A stretch of 64,000 bases of DNA from Hyaloperonospora brassicae (taxonomy: Eukaryota; Oomycota; Peronosporomycetes; Peronosporales; Peronosporaceae). Shown here in pieces: positions 1 through 64,000 of this stretch. Positions within the stretch are counted from its first letter, which is position 1. Each line of letters starts with the position of its first letter. The notes beneath the pieces were generated by a model that saw only the letters and a list, made by a program, of their open reading frames with translations, did not search any database and was not told the origin of the DNA. The position numbers and the translations under genes were made by a program. The stretch spans positions 209,421 through 273,420 of the forward strand of contig CANTFL010000148.1 in NCBI GenBank assembly GCA_947650285.1, read 5' to 3'.

Positions 1-301
1 CCTGCTCGGGGTCGTCGGCCTGTTCGTAGCGCACGATCTCCACCACGCGCCACACGCGCTCGGGGTCGGGGATCCAAATGTGCGCCCCGATCTCCACGGG
101 CGTGTGCTGCAGAGCCGCGACCACTTCCTGCGTGTTGCGCTCGCGCGCCGAGTGGAGCGCGCGCTTCTTGTTCTCGAGCACGAGGCGCTGGGCGATGCTG
201 AGCTGCGCTTCGTTCACGGGCGCCGCGCGGTGCGGCTGGAACCGGTCGTAGGACGGCAGCGCGCTGGACGGCGCGATCTCCACGCGCGGGCGGCCCGACA
301 T
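1..301 (-). CDS. N-terminus of a myosin-like protein (cut by window edge)
   Basis: The frame opens with ATG at 301 and stays open through the left edge, giving about 100 residues of an incomplete protein. Around residues 70-90 it reads VEIGAHIWIPDPERVW followed by RVVEIVRYE, which resembles the SH3-like N-terminal subdomain that precedes the motor domain of many myosins (pattern VWIPDP...W..aeV). The first 60 residues are basic and glutamine/alanine-rich and match nothing I recognise. No P-loop is visible because the motor region would lie outside the window. The assignment rests on one short motif, so another protein with a similar beta-barrel cannot be excluded. Third codon positions are strongly GC, like the other housekeeping genes nearby. 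Confidence 0.5.
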   Translation of the reverse strand, partial: MSGRPRVEIAPSSALPSYDRFQPHRAAPVNEAQLSIAQRLVLENKKRALHSARERNTQEVVAALQHTPVEIGAHIWIPDPERVWRVVEIVRYEQADDPEQ

Positions 302-1469
302 GATGCGGCGCGCGCTCGAGGGGCAGTCGGGGAGAGGGGAACGGGGAGGCCGACGGGTCGTTCCTGGCTCGAGGAGAGACTTTCGGGTGTGCCGGACGAA
401 AGGGCGTCGGGAGGGGTGGGGGGGGATGGAGGCGAGCGCTGATTGGAGGAAAAGGAGCGCCTTCGAGCGTCGTTTTGTGGCGAAACGTGGCGCGGGACTG
501 GCGGGTGCGTCGTTGGCCACGACGTTTCGACTCGACGCAGGCGGTCAGTTTGGTCGGGACGTGTTCGTTGGTAGGGACTGTGTGGTTTGGATCGTTTGTG
601 GGTGTGGGGGTGTGTGTTACTTGGTGTGGGAGTTGGTCGTGTAAGCGATTGCGGTAGAGGCAGTCGATGAGTCAGTTGTTGTGGGTACGTCGTCGTCCTG
701 CGTGACATTGCTGCGCGTGCTCTCTCTTTTTCTCTCTCTCTCTCTCTTTTTCGCTTTGTCTCGTCCGTTTGCGTGTCTCGCACGATAGCACGAAGGAGAG
801 CTTGCTGGTTGAACGACTGCGCGTGTTTTCGTGAAGACTTGGGCTGGCTGGCTCTTCGTCGCGAGTGTACGACGGTCTGGGGTAGAAGATGTGCGGGGTG
901 GTCGGTGCTTGACGCATCATCGTTCGAGTGGCAAGTGTCGAGCAGGGAGTGTACGGATTGCATGTGATTTGAGCGCTGCTGCTATTGCGGCGATGCGGGC
1001 GAGAGAGGGAAGCTGCGTCGTGCATGGGGTACACGAGGGTAGACGATGGACATGTCACCGGTGTTGCAGTTTCTGTCTGCACAGCTACGCATGAGGAGAG
1101 AGTTGTCCGCGACGAATGTGTTTGCAGCAGCGAATGGTGCGAAGATGGTGTCATATGCAGCTGCCAGCAGATCGCACGGTACGCACTGTGTCGAGAGGTC
1201 CACAAATGAATGGCAGTCGACCGACAAGTGTTCACGTCTGTTCGCAGTGTCGGCGTTTGAGGAGGAGAGACGTTGCGTGTCCGGGACGTTGTGTCTCGAC
1301 GACGCGGCGGGTTAGGGCACGTGGGCTTTGTTTACGCTCTCTGTTCGCCACGATGGAACGAACGAACGCTCTGCACAAAAAACGCGCTCGAAGTGACTTT
1401 ACATTCGCACGACTTGCAAAAAGCCGACACTAGCGGAAGTAAAAAGAATCGTAACTTGATCAGGTTTTT
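302..1469. other. Upstream region of the left-edge gene, no gene seen
   Basis: This stretch lies upstream of the minus-strand start at 301. Several long frames cross it on both strands but they are low-complexity, start at non-ATG codons and overlap each other, so I treat them as chance. It contains a CT-rich microsatellite (718-756). A run of about 13 G lies just beyond its end, near 1476-1488. Confidence 0.5.
718..756. repeat. CT-rich microsatellite
   Basis: A pyrimidine run made of CTCTCT blocks separated by TTTTT. It is a simple-sequence repeat in a non-coding region. Confidence 0.8.
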
Positions 1470-1721
1470 CTACTGGGGGGGGGGGGGAAGCCGTCGAGGA
1501 CGCGGTTTTGTATTGGGCCTTTCCGACCTCATTCTGGCTTTTCGACTGACTATCTTTGCTCGCGTCGGCTTATCTTTCTTTGCCAACTGCTTTCTCTGGA
1601 CAAAGTTAACCTTCCCCGTAATGTCGAGGGACGTGTCTCCAATTTGCTGCAACTCGAGCTTCGCCAGCAGTTCGTTCGAGCGCTCATTACCATGCTCTAT
1701 CTTCTGCGCTTTTACCTCCAA
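1470..1721 (-). pseudogene. Unidentified coding-like fragment
   Basis: The minus strand has 83 open codons with a charged, helical composition (for example VKAQKIEHGNERSNELLAKL) ending in a proline run encoded by the G-run. The frame begins at TTG, and no ATG precedes it in frame. The residue composition looks like real protein rather than noise, so it may be an exon or relic of a coiled-coil protein. I do not recognise a family. Confidence 0.25.
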
Positions 1722-2009
1722 GCGAGCGACAAACTCGGTGTTACATCAGGTGCTGGCTCGTTGACGCCTCGTACGGGCACCTTTTCACGGCAGCTTTCTT
1801 CCCAGAGAGGGGATCAACCGGTTCGGTTTGACTATGTTGGTTGCGTATTATTGACATACGCAGACTTACATCTGGTCGATGTAATGTTAGCAGCGTAGAA
1901 GGTTAACTCTTGCTAAGAAATCGAGACAATCTATCGATGATTGGTATGTGGCCTGCGTCGATAAGACCGGACTCATGAAAGCTATGAAAAAGCTGCCGTC
2001 AAGGTCATC

Positions 2010-2760
2010 GAGAATGGATTCCACAAATGGCCATATCTGACAGGAAGGAGCTGATGACTAAGCTAGAAGCGCTCGCGACACGACACTCGAGCGCTAAAGA
2101 AGCAGTAGAGCTTCAGCCTTATCCAGCACAACTTTGGTTGTAGTCGTCCGAGAGCAAACCACGGGTCCGATATGGAAGCTCATCGCATATCTGACGAGGC
2201 TCAGAACATTGGTCAAATGGTTCGAACACCTTAACAAAGCACAACAGCATCTGTGTGAGCTGCAACGCGGCTGCCAGAGGCGTGTCATGATGTGTCTGGG
2301 GCATTATGACTGCAGAGAATCCTCTCATAGCAGCTCAACTCGGAGGGCCTGATGACTCTGAACCACGATCGCCCTTACCGTGGGTGCCACAACAAGTGAG
2401 TCTTCAAACGAATGCTATCGTACGTAGCTGCAGAAGTTGACAAGCTGCTATGAAGAAGGACAAAGTAAAGATGCCGACGCTTTGCTACGTCCAAGCCGAC
2501 GCAGATCATGGCACTTGTAAGCTGACTGTACAACTTCTGCAGCGACAGGTGTTCAATGCCCCAACAAGAAACGAGTATCGGCACTACAGAGAACAATCGC
2601 TGCTTGCCTAAGCGACGCTACCTGATCGCATGGATGTCATTGCGCCGACAAAGGTATGCATTGTTGTACCTGCGGTACAGCATCGACCACAGCTCATGCA
2701 CATGCGGTACCAACAACTTGTTCAACACCACCATAGAGACGCGAAGTAACGACTGTCCTA
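2010..2760 (+). pseudogene. Unidentified decayed coding stretch
   Basis: Read forward, this interval gives several protein-like segments in shifting frames broken by stops, for example ISDRKELMTKLEALATRHSS near 2030 and KKDKVKMPTLCYVQADADHG near 2455. The amino-acid make-up suggests an old gene or transposon remnant. No domain could be named. Confidence 0.25.
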
Positions 2761-2763
2761 CAA

Positions 2764-2841
2764 CTTACTGCACATTACCCTGTAACAAACGCACCGCAGC
2801 CCTTACTGTGGTGCGTTTGTTACAGGGTAATGTGCAGTAAG
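2764..2841. repeat. Perfect 32-bp inverted repeat (foldback or MITE-like)
   Basis: The arms 2764-2795 and 2810-2841 are exact reverse complements over 32 bases, separated by a 14-base spacer. Part of the spacer (GCCCTTACTG) is itself complementary to the right arm's outer edge (CAGTAAGGGC), so the end may have been partly duplicated. This could be a foldback transposon end, a MITE relic or a recent template-switch duplication. Confidence 0.8.
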
Positions 2842-2855
2842 GGCGTCTTGCAGTG

Positions 2856-2917
2856 CCTAATAGCACGGATGATGGATAACAGTGTAATGAAACTTATTTC
2901 CCCCTAATAGCACGGAT
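2856..2917. repeat. 15-bp direct repeat next to the foldback
   Basis: CCTAATAGCACGGAT occurs at 2856-2870 and again at 2903-2917. It lies just right of the 32-bp inverted repeat and may be part of the same rearranged or transposon-derived piece. Confidence 0.6.
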
Positions 2918-3150
2918 CATACCTCACCTCGGGCATATCCCGTGTCTAGCCAAGCCTCGAACTCAGTATAAGCAATCTGGTGTGCACCACACCACACCAC
3001 ACCGCACTTCAACCCGTCTTCCCCCATTGATACGCGCCGGTATCTCCTCCCCCACACTCACACTCACATTCGACAATACCCCCACACGAATCCACTCGCA
3101 CTCGCCCTCCACGTGCGTACGTGTCCCTCGCCCGATCCAATCCACGCACT

Positions 3151-3173
3151 CAGACAGACAGACAGACAGACAG
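3151..3173. repeat. CAGA tetranucleotide repeat in PGK leader
   Basis: Five and a half tandem CAGA units end 26 bases before the PGK start codon, so they probably lie in its 5' untranslated region. A CACAC-rich tract lies further upstream (2982-3065). Confidence 0.8.
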
Positions 3174-3199
3174 TCAGCGCGCCCGCCACTCGAAACACT

Positions 3200-4444
3200 A
3201 TGGCGAAACTCAGTCTCCAGCACGTCGACGTCCAGCACAAGCGCGTGCTCATCCGCGTGGACTTTAACGTGCCGTTCGCTCCGGACGGGTCGATCGCTAA
3301 CACGCAGCGCATTGACGCGGCGCTCCCCACGGTGCAGTACGTGTTGGACAATGGCGCGACGGCCGTCGTGCTCATGTCGCACTTGGGGCGTCCAGACGGC
3401 CGACCCACGACGAAGGACTCGCTCGCGCCGGTCGCAGCTGTGCTCGAGCAGAAACTCGGCCGCACCGTCACGTTCCTCACGGACTGCGTCGGCCCCCACG
3501 TCGAACAGGTGTGTGCCGAGCCCCCCGTGGGGAGCGTGATCCTGCTGGAGAACCTGCGCTTTCACGTGGAAGAAGAGGGCAAAGGCAAAAGCGCCGACGG
3601 CAGCGCTGTTGTCGCGACGGCGCAGGACGTGGCGGCCTTCCGCGCGTCCTTGAGCAAACTCGGCGACGTGTACGTGAACGACGCGTTCGGCACTGCCCAT
3701 CGCGCGCATAGCTCCATGGTCGGCGTCGACCTCCCGGTGAAAGCTGCTGGCTTTCTATTGGACAAGGAGCTCGTCTACTTTGCCAAGGCCCTCGAGAGCC
3801 CCCAACGCCCGTTCGTGTCGATCTTGGGCGGGGCCAAAGTCGCGGACAAGATCCCGTTGATCATGAACATGCTCGACAAAGTGGACGCGATGGTCATTGG
3901 TGGCGGCATGGCGTACACGTTCAAGCACGTGCTGGCGCAGATGGCGATTGGCGACTCGCTGTTTGACACGGAAGGCGCCAAGATCGTGTCGGAGATTGTC
4001 GAGAAGGCCAAGGCCAAAGGCGTGACGCTGCACTTGCCGACGGACTTTGTCATTGCCGACAAGTTTGCTTCTGATGCTGCGAAAAAGAGTGTCACCGAGG
4101 AAGAGGGGATCCCAGCGGGCTGGATGGGGCTCGACATTGGTTCAAAGTCGAGCGAGGCGTTCTCGGCTGCCATTGCGACCGCCAAGACGGTTGTGTGGAA
4201 CGGCCCCATGGGTGTGTTTGAGTTTGACGCGTTTGCCAACGGCACGAAAAGCGTCATGGACGCTGTGGTCCACGCGACGGAAGCGGGCGCCACGACGATC
4301 ATTGGCGGCGGCGACACGGCCACGTGCTGCGTGAAGTACAAGACGGAGGACAAGGTCAGCCACGTGAGCACGGGCGGTGGAGCCAGCTTGGAGCTCCTCG
4401 AGGGCAAGGTGCTGCCCGGCGTGGACGCTCTATCCCCGGCGTGA
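3200..4444 (+). CDS. PGK: Phosphoglycerate kinase
   Basis: A 414-residue cytosolic-type phosphoglycerate kinase, close to the family's usual length. It transfers phosphate between 1,3-bisphosphoglycerate and ADP in glycolysis. The N-terminal half carries the substrate-binding signature [12 protein letters not shown] (residues 15-26), SHLGRPDG and [12 protein letters not shown]. The C-terminal half carries the nucleotide-binding [25 protein letters not shown] and GGGDTA motifs, so all the family blocks are intact. I chose ATG 3200 because the open frame extends upstream only through the CAGA repeat to a GTG, without another ATG. There is no intron and no targeting peptide. The next gene, an HMG protein, converges from the right, and pyruvate kinase lies 3 kb further on. 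Confidence 0.97.
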
Positions 4445-4610
4445 ACCGCAGCTGCACGCGACCGCTCTTTGTTCGGAAGGAGTGGTCTGTAGTGTAGTCG
4501 TTGGCCTCGTTCCTCTTTGCCAGCTACAACGAATGGAGAGTGGTTTCTGAGTTGACACGGTCCATTGTGTTGTTTTCTGTCGTAGCAGAGTAATGAACGT
4601 GTCAATATGG

Positions 4611-4712
4611 GTGGGTACACTCTGCAAATGGGTACACTCTGCAAAGGGATACACGCGGCCCATGGGTACAAATAGCGTAGGGATCCATACAGCAAATGGG
4701 TACAAAAGGATG
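4611..4712. repeat. 17-bp tandem repeat, about six copies
   Basis: Six consecutive 17-base units begin near 4611, with consensus close to ATGGGTACACTCTGCAA. The second copy is nearly identical to the first and the others are diverged. The array lies in the convergent 3' intergenic region (4445-4995) between PGK and the HMG gene. Because 17 is not a multiple of three, the peptides read across it have no coding meaning. Confidence 0.75.
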
Positions 4713-4995
4713 CCAAAAGATTCAACGACGAGGGAACGTTACGACACGACACCTACCGGTCCATACCGACGCCAGTTCGAATGGTATATAATGCGGTGGA
4801 AGGAGACGTACGTACCGTCCACCCTACAAGAACAAGACCTACATGAGCACCACGTTGCAACGTGCGCCTTGTTTCGCCTTCGCAGACCTATTACCACACC
4901 ATATGTACGAAGAGCACTGTCCTCCTCCTCCTCCTCCATCTCCACCTCCACCTCCATTTCTCCATCCCCCCCGCCATCTTCTCTTGCATCGGCTA

Positions 4996-5691
4996 CTACA
5001 CCTCCGTCGTCGAGTACGAGCCCGTGTAGTTGAGCTGGTCAAAGCCCGTCATGGCTGCATAGTTGTGGAACTGCTGCTGCGACTCATTGTACTCGCGCTC
5101 GACCTTATGGCTGTTCCATTCCTCCATCTCGCGCTTGTAGCGCGCGCGGTCGACCTTTTCCTTCTCGACAAACGGCGCCTTCTGCTCGTCCGTGGCTTTG
5201 CCCCAGGCCTCGCCCAGCTGCTTGGAGATCTCCGTGTTCTTCATGTCCTGGTGCTCGGCCTTGATCCGCGGCCGCATGACTTGGCTGTAAAACAGAAATG
5301 CCGACGACGCGCGCTTGGGCGCGTCCGGGTGCTTCTTCGCGCGCTTGTTGGGCACGCGCAAGGGCCCGTCGTAGGCCGCCATCTCCTCCTCGTAGCGCTG
5401 CTTGTCGGCCTCGGCCGCAACCTTCCACGGCTGCTTGTCGTCGTCGCTCATCTTACCCCACGCGTCGGCGATCGCGCGCATCACGTCCGTCACTTTGGAG
5501 TGCTCGGGCATCGTGGCTTTGATCTCCTCGCGCTTCTCCATGGAGAACAGAATGTACGGCGACTTGCCGCGCTTGGGCGCGCCGGGCGCCTTTTTCTGCA
5601 GCCGCTTGCGCTTCTTCCCGCCGCTCGCTTCGGTTTTCAGCGCGGCCCACGCGGCGCCGGCGCCATGTTCGCTCGCTGCAAGTGGTTCCAT
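4996..5691 (-). CDS. Two-box HMG (high mobility group) chromatin protein
   Basis: A 231-residue nuclear DNA-bending protein. A basic stretch (KKRKRLQKK, residues 26-34) precedes HMG box A (about 37-107, starting GAPKRGKSPYILFS) and box B (about 122-192, starting PDAPKRASSAFLFYS). Both have the family's Pro-Lys-Arg start, aromatic core and conserved Trp in the AWGK helix. The C-terminal 40 residues are Gln/Asn/Tyr-rich, without the acidic tail of animal HMGB1. The start is ATG 5691, because the frame upstream of it has no ATG. An initiator-like GCTCATTCTCCC lies 60-71 bases upstream. Such proteins bend DNA and loosen nucleosomes, and the specific role here is unknown. It is transcribed divergently from PHF5A. 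Confidence 0.93.
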   Translation of the reverse strand: MEPLAASEHGAGAAWAALKTEASGGKKRKRLQKKAPGAPKRGKSPYILFSMEKREEIKATMPEHSKVTDVMRAIADAWGKMSDDDKQPWKVAAEADKQRYEEEMAAYDGPLRVPNKRAKKHPDAPKRASSAFLFYSQVMRPRIKAEHQDMKNTEISKQLGEAWGKATDEQKAPFVEKEKVDRARYKREMEEWNSHKVEREYNESQQQFHNYAAMTGFDQLNYTGSYSTTEV

Positions 5692-6206
5692 GGCGCGCGT
5701 GGAAAACCCGGGAAAATTGCTTGACTTCGCTTGAGTATGCCGGTTACTCGGGGAGAATGAGCGCTCGAGGCATACAAACTCAAGAGATTTCGATGGGCGG
5801 GACGACGCGAACAGCGCCACGAACGTCGCGGCTCGTTGGCGGCGGCGGGGCGACACCAACGCCGCGTCTCATTGGCCGAAAGCCTGCACCTGCGAATGTA
5901 TCGAGAAACGCGTTGCTGGCCGTTGAATGGATGCGGTCCGATATAATCGCGGCCGAAGACGTCACTGGCGTCGAAGAGTGACACAAAGGCATCACTTATC
6001 AAGGACCAGCGCGACCTGCGAGAAGGCGCGAAACCCCCGGGCAAAAGATTCCGCCAATGGACTGCTTTCAACTGTCGTGCAGCATACAGCATGCGGTTGC
6101 ACAGGTGGCTGCGACGCGCGCCGCTCACGCCATCACCCGTACCCACGCGTACCTGTACCCACCTGCGCTCGCTGCGCCTCCTCCTCCCGACGGCGGACCC
6201 AGCAGC
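5692..6206. promoter_or_regulatory. Shared divergent promoter region of HMG and PHF5A genes
   Basis: The 515 bases between two head-to-head start codons must contain both promoters. An oomycete-type initiator, GCTCATTCTCCC, is visible on the minus strand at 5762-5751. An inverted CCAAT (ATTGG) is at about 5870. I see no clear initiator for the PHF5A side. Confidence 0.55.
5751..5762 (-). promoter_or_regulatory. Initiator-like core promoter of the HMG gene
   Basis: Minus-strand GCTCATTCTCCC matches the first 11 positions of the oomycete initiator consensus (GCTCATTYYNC). It lies 60 bases before the ATG, the usual distance for these short leaders. Confidence 0.5.
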
Positions 6207-6539
6207 ATGGCCAAGCACCACCCGGACCTCGTCATGTGCCGCAAGCAGCCGGGCGTCGCCATTGGTCGGCTGTGCGAGAAGGACGACGGCAAGTGCGTGA
6301 TCTGCGACTCGTACGTGCGGCCCTGCACGTTGGTGCGCATCTGCGACGAGTGCAACTACGGCTCGTACCAGGGCCGGTGCGTCATCTGCGGTGGCCCGGG
6401 CATCTCGGACGCCTACTACTGTCGCGAGTGCACGCAGCTCGAGAAGGACCGCGACGGGTGTCCCAAGATTGTGAACCTCGGCAGCTCCAAGACGGACCTC
6501 TTTTACGAGCGCAAGAAGTACGGCTTTAAGAAACGCTGA
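6207..6539 (+). CDS. PHF5A: PHF5A/Rds3-like SF3b splicing factor subunit
   Basis: A 110-residue protein, the same length as human PHF5A and nearly identical to it from MAKHHPDL to the C-terminal KKYGFKKR. It is a small zinc-knuckle subunit of the U2 snRNP SF3b complex and helps recognise the intron branch site in the nucleus. The CxxC pairs CVIC (30-33), CDEC (46-49), CVIC (58-61) and CREC (72-75) are present, as are C11, C23, C40 and C85. The oddity is residue 26: the usual CEKCDGKC reads CEKDDGKC (codon GAC), so one otherwise highly conserved cysteine is Asp. The start ATG 6207 is fixed by the family N-terminus. There are no introns. Confidence 0.97.
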
Positions 6540-7367
6540 GCCGGCTGCAGCCACCCATGGGCAGACAAGAGGGGACTGTGGGTGGCTGAAAGGTACTGCT
6601 GCTAGTACTAGCTCTGGCTCTGGCTCTGGCTGTGGGTGGAGTGGGTGGACGATATATAGCAGTGGAGAAGAGGTGGTTCGGGTGATATTTGGTGAGGTGG
6701 ATGGTTTCTAGGAGCTCAGGAGGTGGATCGACAGGGTTATGGATGGAAGATGAGCTGTCGGTTGTTTGCTGTGTGCTGTCGGCAGTTGAATACGACGTAG
6801 CAGTTCCCACACACGTCAGTACTTGCGCTTATGTTGAAAGCTGGAGATGGACTCGTTACTGCGCCGTGGTTTCTCCGAGCACGAGCTGTTGTCCGCTGTG
6901 CAGTTGGCTTTCACTATCTTGCTGTTCGCACGCCAATGACTTGTGCTAGCGCCGACAACTGTCAGCTGTGCAGCAACTCGGTGATGTATCGGTGACGTTG
7001 AACGAAAAGGTGCTGTATAGGGTCAATGAGATGAGGCGATGCTTGGTGGCATTGCCGTTGGCAGAGCGTCTCGTAGCACGATTAGTACTTGAATGCCGTC
7101 GAGCGAGTCTGTGAGAACTTAAGCCTCAGGTGCCTACCGCGTTCTTGCAGGCATCTCGATGCAATCAGTGGCTGGTAGGTGTTGAAGCAAAGAAACCTTC
7201 CTACTGGAAGACCAGCAAGTAAGTCAAGCATCGTTTACTTTGTTACGACCACTTGCTAACCCGTTGATTGTCTCGGTTGGCCCTGCCTGTTGCTTGTTGA
7301 ACTGTCTTTCTTAGTGTGCCCAGATCCGTCCGGTAACAGCTACCTGCAGGCATGCCCGCCTATTTGC
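6540..7367. other. Convergent 3' intergenic region, PHF5A to pyruvate kinase 1
   Basis: This holds both 3' untranslated regions. A short GCTCTG/GGCTCT tandem repeat (about 6609-6632) is the only visible structure, and no gene could be supported. Confidence 0.5.
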
Positions 7368-8885
7368 CTACTCCACCGTCAGCACCTTGAGCATATTGGT
7401 TGAGCCTGAGCGGGCCTCTACCATACCGTGAAGAGCCACGACGTTATCGCCAGGCTCTACCCAGCCAAATTGCTTACCCAGGTCTGTTGCACGGTACAAG
7501 ATCGAGTCTGTGCCAATCATGGAGCCCATGCAACGCGCGGTGACGCCCTTGTTGAAGCCCTCAGCTTGACGGGCCGTTGCACCGAGTGCTGTAAGCACCA
7601 AGACGGGCATTGATGGACGAAACTTGGACACGAGACGCGCCGTGTTCCCCGACTCGGTGAGCACGACGATCATCTTGGCCTTGATGTCGATCGCTGTCTT
7701 CACAGCCGACGACGTGATGGCCTCTTGTGTGCTCATTTGGCCGTACGTATCGAGCACCGAGTCGTGAAGAGCCTGGTACAGCTCGTTGTAGTGGATCGCA
7801 CCTTCTGCTTGCACGCAGATCTTCGACATCATCGTCACGGCTCCAGTGGGGTAATCGCCGTTTGCAGTCTCCCCTGACAACATCACCGCGTCCGTGCCAT
7901 CGAGCACAGCGTTCGCGACATCCGTGCACTCGGCACGGGTCGGTCGTGGAGCTTTGATCATGGACTCGAGCATCTGCGTGGCCGTCACAACGGGTTTGCC
8001 AGCAATATTGGCCTTCCGAATGATCATCTTCTGGGCGAGAAACACCTTTTCCGGCGGGATCTCCATGCCCAAGTCCCCACGCGCGACCATGATACCGTCC
8101 GCCTTGGCCAAGATCTCGTCAAAGTTCTCAAGCCCTTCCTGGCTTTCAATCTTCGCGATGATCTTGATGCTCCGGCCGCGACGACCAAGCACCTTGCGAA
8201 TGTTGTCAATGTCTTGGCCCGTGCGCACAAACGACGCAGCAATGTAGTCCACGCCGTGCACGAGACCAAAGTTCACGAGGTCGTCCTCGTCTTTCTCGGT
8301 CAGCGTCGGAAGCATGACTTTGCAGCCAGGTAAGTTCATGTTCTTGCGCTCGCCCAGCGTCGCCGTGTTGTCCGCCCGAGTCACGACATTGTTCTCTTTG
8401 ATAGCCGTGACAGTCAGCACAAGTGCACCATCAGCAACGAGAATGGAGCCGCCGACTTTGACGGACTGGGGCAGCTCTGGGTACGAACAGGCGATCTTGG
8501 TCTCGTCGCCGAGGAAGTCGTAGTCGGTCGTGAGCTCCAGTGTCGAGCCCTTCTCGATCGTGACTTTGTCCTTGTTGGCCAGGAACCCCGTGCGGATCTC
8601 TGGCCCTTTGGTGTCCAGCATCGTGGCCACGTTCTTGTAGGGGCGTGTGGCCAACGCAGCCCGCAGTCGGTTGAGCGCCTCCGTGTGGCTCGCTTGGTCT
8701 CCGTGCGAAAAGTTGAAGCGCGCGACGTTCATGCCAGCGTCAATGAGCTCCGCCAGTCCTCCCTCGGACCAGCAGGCCGGCCCCAGCGTGCAGAAGATGC
8801 GCGTCTTGCGCTCCACACCCTCCACGCTGCGCATGATGCTCTCGAGCTGGCAGCCCTGGTGACTCAGTCCAATTGCTCCTGACAT
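7368..8885 (-). CDS. PK: Pyruvate kinase, copy 1
   Basis: A 505-residue pyruvate kinase, complete and of normal length, converting phosphoenolpyruvate and ADP to pyruvate and ATP in the last step of glycolysis. Visible blocks are IFCTLGPACWS and ARFNFSHGD near the N-terminus, LDTKGPEIRTG, the active-site signature IKIIAKIESQEGL with its catalytic Lys, the MVARGDLGMEIP metal-binding loop, and KPVVTATQMLESM, followed by an intact C-terminal domain. ATG 8885 starts the same MSGAIGLS N-terminus as copy 2 at 44,474. The two proteins are roughly 90% identical by eye. A probable 5' UTR intron ends 16 bases before the ATG. It faces away from copy 2 across a 35-kb repeat block. Confidence 0.97.
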   Translation of the reverse strand: MSGAIGLSHQGCQLESIMRSVEGVERKTRIFCTLGPACWSEGGLAELIDAGMNVARFNFSHGDQASHTEALNRLRAALATRPYKNVATMLDTKGPEIRTGFLANKDKVTIEKGSTLELTTDYDFLGDETKIACSYPELPQSVKVGGSILVADGALVLTVTAIKENNVVTRADNTATLGERKNMNLPGCKVMLPTLTEKDEDDLVNFGLVHGVDYIAASFVRTGQDIDNIRKVLGRRGRSIKIIAKIESQEGLENFDEILAKADGIMVARGDLGMEIPPEKVFLAQKMIIRKANIAGKPVVTATQMLESMIKAPRPTRAECTDVANAVLDGTDAVMLSGETANGDYPTGAVTMMSKICVQAEGAIHYNELYQALHDSVLDTYGQMSTQEAITSSAVKTAIDIKAKMIVVLTESGNTARLVSKFRPSMPVLVLTALGATARQAEGFNKGVTARCMGSMIGTDSILYRATDLGKQFGWVEPGDNVVALHGMVEARSGSTNMLKVLTVE

Positions 8886-8901
8886 GGCTTCGTGTCAAGA
8901 T

Positions 8902-9045
8902 CTACAACAAAAGAGAGAGACAGAGAGAGAGACAGAAAGCGCTATCAGATGCATGAGATCCTTTCCGCTTGAGCTCTAGCGACGGCCGGACGGATACAAT
9001 TTTCCTGATCCGATCGGAGCCTCTGTGTGTACCTGTGCTACTTAC
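8902..9045 (-). other. Probable 5' UTR intron of pyruvate kinase 1
   Basis: On the coding strand a strong donor, GTAAGT (9045-9040), is followed 144 bases later by a long CT-rich tract and the acceptor TTGTTGTAG (ending 8902), just before the start codon. Donor, pyrimidine tract and acceptor all fit. The copy 2 leader has no matching sites. This is a prediction without transcript evidence. Confidence 0.55.
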
Positions 9046-11975
9046 GGCTTGTTTTGGACTTGACACAGTTACCACAGAAGGCACAATGACATGAGAAGCA
9101 GAGTATCCGAAGTCGCTGATAGCTTAAAAGTATCTTGCGGGTCCAACGTGGCGGACAAAAACAGGTCTCATGTCGCAGCTCTTCGATCGAACATGATGAT
9201 GACGTGCCGAGAAAAAGTATCTTTATCTGCCGTTATCACGCGTCACACCTTTTCTTTGGATTACTGCAGAAATTCGTGAACGTTTCTGCCATGTTCACAA
9301 TAGACGAAACACTGTCGAGCCGGGATACGCAACATGTGTACTCACATTTTTGCTGTTGCCAAATGGTCGACCACTGGAATTATACTTTGCTGCACAAATC
9401 ATTGTGATGGCAATTAAGCTTCATAATTTGTATCGCAAGCCACATTGCCCTGACAGCTTCGTAATGGCTGCAAGATTTGGAAGGACAACTTGGACTTGCT
9501 CCGACAGATTATTTCATTCATGCCAATTTTAAAATCATCTTTTTGCATTATTGTATGTTATCTCTATGTATTGATATAATCTACAATATTTCAATTTCAT
9601 GCCTGTTTCTATTCATCATACTTTTACCAAGAAAGTTTTGTCTTTACCAATTGGTAGGATTTAAGCAATACGCAGATTCGTGCTCATTTCTGAAAAGTCA
9701 CCTCAATCACCTATCGGATAAAAAAACATTTTATATAAATATATCACAATATACCTTATGGTTTCGAAAGCTTAATAGTACTGATATCAAAAAATGCAAT
9801 GGGTATATTATGTCTACATTATTTTAACTTTGTAATCATGTCTATAAATCGACTTGTTTTTCTTGCAACTATATTCCCGCCTTGCGGGGCTAAAATACTT
9901 CGTCGTGGTAGAGTAGCCGAATTTTTCTAGCTGGATCCGAGCGTAGGCAGGGATCACACGACGGGATAGGGGGAAATGATCCATCTGCAATGTACTTTCA
10001 AGGCTCGACGATATGATGGTCGAGACCATTACCTTTACAGCCGGACATGAGTGAAGATTGTTATCTTTCACGGAGACAACTAATATAGCCTCAAATAGGT
10101 ACACAGTAAGAATTTTTTTGCGTACTACGTGTCCACTATCTAGCTTCGCTCACGCCATATTATGATCGGCAGATAACCGACGCTTCTGTTGTCAGTGTTA
10201 CATACGTGAGGTCTTTAGTGTAAAACGTGATATAAGTAGTATATTGAAATACTAAACACACTAATTAATAACATGCAATGCGTCCTCAATTTTCTATTCG
10301 CTCTGGTTCCTTCCATTAAACAATGGCGACGTGAGGGGGAGCACGAAGATTATCACGGGCACTTTGGTTCATCACTTACCAATTGCGTGAAACATAATGA
10401 TTCCAGACACTGATGTAGTTATCGCTCCTAAAGCCAGATGCGGTCCCTCTTCAACTAGAAAGCGCAATTACACCATGTATCGCGTAGCATGGTTGGTATA
10501 CAGTGTCAAGAATTCCTAAAACTCGACCAATTGGCGAGGCGAAGCCGCGGGAGGTGTGTGCAACAGTAGTGGTCGATTACAATTTTTGTTAGAAAACATC
10601 CTATCGACCCATCGATCACAACAAACGCAGCGCTGTAAACAATTACGCACAGCCCAGTAATCAATTTTCATACAGTCGTTACGCACACACAACAATAGCA
10701 GCGCGCTTATAATGATGTACGATTTGGTGATCAAGATTGATAAATCGTCAACGCACCGAAAATAATGCTACTGACTACTGACTACGATGTAGAGAAAGCA
10801 CTAGGTAGAAATTTAAGTACCTTATATGGTCAGATCTAGCTAATTTAACAGCGAGTGAAGTCCTGTGAGCGCAAAAAAATATGTACCTCCTAAACTGAAC
10901 ATATGTAAATTGACAAGTTTATTATGGGGAGCCACGCAAGTGGTAATGGAAGGGAGAAAAAGGACTTATTCAGAAAATGGAAGCTCAATTGAATATAAGA
11001 CACGCGACTATGTTTCAGTAATTTTTGAATCGTACAGAGAATACCTACTGTCGGATTCAAAAGGCACGGCATATCGATAGTATGTGTGGTAGCGTCAGAC
11101 TTGAAGCCCCCCCCCGAGGTGCGTGTGTTGGAGAAGACTACTAGGTCTATGTGATGAGATCCCAAATCACTCATTGCGCCGGATTGCCGACTTACGGAGG
11201 AGTAATAGGACGCCGCGTAAGAACTTTGACTATCCTTGTGTACCCGTCTGATAGCAGGTCGCACTCCTCGGAAGACTTGTGCGAGGATGTAGATGTCGGA
11301 TTTGGAGAATAATATTTGAGACCCCGAGCGGATATGATTCACTCGGTGATCCAGTAGGTGGACAATCAATCGACCTGGTCGAGAAAGGACTTGTTACCGA
11401 ATTCTTCTAAAATCAAGTCACTCCAGGACTTTTCCGTTTTTTCTGGTGTATGAACCACCAGAATTTTACCTTGCTCTTTAATCACTGCTGAGGGAGTCCG
11501 CTTTCGACAGCGGTTATTTTAGGGGGTGCTACTTGAGACGGACTGATAGACCAAACACTTGCTGAGATTCTGTTTGCACTTGGTTCTGCATCGCGACTGT
11601 CTTCGAAGGTAGGGCCAAAACGTTTCTTTTCCCTGGAACAGGCAAGCAGACAAACTAGGTTCCTTGAAGTACGACGAAGACGTGCTACGAAGATAGCAAA
11701 TATGTTAGTCTCGACACACAGTAAAACCTATCTAAAACATTACTGTCTGAATACAAAAAACTCCATAAAGTAGTTAGTTCATTCTTCCCAAGATCGGGTC
11801 CACACACTTATAACCGAAAACATCTGTAAGTCATATATTGTTGGCAAGTTAAGGTCCCATTTTGGACTTATATTTTGTATAATTGCTTTTTGCACATAAG
11901 ATCAAAATACTGTAGAATGATGTTAAGCACCACCTAAACACGTTTGAAGAAGTCTCGTATGTCAGACTAACGCAT
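9046..11975. other. Start of AT-rich gene-poor block
   Basis: Base composition drops from GC-rich to clearly AT-rich at about 9,100. Frames here are short and unlike proteins, except a minus-strand stretch at about 11,090-11,370 with more balanced composition (for example VFRGVRPAIRRVHKDSQSS), which may be an unclassified relic. I see no gene. Confidence 0.5.
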
Positions 11976-12407
11976 TTAGTTCGTGCGGATCGCCCCGACC
12001 ATGTCCTTCATCTGCTGTAGTGACTTAATAAAAACTTGCGCATCACCATCCTGTTGCAGCCAGAATGTCTCAAGCAACTCAGCAGCCTTCTGAGCATCCA
12101 CGACAGTACTTATAGCCTGTACCTGGCTTTCATCCTGCTCATCCTCGAGTTGAGTCAAAAGATGGTCTTAGATAATGTCATTCACATCCAAAATATTCGA
12201 TGCGATCCGCTCAGCAGTACTTTCTCGCAGGTCACGGATATCCATCGGGTTGGGACACTCGAAGCGCCGTAATCTGATGATCCACTTCATCCATGACTTC
12301 ATTGTCAAGACGCGGATCCTCGAGGACTGGTGGAGCATCATCTACTTCTGACTCAATATTGCAGTGCCGGAAACAGTTGTGGTTGGTCTCAGTGCGAACA
12401 TCATTAG
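11976..12407 (-). pseudogene. pogo/Tigger transposase relic A, C-terminal part
   Basis: Minus-strand fragments read TNHNCFRHCNIESEVDD (about 12,395) and, further on, AAELLETFWLQQDGDAQVF (about 12,090-12,030), ending in a stop at 11,976. The NCFRH motif after a DV..ET turn and the FWLQQ-rich tail are typical of the C-terminus of pogo/Tigger DDE transposases. The piece begins exactly at the edge of the copia LTR. The preceding residues (motif SVWA) resume at 17,053 on the far side of that element, so this is one gene split by the insertion. A stop and a frame change show it is dead. Confidence 0.6.
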
Positions 12408-12602
12408 TATAACAAAAGCTCAAGTACTTATCTGTGCTGCAAAAACGGAAAATGGTATAGAGAGCTAAAATATACTGCTAAAATGAATGATTATATCACT
12501 TTATTAAATGACCAATTCAATATAGATTGTTTGAACCACTGTCCATGCAAGCTGCCTTTTTTACGACGCGCACACCACCGTCGTTGATCGTGATCCTCTA
12601 AA
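12408..12602 (-). repeat. Copia LTR (3' LTR of the element)
   Basis: It aligns along its length with 16,858-17,052. Shared blocks include TCTGTGCTGCAAAA near the left edge, AAATGACCAATTCA, TGTCCATGCAAG and ATCCTCTAAA at the right edge. Boundaries are set by where this alignment ends. Confidence 0.7.
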
Positions 12603-12611
12603 CTTCCCCTC

Positions 12612-12740
12612 AACTTTCACTATCGCAAATTTCACTTTCACCGCGTAGTCGCATTGCTTGCAGTGCAGCAAGTGGCTTCGTCAGACAATCGGCAACTTGC
12701 ATAGCCAAATGGACATGTTTCAGCTGAACTCGCCTTGCGC
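12612..12740 (-). pseudogene. Copia RNase H, C-terminal end
   Basis: The minus strand reads VQLKHVHLAMQVADCLTKPL and then AALQAMRLRGE before a stop, matching the ADILTKPL end that closes copia RNase H domains. It lies directly inside the 3' LTR, as expected. Confidence 0.75.
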
Positions 12741-13639
12741 AATGTGAGTTAGAGCAAAATGTACCCTGAGGTCGATGTGCTTAGCTCGTGATGTGAATCC
12801 TTAATTCGTCGCGATATTTATCGCTGACTTGTTGTCCATGTGCACCGTAGTCGCTGTTAAACACGTGACACCCATCTCTTTCAGCATATAACAAATCCAC
12901 ATGACTTACTGCGTAGCTAATGGCAGTGCCATATATATGCTTCAGCAGAGGTTAAAGCCACAGAAGCTTTCGGCGCTTGATTTTGTGTACGACAATCGCG
13001 CCTCCAAGTAAAATCAACACACCAGACGTAGGTAGACCAGGATTCTTATCATTTACCCAAATTGCGTCACAATGTGCTCAAAGCATAATATTATTGTCGT
13101 CAATTTCTTGTACGAAAGTCCATGCGATTGTGTTCTCATGAGATATCGCAAAATGCGTAAAGCCGCAAGCAAGTGCATCTGTCGCGGCTGGTCCAAGTAC
13201 TGCGATGATACTCACATTGCATGGCTAATGTCCGGTCGCGTTGCATTGGCTATATACAACAGCAAACCGAATAATACTCGATATGAAGCGCTATCTTATA
13301 GCACTGGTTGTGACTCATTCAAAGTCAAGTCCTGGCCTGCGCAGATTGGGTTGCGAAATGCATGTGCTTTACTAAGCCCAAACTTAAAAACCAACTTTAT
13401 TTCGAATTGGTACTGTCTCAATACCACTTCTCCTTTTTCTTGTGAATAATTCACTCTAATGCCTCATATAAACTGCGCAGCTCCAAGTGACTTCACAGTA
13501 AAAGCTCTGACAATTCCTAATAAATCGCGTCCGCCTCTGCATATGACTTGAATCCGATCCGGAGGTCATCCACATACAAGACTATTTATATGCATGAATG
13601 AGTGTTTTTATGATCGCGTCGGGCAAAAATACATGTTTC

Positions 13640-13882
13640 CTATCCATATTGTTCAGAGCCCATGGTGAAAAATACAAAGCATGTTTTCTTGTGCCAAACG
13701 AAAGCCGCTTGTTTAACACCCATATAAGCTGCATCGTGATTTTCACACCATTCCGCGTGCAATAATGACTTCAAGGGGTGGCTCCATGAAAATGTTTCGT
13801 CCACATCAACATTTAAAAACGCTGTTTCCACGTCAAATTGCCGAATCACATGCTGCATGCTGCAATGAAACGACAAGAACAC
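13640..13882 (-). pseudogene. Copia reverse transcriptase fragment
   Basis: The minus strand contains RQFDVETAFLNVDVDETF and YMGVKQAAFVWHKKT, corresponding to the copia RT blocks D(V/I)..AFLNG.L and YGLKQAPR.W. The YVDD catalytic block could not be read cleanly. Stops and frame changes occur around it. Confidence 0.75.
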
Positions 13883-15267
13883 GTAAATCGTATTTGATCA
13901 TGCAACAGGTAGAAATGTGTCGAAGTAGTCAAAACAATGCGTTTTCAAATACCCAAGGGCAACCAATATGCGCTTTGTAGCAAACGATATTACCGGTATA
14001 TCATACTTGTGTCCAAGTACTCACTTGTGATCAATGACCTTGACATCCGGGGGGGGGCGATAGGCAGCGTCCCATGTGTAATTTTTCACATGAGCTTTTA
14101 TTTCTGCTTGTATTGCTGCTTCACATTTTTGTTCGTCTACGGACTTCAACGCATCGTGTTAAGTCATCGGTACATCAGTGGAAGAAAACGAAACCTCTTA
14201 CTCGTCAACAAATTGAAGTGTAGTATTCGACTCGACTTGTTCGATATCCACTGACGATTCATCATTCAAATGCGGTAGAATTGCATCATCATAGTCTAAA
14301 TTATCATCAGTAAGTAGACGAGATGATGTGGAAGAACTATAAAGCCTTTTTTCGATCCCAAATATATCTCAAGTCGTTCATCTGTGAGGGGTGTGTGTGT
14401 GGGAGCTCTTCAAAGAGAAATAGCCAGCGGATGATTAGGTATACCTGAAAGCATGTGTGGACCCTTATTGGCACTCCTGCAACAGTTGCGTTGGGTTTGC
14501 GATCTGTTGTTCATTTGGTTGCGTTTATGGACTGTATAACAAACGCGCCCCCAAATTGGGATAATGTCTAAGTCGTGTGACCGATTGAGGTGCCCAGACG
14601 CACCCATAGCCATGATTATCCGCTTGGTATCAACATCAGCGGTTTCATCAACTTTTAAATCATCAGGATCTTTATTTTTGCTTGGTTTGGGTACGACCAC
14701 CTTCACTTCGTCGTTTTCATCCTAAAAATGTTTGCATTAAGCAACAGATTCCCTTATAACAACAACATATTTGTAGTGCAAAGAAGGTCGATCGTTCAAC
14801 GTAACGGTTTAAGTCATCACCAATCTTTCTCTCGCCATATCCCACTCTCAATACGCCTTCGCATTGTCCAAATATGTAAAAAAACATAAACGTGTTTGAC
14901 TTGCTGACCCACTTAGTTTGATTGCAATTCGAGACTCATACATATATATAGTGGAACCAAATGCACAAAAATGACCTAAGTCTGTACTCGACCCATACAG
15001 CGTTTCGAATGGACTACTGATTGGTCGTGCAGTATTCGGAATTCGATTATGGTGTAAGCAGCTATCATAATCGCTTCGCCCCGCCAGCTACGATCAATAT
15101 TCATGTGACACATCAATGAGCGGGCCATATCGACAAGAATTCGATTTTCTTCCCCTTTGTTAAGCCATTTTCTTCCAGATTACACGGCACGCCTGTCTAG
15201 TGAATAATACCTTGATGTACATAGTGCTTACTGAAGCAATATTTCGTAAATTCCCATCATTGTAACC

Positions 15268-15525
15268 TCAGATGCACTTAATCTTGCACTCCGTTTGCGT
15301 CTTTACCATATCACGAAACGCCTTTAATCGTTTAAACACTTGAGACGTTGCTGCTAGCAAGTATGCGCAGGCAAATCGGCTGCAGTCGTCAATAAATATG
15401 AGTACGTATAAATTTTCACCCTTTGACTTCGGTTTCGAAAATCCCATGAGATCGGTGTGTACAATCTCGACGAATCGAGCAGTTTTCACTTCACTCCTCG
15501 TATGACTAAACGGAATGTTTGTCAT
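15268..15525 (-). pseudogene. Copia integrase core fragment
   Basis: The minus strand reads VEIVHTDLMGF and then YVLIFIDDCSRFACAYLL, the first two catalytic-Asp regions of the copia integrase core (VHSDLCGP...FIDDYSR..WVY). The third (Glu) region and zinc finger are decayed. The linker toward RT includes a charged KDPDDLKVDET segment (about 14,650). Confidence 0.8.
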
Positions 15526-16349
15526 TTCACCGCGTGCACATCCATCGCATACACTTTCATCAGATGCAAAAACTTTCGAAATACCAGACCAAGCCTTTAT
15601 CGCTTGCTGGATCTTGTTTGTAGACGCATGACCTAGGCTATCATGCTATATTCCACCATTGTAATTCATCGCGACACTAGGATCAGTGTCATGTGCCCCT
15701 TCGGTGATGTGCTGCTTCAAAATACACGCAGATACCTTTTCACTTGTTTAATTCCTGCCACGAACGTCATTGCTATTTTTTCGTGCTTAAACTAGACAAA
15801 CGCACCTCATGTCGTCAAAGCTGCTACAGACACAAGTTTCTTGTCTAGCCCAGGATGATGTTACACCTATATCAGCTTGACTGTGAGACCGTTCTCGAGA
15901 ATACCTTACACTTTTACGTCAGCTGCTGTCCATACGCCACAGTGCTGTAAATCGGGGTACTTAAACTTTATTATTTCGCAAATTCACGCTTATCATCACT
16001 CATATGATGACTCGAACAACTATCCAGCCACAACTTCAAACTCGAAATTGTTTTGCCAATTAATGCCAAAGATACAAATTCGTCACCAGGTCTCGACAAA
16101 TTCACGTTGCAACGCTACGATTTCTTGTGCCCGTACCGTCCAAATCCAAAGCACTCGCCTTGAAAAGTTGCGGAAATTCACGTCTTACAGAGCTGTGATA
16201 GCGATATATATTTTCTACTTTTCCACGGCGTCCTCAATTTACTTTAAATTGTCGAGGATCATTACGCTGAGTATGCGCCTTGAAAGCGACCTCCTTCTTG
16301 TCTTATTTTTAATAATTTCATACTCCCAGCGAAGCATCTCTTCCTATTT

Positions 16350-16760
16350 TAGCATCGTCATGTTGCTGTGTGACTCGAATAAGCGCATCAAATCACTATA
16401 TTAGGACAATGAACTCCCCAAAAGTGAACCCAGCTTTTCATCATCATCCATACTGTCACCGAAAGCCCTGAGATTCAGACACATCTCATCAAACTTCAGT
16501 CGGTGATGCATACGAATCCAACATCAACTCATGTATTTCCTTCCGAAGTTTCACTCTGTTGAGACGATTCTTCTTCGCGTAAAACTTCTGCAAAACCTAC
16601 CAAGCCTTTACAGCAGACTCTAATAAATGAACCATAAACTAATAGATTGGAGAGAGCTGCATCAACAGCTTATTTAAAACTTTTATATCCGCTAATTTCT
16701 ATTAAAGACTCTTCCGCACCACTGCTGGCTCTGGATTGATCATAACGTGATTGAAAAGGT
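16350..16760 (-). pseudogene. Copia gag fragment
   Basis: Minus-strand pieces VLQKFYAKKNRLNRVKLRKE and RLKFDEMCLNLRAFGDSMDD match the copia gag pattern (AW..L...Y..k...rl..L...l then f......L...G....d). Stops and frameshifts interrupt it. Confidence 0.6.
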
Positions 16761-16857
16761 ATTTGCGCGCGAGGGTCATGCGTGCGTTGGATTATCACAT
16801 AAATCATTTTTATGCGTGATGATGTCGATGGGATTTAATCTACTAAGGCTTATTACC

Positions 16858-17052
16858 TATAACATAAGCTTAACTACTTCTCTGTGCTGCAAAATAGAAA
16901 ATAGTCTCGAGAGTTGAAAACAACTGCTACAATAATGCATAATTTCTTTCAGCAAATGACCAATTCATCACACATAGTTAAAGACCAATGTCCATGCAAG
17001 TTGCATAGTCCAAGACACGCACATCACTGTAGTAAGTCGTTATCCTCTAAAG
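16858..17052 (-). repeat. Copia LTR (5' LTR of the element)
   Basis: Partner of the LTR at 12,408, the same length and about 75% alike by eye. The host transposase frame resumes immediately at 17,053. Confidence 0.7.
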
Positions 17053-18944
17053 CTGGCCCATACTGAGACTGAATTTTGGATAGCATGAAGTATGAGAATC
17101 TTTGACAGCTGAAATTCATCATTATCGATATACTGAAGGAACACATGTGGAGCACGGTATTGAAGAACTATCTGTGTAAGGATTGTGCTGATGAAGGGCC
17201 ACCCATAAACCTGAACCAGTTGAGACGTTCGGAATGGTGGATCAGGACTATCGGATCCAATCTGAGAGGGATCCGATATAAGAGGGATCAGATTCAATAT
17301 GGAACTGATACAAGAGAGGATCCGATCCATTATGAAACTGATCAAAGATGGGATCCGATCCAATAGTGAATCCGATTCCTGATTTGACCCGATCCAAGAC
17401 CAGATTTTATCCTAAGCCTTGGTTGGGGATAAATCTTGGAGCATTCGATGCACAAGAGGTAAAGTGAATTGTTTGACGATGCGTGGAGAGTGCCTTTTGC
17501 ATTGACAGGCTAGGTCGTAGTATCTCAATTTGGTTAGCTCACATAAAAGTGTTCAATTTGCTTCGAAAGAAACGCATCATATCTTCCGGGATGGAGCTTT
17601 GATCTCCCTACATTATTAAAAGTTGTGCCGCTCGTATATAAGACAGTCGCACCTGGATTTTTTGGCCAGGTGCGTTCATGACTCTCAAAACCATTAAGAC
17701 AAGTACGATAGGGTGAAGCAAGAAAGCAAGGGTGGTGAAATCGCGAGATGGCGTAAATGGTCAGAAGGTTAAGCAGATAAAGATCTGCGCATTAGACAAG
17801 GCGATACTGATTAGATTAAGGTCGATCATATTTAGTAACTACAAGTGACCTGCGATCGTGTAAATGATTTCACGCGATCACTTCATAACAAACTCTTTCA
17901 AGCTAAGCATCGACACGAGTCCACGGAGGTAAGTGCAGGCCGCCCTAACGACGGGTAAAAATGTGAGGAAGGAATCAAGAACGGAATTAGTACCCCCCGA
18001 CAGTCGGTAGTCTTGGGGCCAGTGGAGATGCGGGATCACATCAGCAATTTTGTGAAACCCGCTTTACCACATATGCGGTTGAGCCGGCGTCTATTAATGC
18101 GTTAATGTTGCGTATGATTATCTATTCACAAGGCTGGATAATTGACGTCATTCTGGGGGAGTAGTAAAAAGACGGGTTGCAAAGTGCGATCCGCTGCGAT
18201 ATATTAGCAAGCGGGACGTGTGCGTTGGAGTTGTCCAAGATCAACAGCTTCCTTTCGGTTTGCCATGCTCCAATCAATTTTTGCAGCCATTCCAGGAGGA
18301 TGAATTATGTCAGCCAAGCCTTCTTGTTGCTGCGATAATGAAAGCCAGTGTTATAGAGACCGACATGGCGGAAGCAGCGATTAGTGGAGAACTTGCCAAT
18401 GATCCACAGGGTTGTTTTGTAGAGCCTATCACCAGTGCAGCAGGCAGCCACAACCATTCGTTTCTTGTTTTTGCTTCGTTACTCCTAGCTGCCTCGGTGC
18501 AAGTTAATTGTCAGCCTGAAACAGAAGGGGTGGATTTGTCAATATATGACAATAAAATTTGATGTCCATTTGGAAGAGCGCTTTACATGCATCCAATAGA
18601 ACAAGCCAGTATCATCCATGTTGTCGATATCCTTTTATTGCGTACTGATTGAAGATTTCACGTAAAGAAGGAAGTGAATCCTCCACAGCTTCCATTCTCG
18701 ACAATCCGATCTCTCCAAAACGGCGGTAGAATTGTATTCCATTGCGAGCTTTAAAGGATTCCATCCATTCATTATAAAATGAAAATGACTTATAAACTGA
18801 ATGAAGACGATTTAAAATTCGCTCTGCATGCTCGCGTACCAGGTCTTCACTGAGATTGATGCTATCCTGGTATGCAATGAAACCAGCCAGCAGAGATGAT
18901 GGAATCAGCGGACACTTAACTGCACGCTGACGTTTGGCAATCAT
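17053..18944 (-). pseudogene. pogo/Tigger transposase relic A, N-terminal and core part
   Basis: From 18,944 the minus strand encodes an HTH/CENP-B-type DNA-binding region: LAGFIAYQDSINLSEDLVRE, then YNEWMESFKARNGIQFYRRF and a SLREIF helix. A TGLFYWM block near 18,590, WIIGKF near 18,390, YRSNKKAWLT near 18,330, and LILDNSNAHVPLA near 18,240 are the DDE core. FQLSKILILHAIQ...SVWA at about 17,125-17,053 leads to the copia breakpoint. Frame changes, stops and a low-complexity insertion (about 17,240-18,000) show it is defunct. With 11,976-12,407 it makes one split gene. Confidence 0.7.
17240..17400. repeat. Degenerate GGATCCGATCC-type repeat
   Basis: Several imperfect copies of a unit like GGATCCGATCCAATATGAAA lie in this short interval, interrupting the transposase relic. 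Confidence 0.55.
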
Positions 18945-19457
18945 GTTGGTGTCCTCTGAAATTTGAAGAAGGTCTGCCTTACTTTACTTTTCAGCGTGTT
19001 CGAGACTGTCGCCTGGATAATTATTAGCTTATGGTTGTCCTGTTGATAAGATGAGCCTGATACAGTGCCGGATTCTTGGCATGTTGAAAGATCCACACAA
19101 ACATCACCCGCCATTGCGGTGTGGAGTGCTTCACTCAGATGCACTGTTGTTGTGCTGCTTAATTTTTTTAAGAAATGGAGAGAGGTATAAAGACTTGGGC
19201 CGATCACTAGAATGTAAATTGTAAAATGAACATATTTGGGTCCTCGACTCACAATCTCTTGTTGCTACTCGAAGACGGGTGGATTCTTTCTGCCTATACG
19301 TTATTGTTCGCCATAGTGCGCATTACTACTGGTACAGAGCACGTTAGTAATCTCCACATCGCGCATTACTAACCGTCTATTCGCGCAATATTTTTTCGTC
19401 TATTCGTACAATCTGATTCTGACTGCGTCACTTTTTAAAACCTAAACGTAACAAAAG

Positions 19458-19610
19458 TGGGGGCCGTCACTTCCTGGCTGGACAGTGTTGGTGAACCTAA
19501 AATACCAGGATCCGAAGGTTTAACATTCTCGTCCAAAATTCTAGCCGGTAACAAACCAGTGACCTACAACTTGGAATTGCCATACCAAACTAGCTGAGTA
19601 ACATACCACT
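19458..19610 (-). mobile_element. tRNA-related SINE copy, degraded
   Basis: This aligns with 32,869-33,010. Shared blocks include GTCACT, CAGTG(T/C)TGG, AGGA(T/C)CCGAAGGTTTAA and CCGGTAAC. On the minus strand the head resembles the internal promoter of a tRNA (A-box-like CTCAGCTAGTTTGG), but its B box is mutated. tRNA-related SINEs are known from Phytophthora. It lies about 510 bp upstream of the relic A start, so it could instead belong to that transposon's terminal region. Confidence 0.5.
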
Positions 19611-22600
19611 TTCTGATACAAGGCCTTCTTTTAAATCCACAGCCCTCCGGAATAGAAAGTGATTTATTCGTTGAAAGGAGTGCTAATTCTATATACTAGT
19701 TATAACATCTCTAGAATATTAAATGAAGGGTCCCTTTAAAGATTATAGATCGACTCTTCTGTCGTTCTATCCTTGAGCTTCTGTATTTTCTGTAGTTTTT
19801 TTTTCGTATGCCATAATTTGATATTGTTACACTCCAAGAGTTTCTTGGACTTGTGGGACCGAGATCTATAGATGAAGGACCGAGCTCACCACTCACGAAC
19901 CAAGGTCGACCTCTAGGGACCGAATTTTTCGATGAGAGACCGTAGTCTGCTCCTTTCCGTACCGTTAAAGCAAAATCCTGGCCCTGATGTCTCTTGATGT
20001 TTCTGCAAGTTCTTCTCCTTTTAAAGTCGCTTCAATTACGTGATCCCATTTCTCTTGTACCTTCCCACTGGTGTGCGGTCCCTCATTACATAATGTCGCT
20101 GGCCATCAGGTACATTAATTGTGAAAAGTACTTCACCACTTGAGCAATTGCTACCAAAACAGGTTTAGAATAGTCGAGAAACAATACGGTATCGCATTTC
20201 ACGAAACCTTGAGAGGATAATCTTTTGAATATCCTGTGCCTCATTAGACGGCATCGTAATCGTCTCGGCGAGGGAAGAGTTGTCACGTAATGACCCTAGT
20301 CCTTGCTATTGCGAGAAAGAAATGAAAAACGAATAGTATCATGTTTTAATCGCTTGCATTGATCTCACTACAATTGATAGAAGTGCGGCGGTGGGTCAAG
20401 TTCTTCTCATAAGTTCGATATATTCAATCTTATCGGCCCTTTAATTGCTGCTTGACACGCGCAATCCATGACAAAAAACACCTACTTATGGTAAAGTGAC
20501 AAAACAAGAATTACGACTGTTTTGGATACAAAGCAATTTTACTATTACTGACTACGAAACGTTGTCGTTGATTAGTGACTCTTTCCTATGCGTTTGTGTA
20601 CGCAAAATTAGCACGGTGTTGTAAGTGAGGGTCAATTACTGATCAAAGTCAGTAAGTAGTCACCAGTGACCCTATTAAAGAGTCAGTAAACCTAATCAGT
20701 CAACCTATATTCGTCCCAACAATAAACTATGCGAAAATTTTCAGCTGAAAACGCTGCGACGTTTTCGATGTCAAAATTCATTGCGCCGAAGAATCGTTTA
20801 AGCGCAAAAGAGTTGATGTAGAGATAGTTTGGTGTAAGGTCACAGTTTTGTGAAATACGAAGCTGATGAGATAACCAATATGTCAATAAATAAAAAAACT
20901 CGTTTAGCTTGGCAGATTCTTCAAATTTACCTGGAATAAAATGCGTAATTGAATTAAGGTATGTCTTTCCATGCAGGATGACTTCATAATTCTAACCAAT
21001 AAGTTTCGTTTTGTGCTTTGATACCATATAGTATTAATATGGGTATCTACTATAACACCAAAAATTAAACGTCAATTATAATCTTGTGGGACTTATCAAA
21101 ACACGTACTGTCATTAAAAGATCGTTTGCTGACTGTAAAGTATAAACACATTTGGAGAACCGATCTAGACAGCCTTACCTAGTCGTTAAAGCATATTAGT
21201 TCTTGCGCTTCAGCAAAATCGCATGTTTCTTGTTTCAACTACAAAGCAAATGAGCGATAATGAACAAAGTTCGTCAGGCTATCTACAAATGATTGAATAC
21301 CCCATCAAGCCAAACGAACCTTAGAAGGACTTCACAATTAACAGGCATATATTAAACGATTGAAGACACTTGTCAAGTGCACCAACTCGACCTAAGGCAT
21401 GACTAAGCGAGAGAATGGTCCGTGAATGCATGAAAGACGTAGGCGTAATCATTAAATTTGCAAGTTAGGCATTGTTAGTCGGCATATGTCTGACATTTTA
21501 TATATTGTATACCTTGTAAAAATCCTGAAGTCGCCTATTGAGACCATACTGATGTGACCTGAAACGATAATAATTCTGACGCTTCGTAGAGGAATGATGA
21601 TACGTGTATACAGGGAGAGCACAAGCGTGATTAAATGTGACAATGTGGAAAAGTCGCAATCCATGATTTATTAATACTAATTCCGTTCTCACTTCGACCA
21701 GACTTGCCGACTTATAAAAGGAGCAATTTGATCCGTGTTTTGTATAAATTTGTGCTCACATCGATTACCTGTCAGTTATAATAACTTAACCTGTTAAATC
21801 GCTATCAGAGTGTCGAAATCGATTATAGTTTGGCTTTATAGCTGCTAATTGCTGGATGAAATTGTTCTATAGCGATCCAGGCATGGGCAGATCTTGACCT
21901 AAAAATTATTATTTAAAAGACGCTCTGGGTCGCTCGATCTGTATCTAGCTCGTAGATGCTTGATTATACTCATACTGGATTCATAAAGACATCCTTAACA
22001 TTGTATTCAGATGATCGATGTTCTCCATATTAGCCATTATATATGACCTTTTTAGAACTATATGTCGTATATTCATATTAATCGCAACAAAGGAATGCTA
22101 TTCGTACTAAGCCCCCTCCTCTTGTCAAATCAGAAAATATATCAGAGGAGCGATGCGATGGAGGTCTTCGGTCGTCAAAAGACTGATTTCTGTCCGGAAA
22201 AGATGTCTATATTGTGTTTTGCTCGTAATATCAAAATCTGCATATTTATAAACTCACTCTTAACTTATTTTTATTGTATATACAACTAAATAAGGATTAT
22301 TTGGAACTTGATATATATTAAGGTACAACCAGCTTCTTGTAGTTGAATTGAAAAGCTCGTGGTCAAGTCTCCCATTCTAAATCCACTATCCTTAGTATTG
22401 CATGTAAGCTATATATTCGATTGTTTGTTCTATTGTCGGAATTTACCCGGATCCATGTATAACATTTATAATGAGAAAATGTGCATAATAAATTGAGCTT
22501 AATGTACTCATAGTGAGTCCATAAAGCTCCTTTATACAACTTCTACTGTAATTAGAATCAAAGCCTTTACAGTACGTAGTATTGCTATTTGTAAATACTC

Positions 22601-25600
22601 ACATAGTTGTTTTATTTATATCATAATTGTTTGCTTCCCAGATCACCCATGACGACGTCCATTCATGGATAATATATTGTTAAACTGTCTGCTGTCATAG
22701 AAGCACGATTTGGTTCTTACATGCATAATGTCGGCGTCCAGCTCAACAGTTAGGGAGAAGTTTATGTCTCTAGTTACAAAAATCTATGTTATGAGTCTAA
22801 TGTCCACCCCACTTGTAAACACCATATAAGTCCGATTAATTTTTTGATCTCATAAGTGAAAATCAAACCCGTATTATCTTGTATTGATGTAGAGTTCTAT
22901 CTGCGATGGTTCGAGCTGAGAGAAAAACATGTTATTTGATGTTTCATACATACTCTTTTGTTTTGCGTGGGTTCATCTCACCTGTCTAAAATAGTATAAT
23001 GGAATGTATAGGAACGCGTTAAGCATAATCAAACCATCCACACCGAATCAACTTTTGGATGCCCCATCCCGATTGGGGTCGACTTCAATCTAAAATTTAC
23101 ATTGTGACTTACTTACACGTGGAGCAATTTCAGCTTTGGGTTAAACCAGAAAAATAAAATATATATCGAAGGTAGTATATATTGGTCTTTTGATGTTGCG
23201 AGGCATAAAATGCACGTGTGACCGAGTATCTCCCCGGTCTTACTTTACTGAAAAAAACCCTTTCAAATCAATTTCGGCAGCGGTGGGACGTAAGAATTGC
23301 AATAAATTCATAATATAAGGTGACCGAAGTGATAGTCGATAGTATTCATTGTATTTTGTTTAAAAATTGAAACAAACAATGTCGTAAACGATCGACACGA
23401 GCACTGTAAAAATTGATGTGCATTACGTGAAGATTCTATGTATCCTTTAACAATCTATAAGCCAAGAAGTAATCAAAATCTACGCATGCCAAACGATTGG
23501 ATTAAAAGCCATCGCTAGGACGATTGCGTAATATTACATATGAAAGTAAAAATGTGGATCCGGAACCTGTCATTGACACCATTTTAGATACTATAACAAT
23601 TAGGTTTGGTATTACTATAATATTCATGTGTGCTTTGATACGTATATATTAAAGGAACGTTGCCCATATAGTTTATATATAAAAACTATGCATTCAATCG
23701 TCTATATATTATTGATCAACAAAACCAATAATCGATACGACCCGCGCGCAAAAAGAGGTAAGCGGGTCCTTCAAATTCAGGTTTGTCGCTTAATATATTA
23801 TAAAAAAATGGGCATATCTTAGACGCTTGCTGAACTTCTATCATTGTTGACTAGCGTCACAGATGATCTTCATTCTATTTCATACAACAATGTACTGTGT
23901 CAAGCTAATTTTGCGACGCCAATAAATTTGTTGTTGCTACATTTTACACAGCCTTGCTTACCTCGATGGCCATCTCAATATAACATATGATTTGATTGAT
24001 GCTCTGAACCATATCTACGCTATCAGCATAATTCATTTAATGTCAATTGTAATTCTACTGCCCATCATAATGAGCCAACATTACTTGTTGTTTATCCGCT
24101 CACGAAGGCGCAAATATATACGATAGCAACAATTGCGACATTAAAGATGACTCGTCGTGTCTCCACCAAACTATTAATAAGCTGATCTGCTCCGCCCGGT
24201 AGTGCGTTTAAATCGTGATCATATCGTTTAGCAGCATCATTCACTAATTTTTATCGCACAGGGAGTGTCATATTGCACCATATACGATACCTTGCTAAAC
24301 TGTTTTGTGTGTCGACAAAGAAGGTATATCGCTGGAGCTTTGTCAAGCCGGGGTCCCGCGAGAATGTAACTGCATCTTTCGTACCTTATAACGGCCCTTC
24401 TTTGTTTTTGAGTGAATCTGAATAGTTTATGCGTTGTACATTTGTCCTACACACGAGATGCAGGTACGTTTTAGATATCTTTGATTGATTTTATGCCATT
24501 CCCACCTACTTCTAAGCAATGTTGATTCGTGTTTTTATGTATACGCTTTAATATTGGGCGTGTAAGGCAAAGTCGAGTATATCTAAATCAATTCATATGA
24601 TTATGATGAGCTTGATCAAGAGGGATACACGCTGTATGATATTATCAAAGATCCTTCGCTTATTCGACTGATTGGCTAGAGGTCGATTATATGAACACCG
24701 AAGATGTAGGTGCGATGGACAAATTGGTACCCATTCCGTTATTAAATATAATAAACGATGCGTGCCCATGAAATGCGACATCACATTCCGTTTAAACATG
24801 TCCTCTCCTACACAAGTGATACATGCGAATATGGAACAATGAGGTCCCACATTGAGATAAATTTGAATCCTGCGATATCTATATGAAATAAGTATAAGCC
24901 GATCAAGTCTTCTTGGCGGGGTTGGCTGATTAGAATCTGAAGCCATTATCTCCGTGGGTAGCGCATTAATAAAGGCAACATGCAATCGCGAAAGCTTTTG
25001 TCTAGCCCGATGAAATCGAATGACCATCAGATGTGACGTATTGTAAGTGGGTATAGCACAATAGGCTGCACAAAATTAGTGTCATCCTATGTATTAATAC
25101 AATCAATTGTAGCTATATTTCTTTATTCTAAAAATCTGCTATTCAACGTGATGTCTATGTGAATGGGTCTGAAAACTGCTTGAAGAGATATTATTTATCT
25201 GTCTATGCGCGATTATTTAATTGCAGACCTTATGACATCTACCAGTATTGTGTGAGCATCTTACATAACCTTGCAACTTATCGTATGTCGCTTACAATTT
25301 GATTGTAAGCTAGCATTTTAACTTTCATCTAAATAAGTGCATTCACGTAGCTCAAATACTCCTATTTCAGGTTGAAATTTGTTGCTATCTTCTATTAGTC
25401 TTGCGCTTATCTATTGACAAAACATACAAACATTCAAATCTTCATCGTTTTAGGGTCCGTATTGACGGGTTCGTCTTAAACGCTTCTCTTTCGTGCGAAA
25501 ATAATCTATCTTTTTACGATGTACATTTTTTACGTGGTGACACATTTGTAAGGCTCATGATCACAACCTGCACAAAAATTGATCTTCTCACATTTTATAA

Positions 25601-28600
25601 TCGATTTATTTAGTGTATACAAGTTGTAAGTTTGGTAGATAATCTCGTTTTTAAATATTTTACGCCTCTAACAAAGTCTTTTAGTCCCTGTAGAGATACT
25701 TTAGTTTTCATTAAGCTTTTCATCACTCGATGTCGAATGTTTCAGGTGTAAATTTTTCAAATGCGAACTACACAACTTTAAAAAACTTAGCACGAATTTT
25801 AGCACATTGCACCTTAAATAGATAATTTGGAATGGATGTAATTACAAATGTCGTACGTAAAGCCTCTGGATGATGCAATACTAAGATTTGTGCTGCATAG
25901 CTAAAAGAAAGCGATGCGTACACAGAATAAAGACTACATTAGCAAGAATTGCTGATAGTCAGGGATATGCAAAAATCTTTATTTAACATAGGTAGATCTT
26001 TTGAATACTTTATAATTGATATATTATTATTATGATAAAGGGGACATTTTAATAGCTGAATAGGCTGATACCAATTGCGCGCCTTTAGCGGCAATTTGAG
26101 GTGTACATACTAGATATAATATCAGGCAAAAGTGGAGCAACACCGAATATTACCTGTAAATGTATTTTTGTATGCATATTGATGCGAAAGAGTAACATCA
26201 AATGATTATCACTTATATTAAATATGTACATTGACGAAATAGCAACAATGACATGTATCGATTTAAATCGTTACTGATAGACGTCACTTAATTTACGGCT
26301 CGGCGATTCACAAATACATACGCTTATACAGGTTATAGAATATTAATTCAAAAGAGCGTGCTCGTCAGGTAGGTTCGCTGCGGACCGGGGGATGCCTGCC
26401 ATAGAAACTCGAATGACAAGATTTTTCAGGCATCTACAGGTAGCGTGATGAACCGAAGTATTTTCAACGTGACCATACTTGATAACTTGTGAAGGGATAT
26501 ATTCGTCAATTAAGACCCGCTGACTTGTCAGAAGGTAGTGTTTATATATCGTGGAGCTACGAAGGGTATATCTAATATGAAGTATTATCGAGTTACCATA
26601 TGGTCCCCCAGACAGACGGTACAATATTAACTTTGTCTAGTAACTATTTGGCAGGCCTCAATGAGGGTACAATATCCGTCATATTTAGCGTATACTGCGC
26701 CAGGTATGTGGTCAAGCATGTATGACGTCATCATCTATCCACTGGCGTAATGCCACAAGGAAATTATATGAGATAGAAAGTGGCACATGCAAATATTGAA
26801 ATTCAGTTGCCTCCTCTTTTCATGTTCATTTAAGAATTTTAGCTGTATAAGCCGTAAGTGAATATAAAGATGATTGCTGCCAGTAAAAAATCGTTTATTT
26901 TTGCCAAATGACCAATTTTGAAAAGGTAATTGGTGGATTTTTTTTGTATCAGTGCGTTGGGTTTGTACTATACAATGGATTGAGTTAGTTTGTTGCAGCA
27001 GCACACATAGTGCCTAAAAGGCATCAGAAAATCAAGAGAAAAAAATGAATTGTGACCTTAGCTTAGTAAATGAGTTCAAGAAGCTTCATTGCTGAGTAAT
27101 ACATGAACAATACAAAATATGATGTGAGATAAGACCATATTATACCTTCTCGAACAAATTTGTAGGTAGAAAGTTTATAAGAGATCGGCTAAAGACAGAA
27201 TGTCCGGAAATGCGAAAGTCTTATAGTATTATTACATTTGACCGGAAGATTTCATGATATATCCCACAGGGCTTTTCAAGAGCAAACGTTGCCAGCTCGT
27301 ATAATGGTGATGAATTTAAACATAAAAGTTGATGAGACAGCTTAAAGATACATTTTAATAACCAACAGCCGACATGAAACGATCTCCATGTAACTGGATG
27401 ACCTCACGTCCCCATATAATTTTGCAACAACATATGTCGAGCAAGAATTGGATATGAGACGCGATAATACACTGTACTACTTTCCAGGCACCGTCTTACT
27501 CATTTCGCAACTTCAGTAATAATATAATTTATGTCGCGGTCGCACAATATGGGTACTAAACTTGTAAGGTTAAATCCTACCTTTAATTATAAAAGTGATT
27601 AATCTGGATCCTGGAAATATTAATTTTTTTGCAGCAAATACTCGATATATCAATTTTAAATCGCTGCGCAATATATGTACGTTGTGCATTATAGAGATGT
27701 CATGAGCGATAGTATTAGGCAACGCAAGATAACTATTTTCAGATAAAATATGTGCTCTAGATTATATAAAAAGTAAAAAATTTATAATTCTTTATGGTGT
27801 ATATAGTTATGTAATCAAGAAAACGAATGGGATATTATTTGAAAGTTAAGAACCAAAGATTTGGGGGTAACTGTCTATTATGACGCCGCGCTTTTGGAAC
27901 GAATACACATAGCTTTGAGTCTTTAGATGCAATCTTGATGGCTGAATACATTCAGGTAACTAGTTATATTTTCAAAGTTCATATTTCGGTGTGGCGTCGC
28001 ACTTAGAGCAAGGTCCTTGTTTGTTTGAACATGTAAATGAAAAATCTGGCAGATGAAGACATAAGCATGAAAAATATTCCGCACGTTAATACAGTCGTAT
28101 TAATTTGGTAGCCATCAATCTATTCTTGCTATAACAGTGTGGTACTTACATACCATAAGAGCCACAGATTTATATTCCATACTGTCCATGTGGTCTCCTG
28201 AAAATCTTACAATCATCCACCGCGTCACTCTTAAAAATTATATTAACCTTTTGTCTGCTTATTCAAATATATACAACAATAATATGAGGCTCTCATAACT
28301 ATGTTCGTATGAAGCAAGGAGTACGATGCGCGTAAACAGCCACAACAGAAGTGCCCATCTGGATACCACCGGTACGGAAAGTTCGAGTCGTTTATAGTCA
28401 TTTGAAGGCAATTAAAATTTGAGATAAAAAATGTTTGAGTCGTTTTCTTGTGAATGAATGAAGTAGCTTGGGACGCTAAAAGCCTCCTCAAACACATGAC
28501 TTGGTATACCGCCGCTAAACTCACGGAACCTCGTTCGAAGAACGAGTTGTGGTCTGATTGAATTAATACGTCGGCGCTAGAATACTTGAGGATAATTCTT

Positions 28601-31229
28601 TACTCTAAACAGTAATGTCACAATCATAGTCGACTGCATCATCGATGATACTGCTCAGAGTCTGTGACTCGTACTCTGGTGGCGCCAAACTAACGTGTGA
28701 ATGTAAGCGCAACCGTGAAAATGCCCTTTCTTCCACTTTTAATGTCTTGAGAAGGAATGAGACGAATGTTGATCCGTGTTACCAACCGTCTGGTGAAGGA
28801 CGTTGTACCGATGGTACACTGTAGGTGGTACATCTATAAAATAGATACGTGTAACATGTGATGTAGTACTCTATTCAATCAGTTTCGCATCAGAAAGTAA
28901 TAGTACGCTTCGAATGTTCCCTTTGTAGATGTTTAATACTTTTGTTTTTCTCAAAACTCAGGATTATCTATCCATGTTCAATATTCACTCAACATCGGTT
29001 CGCATTTGATCTGTTTAGACACGTGTCTTGTCGAGACGCCTTTAATAACGAGCGTTCGAAGCATTGGTAAGGCATATGCTATCTAAATAAGTTCTGCTTA
29101 GCTCTCGAGCGCGAAATTCGCCACGTAGCTGCTACATATAGTATTTTGCGCACACGAAATGCATCTACACGCGACTCGGACACTTTATATTCGTTTAACG
29201 TATTTTTTACACGGACACCATCAGTCCGTATCATTGCATATAACACTATGTACTGACAGTCGATGACGTGAAAGCGATAACTGAAGACCTCTGTGCAAGA
29301 GTACTATACAGCCAAGGATATGGCTGAGTACTTTAGATACACCTTGCTTTGTCGACGTCCGCGCCCATTCAAGGTGATGATTTCGGAGGAGCTTAATTTA
29401 TATCGCGGAAATAACGTTATTATTTCTTTTCAGAATTATAAGGCCACGTCTATTTCGTACAAGGTATTCAAACCAGTGCGATTTGAAAGAGCATCCACAT
29501 CAAATTATTGAATTGCATTTGTTGATAGCTGGACGGAGAATGGCGTCAGAGTTACTTAGTATGCTTTGTTTGCAGCACGCGTAAATTATCACATCACTTA
29601 AGAGCGACTCCAGTCCACATGCTTCTCGTTCGATACATTTTAAGTCGACAACTACACGACAGACTCAGGACAGCTACATGAAGATTACTGGATCTGCCCA
29701 ATTATGCGCATACAAAAGTTATCCTAGCACTCGCGAATACTACAAGCGACTTAAGCCCTTTTATTCGGTTTTCGAACACGAGAACGTCCTGCTTTACCCA
29801 AATTAATCTTTTTATGATCAAATGATTCGCACTGATAAACATCTCGCTTAAAACAACCAGCGAAAGTATAGACTAGACCATACGGCCTTGACGTGCACAA
29901 AAATTTTATTATCACGATTTACAATAGTCACGCAACAATGGGTCACATCCGTCAACTATTTTTGTGCCTATGCAGTCGATCGTGCAGCATGGGGGGAGAG
30001 TGTAAAGATTGTAGAAGATCAAACATAAATGTTCAGCCCGACCACAAGAAAATGCCACCATTACAGGTTCTTCTAGTTGATGACGCGTCCGAACTCTAGC
30101 TTTGCGCTCGCCGGAGTTCTCCAAGTCAGCAGTCGACTATTCGCTGCTAATTGTGCTAGCACTTGCGTAAGTTGATGGTAGTTGTGAAGTGGGAGATATA
30201 TGGACGTGTTAATCACTACCACCGACATGTAATGTTTCCTCTCTCATAATTTTGCGGATTCTTATATATGTAACGAGGCACTGATTACCAAGTATTGGAC
30301 GACAATAGTTCGGAGTCAAATTACACTGAATGTAGTGACGGTCAGTGCTCTGATAGCTGTGAGTTCTACACAGAGGAAAGACAAAATCTCCAATCAAGAC
30401 TAATTGTAGAAAAAGTAAACTGTCATTCCATACAATCAAGTCCAATATCTCTTGTTCTTTGAATTGTCCTAGCTTTATCATATAAATGGAAACAAATGTA
30501 AGATGACGTCTGCTCACCACCCATTGCGGGCGTCTGGCATCAATTGATGGGTATGTATAATTAAAATATCAATCAGTGAGTAGCCTTATAATTACCGCAA
30601 CAATATCACTGCTATTTTGAAATTGTGATAAGAATATTGGACATAATACTATTTATTTTTATTTCGCACAGTAACAATTTCATGCAACGGGCAATTCCTT
30701 AACAATGTACCTGGCATCATCATCGGCTACCACATATAAATCTGGCCAATCTCATTCCTACTAAACATAATGTATTGCTATATTTGATAAAGTGTCGATC
30801 CACCAATTCCGTGTCTATATAAACGTGTTAGGTAAACTTGATAATGGGCGAATATGAAAGTTGATCAACAATCTCGTCCGCATTTGAATATCTTAGTCCG
30901 GGTTTAGGGTCACTGGTGTAGGCACGACTGTTATCCGGAACTGGCCTAGGATCAATATCAATCCTTCGTGCAGTTAACAAGTCTATATTATTGGAAACGG
31001 ATCGATTGTAAAACAGGTGGCTGCGTTCAACAATGAAGAACGTTAAGTGTACAACCAAGATCGCTTGATAATCGTCCTGTAGATCTACGCTGCATAGTTG
31101 GTGCTGCTATTAAGTATCCACGAATTAGCGTCTGCGTAAGGGAGCTTTTCTATTACACCCTCAGACCCTCGCGAAATCGCTGCTGTAATGTTTGCATCCC
31201 TCTTATGAAAAGTCACTTTGGATCTACAC
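19611..31229. other. AT-rich gene desert
   Basis: About 11.6 kb of strongly AT-rich DNA. Frames are short, mostly under 100 codons, and none resembles a known family. Coding-like composition is slightly better at about 24,600-25,020 and 26,340-26,620 (minus strand), but nothing could be named. No tRNA, rRNA or tandem array was seen. It is probably very old transposon debris. Confidence 0.55.
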
Positions 31230-32640
31230 GGTCACCGAGCATTGAATTGATTGCTCGAACTGCTCCATCTTTTCCCTCGGCGCTGATTTTTGTCTTCAAA
31301 ATTTAAAACTTCTCTTGTCGACCCCGACTCTTCAATGTCGCTGCTCTCTTGGGCCCTGAGTAGACACTCAGCGGACGTTTCTTCAATAAGCAGGAATGTG
31401 CAAGTTAGCGCTTCCATCTCCGTGTCGGGCTCGGCGATGCATCAAAAGATAATTTTAGGTCCATAGGGTCGCGGATGCGTAGCTGACACAATCTGTTAAC
31501 AAGCTGAATTTCAGTTGGTTATCGGCGTCATTGCGTGATCTGTGAGTGGTAATAAAACCTGCCACGAGCCCTGTGAGCGGAAAGCGGCTCAAATTAGCAT
31601 CGCTTGGAACGTCACGCCAGCAGGATATTATGTACTTAATGGATGTGAGCTGATACAGCGTGTAGATACTGGTCTGTAATTTTTCATCCTTCATATCCTT
31701 AGCGTGCTCGAACTGGCGATGTCGATACCGACGCTTAAATGAGGCAATGATACCGGCGTTCATTTACTGCAGCTTTATGGTCATAAAAGAGAGAAAAACA
31801 CGACTGTTACGAGCTTTCAGCCATATCATGAGCAATATGCGCCGATGCATTGTCGAGAAGGAAATCGGTAAATCGTTTTGATCGCGCTTATCGTTTTCAA
31901 GATCATAAACCCACTAATCGAAAGGACACCGGTCATCTACTATTCCTTCAAATTGCTGCGATAGTTAAAGCCGTCTTCATCTCCTGTCTTCTTTTGGAGT
32001 CAGCGCGGCTTCTTTGCATGACCAATGATGAAGGGCTCGCGTTTGTCCAAGCCGTCATCGTCACACATCAGAGCGACCGTCACACGAGTCTCGCTTTTCT
32101 CCGATACTCCCACTTATCGTTGGGTGGTAGGCGTACCGAGGGCAAAGCAGTAGATCAGCTATGTTTCGTAAATGTTGTAAATGTCATCAAGAGAGACTCT
32201 TTTCAGACGCTCCGGATGGCGTCGCGCTGCGCGGGTATCTATTTTAGTTTAAAGAGCTACTCACAACGTGAGTGCTAATTCGCTTTGAGCCATGACGCCC
32301 CTAAAAAGCTTAGAGCCATTTATTCGAAACAAAAGCAAGTGGTCTTCTTGAATACTGCTCAACGTTGAAAAATGCTTCACTCATCAGGTCTCCGCTCAGC
32401 ACCACGCGCTTGGCTTGACACTGCAGCACATAATTCGCAAGGGCTTCGTCTACTGCAAAAACGCAGGCAGTCGTATCCTATTACTTTTATGTTCGAGATT
32501 CACCACGTGCAGGAACTTCTGACGATCACGCATTATGCCGGGTATCGTCCCCGGGACAGGCGCCTTAGAGATTCCGAACTCACTCTTTGCCTTCCCTGAC
32601 ATCTGCGACTGTGTAAGAGCGGCTTTTGCGTCATGCCACT
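31230..32640 (-). pseudogene. pogo/Tigger transposase relic B
   Basis: The minus strand gives in order KSEFGISKAPVPGTI (N-terminal HTH, about 32,600), DDIYNIYET (about 32,180), RVTVALMCDDDGLDKREPFI and IGHAKKPR (about 32,080-32,010), FLLDNASAHIAHDM (about 31,860, the second catalytic-Asp region), and MNAGIIASFKRRYRHRQFEH then YIISCWRDVPSDA (31,763-31,600), which is the diagnostic PMDAGII.SFK region and the following helix. The order and spacing fit a full-length transposase. Many stops and frame changes make it a pseudogene. A SINE-like element lies 230 bp upstream. Confidence 0.75.
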
Positions 32641-32868
32641 GGCAGATCTACTTCTTCTTCTCATACGTCATGTTACCAACCTGTTTAAGTCGCGACGGCA
32701 TCGTTGCGTGAACGGCGAATCAGCAAAGCATAAAGTGGTTCGATCATTTGTGCATTTTTCTCCTACTGTAAGTGCTTTTACGTTGCTGTCCACTTTTTTT
32801 GTTCTGTCAACGGTTGTTGCAGCAAAGTCCTTCCTACTCTCTGATTGTGTCATCATACCGAAAGAAGG

Positions 32869-33010
32869 GGACGTCACTGCTGACAGGCAGTGCTGGTTAA
32901 CCCTATATATCAGGACCCGAAGGTTTAATATTATATTTTGCTCGAACTAATTTTCGAACCGGTAACCTCTTAGATGGTATTGTCACACCAACTCGGTTGA
33001 GCTACACGCG
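32869..33010 (-). mobile_element. tRNA-related SINE copy
   Basis: On the minus strand the head reads TAGCTCAACCGAGTTGGT (A box, 33,004-32,987) and GGTTACCGGTTCGAAAA (B box, 32,967-32,951) with tRNA-like spacing. An AT-rich body and the block TTAAACCTTCGGGTCCT follow, shared with 19,458-19,610. This is the layout of a tRNA-derived RNA polymerase III retroposon. Confidence 0.6.
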
Positions 33011-34303
33011 AACACCAAACGAATCACACACAACACTAATTCAAACTGTGCACACAGTTGTTACACACACTCGCATAAACTAAAACGTTTTTATTTAAAT
33101 TTACGCTCCATAATGCATATGCACAACGCATCACCATCACTTTGTTGCGCGGCAAATTTATTGCCGAGACGTTTGGGATAAACGTTGTGCTGAGATTAGG
33201 TGTTGACCACGAATACGTGCTGATTTGATGATATTAAGATATTCTAATGATCAAAGGGTGTTCGCACCTCTCGGTTTGATGTCTTTGTTGTGTATGATAC
33301 GCTTGCGCTCCACAGGTCGTATCAAACTTGGCAGGTTTATTTGTACAACAATATACAAGGTTTGAATTTATCTGGCGTGATCAGTATCACGAAAATTCTT
33401 GGCGACAGCAACAGGTGATATGCAACATAAAGCTGTATCACGACGGTTGCATAGCGTAGGAGAAATGATGAGTCGATATGTGCTGGCAAATAACGTCTCC
33501 TGATGATATTTATCTTCTGCTCCTTTAACCTTACGAAGTCAAGTAAAGTGAAAGCTCCTCCGCGAGGCACGAGCGTGTCAGCAGCATCTTTGCCACTACT
33601 TGATGAGGACATCGTGATCGTGCTATTTTCACCAATAAGAGTTAGCACTTAAAAGCAGCGTCGATGGATGTTTGCAATAGGGACACGGTCACTTAAAACG
33701 GTAGCAAGCGGGAATCTTGCTAATTTTACACGGATTTAATAAGTCCGCCTATTACCATGTTATCTACAATTAGCGAGGCAACGAAGAGAGTCGTCGCCTA
33801 AGGTGACAAGCCCCGAAGAATCATCACCTGCCTCGCGCGAGCAACCTGCGTTGCTAACACGACTCAGATATATCTTCTGCAACAAGAAAATATTAGATAG
33901 ACATGTTTGCTTCTCTCATGTAGCGCTTTTTGAATCTTTTGCTTTGCACGCAAACATTAAAACCGTGACCGTCAACATCCGACATGACACAAAAACCTTT
34001 TCGTCTCGTTCGTAGTGGCCCCCAATGCGTCTGTGTATCGCCTTCGACATTTCTCTCGGAACGAGATGAAAGAACAGCGACAAATCTGTCTGGAAACACA
34101 ATATGTTTAGCCGACAAGTTTACGTGTCGTGCTGTCTTCTTCCGCTCCTTATAAGTTTTTGCACAGATACAGAGAGAAAATTACAGATACTACGTCAACC
34201 CTTGATGAGGCTGTGGATGATGTGTCGATGACATAATACAAGGGCATGGTTGACCGCGTTGATGACGGGCTGATTAGGCTAGTTTCGCGATGTCAATTAA
34301 ACT
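33011..34303. other. Gene-poor spacer
   Basis: Frames on both strands are short and overlapping with no recognisable domain. Composition becomes less AT-rich toward the right. Confidence 0.45.
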
Positions 34304-34602
34304 ATGACTTTGCTCAAGTCGAGGATGTATCTTGGTGACTGGTTCACGTTCTGCGTTCGAGTGAGGCTGAATATGTCCACGATTCACTGTACGCTGTATA
34401 GCAGCATGTGCAGTGGCGTCGTCCTCTTTATGGCTTTGAACTCTAGACAGTTGTGTTTACGTGCTAAGTGGAAGAGTGCGAGTACTCGTGTATTGCATCC
34501 ACAGGAGACTGTCGGTGAGGTGGAGAAGATGCTGAAGGGATCGCCCGTTACCTATGCGAATGAAAGAGATGCAGTCAATCGGAGTACACAGACGACCAGC
34601 AT
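34304..34602 (+). pseudogene. Coding-like fragment cut by the gypsy LTR
   Basis: A forward frame of about 100 codons (for example ETVGEVEKMLKGSPVTYANE) runs directly into the 5' LTR. A related forward segment in another frame lies just upstream (about 34,250: DDGLIRLVSRCQLNYDFAQV). It may be the remains of a gene into which the retrotransposon jumped. No family recognised. Confidence 0.25.
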
Positions 34603-34996
34603 TGTAAAGGGGCAGCCCGTTACATGGAAATTGTCATTTGAAGAGATAATGACAATAAAGAATATTACGTTATATATTCTTTTAAAAAATACACCAATGG
34701 TGGTGATATTGAAGGGTCGACCAAAGAGTCTGTTCATTGGTTGATATCTTGATGATATCAACCCACCAATCGCCGCAAGACGCGCGCAATGAGTGGTGAC
34801 GAGACGTCACCATACATTCAGTCATATTAGCATAATTAAGTTGAGTCAGACAAAGAGACAGTGGTTATAAGACTTAATTATATTGATACAACAGTTTTAC
34901 TTCTCCCTTATCTACGCTTCCTCGTTTGCCTCGTGTACGTCTGTCGGGGCATTGAACCCCTTGCGGTAAGTTCACGCAAGGGTGTGCCCCGTTATA
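34603..34996 (+). repeat. Gypsy 5' LTR
   Basis: It begins TGTAAAGG and ends in GTTATA (GTTACA in the partner). It aligns throughout with 42,189-42,579, including a long identical block GGGTCGACCAAAGAGTCTG. Several internal hairpins are shared with the 3' copy, with decay in the first 100 bases. Confidence 0.93.
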
Positions 34997-34998
34997 CC

Positions 34999-35011
34999 TG
35001 GTAGCACTTCG
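34999..35011 (+). other. Candidate tRNA primer-binding site
   Basis: TGGTAGCACTTCG starts two bases after the 5' LTR, the position where minus-strand synthesis is primed by a tRNA 3' end. The TGG start is complementary to a tRNA CCA tail. The tRNA species was not identified. Confidence 0.6.
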
Positions 35012-35040
35012 TAGTCCTTCCAAGGACCACAACATCCGAC

Positions 35041-36116
35041 ATGAACATGTTAAATGATGAGGAAACCTTTCACGCCACGCGTGAAGGGTTTATCCATTTG
35101 AGTGACATCGAATGGGGTGCGGTAGAACTAATGAGTTATACCGTAGGCGAGTTCGCCATTAGCGCCATATTGGAGTCTCTAGACAGAGACCAACTACATG
35201 CCGCTATCGCCAAGTTCATTCAACATGAACTTGTCGCCGAAAGGGAGAAAGCAGCCTTGCTTCACCAGCAAGGCTCTCAACAGGCCGAGCAGTTGAGAGA
35301 ACTCGGTGCTCAAGAGACAGAGCTGTTGAGACAGCAGTAATTCCATGCTGATGTGGGCGGGACGGCACATGCGCGTCGTCCCGAAGTCATGAAAGTTGAC
35401 ATCTCCAAGTACAGTGGAGCCCCGGAGGACTCCCTGTTACTGTGGTTTGTCGAAACCGACAGAGCCCTAAGGGCTCGGCGCGTCGAAGATGAGCAAATGA
35501 AACTCACATTTGCTCAAACCCACTTCGCAGGACGTGCCAAAACTTGGTCCCTGGGGCTCGAGAGTAGCAAACAAAATGTGTTTAGGTCGCTAGATGACTT
35601 CAAGGCCCGGCTCAGACAAACGTTTGAGCCGCCACGCGCTAAGTTCAGAGCTCGTTCAGAGCTCCTGAAACTCAAGCAGGGTAAGCGTGATGTGCACGCT
35701 TACGCTCAACATATACGGCTCCTCGCGAGTAGTATAACTGCTAACCCAGTTCATGAACACACGTTGATTACGGTGTTCATGCAAGGGCTCGCAGAAGGGC
35801 CCGTCAGGAGCCACCTGTTCCGCCTTGAGCTGAATACGCTGGAAGATACGATATCAGCCGCGGAACAGGAAGGCTTTAGCATGAGACAGGCTCATGCTAG
35901 CTCAAACTCTTACCGTCCACCAAGACGACAAGAGATCGGAGGTCCAGAACCAATGGACCTCTGCTATGTTGAGAGCGAGAGACCTCGCTCTTCAAACAAC
36001 AAGCGATTGCAGAGGTGCAATCGCTGTCAGAAGTTAGGGCACTAAGTATACGAGTGTAGTGCTCCACGCCCAGTACCAAACAGTACTGAGCGAAATGGAC
36101 GACCGTTCGCCAGAAA
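35041..36116 (+). pseudogene. Gypsy gag, two in-frame stops
   Basis: ATG 35,041 opens gag. A charged coiled-coil-like N-terminus (AEREKAALLHQQGSQQAEQL) is followed by an in-frame TAA at 35,338, where the neighbouring codons are CAG. The same frame continues through the gag core (MKLTFAQTHFAGRAKTWSL, FEPPRAKFRARSELLKLKQG) to a CCHC zinc knuckle, CNRCQKLGH, interrupted by a second TAA at 36,043 before the last Cys. Gag packages the element RNA into cytoplasmic particles. This copy cannot make it in one piece. Confidence 0.88.
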
Positions 36117-37340
36117 GTGAAATGGGCGTGGATCCAGCGCTGTTGCGAAGCCGCAACAGCGAGAAGGACCATCAAAGAATGGTCGGGGTCAGTAGGGGCG
36201 GAGCTCCCTACTGATTCAGCAACCTCAAGAAAATGTGCAAATCTCTTGACGAAAGTTGCTCCAGATACACAATCGTTGTATGTCTCTGCACCTGGTGATG
36301 ACGTTTCGCTCATCACCTGGAAGTTGGAAGCGACAAATGATTTGTCGCTTCGTGCCCTAGTAGACTGTAGGGCGTCAAACAACTTTGTTCGACGCCAGTC
36401 ACGAGAGGGTCGTAGGCTCAAGTTCGTTGAGCGCGACATTCTCCTCACGAGGATGACGGTGCGCCCTGCAACAGACGCATCGATAAACGTTGGGAAACAT
36501 GTAGTAGGAATCCACTACACGTTAGAGGGCGAACAGTACGATGGTGACTTCATCGTACTAGATCTGGATGAAAAATTTGATGTCATCCTGGGATTACCTT
36601 GGCTCAGAAAGTACGAGCCAAGGGTGAGCTGGCAGCATCGATCCGTAAAGATGCCTGCCGCTTGTTCATCAGATGGCCATCTGACGAACATCTTGAAGCG
36701 TCCACAAGCGTGTGGATGTTATGCGAGTGAGTGCGATGGCCTCACTTGCGGTACGGTCGTTAGCACGACTGCACAAGATCACAGTGTAGTTGATCACTAC
36801 ACTGTGGAGCAAGCTCCCGGCGGCTGTACAGAAGTACAGGTTGCGCCGAAGGTCCACCACTCGAATAAGTCGAGTGGACCGGGACATGGATGCATGCCTA
36901 GCGGGCAGAATTTTAGAAGAAAGAAACCTGTTGCCTCCAAGGGGCAACATGGAAATCCTAGGTCGACTGGAGAGTCGACCGTAGAGGATCGGTGCCTGAC
37001 TGTGGTTGCACAGCCACAGTCGGAAGACGTCGAGGGAATAAGTCCCCACGTACTTGAGGAAGGAATTCCTCAAGATTCACTTGCTGAGGGATCAGGCCCT
37101 CAGCAACCAGTGGAAGCAAGTTCCCAGGAAGAAACCGAGACGTTGAACGTCTTGGTTGATGACGGATCAAGCGTAGGCGCTTATACGCTTGATCTGATTG
37201 TGCCTCCGAAGTTAACTTCGGAGATAACTCAATTGCCAACGCTAGAACCGAAACGGTTCTTGCGTGACTTGCGTAGTGGCAAATTCAAGCAGATCTGCAT
37301 ACTCGTCACGGAGGATGAGTATGTGGCCGATATTTGGTAG
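36117..37340 (+). pseudogene. Gypsy protease and linker region
   Basis: A 407-codon open frame, shifted from gag. The aspartic protease active site reads ALVDCRASNNFV, where the family has (L/V)DSGA: the catalytic Asp is there but the Gly is Arg, which should disable it. The downstream FDVILGLPWLRKYEP block is the typical second protease motif. The following 230 residues are a hydrophilic linker. DNA hairpins are particularly clear here, for example 36,328-36,350 and 36,780-36,806. Confidence 0.85.
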
Positions 37341-37350
37341 GTAACAGTAT

Positions 37351-38795
37351 TTGCTGAGAACGAACGGGTTCTCAGCAGCTCATCGATGGACGAAAGTGTC
37401 CTCGATGAGAAGACTCGGATTGAGCGATACACGTCTCAATCCTGGGAGTCACTTCAGGCAAATCTTTTTGCAAAAGGATTTGATCGAATTCAAGGATGTA
37501 TTCCCTGAATCCGTACCTTGCGAGTTGCCTAAGGACAAAGGCACTCGACACGAGATCGTGCTCAAACCGGGCTCGAAGTACTGTGTCATGAAGCAGTGGC
37601 CACTGCCTCGTGAACAAGTACTAGCGATCGACAATTTCTTTGCCAATCTCTTAGCAGCGAGCCATGTGATACAATCAACATCCCCTCACAGCTCTCCGAC
37701 CTTCTGTGTGCGAAAGGCCACAGGAGGATGGCGGATAGTTCACGCATTCAACAACTTGAATGCTGCAACGGTACCGGCTCAGACGCCGATACCGGGGAAG
37801 GACGTTATCATAGATGTTATGTCTAAGAGTGTCATTTTCTCCTCCATGGATCTGATGGATGGATTCTATCAGATCCTCATGCGTGAGCGGGACATCCCGT
37901 ACACGGCAGTGAGCACCCCCAGCGGTATGCTGTGAGAGTGGCTAGTGATGCCACAAGGACTGACCAACGCCCCTGCGACGTCTAACCGATGTGTTACAAA
38001 TCTGTTGAGACCGGTGCAGAATTTTGCACCGAGTTATTTCGACGATGTGTTCGTCCACAGCCGAAATATGAACAAAACACACACGTGGGAGTTCACAGAA
38101 CTCACGTTCGTCAGGTTCTTCAACTTATGCGCAAGCATAAGTTGTACCTTAACCTCAAGAAGTGCATATATGCGGCTAGAGAAATACCACTTCTTGGGTG
38201 CATCGTGGGTAAATACGGCTTACGCCCTGATCCCAAAAATATCAAGGCGATCACCGACTGGCCAGTGCCAGTCGATGTCGAGGGTATAAGGAAGTTCCTA
38301 GGGCTAGCGGCGTACTTTCTCAAGTACTCGCGCAACTACGCCGAGATGACTGTTCATCTTTCTTGTTTACTCAAGAAAAATGTCAAGTGGTCATAGAACG
38401 CTGAGTGCCAGCGTTCATTTGAGGGTATCAAGCAAAGCTTGATGCAGTCGCCGATATTGGCGATTGCAGATCCGGACAGACCATTTCATGTGGTCTGTGA
38501 CGCCAGCGATTTTGCAATCGGCTGTGCGTTGATGCAATTTGACACAGATGGCGCGTAACGCGTCATCGGCTATCAATCGCGTCAGCTGCAAGCAGCTGAG
38601 CGTAATGTCCCAGTGCATGACAAGGAACTCCTTGCCATGAAGTACGCACTGGCTAAGTTTCGCGTCTATATCTTGGGAGATAGACCGTTTGTTGTCTATA
38701 CGGACCATGCGTCATTACGCACGGCCGTAAACAGCCCACACCTCTCGCAAAGGATGGCGGGGTAGCTGTCTTTCTTCGCGGAGTATAACTTCTCC
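37351..38795 (+). pseudogene. Gypsy reverse transcriptase and RNase H
   Basis: The RT blocks are KQWPLPREQV, GGWRIVHAFNNLN, IFSSMDLMDGFYQI, MPQGLTNAPA and the catalytic YFDD (38,035-38,046). A stop at 37,933 and a frameshift near 38,090 interrupt the frame, which continues with KKCIYAAREIPLLGCIVG. RNase H follows as VVCDASDFAIGCALMQF, VHDKELLAMKYAL, VYTDHASL and ADALSRRPD. Further stops lie at 38,394, 38,556 and 38,763. Confidence 0.92.
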
Positions 38796-39840
38796 GTGGA
38801 GTATAAACCAGGACGACTCAATGTCGTCGCTGATGCGCTTTCGCGCCGGCCCGATTTCGAGCCGGACGAACAATTCAACAGTGAGGATAAGCCCACTGTT
38901 GCGACACTGTCAGTCAGTGTCTCGTCGTCAAGTTTACTTGACGACGTACGAAAGGCATACGCGGAAGATAAGGATCTTCTGCGATTGATGGATCATCTGG
39001 CGAATCCATCCAGTAAATCCATGAGGGATTTACCAGCTTTGTACCGATCCTCATCGGATCGGTATAGTACACGCAACGGATTGCTGTACTATACAGCTGT
39101 TTCCGACGACCCGCCTCGTGTCGTCGTACCCGCTCATCATGATTTGCGTTTACGCATCATGTATGAGTGTCACGATGCCCCAACAGGCGGTCATCGTGGT
39201 AGAGGAAAGACTTACCTCACGGTAAGTCGTGACTTTTACTGGCCACGCCAGTATCAGTTTGTACGCAAGTACATACGTGCTTGCGAGGTTTGTCAACGGG
39301 TAAAGCCTAGTCCTTCATCCCGTGCGCCATTGCAGCCTCTGCCTGTTCCGACAGAGTGCTGGCAGTCCGTTTCGATTGACTTCGTCTTCGGGTTTCCCGA
39401 AGGCGCTCACAAGAATAATGGTATTCTTGTGTTTGTTGACCGATTCAGCAAGATGGTCCATCTTGATGTTGTACCTGAGTCGATCAAGGCTCAAGGTTTT
39501 ACACGGTCTCTAGACTCCACGGGTTACCCCGTGAACTCTTATCCGACCGTGACCCTCGGTTCACGGCGATATTTTGGCAATCCGTGTTTCGTTCTCTCGG
39601 AACACGATTGAAGATGTCTACTTCTGACCATCCCAAAACAGATGGTCAGACGGAACGTGCGAACCGTGTCCTGGAAGAGATCATTCGAGGATATGTCCAC
39701 TCGTTTCCGAGTTGAAGCGAATTCCTACCGATGGTGGAATTCGCCATCAATAATTCGGTGCATGCTTCCACACAGCACACACCGTTTTACGTGAATGGCC
39801 TACGCCATCCACGTGTGCCCACCCTTATAGAGTGTGACTC
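38796..39840 (+). pseudogene. Gypsy integrase, zinc finger and catalytic core
   Basis: The HHCC zinc finger is clear (ECHDAPTGGHRGRGKT ... CEVCQRVKP), preceded by AHHDLR. The core follows with SIDFVFGFP (first Asp) and ILVFVDRFSKMVHL. The region of the second Asp is damaged by a deletion or frameshift after 39,500. The last catalytic Glu block (DGQTERANRVLEE, about 39,640-39,680) is readable in another frame, as is MVEFAINNSVHASTQHTPF (39,731). Confidence 0.88.
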
Positions 39841-40095
39841 TTGGATAAGGGGGGAGGGACTCGCTCGAGCAAAAACCGTTTTGGCTCTTGCTCATCACGT
39901 GTCGACGCTAACGTCGTCACGTATGATGCCGATGTCGATCAAGTCGACACCGATGAAGAAGATCACCTCAATAATAGCGGCGACGCTATTATTGACTCGG
40001 ATGATGATGACGATGCTGTTATATTCAGCATCGTCAACGATTATGACAGCGAGGAATAAGACAGCCTCGCTGAAGAAGAGAGCAATCTCTTAGCA

Positions 40096-41073
40096 GTGCG
40101 CACGAAGCGCACTGAAAGACAAAACAAAGAGTCAGCAGAGAACTTCCTGTTGACTCGAGAAGCCGTAGTCCGTTTCGTTCAGGACTCCATCGCAAATGCG
40201 GTGGACCGTCAGAAACGGAACGCAGACAAGAATGGAAGAGCAAATGTTCTTTCATTTAAGGTTAAAGACCTAGTACTACTGTCTACGGTAAACTTACCTG
40301 GACATGCAGTCACTAGTGTCGGCAGTAGTAAACTACTGCCGAAGTACATTGGGCCATTTCGAGTGTTGTATCGCAAGGGCAATGCATACACACTCGAATT
40401 GCCACGTAGGATGCGCACGTATCCTACGTTTAACGTGGGGAGGCTCAGGCCGTACTGTCAGTACGAGACTTCTTCTTCCGATGAAGATAGCCCCCACGTT
40501 CAAGAACATCCATCAAGTTCTTGCGTTCGCGCTCCAGACGATCCGTATGGTCGCGCAGATATGATACCTCGGAACTCAACCGAGAAATCTCCCCGCGAGC
40601 TGTCGCCAGCTCGCCGGAAAGGGAGCGGATATCCCGCTCGACCTGAAGCTGCGCTGTGGCATAATCGGCGCGACCGCTCGCCCGATAAGCCTCGCGATCC
40701 TTGCGGTTCTTCCGCACGGTATCAGTCAAAGCGAAGCGCCGGTCGCACTCGTGCTTCAAGTCATCGCACAATTCATCGATTGCGCGATCCATCTCGTAAA
40801 GGTCGAGATAGTGAGCCGAATCATCTGGAGAAGTTCTTTCCTCCTCCACCACATCCTTTGGTGGATGCTCACGGTGATCAGCGCTTTCTAGTGGAGCGTA
40901 TCTTGAATCACCGTGACGATTCAGGATCAAGGACGAGCTACCTCGTCCAGTGGCGGGGGTATCCACCCTCTTGGAACAGCTGGGAGCCCCACTCTCAGCT
41001 GTTGATGGACGTTGAAGGTCTCGTCCGCCAGTATGACGAGACTCATCCGATTGGTCCTGTGGCCCATCGGTAA
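40096..41073 (+). CDS. Gypsy integrase C-terminus with chromodomain (open segment)
   Basis: A 325-codon open frame closing pol. It contains the GPY/F-type module ([10 protein letters not shown] ... [20 protein letters not shown]), then a long Ser/Arg/Pro-rich linker, then a chromodomain at 40,885-41,049 ([34 protein letters not shown]). Chromodomains target integration of chromoviruses to particular chromatin. The linker and chromodomain overlap an open frame on the other strand for 629 bases. The segment is open but the polyprotein upstream is broken, so it is not expected to be expressed as a functional enzyme. Confidence 0.8.
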
Positions 41074-42055
41074 ACACGCGCCCTAGGCGCTTGTAGACGG
41101 ATTGCAAGTTTGCAAGCGCGTCACGCATCTCAGCCGAGATTTGTGCCCTTCCCCAGGGCGAACTTAGGGAATACACGTCCCTATGTACACGCTGCGAGCT
41201 GTCAACACAACTCGCACAAGGGCATCCCCATGTGAGGCAAGGAATGTCTGCCTCACTCGATAAACAGCGCAAACGGTATCTTGCACCGATTGGTGTTCGC
41301 TTTTCGAACCTGAGACGTGTCGTCTCAAGTTTCTTGAGCCACCCTTCTCGTCCAAAATGTTTTACGCTTTGGACGAACGCGTTCCACGCAGCCAAAAGCG
41401 AGGCCTTGTCACGCTTTTGGTTGCCGTTGTACCATCGATGTCAAAGAAAGACATCGAGATAGGAATCTGCTGCAGCGCGAAAGTTCTTCGCGCTGGAACT
41501 CAAGCCGTGAAGCTCAGTCGCATCGAATAAGGGTATTCGATGGTGTTGGCTTGTCTCGTGAGACAAGCCATTGATGAGCCGTTCGGGCAAACGCCACGGC
41601 TTCAGCTCATCACGCTTCACAGTGGTAACTCTGTCGGTACCACGGCTCCCAGAATGACGACGGCTCACGCCATCGTCATCACGCTTGTGCGAAGAGGCAC
41701 GAGTCGGCGGTGGTAAGGAATAATACTCCTCACCACCCTGTTCACCTTCATCATCACTGCCGAACAGACTGTGATGCAACTTTCGAGTCCGTTCGTTCGG
41801 CAGTGGCCTTGGCGAATGCTGAGGCGTCGCCGGTGATCGAGACGCCTCTGCAGCATTGCCCGATTCAGACACGTATGACTTGCCAGATTAGATGACCTCA
41901 ACTTCGGGGTCATCATGCGCACGCGGTGTTGTACCGCGTACACCTGCAGCACCTGTTGCTGCAGGCGGAGAAGGAGCAGCAGACGACGAAGCGTCTGCCG
42001 CAGAGGCTGGCACAGCAGCGGGCTGTGTAGGTCTTGAGTCATCTCGCATAGACAT
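40445..42055 (-). pseudogene. Antisense gene within the gypsy element, two stops
   Basis: Starting at ATG 42,055 (MSMRDDSRP), one frame runs 537 codons with only two internal stops (TAA at 41,890-41,888, TGA at 41,443-41,441). The middle contains RLINGLSHETSQHHRIP and LLAAWNAFVQSVKHFGREGW, which read as a folded domain. The C-terminal 120 residues are a strong heptad-like coiled coil ([38 protein letters not shown]). It lies between the 3' LTR and pol in opposite orientation and overlaps the chromodomain coding region. I believe similar hypothetical proteins are annotated in Phytophthora genomes, but could not check. Function unknown; a gag-like or accessory role is possible. Confidence 0.65.
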
Positions 42056-42174
42056 GTTAACTATGCGAGGTCAAGCGGAAAGTGAATGGAACGGACCCAA
42101 CAAGTGCTCCCTGTCCCAATGGTGGCCAACGGGTGGCTGCCATATTTTCGATAGTCACACGGTGACTATCAGTT

Positions 42175-42188
42175 AAGGGGGGGGGTGA
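42175..42188 (+). other. Polypurine tract of the gypsy element
   Basis: AAGGGGGGGGGTGA directly precedes the 3' LTR. It is the expected primer for plus-strand synthesis. Confidence 0.8.
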
Positions 42189-42579
42189 TGTAACGGGGCA
42201 GCCCGTTACATGGAATTGTCACTTTGAAGAAAGTGACAATAAAGAATATGAAGATGGATATTCTTTGAACAATATCACCAAAGTGGTGATATTGAAGGGT
42301 CGACCAAAGAGTCTGTTCATTGGTTGATATCTTGATGATATCAACCCACCAATCGCCGCAAGACGCGCGCAATGAGTGGTGACGAGACGTCACCATACAC
42401 TCAGTTATATTAGCATAATTAAGTTGAGTCAAACAGAGAGACAGTAGTTAAAATACTTAATTATATTAATATAACAGTTCTGCTTTTACCTTACCTACGC
42501 TTCCTCGCTTGCCTTGTGTACGTCTGTCGGGGCACCGATACCCTTGCGTTAAGTTCACGCAAGGGTGTGCCCCGTTACA
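42189..42579 (+). repeat. Gypsy 3' LTR built from serial hairpins
   Basis: It starts TGTAACGG and ends CCGTTACA. Perfect hairpins sit at 42,189-42,210 (arms 9), 42,215-42,240 (11), 42,241-42,266 (9), 42,270-42,294 (11), 42,322-42,346 (10), 42,377-42,395 (7) and a nested pair at 42,528-42,574. Promoter elements could not be singled out. Confidence 0.93.
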
Positions 42580-42873
42580 GCCAGTGTCGATCAAGTCATC
42601 ACCGTTTTTTTTACATCTTAAATTACTATCAGATCCTTGTAAACGCGAGTAGAATAGCAGTTGCGTGCTTACCAAATCGGCACAAGTATCCTCAGTGTCG
42701 TACGCACATCAAACCGTGATACGACTGGTACTGCTCCCTATTCCAGTGTGACCACCACTTTCCGTGTCCAAGTAGAACTCGCACAAGCGGTTTCGTTACC
42801 CACAACACGATAACTTTTTACGCAGTGTGCGCTGACCTCTATCCGAAGCGTCTACGATGCGAAAGTGATTATT
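42580..42873. other. Spacer right of the gypsy element
   Basis: No gene or clear motif was seen. A T-run lies at 42,606. Confidence 0.4.
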
Positions 42874-43925
42874 CTATTTCCAATGACCCCATCCAGGTAA
42901 GGACGCAGCCCGTTCTTGGCACAGATTGGCTTCAGTCTCCGTAAAAGTAAATGAGTCTGAGTATGTTAAGACCTCGAACACGTTGTCGTGCACATTCGTC
43001 AGCATAATGGCTCTGTCCTTTTCGTGTCCAACTTCGGCAATGACTAGCGTAGACTGAATCATCTCGCTCCTCCGTATGTCCATGTACAAGCGTCCATCGA
43101 AGAATGGCTAAGCAGAAATGGTTGAGCTCCACCAGCAGTCGACGAACCTGGGACAAGGTTCATGAAGAGGGTCTCTGCAAGGTTATCGTCGCGAAAAGCG
43201 GCAAAGTCGTCACAAGCCACTGGGAAATCGACGACGCGGCCTGTTCATCATCGAACATGACCACCTCGAAAAACAAAGTGTCGCGCAGAAACCCATAGTA
43301 CCTCCGATATGAGTCCGCAGTCCGAAGGAACACTCAGTGAAGGCAGCGATTACGTCGACAGCTTTGTGACATCCACTTCTTTGCACCACATATGTTGGCA
43401 TGGGTGACAAAGGGGTGGTGAGAGTGACGTGGCGACACGAGGGTCCTCTCTACGACCGCTATTTCCGAAGAGGGCAAACGGCACTGCCGCCTCCGTGGAG
43501 ACCATATGTGGATGACGTGTACAAGTGCTGTCGCTGTACGCTTTTCCAGACTCATCAGCAACAGCTTCTCTCCGACATCGCGACGCTTGCGATACCATTG
43601 TCGACTTTCATTCTATGCCTCCAACAGCTATTGCTGGTGCAAGCCCGACGACTGCAGCGAGCGCACAACAGGCGTGTGCTGCTCGACATCTGAGAGCGGA
43701 TGCACTCGACTGAATGTGCTCACCAAGTCAACCAGGAGATCAAGATCAGTAGAAGAATGTTCCTGTAACGCGGAAATGGGGTATAGCGAGACCGTCTTGC
43801 GAGCGTCTCGCATCACGCGGCTACGTCGCGTACATTCTGCCGCTCACCAACGACATGTCGAAGCACCAGCCGATCTCGCGCAGCAAACACGTTCAATTCG
43901 ATCCGGCGATCCATATCGGTCAGGT
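42874..43925 (-). pseudogene. Unidentified decayed minus-strand gene
   Basis: The minus strand reads as protein-like segments in changing frames: RIELNVFAARDRLVLRHVV (about 43,890), SALQEHSSTDLDLLVDLVST (about 43,760), GCHKAVDVIAAFTECSFGLR (about 43,370), DDEQAASSISQWLVTTLPLF (about 43,240) and a clean last 71 codons ending RAASLPGWGHWK with a stop at 42,874. It could be a pseudogene or a gene with introns I could not resolve. The family was not recognised. It lies between the gypsy element and the pyruvate kinase 2 leader. Confidence 0.35.
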
Positions 43926-44473
43926 TGGTAGTCAGCAGATACGTAATAGTTGAAGGGACCTCTGTCTGGATCGAGATCAACGTGGCAGACTATGAACACA
44001 CGCGCTGCTTCTATCGACACCGTCTAAGTCCCGTCCTTCGTACGCATACCCAAGCAAGGCCTTCGCCGCTGCTGTTCCTCATTTCTAAGACGAGAAGGAG
44101 CCAGACAGACCTAAGATATAATGCGTGCTTCTGCCGACGTCGTTACGCGATTGCGGCGAATGATTCCGTCGGTAGCAGCTGCTTTACACGCGATACCACC
44201 TCATCCGATTGGACCGGGTATGCATTCTCACAGGCACCTTTCCCTGCTTTGCAGACTGGACGTCGACTGCACCGTAGTAATCGTTTGAACAGGGTATCAG
44301 CGCTCCGCCTCCTCCGTCGCCTCCTCGGCCCATCCAACTTAAATCAGCGCGACCTCACTCAGCTGCATGTCACAGTCGAATTCGCGCCCAGACCCCCTCG
44401 CCGTCGTCGGGCCCCGTTTCACTCCGCTTCTCCTCGCGTTCTTTTCAAGCCCTTCTCGTCCTCTTCCACTACC

Positions 44474-45373
44474 ATGTCGGGCGCTATTGGTCTCAGTCAA
44501 CAAGGCGTCGAACTCGACAACATCATGCGGAGCATCGAGGGCGTCGAGCGCAAGACGAAAATCTTTTGCACGCTCGGGCCCGCGTGCTGGTCGCAAGACG
44601 GCATTGGCGAGCTCATTGACGCCGGCATGAACGTCGCGCGGTTCAACTTTTCCCACGGCGACCACACGAGCCACGCCGAGGCGCTCAACCGCCTGCGAGG
44701 CGCGCTGGCCAGTCGTTCGCACAAAAATGTAGCCATCATGTTGGACACGAAGGGCCCAGAGATCCGGACGGGCTTTTTGGCCAATAAGGACAAAGTCACG
44801 ATCCAAAAGGACGCGCTCGTAGAGCTCACGACCGACTACGAGTTCCTCGGCGACGAGACGAAGATCGCCTGTTCGTACGCAGAGCTCCCGCAGTCGGTGC
44901 AAGTGGGGGGCAATGTCCTCGTGGCGGACGGCTCGCTCGTGCTCACGGTGCTCGAGATCAAGGCCGACAGCATCGTCACGCGCGCGAACAACACGGCGAC
45001 GCTGGGCGAGCGCAAGAACATGAACTTACCTGGCTGCAAAGTCATGCTCCCGACGCTGACCGAGAAGGACGAGGACGACCTCGTGAACTTTGGCCTCGTG
45101 CACGGCGTCGACTACATTGCTGCGTCGTTTGTGCGCACGGGCCAAGACATTGACAACATTCGCAAAGTGCTGGGGCCACGGGGTCGCTCGATCAAGATTA
45201 TTGCCAAGATTGAGAGCCTCGAGGGCTTGGAGAACTTTGACGAGATCTTGGCCAAGACGGACGGCATTATGGTCGCCCGTGGCGACTTGGGCATGGAGAT
45301 CCCGCCGGAAAAGGTGTTTCTCGCCCAGAAGATGATGATCCGCAAGGCCAATATTGCTGGCAAACCCGTGGTG

Positions 45374-45405
<32 letters not shown>

Positions 45406-45991
45406 TGCCCCGCGACCAACTCGTGCCGAGTGCACGGATGTTGCGAACGCTGTGCTCGATGGCACGGACGCGGTGATGCTGTCAGGCGAGACGGCGAACG
45501 GCGAGTACCCTACTGAAGCGGTGACGATGATGTCGAAGATCTGTGTGCAAGCAGAGGGCGCCATTTACTACGACGATGTGTACCAATCGCTGCGTAATGC
45601 GGTGCTGGACACGTACGGGCCAATGTCGACGCAAGAGGCCATTGCGTCGTCGGCTGTCAAGACAGCGATCGACATCAAAGCCAAGATGATTGTCGTGCTA
45701 ACCGAGTCGGGGAGCACTGCGCGATTGGTGTCCAAGTTCCGTCCATCAATGCCAGTGCTGGTGCTGACGGCCATGGCTGGCAGTGCTCGCCAGGCCGAGG
45801 GCTTTTACAAGGGCGTGAGGGCTCGCTGCATGGGATCGATGATCGGCACGGACTCGATCTTGTACCGCGCGACGGACTTGGGCAAGCAGTATGGCTGGGT
45901 GAAGTCCGGCGACAATGTCGTTGCCCTCCACGGCATGGTGGAAGCCCGCTCGGGCTCGACCAATATGCTGAAGGTGCTTACTGTAGATTAG
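44474..45991 (+). CDS. PK: Pyruvate kinase, copy 2
   Basis: A complete 505-residue pyruvate kinase, the same length as copy 1 (7,368-8,885) and nearly 90% identical to it. All signature blocks are intact: IFCTLGPACWS, LDTKGPEIRTG, IKIIAKIESLEGL, MVARGDLGMEIP and VTATQMLESM. It catalyses phosphoenolpyruvate to pyruvate in the cytosol. The open frame extends 183 codons upstream, but without any ATG before 44,474 and with leader-like composition, so I start at the ATG giving the shared MSGAIGLS N-terminus. A 178-bp stretch (44,988-45,165) is nearly identical to copy 1 at synonymous sites too, suggesting gene conversion. No leader intron is evident, unlike copy 1. Confidence 0.97.
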
Positions 45992-47334
45992 GTAAGGCGC
46001 GCGAACACCTCGTCGACTGGACTACCTGCACCGTGTGGCGTTCGAGCAAGTTGCGCCCGCGCAGTCTCCACTGCAGCCACGACATGGTCAATGACGTGTT
46101 GTCAGCCAAAAACCATCAAGAGAGAGAGCAAGCGAGGGAGGGACAGACAGGGACAAGTGCGACGACGACTGTTGCTGGGTAAGGATTACGCTAACATCAT
46201 GCAAATCGAACGCATGTCGCACGCTTCCCAGCACTACGTCGACTCTGTTGTTTTTTATTTCCTCATCGGCTTCATCACCGCTGTCGAGCACTCTGTATCC
46301 CTTGACATCTTGCACACTCACCAATCTTTGTTTTCCATACATCCGTCTGACGTCCAGAGCGGTGAAGGTGCTCTGTTTTCCGACTCGCCGATTGCTGCTA
46401 CTGTGTCATTGCGAAATATTTCTCAGCCTATATACCATATCTACACGGCTGTCGCATACGTACTGGTACAAAGTCAAACAAAATCGGATGAGCCAGCAAT
46501 TTGTGGATCCTGATTTCTGTCCTGTTTGGCGTAACGGTCAGATTCGCTTCGATAAGTCATCTGCTTTTCGCTTGACACGTCGACCGTCTGCTGCGTGCGT
46601 GTGTAAAATCTTCATGGTCTCCAATAAGCTGCGCACCTCTACTAAATTGCGTGTGGGTTATACATAAGTGGCCATTTGACGTTAGTAAGACTGTCAGCGG
46701 ACATGTCGGATTTATATGGTTACTAAAAAGCATTGCAATGCTCGTCCCGCGTGCCTTCCCGTGCTCGATATTCCAGTCAAAAGTTGCGTCTTTTCATCAA
46801 ACTCTATCTGCCAATCGATAGGGGGACACAGCGCTGGAGTGCTTACAAGCGCTATCGATTTCCGCCATCCAGCCTGCAACATCTGATTTTACCATAATGC
46901 CCTCGTTTTCTGCCATTTGCTTTGCAAAAGGATGCCATACGACAGTGCCAAGTTTTTGCCAAAACCCGTCACGATGGTGAGCATTTATCCATTTGCTGAT
47001 CGTCCCTCGCCCCTCGGTCTGCACCGACTATTCTTTTTCCAGCAAACTACTGTTGAGTATCCGGGTGTCCGCCCGCACCTCGGCCAGCCACACCACACCA
47101 CTCGCACACGAATGTCACTAAAGTGACGCCCCACATCACTTCCCCGCGCCGCTTTGTTCTCCAATAGAAAGCGCCGAGACAGTCGTCGAGCGAAGCGTCT
47201 ACCACGCAATCAACTCGCACCAGCGACCGAGTGACCGCTTGTCCACGCGCGCCCTCCAGCGCCAGAAGAGAGAGAGAGCCAGCGCCAGCCACAGCCGCAC
47301 ACGTCCACGTCCGCCTGCCACACGCGCGTGCGTT
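45992..47334. other. Intergenic region, pyruvate kinase 2 to trehalose gene
   Basis: Mostly non-coding. One minus-strand frame at 46,797-47,024 has protein-like composition (HHRDGFWQKLGTVVWHPFAK) but starts after a stop without an upstream ATG, so it may be a stray exon or relic. The leader of the trehalose gene probably occupies the last 200 bases. Confidence 0.4.
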
Positions 47335-50300
47335 ATGTTGCAGCGGCTGCGCCACGCGGTGGGCTGGGGACTGCCTGCGCCTCCGCCCAGTACGCGCGTG
47401 GACTTTCAAGTGTGTGCCGCGCTGGGACACGGCCAGACGCTGTGGATTGTCGGCGACCTCCCGGCGCTCGGTGGCTCGATCGACGTCGTACTTAACACGG
47501 GTGGCACCTGGGCCGACACGGGGCTCCAGCTCGTGACGACGCCCGAGTTGTACCCGATTTGGTACAATCTCGAGCCCGTGCTGGTACCTACCGGTGCGGT
47601 TGTGCACTATCGCTACGTCGTGTGCTCGGGCAGCCGCTTCTTGCGGTACGAAGGCTCGATCGAGGCAGGTCCGGTGACAAGGGAGCTCACGGTTGGCGTG
47701 GGGTACGTCCAGACTCAAGACACACTGGACGGACGCGTGAAGAGCCGGCCGCTGTTGCAGCCGGGGGAGGACGAAGGCGGCACAGGGGATGGTGCCAGTG
47801 CAACGGGAACGATGACGGACGAAGCCGACGATGCCGGTGCGGCAGCAGCCGGTGGAGCAGGGGTTGGGACCGACAGAAGCCGTGCTGCTGTGTGTGGCGA
47901 GGAGCTGCCCGTGCTGCCTGCGTTCTGGGGCGTCATTCCGAGACTTAGTTCCGGACAAGCGTTCGTCGATCGACGCGCAAACGGATGCGAAGACAAAGGC
48001 AGCACGATGCAGCAACGTGGGAACACGCGTCTGTTGGCATCCGGTCAATTTCTGACGGACGCAAGTGCAGAGGAGAAGAAGGAACTTGCTGATGTGACGC
48101 TGAAGCGTGAATCCACTTGGGTGCGAAGTGAGGAGGATGCGGCTAGTCTGGTCAACAAGCTCCGCACGGCGGCAAAGGACATGCCGAAAGCCAAGCCGAT
48201 GCTCACGTCGCCTCGGACGACAAGTCGAAGTGTGACGATGGAGGCTACGGATGGAGTGATTATTGCCGTCCATCGACTGCCGGTCCTTGTACGTCGAACC
48301 CCAGAGGGCCTCTATCATATTGAGTGGGAAGATGACAACCTCATATGTCCATCAGGACTGCTGAAAGACTCGTACCGCGAGGCGAGCTGGGACCGCGTTA
48401 GTTCGATGAGACTAACGTGGGTAGGGACCGTTCATTGCACAGAGGCTATTCCAAAGGAAGACGAAGAGCGACTGGCCAAACAGCTCGAAGACTTCCATTG
48501 TGTCCCCGTGTTTCTTGCGGAGCCGCTGAGCTCAACATTCCAAAACTTTTGCTATAGCACACTGTGGCCTGTATTCCACAACATAGTGGACGTGTACGGC
48601 GCACTGCCTACTCGCTGGTGGAATCCTGGTCAGCAACGCAGTGCGTGGACCAGCTATAAGACCGTCAACCGTATTTTCGTGAACAAGGTCATTGAAGTGT
48701 ACAACGAAGGCGATCTGGTATGGGTTCATGGACTTCATCTACTGGTTGCGCCGAGTTTCCTCACGCGGCGACTACCTTGTGTCAACGTCGGATTTTTCCT
48801 GCACACCCCGTTTCCAAGCTCGGAGATCTTCCGCACGCTCTCAATGCGTGCAGACCTGCTTCGGGGGGTGTTGGCTGCAGACCACATTGGCTTTCATTTA
48901 TATGAGCATGCGCGCCATTTCCTGACAAGCTGTCGTCGCATTCTTGGACTAAAGTATAGTACGCAACCGGGCGGTTACATCGGAGTTGAGTACAGCGGTC
49001 GCATGGTTATGCTGACTATAAGCCACATCGGGATCGAGCCCACTTTCATGGACCGGATCAACTCTAGCGGTCAGGTTGAGCAGGACGCTGTGGTGCTTGC
49101 CGAAAGATACGGGAGCAGCAAGTGTACGGTGTTTGTAAGTGTGGACCGTGTGGAGAGACTGAAGGGCATCTTACTGAAGCTTGGCGCCATCGAGCTTTTT
49201 CTCGCTCAGCACCCGCAGTACGTGGACAAGGTGCAGTTTGTGCAGATCGGTATCTGGGACAGCTCTAGTCCGACCCCGGAAAACAACAGCGTACGCGCTG
49301 AGATCCTCGCACACACGACGCGTATCAACAGCCGTTTTGGCGTGCAGCACAAGGGGCTAATTGTTGCCTACTCGGAGGTGGAAAGCACAGATATGGCATC
49401 TAGACTTCCGCTGTGGCGCGCAGGTCATGTTCTGCTTACTACCTCAGTTCGTGATGCTGTTAATTTGTATCCGTTCGAGTTCGTGTACGCGCACGAGCTG
49501 GCCAAGTCGCCAGGCGTCGTGATCGTGTCGGAGTTCTCGGGAAGCAGTCGAGTATTGACGGGTAGCGTTGGTGTGAATCCGTGGAAGCGTGAGGAGATGG
49601 TCCATGCCATGGAGCTTGCGTTGACCATGTCGGACGAGGAGCGTGCTGCACGTCACCAAAAAGATCTGGAGTACATCACGACGAACTCGCGGACGAAATG
49701 GGCGAAGCGTATTCTTGTCGATTTGAAGCGCACGAAAAAGCAGACTGCGGAAGGAGATTACATGGGCTACGGCCTCGGGCTGGGTTTTCGGATGTTGGAG
49801 TTTAACGCCGGTTTTAAGATGCTGGAGACTGACGTGGTTGCTAAGGCGTATCGGGAGACGTTCCGCCGCGTGATCTTCTTTGATTATGGTAACACGCTGA
49901 CGCTGGAGGAGTCTGCTGGTGCGCACGACTTTTCGAAGTACATTACAGGCAGCGAGCAAAACGCTTTTGTATCGAAGGCGGAAGCGCCAAAGGCGTCGCC
50001 CGACCTACTAGCATCTTTGTCTCTGTTGTGTGCCGATCCTCGGAACACAGTGTTTGTGTTGAGTGGCAAGGAACGCTTGGACTTAGAGAAAACATTAGGG
50101 TCGGTTCGTGGCTTGGGGCTTGCTGCTGAACACGGCTACTTGTACAAGTGGGGAACAGGCACGAATGTTACTACAACAAACGGTCGTGCAACGCCGTCGC
50201 GTGGCAGTACTTATAACAGCATGGGGGGTGATGTGGAGGAGAGCGTGTGGCTTTGCACGAAGGATAACTTCGATGACTCGTGGAAGGATGTGACGCACGC

Positions 50301-51258
50301 CGTCATGGATATTTATACGCAGCGCACACACGGCACATACATTGAGCTGAAAGGCAGTGCGCTGCTGTGGCAGTATCGTGATGCTGACCCAGAGTTCGGA
50401 CAGCTGCAAGCTAAAGAGTTGCACGATCAGCTTCTCCAGGTGTTGGAACATTTCCAGGTGGAAGTGGTGACAGGTACAGATTATCTCGAAGTGCGTCCAG
50501 AGGGTGTCGACAAGGGTGTCATCGTGGACCGCGTCATGTCTACAATTGAGTCAACAAGCGGCCAGTACGCCGACTTCATCTTGTGTATAGGCGACGACCT
50601 GTCGGACGAGTTCATGTTTCAGTACCTTGAGGATGTGCGTGGCCGGCCAAACATGTTCACGGTAACCGTAGGCAAAAAGCCTAGTGCAGCCAAGTACTTT
50701 GTGAACGATGTGGACCAAGTCATGGAAATCGTGCACGCGATGACAAAGGTATCTACGGCCGCCAAGCGCAACTTCTCAATGAACGATTTGCGACTTTTTG
50801 ATCGCAGCGTCAGTACCAGGTATGTACGCTGCTGTTGACACTGTTAGGAGGATCTAGCTGACGTTGTGCTTGTTCTGTGCAGCGGAGAGCTTCTATCATT
50901 CCAGCGAGATGAGACAGGACCAAGCCGGTCGTCGGGTAGTGTGGGTTACATGAGTGACGAGAGCGCTGAGGATATGAAGTCGTCGCCGATTGGAAGTTCA
51001 ACAGAGAGCGACAAGGCGCCTGTGATAGAAGGGAACTCTCAGCCAGGCACAACAGGGCCTCTGGCAGGTCGTGGTATAGCTGGTCGAAGGTTGGGCGGGT
51101 CAGGACGTGGACTGGGAAGCGGTCGCAATTCCATGTCTATGAGCTCGTTGTCGTCAACAGGGATGCCTCTGCTGCACCCCACATCGTCCACGTACGAGCA
51201 ATACCTCAGCAACGTTGATGAGTCGACGGAAGAAGAGGAAGGTGGTATATTTTTCTAA
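47335..51258 (+). CDS. CBM20-trehalose-6-phosphate synthase/phosphatase fusion
   Basis: Coding exons 47,335-50,819 and 50,883-51,258 give 1,286 residues. Order: a CBM20-like starch-binding domain (about 10-110, FQVCAALGHGQTLWIVGDLP), a low-complexity linker, a GT20 trehalose-6-phosphate synthase domain (about 308-800), a HAD-type phosphatase domain (about 845-1130), and a Ser/Gly-rich tail with an acidic end. GT20 landmarks are RLPV, FFLHTPFPSSEIFRTL, VDRVERLKG (R605, K610) and NLYPFEF. The usual VHDYHL reads VHGLHL, losing the catalytic Asp (G466). The phosphatase motif DxDGT reads DYGNT (D850, G852), while GDD (1086-1088) is kept. It may therefore be regulatory, like plant class II proteins. 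ATG 47,335 is the first in the frame. Confidence 0.92.
50820..50882 (+). other. Intron of the trehalose gene
   Basis: A 63-base intron with donor GTATGT, a CTGAC branch-like sequence and acceptor TTCTGTGCAG. Splicing avoids a stop 11 residues into the intron and joins frames exactly (split AG|C Ser codon), adding 125 residues. Confidence 0.85.
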
Positions 51259-51547
51259 GGTTGGCATGTAAGTGTCCCATAGACGGACACCTTCCTTCCG
51301 CTAATCCATCATATCGTTAGTAAAGGCAGTCTCGTGGCGACAAGAGAGGCAGTCGTCTTTATCAAAGTCGTCTTAATCTATGTCGTCTTTTATCTACGCG
51401 CACCTCGCAGCACTTTTGTACGCCTGTCGAATGCTGTGTACAGGAGTAGCAGCTGCTGTTTGGCAGGATAGGCGCAGAAGACAGCAAAGTGAGACGACAA
51501 TGGCAAGTGAGCAACACAACATTGATCCTTCTCGTTGCGGGTCAGTA
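51259..51547. other. Convergent 3' region, trehalose gene and GPN2
   Basis: 289 bases between two facing stop codons. Nothing beyond untranslated sequence is seen. Confidence 0.5.
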
Positions 51548-52802
51548 CTACTGGTCAATGTACTTCTCCTGGACATCAGGTGCGCGCTGGTCTCCAAACG
51601 CGTAATCTTTGACGACAGCGGTCTGGAAGTCTACACCCGTGAACACGAAACCATTGGCCTTGTCGACAGCCGCAATGAGTTTCTGCAGTGTCGCGGGGTC
51701 TTCGATCTGCACGGGCAAGAAGCTCACGAGACTGAAGTCTTCAATCACATTGATCAAAGCTTCGTTCATGTGGCGAAACCGCTCAGCGAATCGCGACGTG
51801 GGGATCGCTGACTGCCGCGGCTCGAGCGAGATCTGCTGCTCATCTTCAGCGTCGTCCGGCTCATCCAAACGATCGAGCAAGTACCGCAAGTCGAGCACGT
51901 CCGTGTAAAAGTCCAAGTTGAACGCTAGTCAAACGACGACCAGAAGTCGTCAGGCAAGCAAAAAGATAGGGCAGCGCGCTTGAAGCCGAGGAAACATACC
52001 TGTTTTGCCATACTGCTGCATGAGGTCGATCTTGGAGAGCACGTTGATGTGCGGCAGTTCAAGCCGAACCATCGAAGACAAGCTCAGCATGACCACTGAC
52101 ACGAACTTGGAGCTGTCAGTGCAATGATGGGCATCCACGAGGTGCACTACCGCCAGCTGTAGCAGCAGCAATAGCAGCAGTAACAAGAACAAGAACAGCA
52201 AGTTACCAAACGTCACTCCATTGCCATGTGTCTGACCAGACAAGAAGTACAGCAACGCATGCCACGGACTCGATATCTGCTCTTTTGCAGCTTATGCAAA
52301 ATGCTGTGCACACTATTCTCGTGCGTGTAGAGCTCCACTTGCCCTGGAAAGTCGAACAGCACGTACTTGTCCTCGAGCGCCGCGAGTTTCTTGTCCAGCC
52401 AGTCAAAGTTCACGTCAATATAGTTCATGCAGTACACGAGTCCTGCAGTAAAAACACACACAAACAAACAAACACACACACACAAACACGATAGACAAAC
52501 AGTCAAGTCTCAACATCCTGTAACAACGCATATTCCTAATCGCTCTTTTTGTTCGATAAATTAAAGTTGACAGGTTCGCACGTACCGCCGTTCGGACCGA
52601 GGGCCATCTCGTCCATAACAGCCTCGAGGCAGACCAAGTCGGACACGTCCACGTCGGCGACGTATGGCAGCTGCTCATTGGCCGGATCCATGTTGACGAC
52701 CGCCACGTCTCGCCTGTTCGCTTGCAAGAACTGCTGCATGCCATTGCAGTACGTCGTCTTGCCCGAGCCAGGAGGCCCCAGCACAACCTGCGCGAACGGC
52801 AT
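51548..52802 (-). CDS. GPN2: GPN-loop GTPase 2
   Basis: Four exons (52,802-52,586; 52,442-52,270; 52,156-52,000; 51,924-51,548) join in frame to 307 residues, close to the 310 of human GPN2. GPN-loop GTPases act in the cytoplasm in assembly and nuclear import of RNA polymerase II and III. Visible motifs are the P-loop GPPGSGKTT (9-17), the family-defining GPN in ALGPNGG (69-71), the G3 motif FDFPGQ, the G4 motif SKID, and [17 protein letters not shown] near the C-terminal third. Introns (143, 113 and 75 bases) have donors GTACGT, GTCCGT and GTATGT and AG acceptors. Each junction was placed by codon phase and by matching the family sequence. The gene converges on the trehalose gene. Confidence 0.93.
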
Positions 52803-53693
52803 TCTTGCGAGGCGGAGCTACGTACGGTATTGGTCAAAAGTCGCCCCCGAGACAGCAGCGAGAGTCAATCCTAGTGAACTAAACAAATGGTTCATCAGTA
52901 CATGATCGCGAAACAAGGGGCGATACAATTTTGTGCCTCTTGTTGGCCGAAATAATCGATAGGATTGATGTACGTGATAGCCGATAGAATCGTTAGCATG
53001 GACGAAGTTGGTTCCCGATACAAACGATAAAAACATTCGCGTTGACCTCCTCATTGACAGTGATGGCAAGGAATGTACGCCCATCGAAGCAACTAGCGTC
53101 ACTTTTGTAGTAATCAAGTAGTTGCGTTGGCGGAAAATGGGAGCAAAGGATGCACTTGGTATAGCTCTTCTTCATGTTTTGCTCCTTTTGTTGACGCCGA
53201 GTGCATGTTACAACGTGTATCGTCACGCTTGCTGCATCATGCGATGGTGATGAGATGAATAACTGCATCCATGCAGTATCATCCTTACACTTCCGCAGAT
53301 GCATCTTAGGACGAAGGTAGGAGATAAAAGAGGGGAATATCTACCATCAGATAAGTGCAGCGTCAAGTCCAGTACAATAGCTAGTCAGTGTTGGATTTGC
53401 CAAACCTGCATGACTTGCTTCTCGAGCTTGGCCAACCGTCGCAACGTGCTAGAACAACAGACATAAGACCGATTGGCAGATCGTGCACAAAACAGACACA
53501 AAAGGTTTCGAAGCGCCATGTTTGTAGCATACCCCGTCGCATCCTCGGCATCTGCTATCGTTCGCATCACGCTATACCAATCCACGCAGCATTCATCGTC
53601 ACTACTGACTCGCTTGTCAGCTTGTTGGTCACAGCTCTCGCTGCTAGCGTGCACGTGTGTCCACACGCAACGACATCCTGCGATATTCCATGC
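52803..53693. other. Intergenic region upstream of GPN2, downstream of the protease
   Basis: This holds the GPN2 promoter and the protease 3' region. The minus strand directly after the protease stop stays open for about 100 codons (53,693-53,385). I do not annotate that as a gene but note it as a possible readthrough extension. Confidence 0.45.
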
Positions 53694-54878
53694 TTAGGCA
53701 GCGAGCGCAAAACCGACGCGCGGCTTGCGGGAGTCTGTTCCCCAATCAAACACAGTGTAGTGCTTGCGCATGAAAACGTCGCCCAGGATCCATAGCGGGC
53801 CAGCAGGAGCCGGGATGTCAATGCCCATGAAGGCAAACAGACAGATGGGGCCAGTCTTCAGCGTGTACTCGTCTTTGGTCAGCGTATACGCTTTGCCATT
53901 GAGCACGAACGAAATGTCCGGTGCGGCAGCAGTGCAGCTAATGAGGTACTCGCCCAAGATAAACTTGTGTGCGCCCACTAGCGCAGCCAACTTGGCAACT
54001 TGATCTTTGGGACCTGCAATCAGCGACGTGCCCGAATCCACAATCGCTTTGTCCACATCCACCAGCTTTTCTCCCTTGGCCTCCACGGCATCGAGCTTCA
54101 CGAGCCAGTACGTCGAGCTAATCACATCAACGTACGTGAGTTCGCCCTTGTAATGTGCCTTGTCCAGGCCGCCAAACGTCAACTCGCCATCTTTATGGTC
54201 CCCTAAGTAAAATGCAAACACAGGCTCGTCCAGCAGACCCATTTGAACCATCTGGTGAAAAGGCGTTTTGAGGTGGTCCACACTAATCGCGTCAAACGCG
54301 AGACCAAATAGTCCGTCGAATTTGCCCAAATAATACGCCGGCCCTAACCCCCGCGTCACATTCACTTCAGCAAAAAATTGGTCCGGAACCGCCAGCCCCC
54401 CGAGCTCCAAAGTGTCTTGAGACAAGTACCCCGAGACAGGGCCACTGCCATACCGGATATCGAACGCCGTGCCGTTCGCCTTGTACGTGCACGACTTGTT
54501 GTGGTCGTACACATTGTGCGACCCAAATTTCCGGTCCGGTACCCACAAATTGCTCGAACCCGTGTCAAAAATCACAGCAAACGACTGGGGCGGCGTCCCA
54601 ATGGCAATTGCACCATAGTACTGTGCATTCTGAAAGTCGCGGACAATTACATTGCCCGTGCCTTGTACCGCAGCGTCCACGAAGGGCGTCTCGAGCGCAT
54701 CGATCGAAGGGTTCCACACCGCAGGGCGCTCGAGCGCTCGCACGTCGTTCAAAAGCGACGACACGAACTCGTCGTCTGGACGTTTGATCATTGGCACACG
54801 CAGTACGGCGCCATGAGCGACGCCGAGGGCGATCGTCAGCAATGCCGAATAGATCAGCGAGCAGTGCAGTAGCAGCAT
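53694..54878 (-). CDS. Secreted pepsin-like aspartic protease (cathepsin D type)
   Basis: A 394-residue A1-family aspartic endopeptidase. A hydrophobic signal peptide occupies about residues 1-23 (MLLLHCSLIYSALLTIALGV), followed by a short propeptide. The mature enzyme has both active-site triads, D105-T-G-S and D281-S-G-T, the flap tyrosine Y144 in IRYGSG, and conserved FDGLFGLAFDAIS and WILGDVFMRKHYTVFD. It should act in the secretory pathway, vacuole or outside the cell. No C-terminal membrane segment or extra domain occurs before the stop. ATG 54,878 is chosen because the frame further upstream has no ATG and this start gives the signal peptide. A good initiator lies about 91-106 bases upstream. 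Confidence 0.95.
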   Translation of the reverse strand: MLLLHCSLIYSALLTIALGVAHGAVLRVPMIKRPDDEFVSSLLNDVRALERPAVWNPSIDALETPFVDAAVQGTGNVIVRDFQNAQYYGAIAIGTPPQSFAVIFDTGSSNLWVPDRKFGSHNVYDHNKSCTYKANGTAFDIRYGSGPVSGYLSQDTLELGGLAVPDQFFAEVNVTRGLGPAYYLGKFDGLFGLAFDAISVDHLKTPFHQMVQMGLLDEPVFAFYLGDHKDGELTFGGLDKAHYKGELTYVDVISSTYWLVKLDAVEAKGEKLVDVDKAIVDSGTSLIAGPKDQVAKLAALVGAHKFILGEYLISCTAAAPDISFVLNGKAYTLTKDEYTLKTGPICLFAFMGIDIPAPAGPLWILGDVFMRKHYTVFDWGTDSRKPRVGFALAA

Positions 54879-54968
54879 AAGCAGCGAGAGGGAGGAGATG
54901 GACTGGAGACGGAGGCAGAAGATCCTTTTACAATTAGTTCGTTGGTGGGGTCTTTTCGTCGAGAGAGC

Positions 54969-54984
54969 GAAAAGACGAATGAGC
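54969..54984 (-). promoter_or_regulatory. Initiator-like core promoter of the protease gene
   Basis: Minus-strand GCTCATTCGTCTTTTC resembles the oomycete initiator GCTCATTYYNCAWTTT, exact in its first seven bases and T-rich at the end. It lies about 90 bases before the ATG. Confidence 0.55.
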
Positions 54985-55039
54985 TGTCGATAACATGGGG
55001 AGGGAGAAGGGCTGTGGGTGCGACTGCGAGTTGACAAAA

Positions 55040-57261
55040 AGGGTATCTTTGCGTCGTCCCTTTTTTAGGCGACTTTTAGTCCGCTGGTCAGTGCAAGATA
55101 TAGTAGCGCTGGTTAAGGTATAAGGCGTGTCTTTGTGTGTCTAATAGGTTAGCATTGAGGCACCTGCATTGCGGTGCATACCGACTGCACGGACATTTGG
55201 CTGTCAAAGATATGTTTGTTCGGCGATCTTGATGTTGAAATCACTTCTTTGTGCGAGTCACGCATATTCATTATTGCCCCATCCGTCATAATGGACTGCA
55301 TTAACATTACTGATATGATCGAGAATCACATACGGCTGTAGGTGTATTATTTGTACTGTGTAAGCTCAAAGTGTGTAAGATTTTTCAACATTATGAGAGC
55401 TTTTGCTACAAATAAAGTGCTCATTATTTTTGCAGTGATTACTCCTTTATCAGTTAACGTACACAAATACAATTTAGACTCAATTAATTATTTGTGCACG
55501 CAGACACTTTTCATGCAATTAAACTGCATTCGCTCCAACTCAAAATGATGAGCAAAGCCACCGCTAATCATTTTGTGATGGCATAGAATTATAGTACGAA
55601 TATGATGCTGCAGTGTTCAACTTTGAGCCATATTCAGATTTTGTCTCGACGGTCTTCGTCCCGATGGCCAATGAGGCGATTACGTTTGTGCTTGTGACTT
55701 TCACAACTAGACCAAACTAATTTATATATGCTAATTATTCAGCATCATTTCTGATTCGCAATGCTACATTCGATGACTCGCACGGTTTCGCTCTTTTTCA
55801 TACTCACAAGTGTGTGTGTGTGTGGAAGTGGCCGGACGCCATGGACGAAATGAGGCGTATACTGCCCTGACATGTCATGCATTTTGTGGTAACAGATTTT
55901 ATACATGTCGAAGACAAGCACTGATTAATACTTCAAAGCATAAATAGATCTTTGGCATCATGCCGAGACAAGTCTGAGTAATCGCAACGAGAGAGCATCG
56001 AAACTAGTGTCGGCAACCACAGGTGTTATGCTGTATGCATGCTTCGAGTTGCTGGAGGGGCAAATGTAGTCACTTACCATGTACCACTAGGAGGAGCCAC
56101 TTCAAGCCCGCAGGTCACAAGGGGCTTTCTTCCTGGCTCAAGGATCCTAGAAACGTTGCACACGATCTAAACCAGGCAATCAGATGATCTAAAACAGGCA
56201 ATTAGATGATCTAAACACAGACAATCTGAACCTCTCGGTCTAAGACCAACGAAGTGGGCGATTGCTGCGTGTCGACTGCTACCAGACCGCAACAGCGTTT
56301 GTTTGTTGTGAGCAAACGTCAGTAGAATGGATTTGGTGTATGGATTGCAGCACCTACGGGTATCTGACTGAGTGAGCTCTTTTCGAATCATGATTTGTCT
56401 TGTGCGTCGCGGTAAGTGTCCGACACGCGAAACACAACACACACGCCCTCGTGGCCATGTGTACGAAGGGTCTTGAACTTAGCTTCGAGGGCAAATCTTT
56501 GTCGCGATGGCGCAAGTAGGCGTCAGCTGAAAAGACGATGACGAGTCTTACGAACAACGTCGAGTCGCGTAAAACGCATCACGATGCCTAGTGCGAGTAT
56601 GTGTGCACCTAATATGGAGCAACTAACGCTTTGCTGCAGGTGTGAAGCCAACTCATTTCGACGACCAAACGCAATAGCAAGTAGCTGATCTGACGCAAGT
56701 GAAGATTCACAGCGGTGACCGGCTAGCGACATACGCCTGTAACGCAAGGTAGAAGGCTAGATAGGTCATGGCAAAACGTGTAGCAAACACGACGCCATGA
56801 GAGGTTATGCAGTAGGATGGACGGTAGTCGCACCAGAGGTGAGTGGAGCGTGAGGCTGCTCACTCAGCTTAGACTGTGCGTTTAGCCCTACACAAGAACC
56901 GTGCATTGTCTAAAAGACCGGTGCGGTGGTCACCTCTTTGCCTGTGAAAGAAGAGATTGTCATTGCTGATCTCACCATAACTGAAAGCAGCCAAGACCCA
57001 CCTGCGGCTTTAGTTTGCATGCACCAGCGATAACTACTTGTACGCAGCACTAGCAAACCTCACAAAGACAAAGACCGACAACGACGTCGAGTCATAAAAA
57101 GCGTATATTCACTACAAACACTACATCACGTGGCCAAAGTCCTTGCAGAACATCATCGACTATAAGTGCTCGGTCAACCTACTCAAAGAAAGTGTCCTGC
57201 CGTTTCTTGCCGCACGAGGTCCACGGACGTCGACTAGCCACGCACTACAGCATGAAGACGC
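55040..57261. other. Gene-poor spacer
   Basis: An AT-rich section (about 55,300-55,950) and mixed DNA with only short frames. A GT run (about 55,810) and a 22-bp triplicated unit (56,164-56,229) are visible. No gene could be supported. Confidence 0.5.
56164..56229. repeat. 22-bp tandem repeat, three copies
   Basis: Three adjacent units start with GATCTAAA at 56,164, 56,186 and 56,208. The first two are nearly identical and the third is diverged at its end. Confidence 0.7.
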
Positions 57262-57711
57262 TTAGACAGCGCCTGTCATGTTGCCCGGAAATGCCGCTTC
57301 GTGTGGGTGCGACGGGTTCTTCAAGTGTTGGTATGTCAACATCGCGCCACCTCCAGTCAGTCCAATTAGCGAGCCCCAGAGCATGAACTGGCCCAAGGAA
57401 ATGCCTCCTCTCTCTTCGCTTATCTTCGATAAAGCTTCCAGCTTCTTTTGACGTACAAGAGTCAGCTCGACTTGGTCTGCTGCTTTAGCGCTCGGGGCCT
57501 CCTCCGAGGGAGAACGCTTCGGCTTGTTGTCGAAGGGACTGGACTCCAAGAGACTGTCCTCTGCCGAGAGGGCGTCTTCTCCACGAAGATAGTGAGCTTC
57601 GGTCCTCTCGTCGTGACGGCCCTCGCTAGCGGAAAGGTTCGCACTGGTAGGTCTGATGCAGCTTGTAACGATGGTGGCCACGACGAGGACGAGAACGACG
57701 CGGAAGTGCAT
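57262..57711 (-). CDS. Small secreted RXLR-like effector candidate
   Basis: A 149-residue protein starting at a true ATG. A strong signal peptide (MHFRVVLVLVVATIVTSC, probably cleaved near residue 24) is followed by GRHDERTEAHYLRGED, in which HYLR (40-43) sits where oomycete effectors carry RXLR. An acidic GEDALSAED stretch comes next in place of a dEER motif. The middle is charged and disordered. Residues about 104-125 (GISLGQFMLWGSLIGLTG) form a hydrophobic helix that could anchor in a membrane. Such proteins are secreted and many act inside plant cells. The activity of this one is unknown. An initiator-like sequence lies 33-49 bases upstream. The degenerate motif means it could instead be another small secreted membrane protein. 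Confidence 0.7.
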   Translation of the reverse strand: MHFRVVLVLVVATIVTSCIRPTSANLSASEGRHDERTEAHYLRGEDALSAEDSLLESSPFDNKPKRSPSEEAPSAKAADQVELTLVRQKKLEALSKISEERGGISLGQFMLWGSLIGLTGGGAMLTYQHLKNPSHPHEAAFPGNMTGAV

Positions 57712-57743
57712 CTTGGATTGCTAGTTACGTCTTGGGTCGGAGG

Positions 57744-57760
57744 CAAATTCGTGAATGACA
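57744..57760 (-). promoter_or_regulatory. Initiator-like core promoter of the effector candidate
   Basis: Minus-strand TGTCATTCACGAATTTG resembles the oomycete initiator (TCATTYYNCAWTTT) at most positions. Its position 33 bases before the ATG fits a short leader. Confidence 0.5.
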
Positions 57761-58778
57761 CTTGCAGGGGGAGCAATCTCAACTGGCCGGAGCGGCACAC
57801 GTACGCATGTGGGTTGTACCGTGTCACCCCGAGATGTCTCTATCTGATCGGTGCATGTTAGGGCTTCAGCTCGAATCGCACAGAAGCTGGGCATTGAAGT
57901 AGCTGTTCTGCGGTGACAAAGTTACATCGCCTGGTGAATGGGAAGAGCTCAGGTGTCTGTGCTTGCTTTGGTGACTGGTTTTATTTCGAGTCTTCAGCTT
58001 GTGGGGAGAGAACAACTGAAATACGTACTTCCACTCCACTGCTTCTGAGACGGTGCCACGATCAACGAACCCGAACGAAACAGAGAGCAGTATATGCGGT
58101 GCTTGATACGTACCACTGCCTATTGCATGCAGACGAAACAAAGCTCTTTTCGAGGGCGAATAGATCGCAGTGGGAAGGGTAGTGCTCACAATGATCCGTT
58201 CAGCTATGCCTCTGGTATCTCAGGCGTTTCGCTACAGGAGATCGGAGATCGGCTCACACAAAAGTACAGGGGACACGCTAGTTCTAAGCACAGGGATACT
58301 TGGCACCCGCCTAACAAAGGTACCTACTGAGGTCGCGAGCCATATGCAAATAACGGGTCGATCGACGACACCAGCATTGCTACTTTGGTTAAGAAAACGG
58401 AGACATTTTGCCACAACACGACCTGACACAATCACCGTCTCCCTTGCTTTCACATGCCTATATTCAGTTTGACATGCTGTACAGAAGACGTGAATCACTC
58501 ACTTTGGCCAGAATATGCCACTTGCAGCCGAGTGTTTCCAAACTTGACAGCAGGCCGAGCTCAACAAGTACGTTGCAGTAGTCTCTGGCAATGATCTCGT
58601 CTACGATTCATTACTTCCCCATGTCTGCTGCATCATTGTGCATATTGATGAGGGGCAAATCTGCCACTTTTTTGTGTGCAAACTAGATTTAGCGCAATCG
58701 ATCTGGTCGTTGCTAATAGCTGGCTCTGAGGCATTCACGACCAGCAGCGTCACGGATCAGGTCCTCGTCATGTGTTTT
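57761..58778. other. Spacer right of the effector candidate
   Basis: Short overlapping frames only. No recognisable domain. Confidence 0.4.
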
Positions 58779-58812
58779 ACCGTCGCAGTACCGTCGCCGA
58801 TACTGCGACGGT
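58779..58812. repeat. Perfect 12-bp hairpin
   Basis: ACCGTCGCAGTA (58,779-58,790) and its exact complement (58,801-58,812) flank a 10-base loop that repeats the CCGTCG core. It lies in otherwise anonymous DNA. Confidence 0.75.
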
Positions 58813-59046
58813 ACTCTGGAACGCGCTGGGCATGTAAAGGCCACGCTCGACCAGAGAGCACTGATTTGCTCAGCCGGTAGTCTACCACCAGCTCGTGGAA
58901 ATTTCCCACGAGTCCAACGCAGACGACACATTCAGTCTTTGCTTTCGTGGTGTGCAAAAACTGTCCGACGAGTCTCAGTCGTCGCGGCAAAAAGGGCGGC
59001 ACCATTTGCTGTGGACTCATCGTAAGACACTGTCCACACGCTCTTG

Positions 59047-62031
59047 TTGTTTCTCCTATCATGGTGGTGGTGTCAAGTACGTCCATTATTATGATAACTA
59101 ACGACTGATAAGTGTGACAAGAAGTACGGCCCGGGTATCGGGTCGACAACTAAAGGGCTCCGTAGAGCCAGGGGCGACGGCAACGAGGTCAGAGACCCTC
59201 CTACCGAAGCCAACTACGTGTCAATCATGACCGCTGGCGCGACCAAGTAGACTGGGGACATGCGTACCGCCGGAGCGGCAGCACGTACAACGCGGGTATG
59301 CTGCCATATAAGGCAACAAACCCCTTTAGGACCGCTTGCGCGGCCCCCGACGTGGAGTGCGATCACCGAAGTGACTGCGTGGCGTGGAGAACGCCAACCC
59401 GCCATATATCTCTCCGAGGAGCTCAACCATCTGCGATGGTGGCTCCCTTCAGCCGCTTGCGCGGCCCCCGACGTGGAGTGCGATCACCGAAGTGACTGCG
59501 TGGCGTGGAGAACGCCAACCCGCCGTATATCTCTCCGAGGAGCTCAACCATCTGCGATGGTGGCTCCCTTCAGCCGCTTGCGCGGCCCCCGACGTGGAGT
59601 GCGATCACCGAAGTGACTGCGTGGCGTGGAGAACGCCAACCCGCCATATATCTCTCCGAGGAGCTCAACCATCTGCGATGGTGGCCCCCTTCAGCCGCTT
59701 GCGCGGCCCCCGACGTGGAGTGCGATCACCGAAGTGACTGCGTGGCGTGGAGAACGCCAACCCGCCATATATCTCTCCGAGGAGCTCAACCATCTGCGAT
59801 GGTGGCCCCCTTCAGCCGCTTGCGCGGCCCCCGACGTGGAGTGCGATCACCGAAGTGACTGCGTGGCGTGGAGAACGCCAACCCGCCGTATATCTCTCCG
59901 AGGAGCTCAACCATCTGCGATGGTGGCTCCCTTCAGCCGCTTGCGCGGCCCCCGACGTGGAGTGCGATCACCGAAGTGACTGCGTGGCGTGGAGAACGCC
60001 AACCCGCCATATATCTCTCCGAGGAGCTCAACCATCTGCGATGGTGGCTCCCTTCAGCCGCTTGCGCGGCCCCCGACGTGGAGTGCGATCACCGAAGTGA
60101 CTGCGTGGCGTGGAGAACGCCAACCCGCCGTATATCTCTCCGAGGAGCTCAACCATCTGCGATGGTGGCTCCCTTCAGCCGCTTGCGCGGCCCCCGACGT
60201 GGAGTGCGATCACCGAAGTGACTGCGTGGCGTGGAGAACGCCAACCCGCCATATATCTCTCCGCGGAGCTCAACCATCTGCGATGGTGGCTCCCTTCAGC
60301 CGCTTGCGCGGCCCCCGACGTGGAGTGCGATCACCGAAGTGACTGCGTGGCGTGGAGAACGCCAACCCGCCGTATATCTCTCCGAGGAGCTCAACCATCT
60401 GCGATGGTGGCTCCCTTCAGCCGCTTGCGCGGCCCCCGACGTGGAGTGCGATCACCGAAGTGACTGCGTGGCGTGGAGAACGCCAACCCGCCATATATCT
60501 CTCCGAGGAGCTCAACCATCTGCGATGGTGGCTCCCTTCAGCCGCTTGCGCGGCCCCCGACGTGGAGTGCGATCACCGAAGTGACTGCGTGGCGTGGAGA
60601 ACGCCAACCCGCCATATATCTCTCCGAGGAGCTCAACCATCTGCGATGGTGGCTCCCTTCAGCCGCTTGCGCGGCCCCCGACGTGGAGTGCGATCACCGA
60701 AGTGACTGCGTGGCGTGGAGAACGCCAACCCGCCGTATATCTCTCCGAGGAGCTCAACCATCTGCGATGGTGGCTCCCTCCAGCCGCTTGCGCGGCCCCC
60801 GACGTGGAGTGCGATCACCGAAGTGACTGCGTGGCGTGGAGAACGCCAACCCGCCATATATCTCTCCGAGGAGCTCAACCATCTGCGATGGTGGCTCCCT
60901 TCAGCCGCTTGCGCGGCCCCCGACGTGGAGTGCGATCACCGAAGTGACTGCGTGGCGTGGAGAACGCCAACCCGCCGTATATCTCTCCGAGGAGCTCAAC
61001 CATCTGCGATGGTGGCTCCCTTCAGCCGCTTGCGCGGCCCCCGACGTGGAGTGCGATCACCGAAGTGACTGCGTGGCGTGGAGAACGCCAACCCGCCATA
61101 TATCTCTCCGCGGAGCTCAACCATCTGCGATGGTGGCTCCCTTCAGCCGCTTGCGCGGCCCCCGACGTGGAGTGCGATCACCGAAGTGACTGCGTGGCGT
61201 GGAGAACGCCAACCCGCCGTATATCTCTCCGAGGAGCTCAACCATCTGCGATGGTGGCTCCCTTCAGCCGCTTGCGCGGCCCCCGACGTGGAGTGCGATC
61301 ACCGAAGTGACTGCGTGGCGTGGAGAACGCCAACCCGCCGTATATCTCTCCGAGGAGCTCAACCATCTGCGATGGTGGCTCCCTTCAGCCGCTTGCGCGG
61401 CCCCCGACGTGGAGTGCGATCACCGAAGTGACTGCGTGGCGTGGAGAACGCCAACCCGCCGTATATCTCTCCGAGGAGCTCAACCATCTGCGATGGTGGC
61501 TCCCTTCAGCCGCTTGCGCGGCCCCCGACGTGGAGTGCGATCACCGAAGTGACTGCGTGGCGTGGAGAACGCCAACCCGCCGTATATCTCTCCGAGGAGC
61601 TCAACCATCTGCGATGGTGGCTCCCTTCAGCCGCTTGCGCGGCCCCCGACGTGGAGTGCGATCACCGAAGTGACTGCGTGGCGTGGAGAACGCCAACCCG
61701 CCGTATATCTCTCCGAGGAGCTCAACCATCTGCGATGGTGGCCCCTTCAGCCGCTCGCGCGGCCCCTTGACGTGGAGTGTGCGCTCGCCGCAGCGGCGAC
61801 ACGTGGCGCGGGGTACGCCTCCAGTCCGTAAAACACCCCTGCTAGGGCCGCTTGCGCGACCCGTCGGTCTCCTACGCCCACTCCCGCGACTGCGAGTGCA
61901 GCGTGCCCGCGTCAGATCTTCGACCACGTCGGCTCCCCAAGGGGAGGATTCCCTCCGACGTGACTGCCCCGAAGGGAAAAAGACTGGCTTGAGCTGAACC
62001 GTGAAAATTTGGGAATTGTTTCTCCTATCAT
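59047..62031. repeat. 16-bp direct repeat bracketing the tandem array
   Basis: TTGTTTCTCCTATCAT occurs at 59,047-59,062 and 62,016-62,031, about 285 bases either side of the 121-bp array. On the minus strand both copies read as the peptide MIGET within longer open frames, so they may be two copies of the same source sequence. Confidence 0.55.
59332..61750. repeat. 121-bp tandem (satellite-like) array, 20 copies
   Basis: Twenty head-to-tail units begin CCGCTTGCGCGGCCCCCGAC. They are almost identical, differing mainly at one A/G site (CGCCATAT or CGCCGTAT), a rare C (CCGCGG, units 8 and 15) and a C/T near the end. A diverged partial unit follows at 61,751. Since 121 is not divisible by three, each reading frame rotates through the unit and ends in a stop every three copies, so the many 117-codon frames are artefacts. 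GC-rich, with a short ACCAT/ATGGT palindrome in each unit. Confidence 0.95.
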
Positions 62032-64000
62032 AGCCAGCGCACCATCATCATCTCTTTTTGCCACTTGTTTGCACTCCGACTGGACTCTATCCGCTGAAGC
62101 CACCTCGCGTTCGGCCAGCGAGATCAAGTTGAACACAGAATGGATGCCCCAGTGCCGGGTCCTCAGATAAAATACCCTGGAAGTTCCTTGTTCCACTAGC
62201 TGGTACATAAGCCGTGGACGCGAGCGCTGACCGACTGCTTGAGATTACGCAAAGCTTCTCTACGCACTAATGTTAGGAATCTGAGCGACGCATGCAGCAG
62301 AGCCTCCTGCTCTTCCCAACAAAACCACGCTGTCACTTTGGTCCAAATGCTTCTGGTTTGATGTCGCAATCTGACGTCGCATCAAGGCCAATAACTTGGC
62401 ATGCAGTCCTTCGAGACCTGAAAGGTCACGTACATCGAGCACGTGGACAGTCGGTGACACGAGCGACTCATCGAGAGCTTTACTTGTCTCATTGAGCCAG
62501 CAAGTTTATGTCTCACGCATGACCGATTTCAATACAAGCGATAACGCACGCGAAGAACCGATATCATCTAGCAGCACTGCATCGCTTGCGCTTGGGTCGT
62601 GATTAGTGTATCAACCATTGCAAGTCCGCTCTCTTGCAACACTCTGACTTGACGTCTCGCAAGGTAGCGTCACTGCTAGAAATGGCATGGCCAGTGTCGT
62701 ATACTATAACACGTCGAAAGAAACCTCGAATACGATCTGCACTTGCCTCGGCGTCCTATACACGACCCTCAGCTTACACCACGTTTGCGCAACACTTGCA
62801 AAGTAGACATACAGGCGAAAAGCGTTTCCAGAGTGTCCATCCTCCATGAACTCCCTCTACCCAATACATCTCCCAAGCGACTTTACATCTTCCTCCAATG
62901 AACTTGCAAGTGTCCAAAATGCACACAAGGTTTGCATTGCTCAATGTCGTGTCCACAGTTATAGTAATGCACTTCACACTGTGCGAACTCATAATCGCTG
63001 TGTGACAATCGCACATCTACTCCACCCGTGTGCAAATCCAGCTTGTTCTCGAGTACGTGGTGCGCCATGGCTGAGCACTTAAATTACCAGCCGGGTCTAT
63101 TCATGCCATGTAGCAACCTCCACACCAATTTGTCGAGCTTCTTTGCTGCTTCGCACAGTTCAAAATTCTAGGACCCGTCTCCATCTCCTCTGCGTTATCC
63201 GCTATTCGACCCTCCTACACAGTAGCTGCCCATACCTCAGCACTCTGTTAAACTTGTCGTCTTGGGCCCCATATGCCGTGGCTAGAACCCATCTTTTGCG
63301 TACTAAAGTACACTCCTGAACTGTCTGCAGCTCGATACGCGAAAACTTTTATCTCGATTGCTCGAGTGTACCAATCGATTTTGGTCGAATGCTCACAGGA
63401 TCTTGTAACTCCTGTCGGGAGCTCTTCATATCATTTCGTCTTGTCTTGAATTACACTCTCGCCTCTACCCTCTAGCGAGCGTCCAGATACTCCATTTTTG
63501 CTCTCTTGAGCGCTTTGCTACATATCAAGATACACCTTCGTGACGCCTATGAGATTGGCTGTCTTTTTTGCAGCCGCCAATGCGCTCGTTCACTCGACTC
63601 TCATATCTTGACGAACGTATGCTCGTGCATGCTTCAGACGCGCTCTATTGTCCACGGTTGCTGTTGAGCCCCACGCGTACCTTTTCAGGATGTTAGGCGT
63701 GGCACAAATCGTCTACGAAAAAGGAATTTGGTCTTGGTTTTGTTTCCATATAGGGGAAAATGGAAGACACCTGTGCGCGATGCGTAAACAAGCTGTACAA
63801 AGAAAAGTAATGGACTGCTGCACGTGTGTAAATCAATAATGCTGATGATCTGCCCTTCTTAGTTTATACAAGCCATCATTCGGATCAAAGAATGCACCAG
63901 ACCTTATCGAAACAATTTTCATAGAATACATATTCATCACAGACTGGGTCGAGTTTCCGTGGTACCGATGAATATGACCACAACTCCGACAAACATAATT
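61751..64000. other. Right-end region with minus-strand coding relics
   Basis: Just after the array a second CCCCT...AGGGCCGCTTGCGCG sequence (about 61,838-61,857) resembles the sequence entering the array on its left. Minus-strand segments such as DVRDLSGLEGLHAKLLALMR (about 62,430) and VASADRVQSECKQVAKRDDD (about 62,100) look protein-like but are broken by stops, so they may be a pseudogene. The last kilobase shows no gene. Confidence 0.35.

What the first reader, a model, noticed from the sequence alone, without database searches (positions are those of the whole stretch)
34603..42579. A retrotransposon written as a string of short perfect hairpins
Nearly every 25-35 bases of this chromovirus form a perfect stem with arms of 6-11 bases and a loop of 2-15. 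Examples: 36,294-36,317, 36,328-36,350 (arms 10), 36,535-36,559 (9), 36,780-36,806 (10), 37,081-37,106 (10), 37,848-37,876 (9), 38,121-38,144 (10), 38,396-38,416 (8), 41,232-41,256 (8), 41,392-41,420 (9). From 38,876 to 39,093 there are seven in 218 bases. They run through gag, protease, RT, integrase, the antisense gene and the LTRs, while encoding ordinary conserved protein motifs. In the parts of PGK and the pyruvate kinases I read I saw nothing comparable. Synonymous choice therefore seems bent toward local self-complementarity. Possible causes: selection on RNA folding or packaging, shielding from or feeding of small-RNA silencing, or a mutational process such as hairpin templating during reverse transcription. 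I know of no description of this.
Basis: seen in the sequence. Interest (0 to 1): 0.9.

Follow-up and report, generated by a model that had tools for sequence, protein, structure and literature searches.

The report
Retrotransposons written as short hairpins
In this water-mould genome, four related families of jumping genes are packed with short stretches that are exact mirror images of each other, each family with its own hairpin size, and the pattern looks more like the trace of a copying process than of RNA folding.

Summary
The window element has 12.9 perfect inverted repeats per kb (arm >=7, loop <=15) against 1.04 in the rest of the window; its ORFs exceed codon-preserving shuffles by 5.7-29 s.d., four host ORFs do not. 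Six of fourteen other sampled copies carry more (16.8-18.0 per kb), so the window copy has decayed. Three other chromodomain Ty3/gypsy families show it at family-specific sizes: B mostly arms 7-10, C arms 7-9, D arms 5-6 with loops 0-5. One other gypsy lineage and 26 of 30 Copia loci do not; four Copia loci have a mild excess.

RNA-folding selection is disfavoured: inside stems G.T mismatches are no commoner than A.C (57:67, 12:16, 7:8, 29:32). In one working subfamily stems changed about four-fold less than other sequence, in most decayed copies hardly less; but variants shared by copies are only two-fold rarer in stems. Hairpin positions turn over between families, with compensated pairs and one clean loop inversion. 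I think fold-back or strand-switch copying in the element's own replication writes and repairs the hairpins, filtered by protein selection (0.45). Selection for hairpins as family-specific recognition sites is the main rival. Eight literature searches found no description; nearest analogue: coding palindromes of Nematomorpha mitochondria.

The parts
34603..34995 (+). 5' LTR, 5 perfect hairpins (12.7/kb)
34996..35352 (+). stretch between 5' LTR and gag frame, 8.4 hairpins/kb
35353..36042 (+). gag open frame (Retrotrans_gag), 14.5 hairpins/kb
36117..37337 (+). open frame with retroviral-type aspartyl protease (RVP_2), 15.6 hairpins/kb
37351..37932 (+). 5' part of reverse transcriptase (RVT_1 25.9 bits, below the Pfam cut-off in this piece; full RVT_1 in sister copy L069)
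38796..39608 (+). integrase zinc-binding frame (Integrase_H2C2); 14.6 hairpins/kb over 38,796-40,095
40096..41070 (+). SH3_Tf2-1 and chromodomain frame, 9.2 hairpins/kb
40448..41395 (-). antisense open frame; no supported domain
41071..42199 (+). region between chromodomain frame and 3' LTR, 15.1 hairpins/kb
42200..42581 (+). 3' LTR (its first bases may lie about 10 bases upstream), 7 perfect hairpins (18.3/kb)
36327..36351 (.). example hairpin, arms 12, loop 1
36780..36806 (.). example hairpin, arms 11, loop 5; identical in 8 of 11 copies shown (one base differs in L005, two in L079, four in L078)
38876..39094 (.). densest quoted stretch, six non-overlapping hairpins plus one overlapping

Best explanation
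A lineage of chromodomain-bearing Ty3/gypsy retrotransposons in an oomycete genome carries dozens to about 150 perfect inverted repeats per element because the copying step of its own life cycle writes and repairs them. SHOWN: the excess over codon-preserving controls; family-specific arm and loop sizes; no wobble advantage inside stems; turnover of hairpin positions between families; compensated pairs; one loop inversion; in one working subfamily, reduced change of stems that most decayed insertions lack. INFERRED: while the element's RNA or single-stranded cDNA is copied, the growing strand folds back (or jumps to the sister strand) at a short imperfect inverted repeat and copies one arm from the other, making the arms exactly complementary. 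Protein constraint then decides which products survive, so third codon positions end up dictated by the opposite arm. Each family has its own reverse transcriptase, which would set its characteristic arm and loop length.
For: Perfect stems against local shuffles (placements, so one long stem counts more than once): A 166 vs 2.2, B 71 vs 1.1, C 41 vs 0.9 (8 bp), D 140 vs 18.9 (5 bp). One-mismatch stems G.T:A.C 57:67, 12:16, 7:8, 29:32; in D they are at chance, i.e. perfect or nothing. In A, single mismatches inside stems shared across copies: 42 A.C, 31 G.T, 28 other, pooled over five related copies. Changes private to L007, a subfamily differing mainly at third codon positions: 12/1232 in stems vs 104/2766 outside; decayed copies L001 19/1233 vs 59/2765, L002 26/1229 vs 69/2766, L079 26/682 vs 73/1519, L078 63/666 vs 141/1509 (stems defined in at least four other copies). 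0 of 30, 32 and 19 gap-free A hairpins are kept in B, C and D; B and C keep some with both arms changed together. Loop GGAG is CTCC on identical arms in L081; spacer inversion between inverted-repeat arms is a reported outcome of template switching (PMC8604942, abstract and passages). LTRs share the pattern. A realizes 31 of 131 8-bp hairpin placements that its protein permits (loop 3-6), a host gene 0 of 164.
Against: Changes between B and C in broken hairpins are spread evenly over both arms (sum |d1-d2| 45, binomial expectation 70), not piled on one arm as a single copying event predicts, though these families may be saturated. One loop inversion only, in 15 A copies; none in 19 B, 5 C and 6 D copies, where few loops differ. 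Columns with a variant shared by at least two of eight A copies are only two-fold rarer in stems at third positions (12/294 vs 51/628) and not rarer at positions 1-2 (13/567 vs 25/1274), so maintenance rests mainly on L007. Close copies compared with L003 also show fewer changes in stems (for example L006 9/1258 vs 44/2739), partly because stems were defined in L003. Closing pairs and positions within stems have family-specific base preferences, which a sequence-blind copying process does not predict. Just outside D stems G.T exceeds A.C (37 vs 19). No copying event has been observed.
Confidence: 0.45

Rival explanations
1. Selection for hairpins as dispersed recognition or packaging sites, read by a family-specific protein (Gag nucleocapsid, reverse transcriptase or integrase) on single-stranded cDNA, on both strands, or on RNA with strict geometry.
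For: Family-specific geometry (spans mostly: D 12-15 with mode 13 = 5-3-5, B 19-23, C 19-26, A 20-28). Positional preferences: B/C arms read roughly G N C N Y N R from the outer end, position 7 a purine in about 58 of 67 (B) and 38 of 41 (C), from the printed frequencies. Oriented closing pairs. Fewer changes in stems in the L007 lineage. Compensated pairs.
Against: No loop consensus. G.T inside stems no better than A.C. Hairpins cover 39% of the internal part of A and also its LTRs. Positions are not conserved between families.
Confidence: 0.32
2. Selection on folding of the sense RNA (protection, or order across the genome as proposed for persistent RNA viruses; the latter comparison is recalled).
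For: Very stable predicted fold of A (L003 601-2000: -704.9 kcal/mol; L069 piece Z -24); D piece Z -5.8, B piece Z -2.3. Just outside D stems G.T 37 vs A.C 19.
Against: Inside stems G.U is not preferred over A.C in any of the four families. B gains little folding energy in the piece tested despite a large excess of 8-bp stems.
Confidence: 0.08
3. Evasion of, or feeding into, small-RNA silencing through self-complementary stretches of 20-26 nt.
For: Spans of A, B and C lie mostly between 19 and 28 nt.
Against: D spans are mostly 12-15 nt; G.U would be tolerated in RNA; no small-RNA data here.
Confidence: 0.05
4. A host chromosomal process (replication template switching, cruciform repair) acting on inserted copies.
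For: Such processes are known in chromosomes (PMC8604942, PMC8794818). The one loop inversion is in a decayed copy, L081, so it may itself have happened after insertion.
Against: Most decayed copies diverge nearly as much in stems as outside; host genes, most Copia loci and another gypsy lineage (L077) lack the pattern.
Confidence: 0.05
5. Chance, composition or assembly artefact.
For: None found.
Against: Dinucleotide and codon shuffles; hundreds of copies on many contigs.
Confidence: 0.01

Closest known systems
Coding palindromes in mitochondrial genes of Nematomorpha (PMC6649704; abstract and discussion read)
   Same: Perfect inverted repeats inside functional coding sequence; no excess of imperfect ones; gains and losses between relatives; template switching considered by its authors.
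   Different: There: animal mitochondria, repeats up to 284 bp. Here: about 40-150 short hairpins per element, LTRs included, in nuclear retrotransposons, with family-specific sizes and base preferences.
Template switching that creates and maintains RNA hairpins (PMC8794818; abstract and discussion read)
   Same: A mechanism that makes perfect stems and compensated changes in one event.
   Different: Described for DNA replication of RNA genes; here it would be pervasive and tied to one retroelement lineage.
Template switching between inverted-repeat arms in yeast genes (PMC8604942; abstract and passages read)
   Same: Arm homogenization and 2-5 bp spacer inversions in coding sequence.
   Different: 39 genes over the evolution of one yeast species versus dozens of hairpins in a single element.
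Oomycete Ty3/gypsy elements with chromodomain, Chronos (PMC5348765; abstract and passages read)
   Same: Oomycete Ty3/gypsy with a chromodomain after integrase.
   Different: Chronos has an extra RNase H (aRNH) that Pfam did not show in B, C or D; the words hairpin and inverted repeat do not occur in that paper's main text.

Membership tests
Ty3/gypsy LTR retrotransposon | gag, protease, RT, RNase H, integrase in that order between LTRs | tested here: met
   all in order in D; gag, protease, part of RT and integrase in the window, RNase H in sister copy L069, protease to integrase in B, RT to integrase in C; LTR pairs
Chromovirus | chromodomain C-terminal to integrase | tested here: met
   Chromo 50.3 bits in the window, 36.0 B, 41.4 C, 25.5 D (cut-off 25.1, half of the model only)
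Chromovirus | RT falls in the chromovirus clade | not tested
   no tree with outside references was built
Chronos (oomycete) | second RNase H (aRNH) | tested here: not met
   only one RNase H region at E <=0.001 in B, C and D; A tested only over its 931-aa protease-RNase H frame; Pfam only
Hairpins made by template switching | Watson-Crick-perfect arms without wobble advantage | tested here: met
Hairpins made by template switching | loop (spacer) inversion on intact arms | tested here: met
   one event, L081 against the other A copies; none in the B, C, D sets
Hairpins made by template switching | changes clustered in one arm at the time of gain | tested here: not met
   B-C comparison more even than binomial; comparison possibly saturated
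Selected RNA secondary structure | more stable fold than synonymous shuffles | tested here: met
   A Z -24, D -5.8, B only -2.3, one 1200-base piece each
Selected RNA secondary structure | G-U pairs tolerated above A.C | tested here: not met
   inside stems; but just outside D stems 37 vs 19
Nematomorpha-type coding palindromes | perfect arms, no excess of imperfect ones | tested here: inconclusive
   clear in D; A, B and C also have some one-mismatch excess, mostly transition-type in A

The most novel reading that the evidence does not exclude
Each family of this retrotransposon lineage obeys its own size-and-sequence rule for an array of about 40 to 150 perfect hairpins (D 5-3-5; B/C arms with G N C N Y N R; A arms 7-12), written into genes and LTRs alike by, or for, its own replication machinery: a second code laid over the protein code, set by the element's reverse transcriptase or capsid and evolving family by family.
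Probability: 0.4. Interest if true: 0.95.

Novelty: new variant of a known kind. Interest (0 to 1): 0.85.

Why it matters
If hairpins are written by self-copying during reverse transcription, these elements are a natural record of a mutational mechanism that usually leaves rare traces, and a test bed for how perfect stems arise, an open question in RNA evolution. If they are selected, they are a dispersed recognition code in a eukaryotic retroelement that differs in size between sister families. Either way, such pervasive self-complementarity in coding DNA would bias codon-usage, dN/dS and RNA-structure analyses of these abundant elements.

Tried and rejected
Searches for the same elements outside this genome gave no DNA: viral contigs with the protease-RT part of A and with the four-family RT alignment, bacterial and archaeal genomes. 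Independent host species could therefore not be compared at DNA level; named protein relatives in the listed hits are mostly Phytophthora, Peronospora, Pythium, Globisporangium and Aphanomyces (best 120 of 1494). Rfam: no match in the element. Loop motif for a packaging signal: none. Flanking consensus around hairpins: weak. Spacing fits random placement with exclusion (CV 0.63-0.87). The short-hairpin excess in window 60,001-64,000 overlaps a tandem repeat of about 120 bp. Pattern search 58 could not tell loop orientation, because the pattern is its own reverse complement. One search showed a one-step intermediate for an apparent three-base jump in L007, so I dropped that as evidence for template switching. 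In one search the C folding value is not used (the piece was cut out of frame). My first estimate of stem conservation (L007 third positions 4/298 vs 41/632) used stems defined in one of the two copies compared; one search redoes it without that bias and gives a smaller effect, so I lowered the leading explanation from 0.50 to 0.45. The feasibility count is approximate: it forgets some coupling between successive codons. Four Copia loci stood out against dinucleotide shuffles, but their main open frames show only 2-6 long hairpins against 0.9-2.5 after codon shuffling.
Full report
WHAT IS THERE. The element lies at 34,603-42,581 between LTRs of about 390 bases in a 100.6-Mb genome. Pfam finds gag, aspartyl protease, part of RT, integrase zinc finger, SH3_Tf2-1 and chromodomain in its broken frames. 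Its family (A) is large: a degenerate RT-motif pattern read from it matches 849 places (429 + 420). In the protein database the listed relatives are 61-91% identical, and those with species names are mostly from oomycetes (best 120 of 1494 hits).

THE COUNT. With arm >=7 and loop <=15 the element holds 103 non-overlapping perfect inverted repeats, 12.9 per kb; the other 56 kb of the window hold 58, 1.04 per kb. All ten quoted examples check out. Shuffling synonymous codons within five ORFs leaves 0.2-0.4 hairpins of arm >=8 where 5-15 are seen; two pyruvate kinases, a trehalose-phosphate synthase-like gene and an aspartyl protease show no excess. Over whole loci, the copies L003-L008 hold 16.8-18.0 per kb, the window copy (L001) 13.2 and L002 12.5; of the seven copies fetched later L080 has 16.4, L079 14.1, L073 13.6, L076 12.3, L081 10.4, L074 7.7 and L078 5.9, some loci reaching beyond the element. 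The window copy is thus a partly decayed one. A 1200-base coding piece of L069 folds at -0.501 kcal/mol/nt against -0.344 for synonymous shuffles (Z -24).

OTHER FAMILIES. Three further chromodomain families, about 65% identical to A over the best DNA match and 67-68% in RT protein, show the phenomenon at other sizes. Observed/shuffled mean in coding parts: B, loop 0-5, arm 8 14/0.5, arm 9 8/0.2, arm >=10 6/0.1. C, loop 0-5, arm 9 8/0.2. D (L038), loop 0-5, arm 5 53/12.1 and arm 6 21/4.0, with 1 of arm 7 (1.1 expected) and none above; in D loops of 6-15 show no excess. In 26 of 30 Copia loci long hairpins stay within 2.5 times the dinucleotide-shuffle mean; L040, L041, L042 and L050 reach 3.6-5.6 times, as much as some C loci, but their main frames show little against codon shuffles. 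Gypsy copy L077, of another lineage, shows none. LTRs are rich too: A 12.7-18.3 per kb, B 9.1, C 15.2, and 10 short ones against about 2 in each D LTR.

NO WOBBLE ADVANTAGE. If folding of the sense RNA were selected, G.U pairs should survive and A.C should not. In stems with one internal mismatch G.T:A.C is 57:67 (A), 12:16 (B), 7:8 (C) at 8 bp and 29:32 (D) at 5 bp (placements, not independent stems). In D one-mismatch stems are at chance while perfect ones are 140 against 18.9. In A the near-perfect stems of five related copies are mostly shared by descent: A.C 42, G.T 31, other 28 pooled, and 9 private. Against this, just outside D stems G.T and T.G stand at 37 and A.C and C.A at 19; in A, B and C these are 24:22, 7:11 and 7:7.

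WHEN IT ACTS. L007 differs from L003 mainly at third codon positions (11, 5, 45 differences at positions 1-3), so both descend from working elements. With stems defined by at least four other copies, changes private to L007 are 12/1232 in stems and 104/2766 outside (ratio 0.26); most of these lie outside the main frame (11/370 vs 89/836), with 1/294 vs 9/636 at third positions. For the other copies the ratio is 0.60-1.69 (L003, with one change, left aside): for example L001 0.72, L002 0.85, L079 0.79, L081 0.81, L078 1.01. Columns with a variant shared by at least two of eight copies: third positions 12/294 in stems vs 51/628 outside, positions 1-2 13/567 vs 25/1274 (no difference), other 7/370 vs 40/834. 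So stems seem protected in the active cycle more than after insertion, but the evidence rests mainly on one lineage.

TURNOVER AND REPAIR. None of the gap-free A hairpins (30, 32, 19) is kept in B, C or D (19, 17 and 30 more were set aside for gaps). Of D's short hairpins, 3 of 24 gap-free ones are intact in A and 1 of 68 in B. B and C, 63% identical in protein, keep 6 of 46 B hairpins fully, 3 of them with both arms changed together, and 6 of 29 C hairpins, 2 with compensation (examples). Compensated T-A to C-G pairs are also visible between LTR variants (read by eye). In L081 the loop GGAG stands inverted as CTCC on unchanged arms. It is the only such event in 15 A copies; none in 19 B, 5 C or 6 D copies, where only 46, 10 and 112 loop comparisons differ at two or more bases, against 1332 in A. 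L081 is itself decayed, so this inversion may postdate insertion. Spacer inversion and arm homogenization are what template switching between inverted-repeat arms does in yeast genes (PMC8604942, passages), and template switching has been proposed as a maker of perfect RNA stems (PMC8794818, abstract and discussion).

PROTEIN CONSTRAINT. Counting which hairpins a protein could hold under any codon choice, A (L069) realizes 31 of 131 possible 8-bp placements with loop 3-6, B 40 of 283, C 16 of 297, D none of 146 (but 64 of 568 5-bp ones), a Copia frame none of 76, a host gene none of 164. A uses the registers where third positions pair with first or second positions; B and C also the 3rd-3rd register (11 of 30 and 6 of 19 possible). 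The element proteins allow 1.21-1.27 times more hairpins than residue-shuffled versions, host and Copia proteins 1.06-1.11 (near the shuffle scatter). Protein identity in A hairpin arms is lower than outside against B and C (0.50 vs 0.61, 0.49 vs 0.59), but C arms against B are more conserved (0.73 vs 0.62).

WHAT DOES NOT FIT. Broken hairpins between B and C have changes spread evenly over both arms, against single copying events unless saturated. Closing pairs are strongly oriented (B GC 36 vs CG 10, C 26 vs 5, D CG 70 vs GC 23 and TA 43 vs AT 17), and B/C arms follow G N C N Y N R from the outer end. D peaks sharply at 5-3-5. These point to a sequence-aware step, either a preference of the copying enzyme or recognition by a protein. 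One copy per family was used.

VERDICT. A real and very strong feature, found in four related retroelement families. Most likely (0.45, lowered from 0.50) it is written and repaired by fold-back or strand-switch copying in the element's replication and filtered by protein selection; selection of hairpins as family-specific recognition sites is next (0.32). The closest published relative is the set of coding palindromes in Nematomorpha mitochondria (PMC6649704, abstract and discussion), whose authors also argue from the lack of imperfect repeats. Eight literature searches gave no report of this in retrotransposons among the titles and abstracts listed; the library holds open-licence papers only.

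Noticed in passing
window 59,200-61,800: Tandem array with a unit of about 120 bases, GC 61-65%; its copies overlap an apparent excess of short hairpins.
   Followed up: partly
L001 and L002, aligned to L003 (mostly 2160-2590 and 2870-3108): The window copy and L002 share 75 differences from five other copies, 35 of the 61 coding ones at third codon positions, as if they carried a segment of another active subfamily (recombinant).
   Followed up: partly
L069 1-900 vs 7,600-8,500: The sister copy's 5' end aligns only weakly with its own 3' LTR; the window LTR pair is about 90% identical (ungapped, 300 bases).
   Followed up: no
L040, L041, L042, L050 (Copia): Long hairpins 11-13 against 2.2-3.6 expected by dinucleotide shuffling; in their main frames only 2-6 against 0.9-2.5 after codon shuffling.
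   Followed up: partly
window 2001-3000 and 58001-59000: Isolated long perfect inverted repeats with arms 32 and 13 outside the element.
   Followed up: no
window 40,448-41,395 minus strand: A 316-aa antisense open frame over the chromodomain region; only a sub-threshold Pfam match.
   Followed up: no
L071 2,871-3,259: Family C has an internal tandem repeat (steps of about 66 bases, 76-90% alike) in its protein frame.
   Followed up: no
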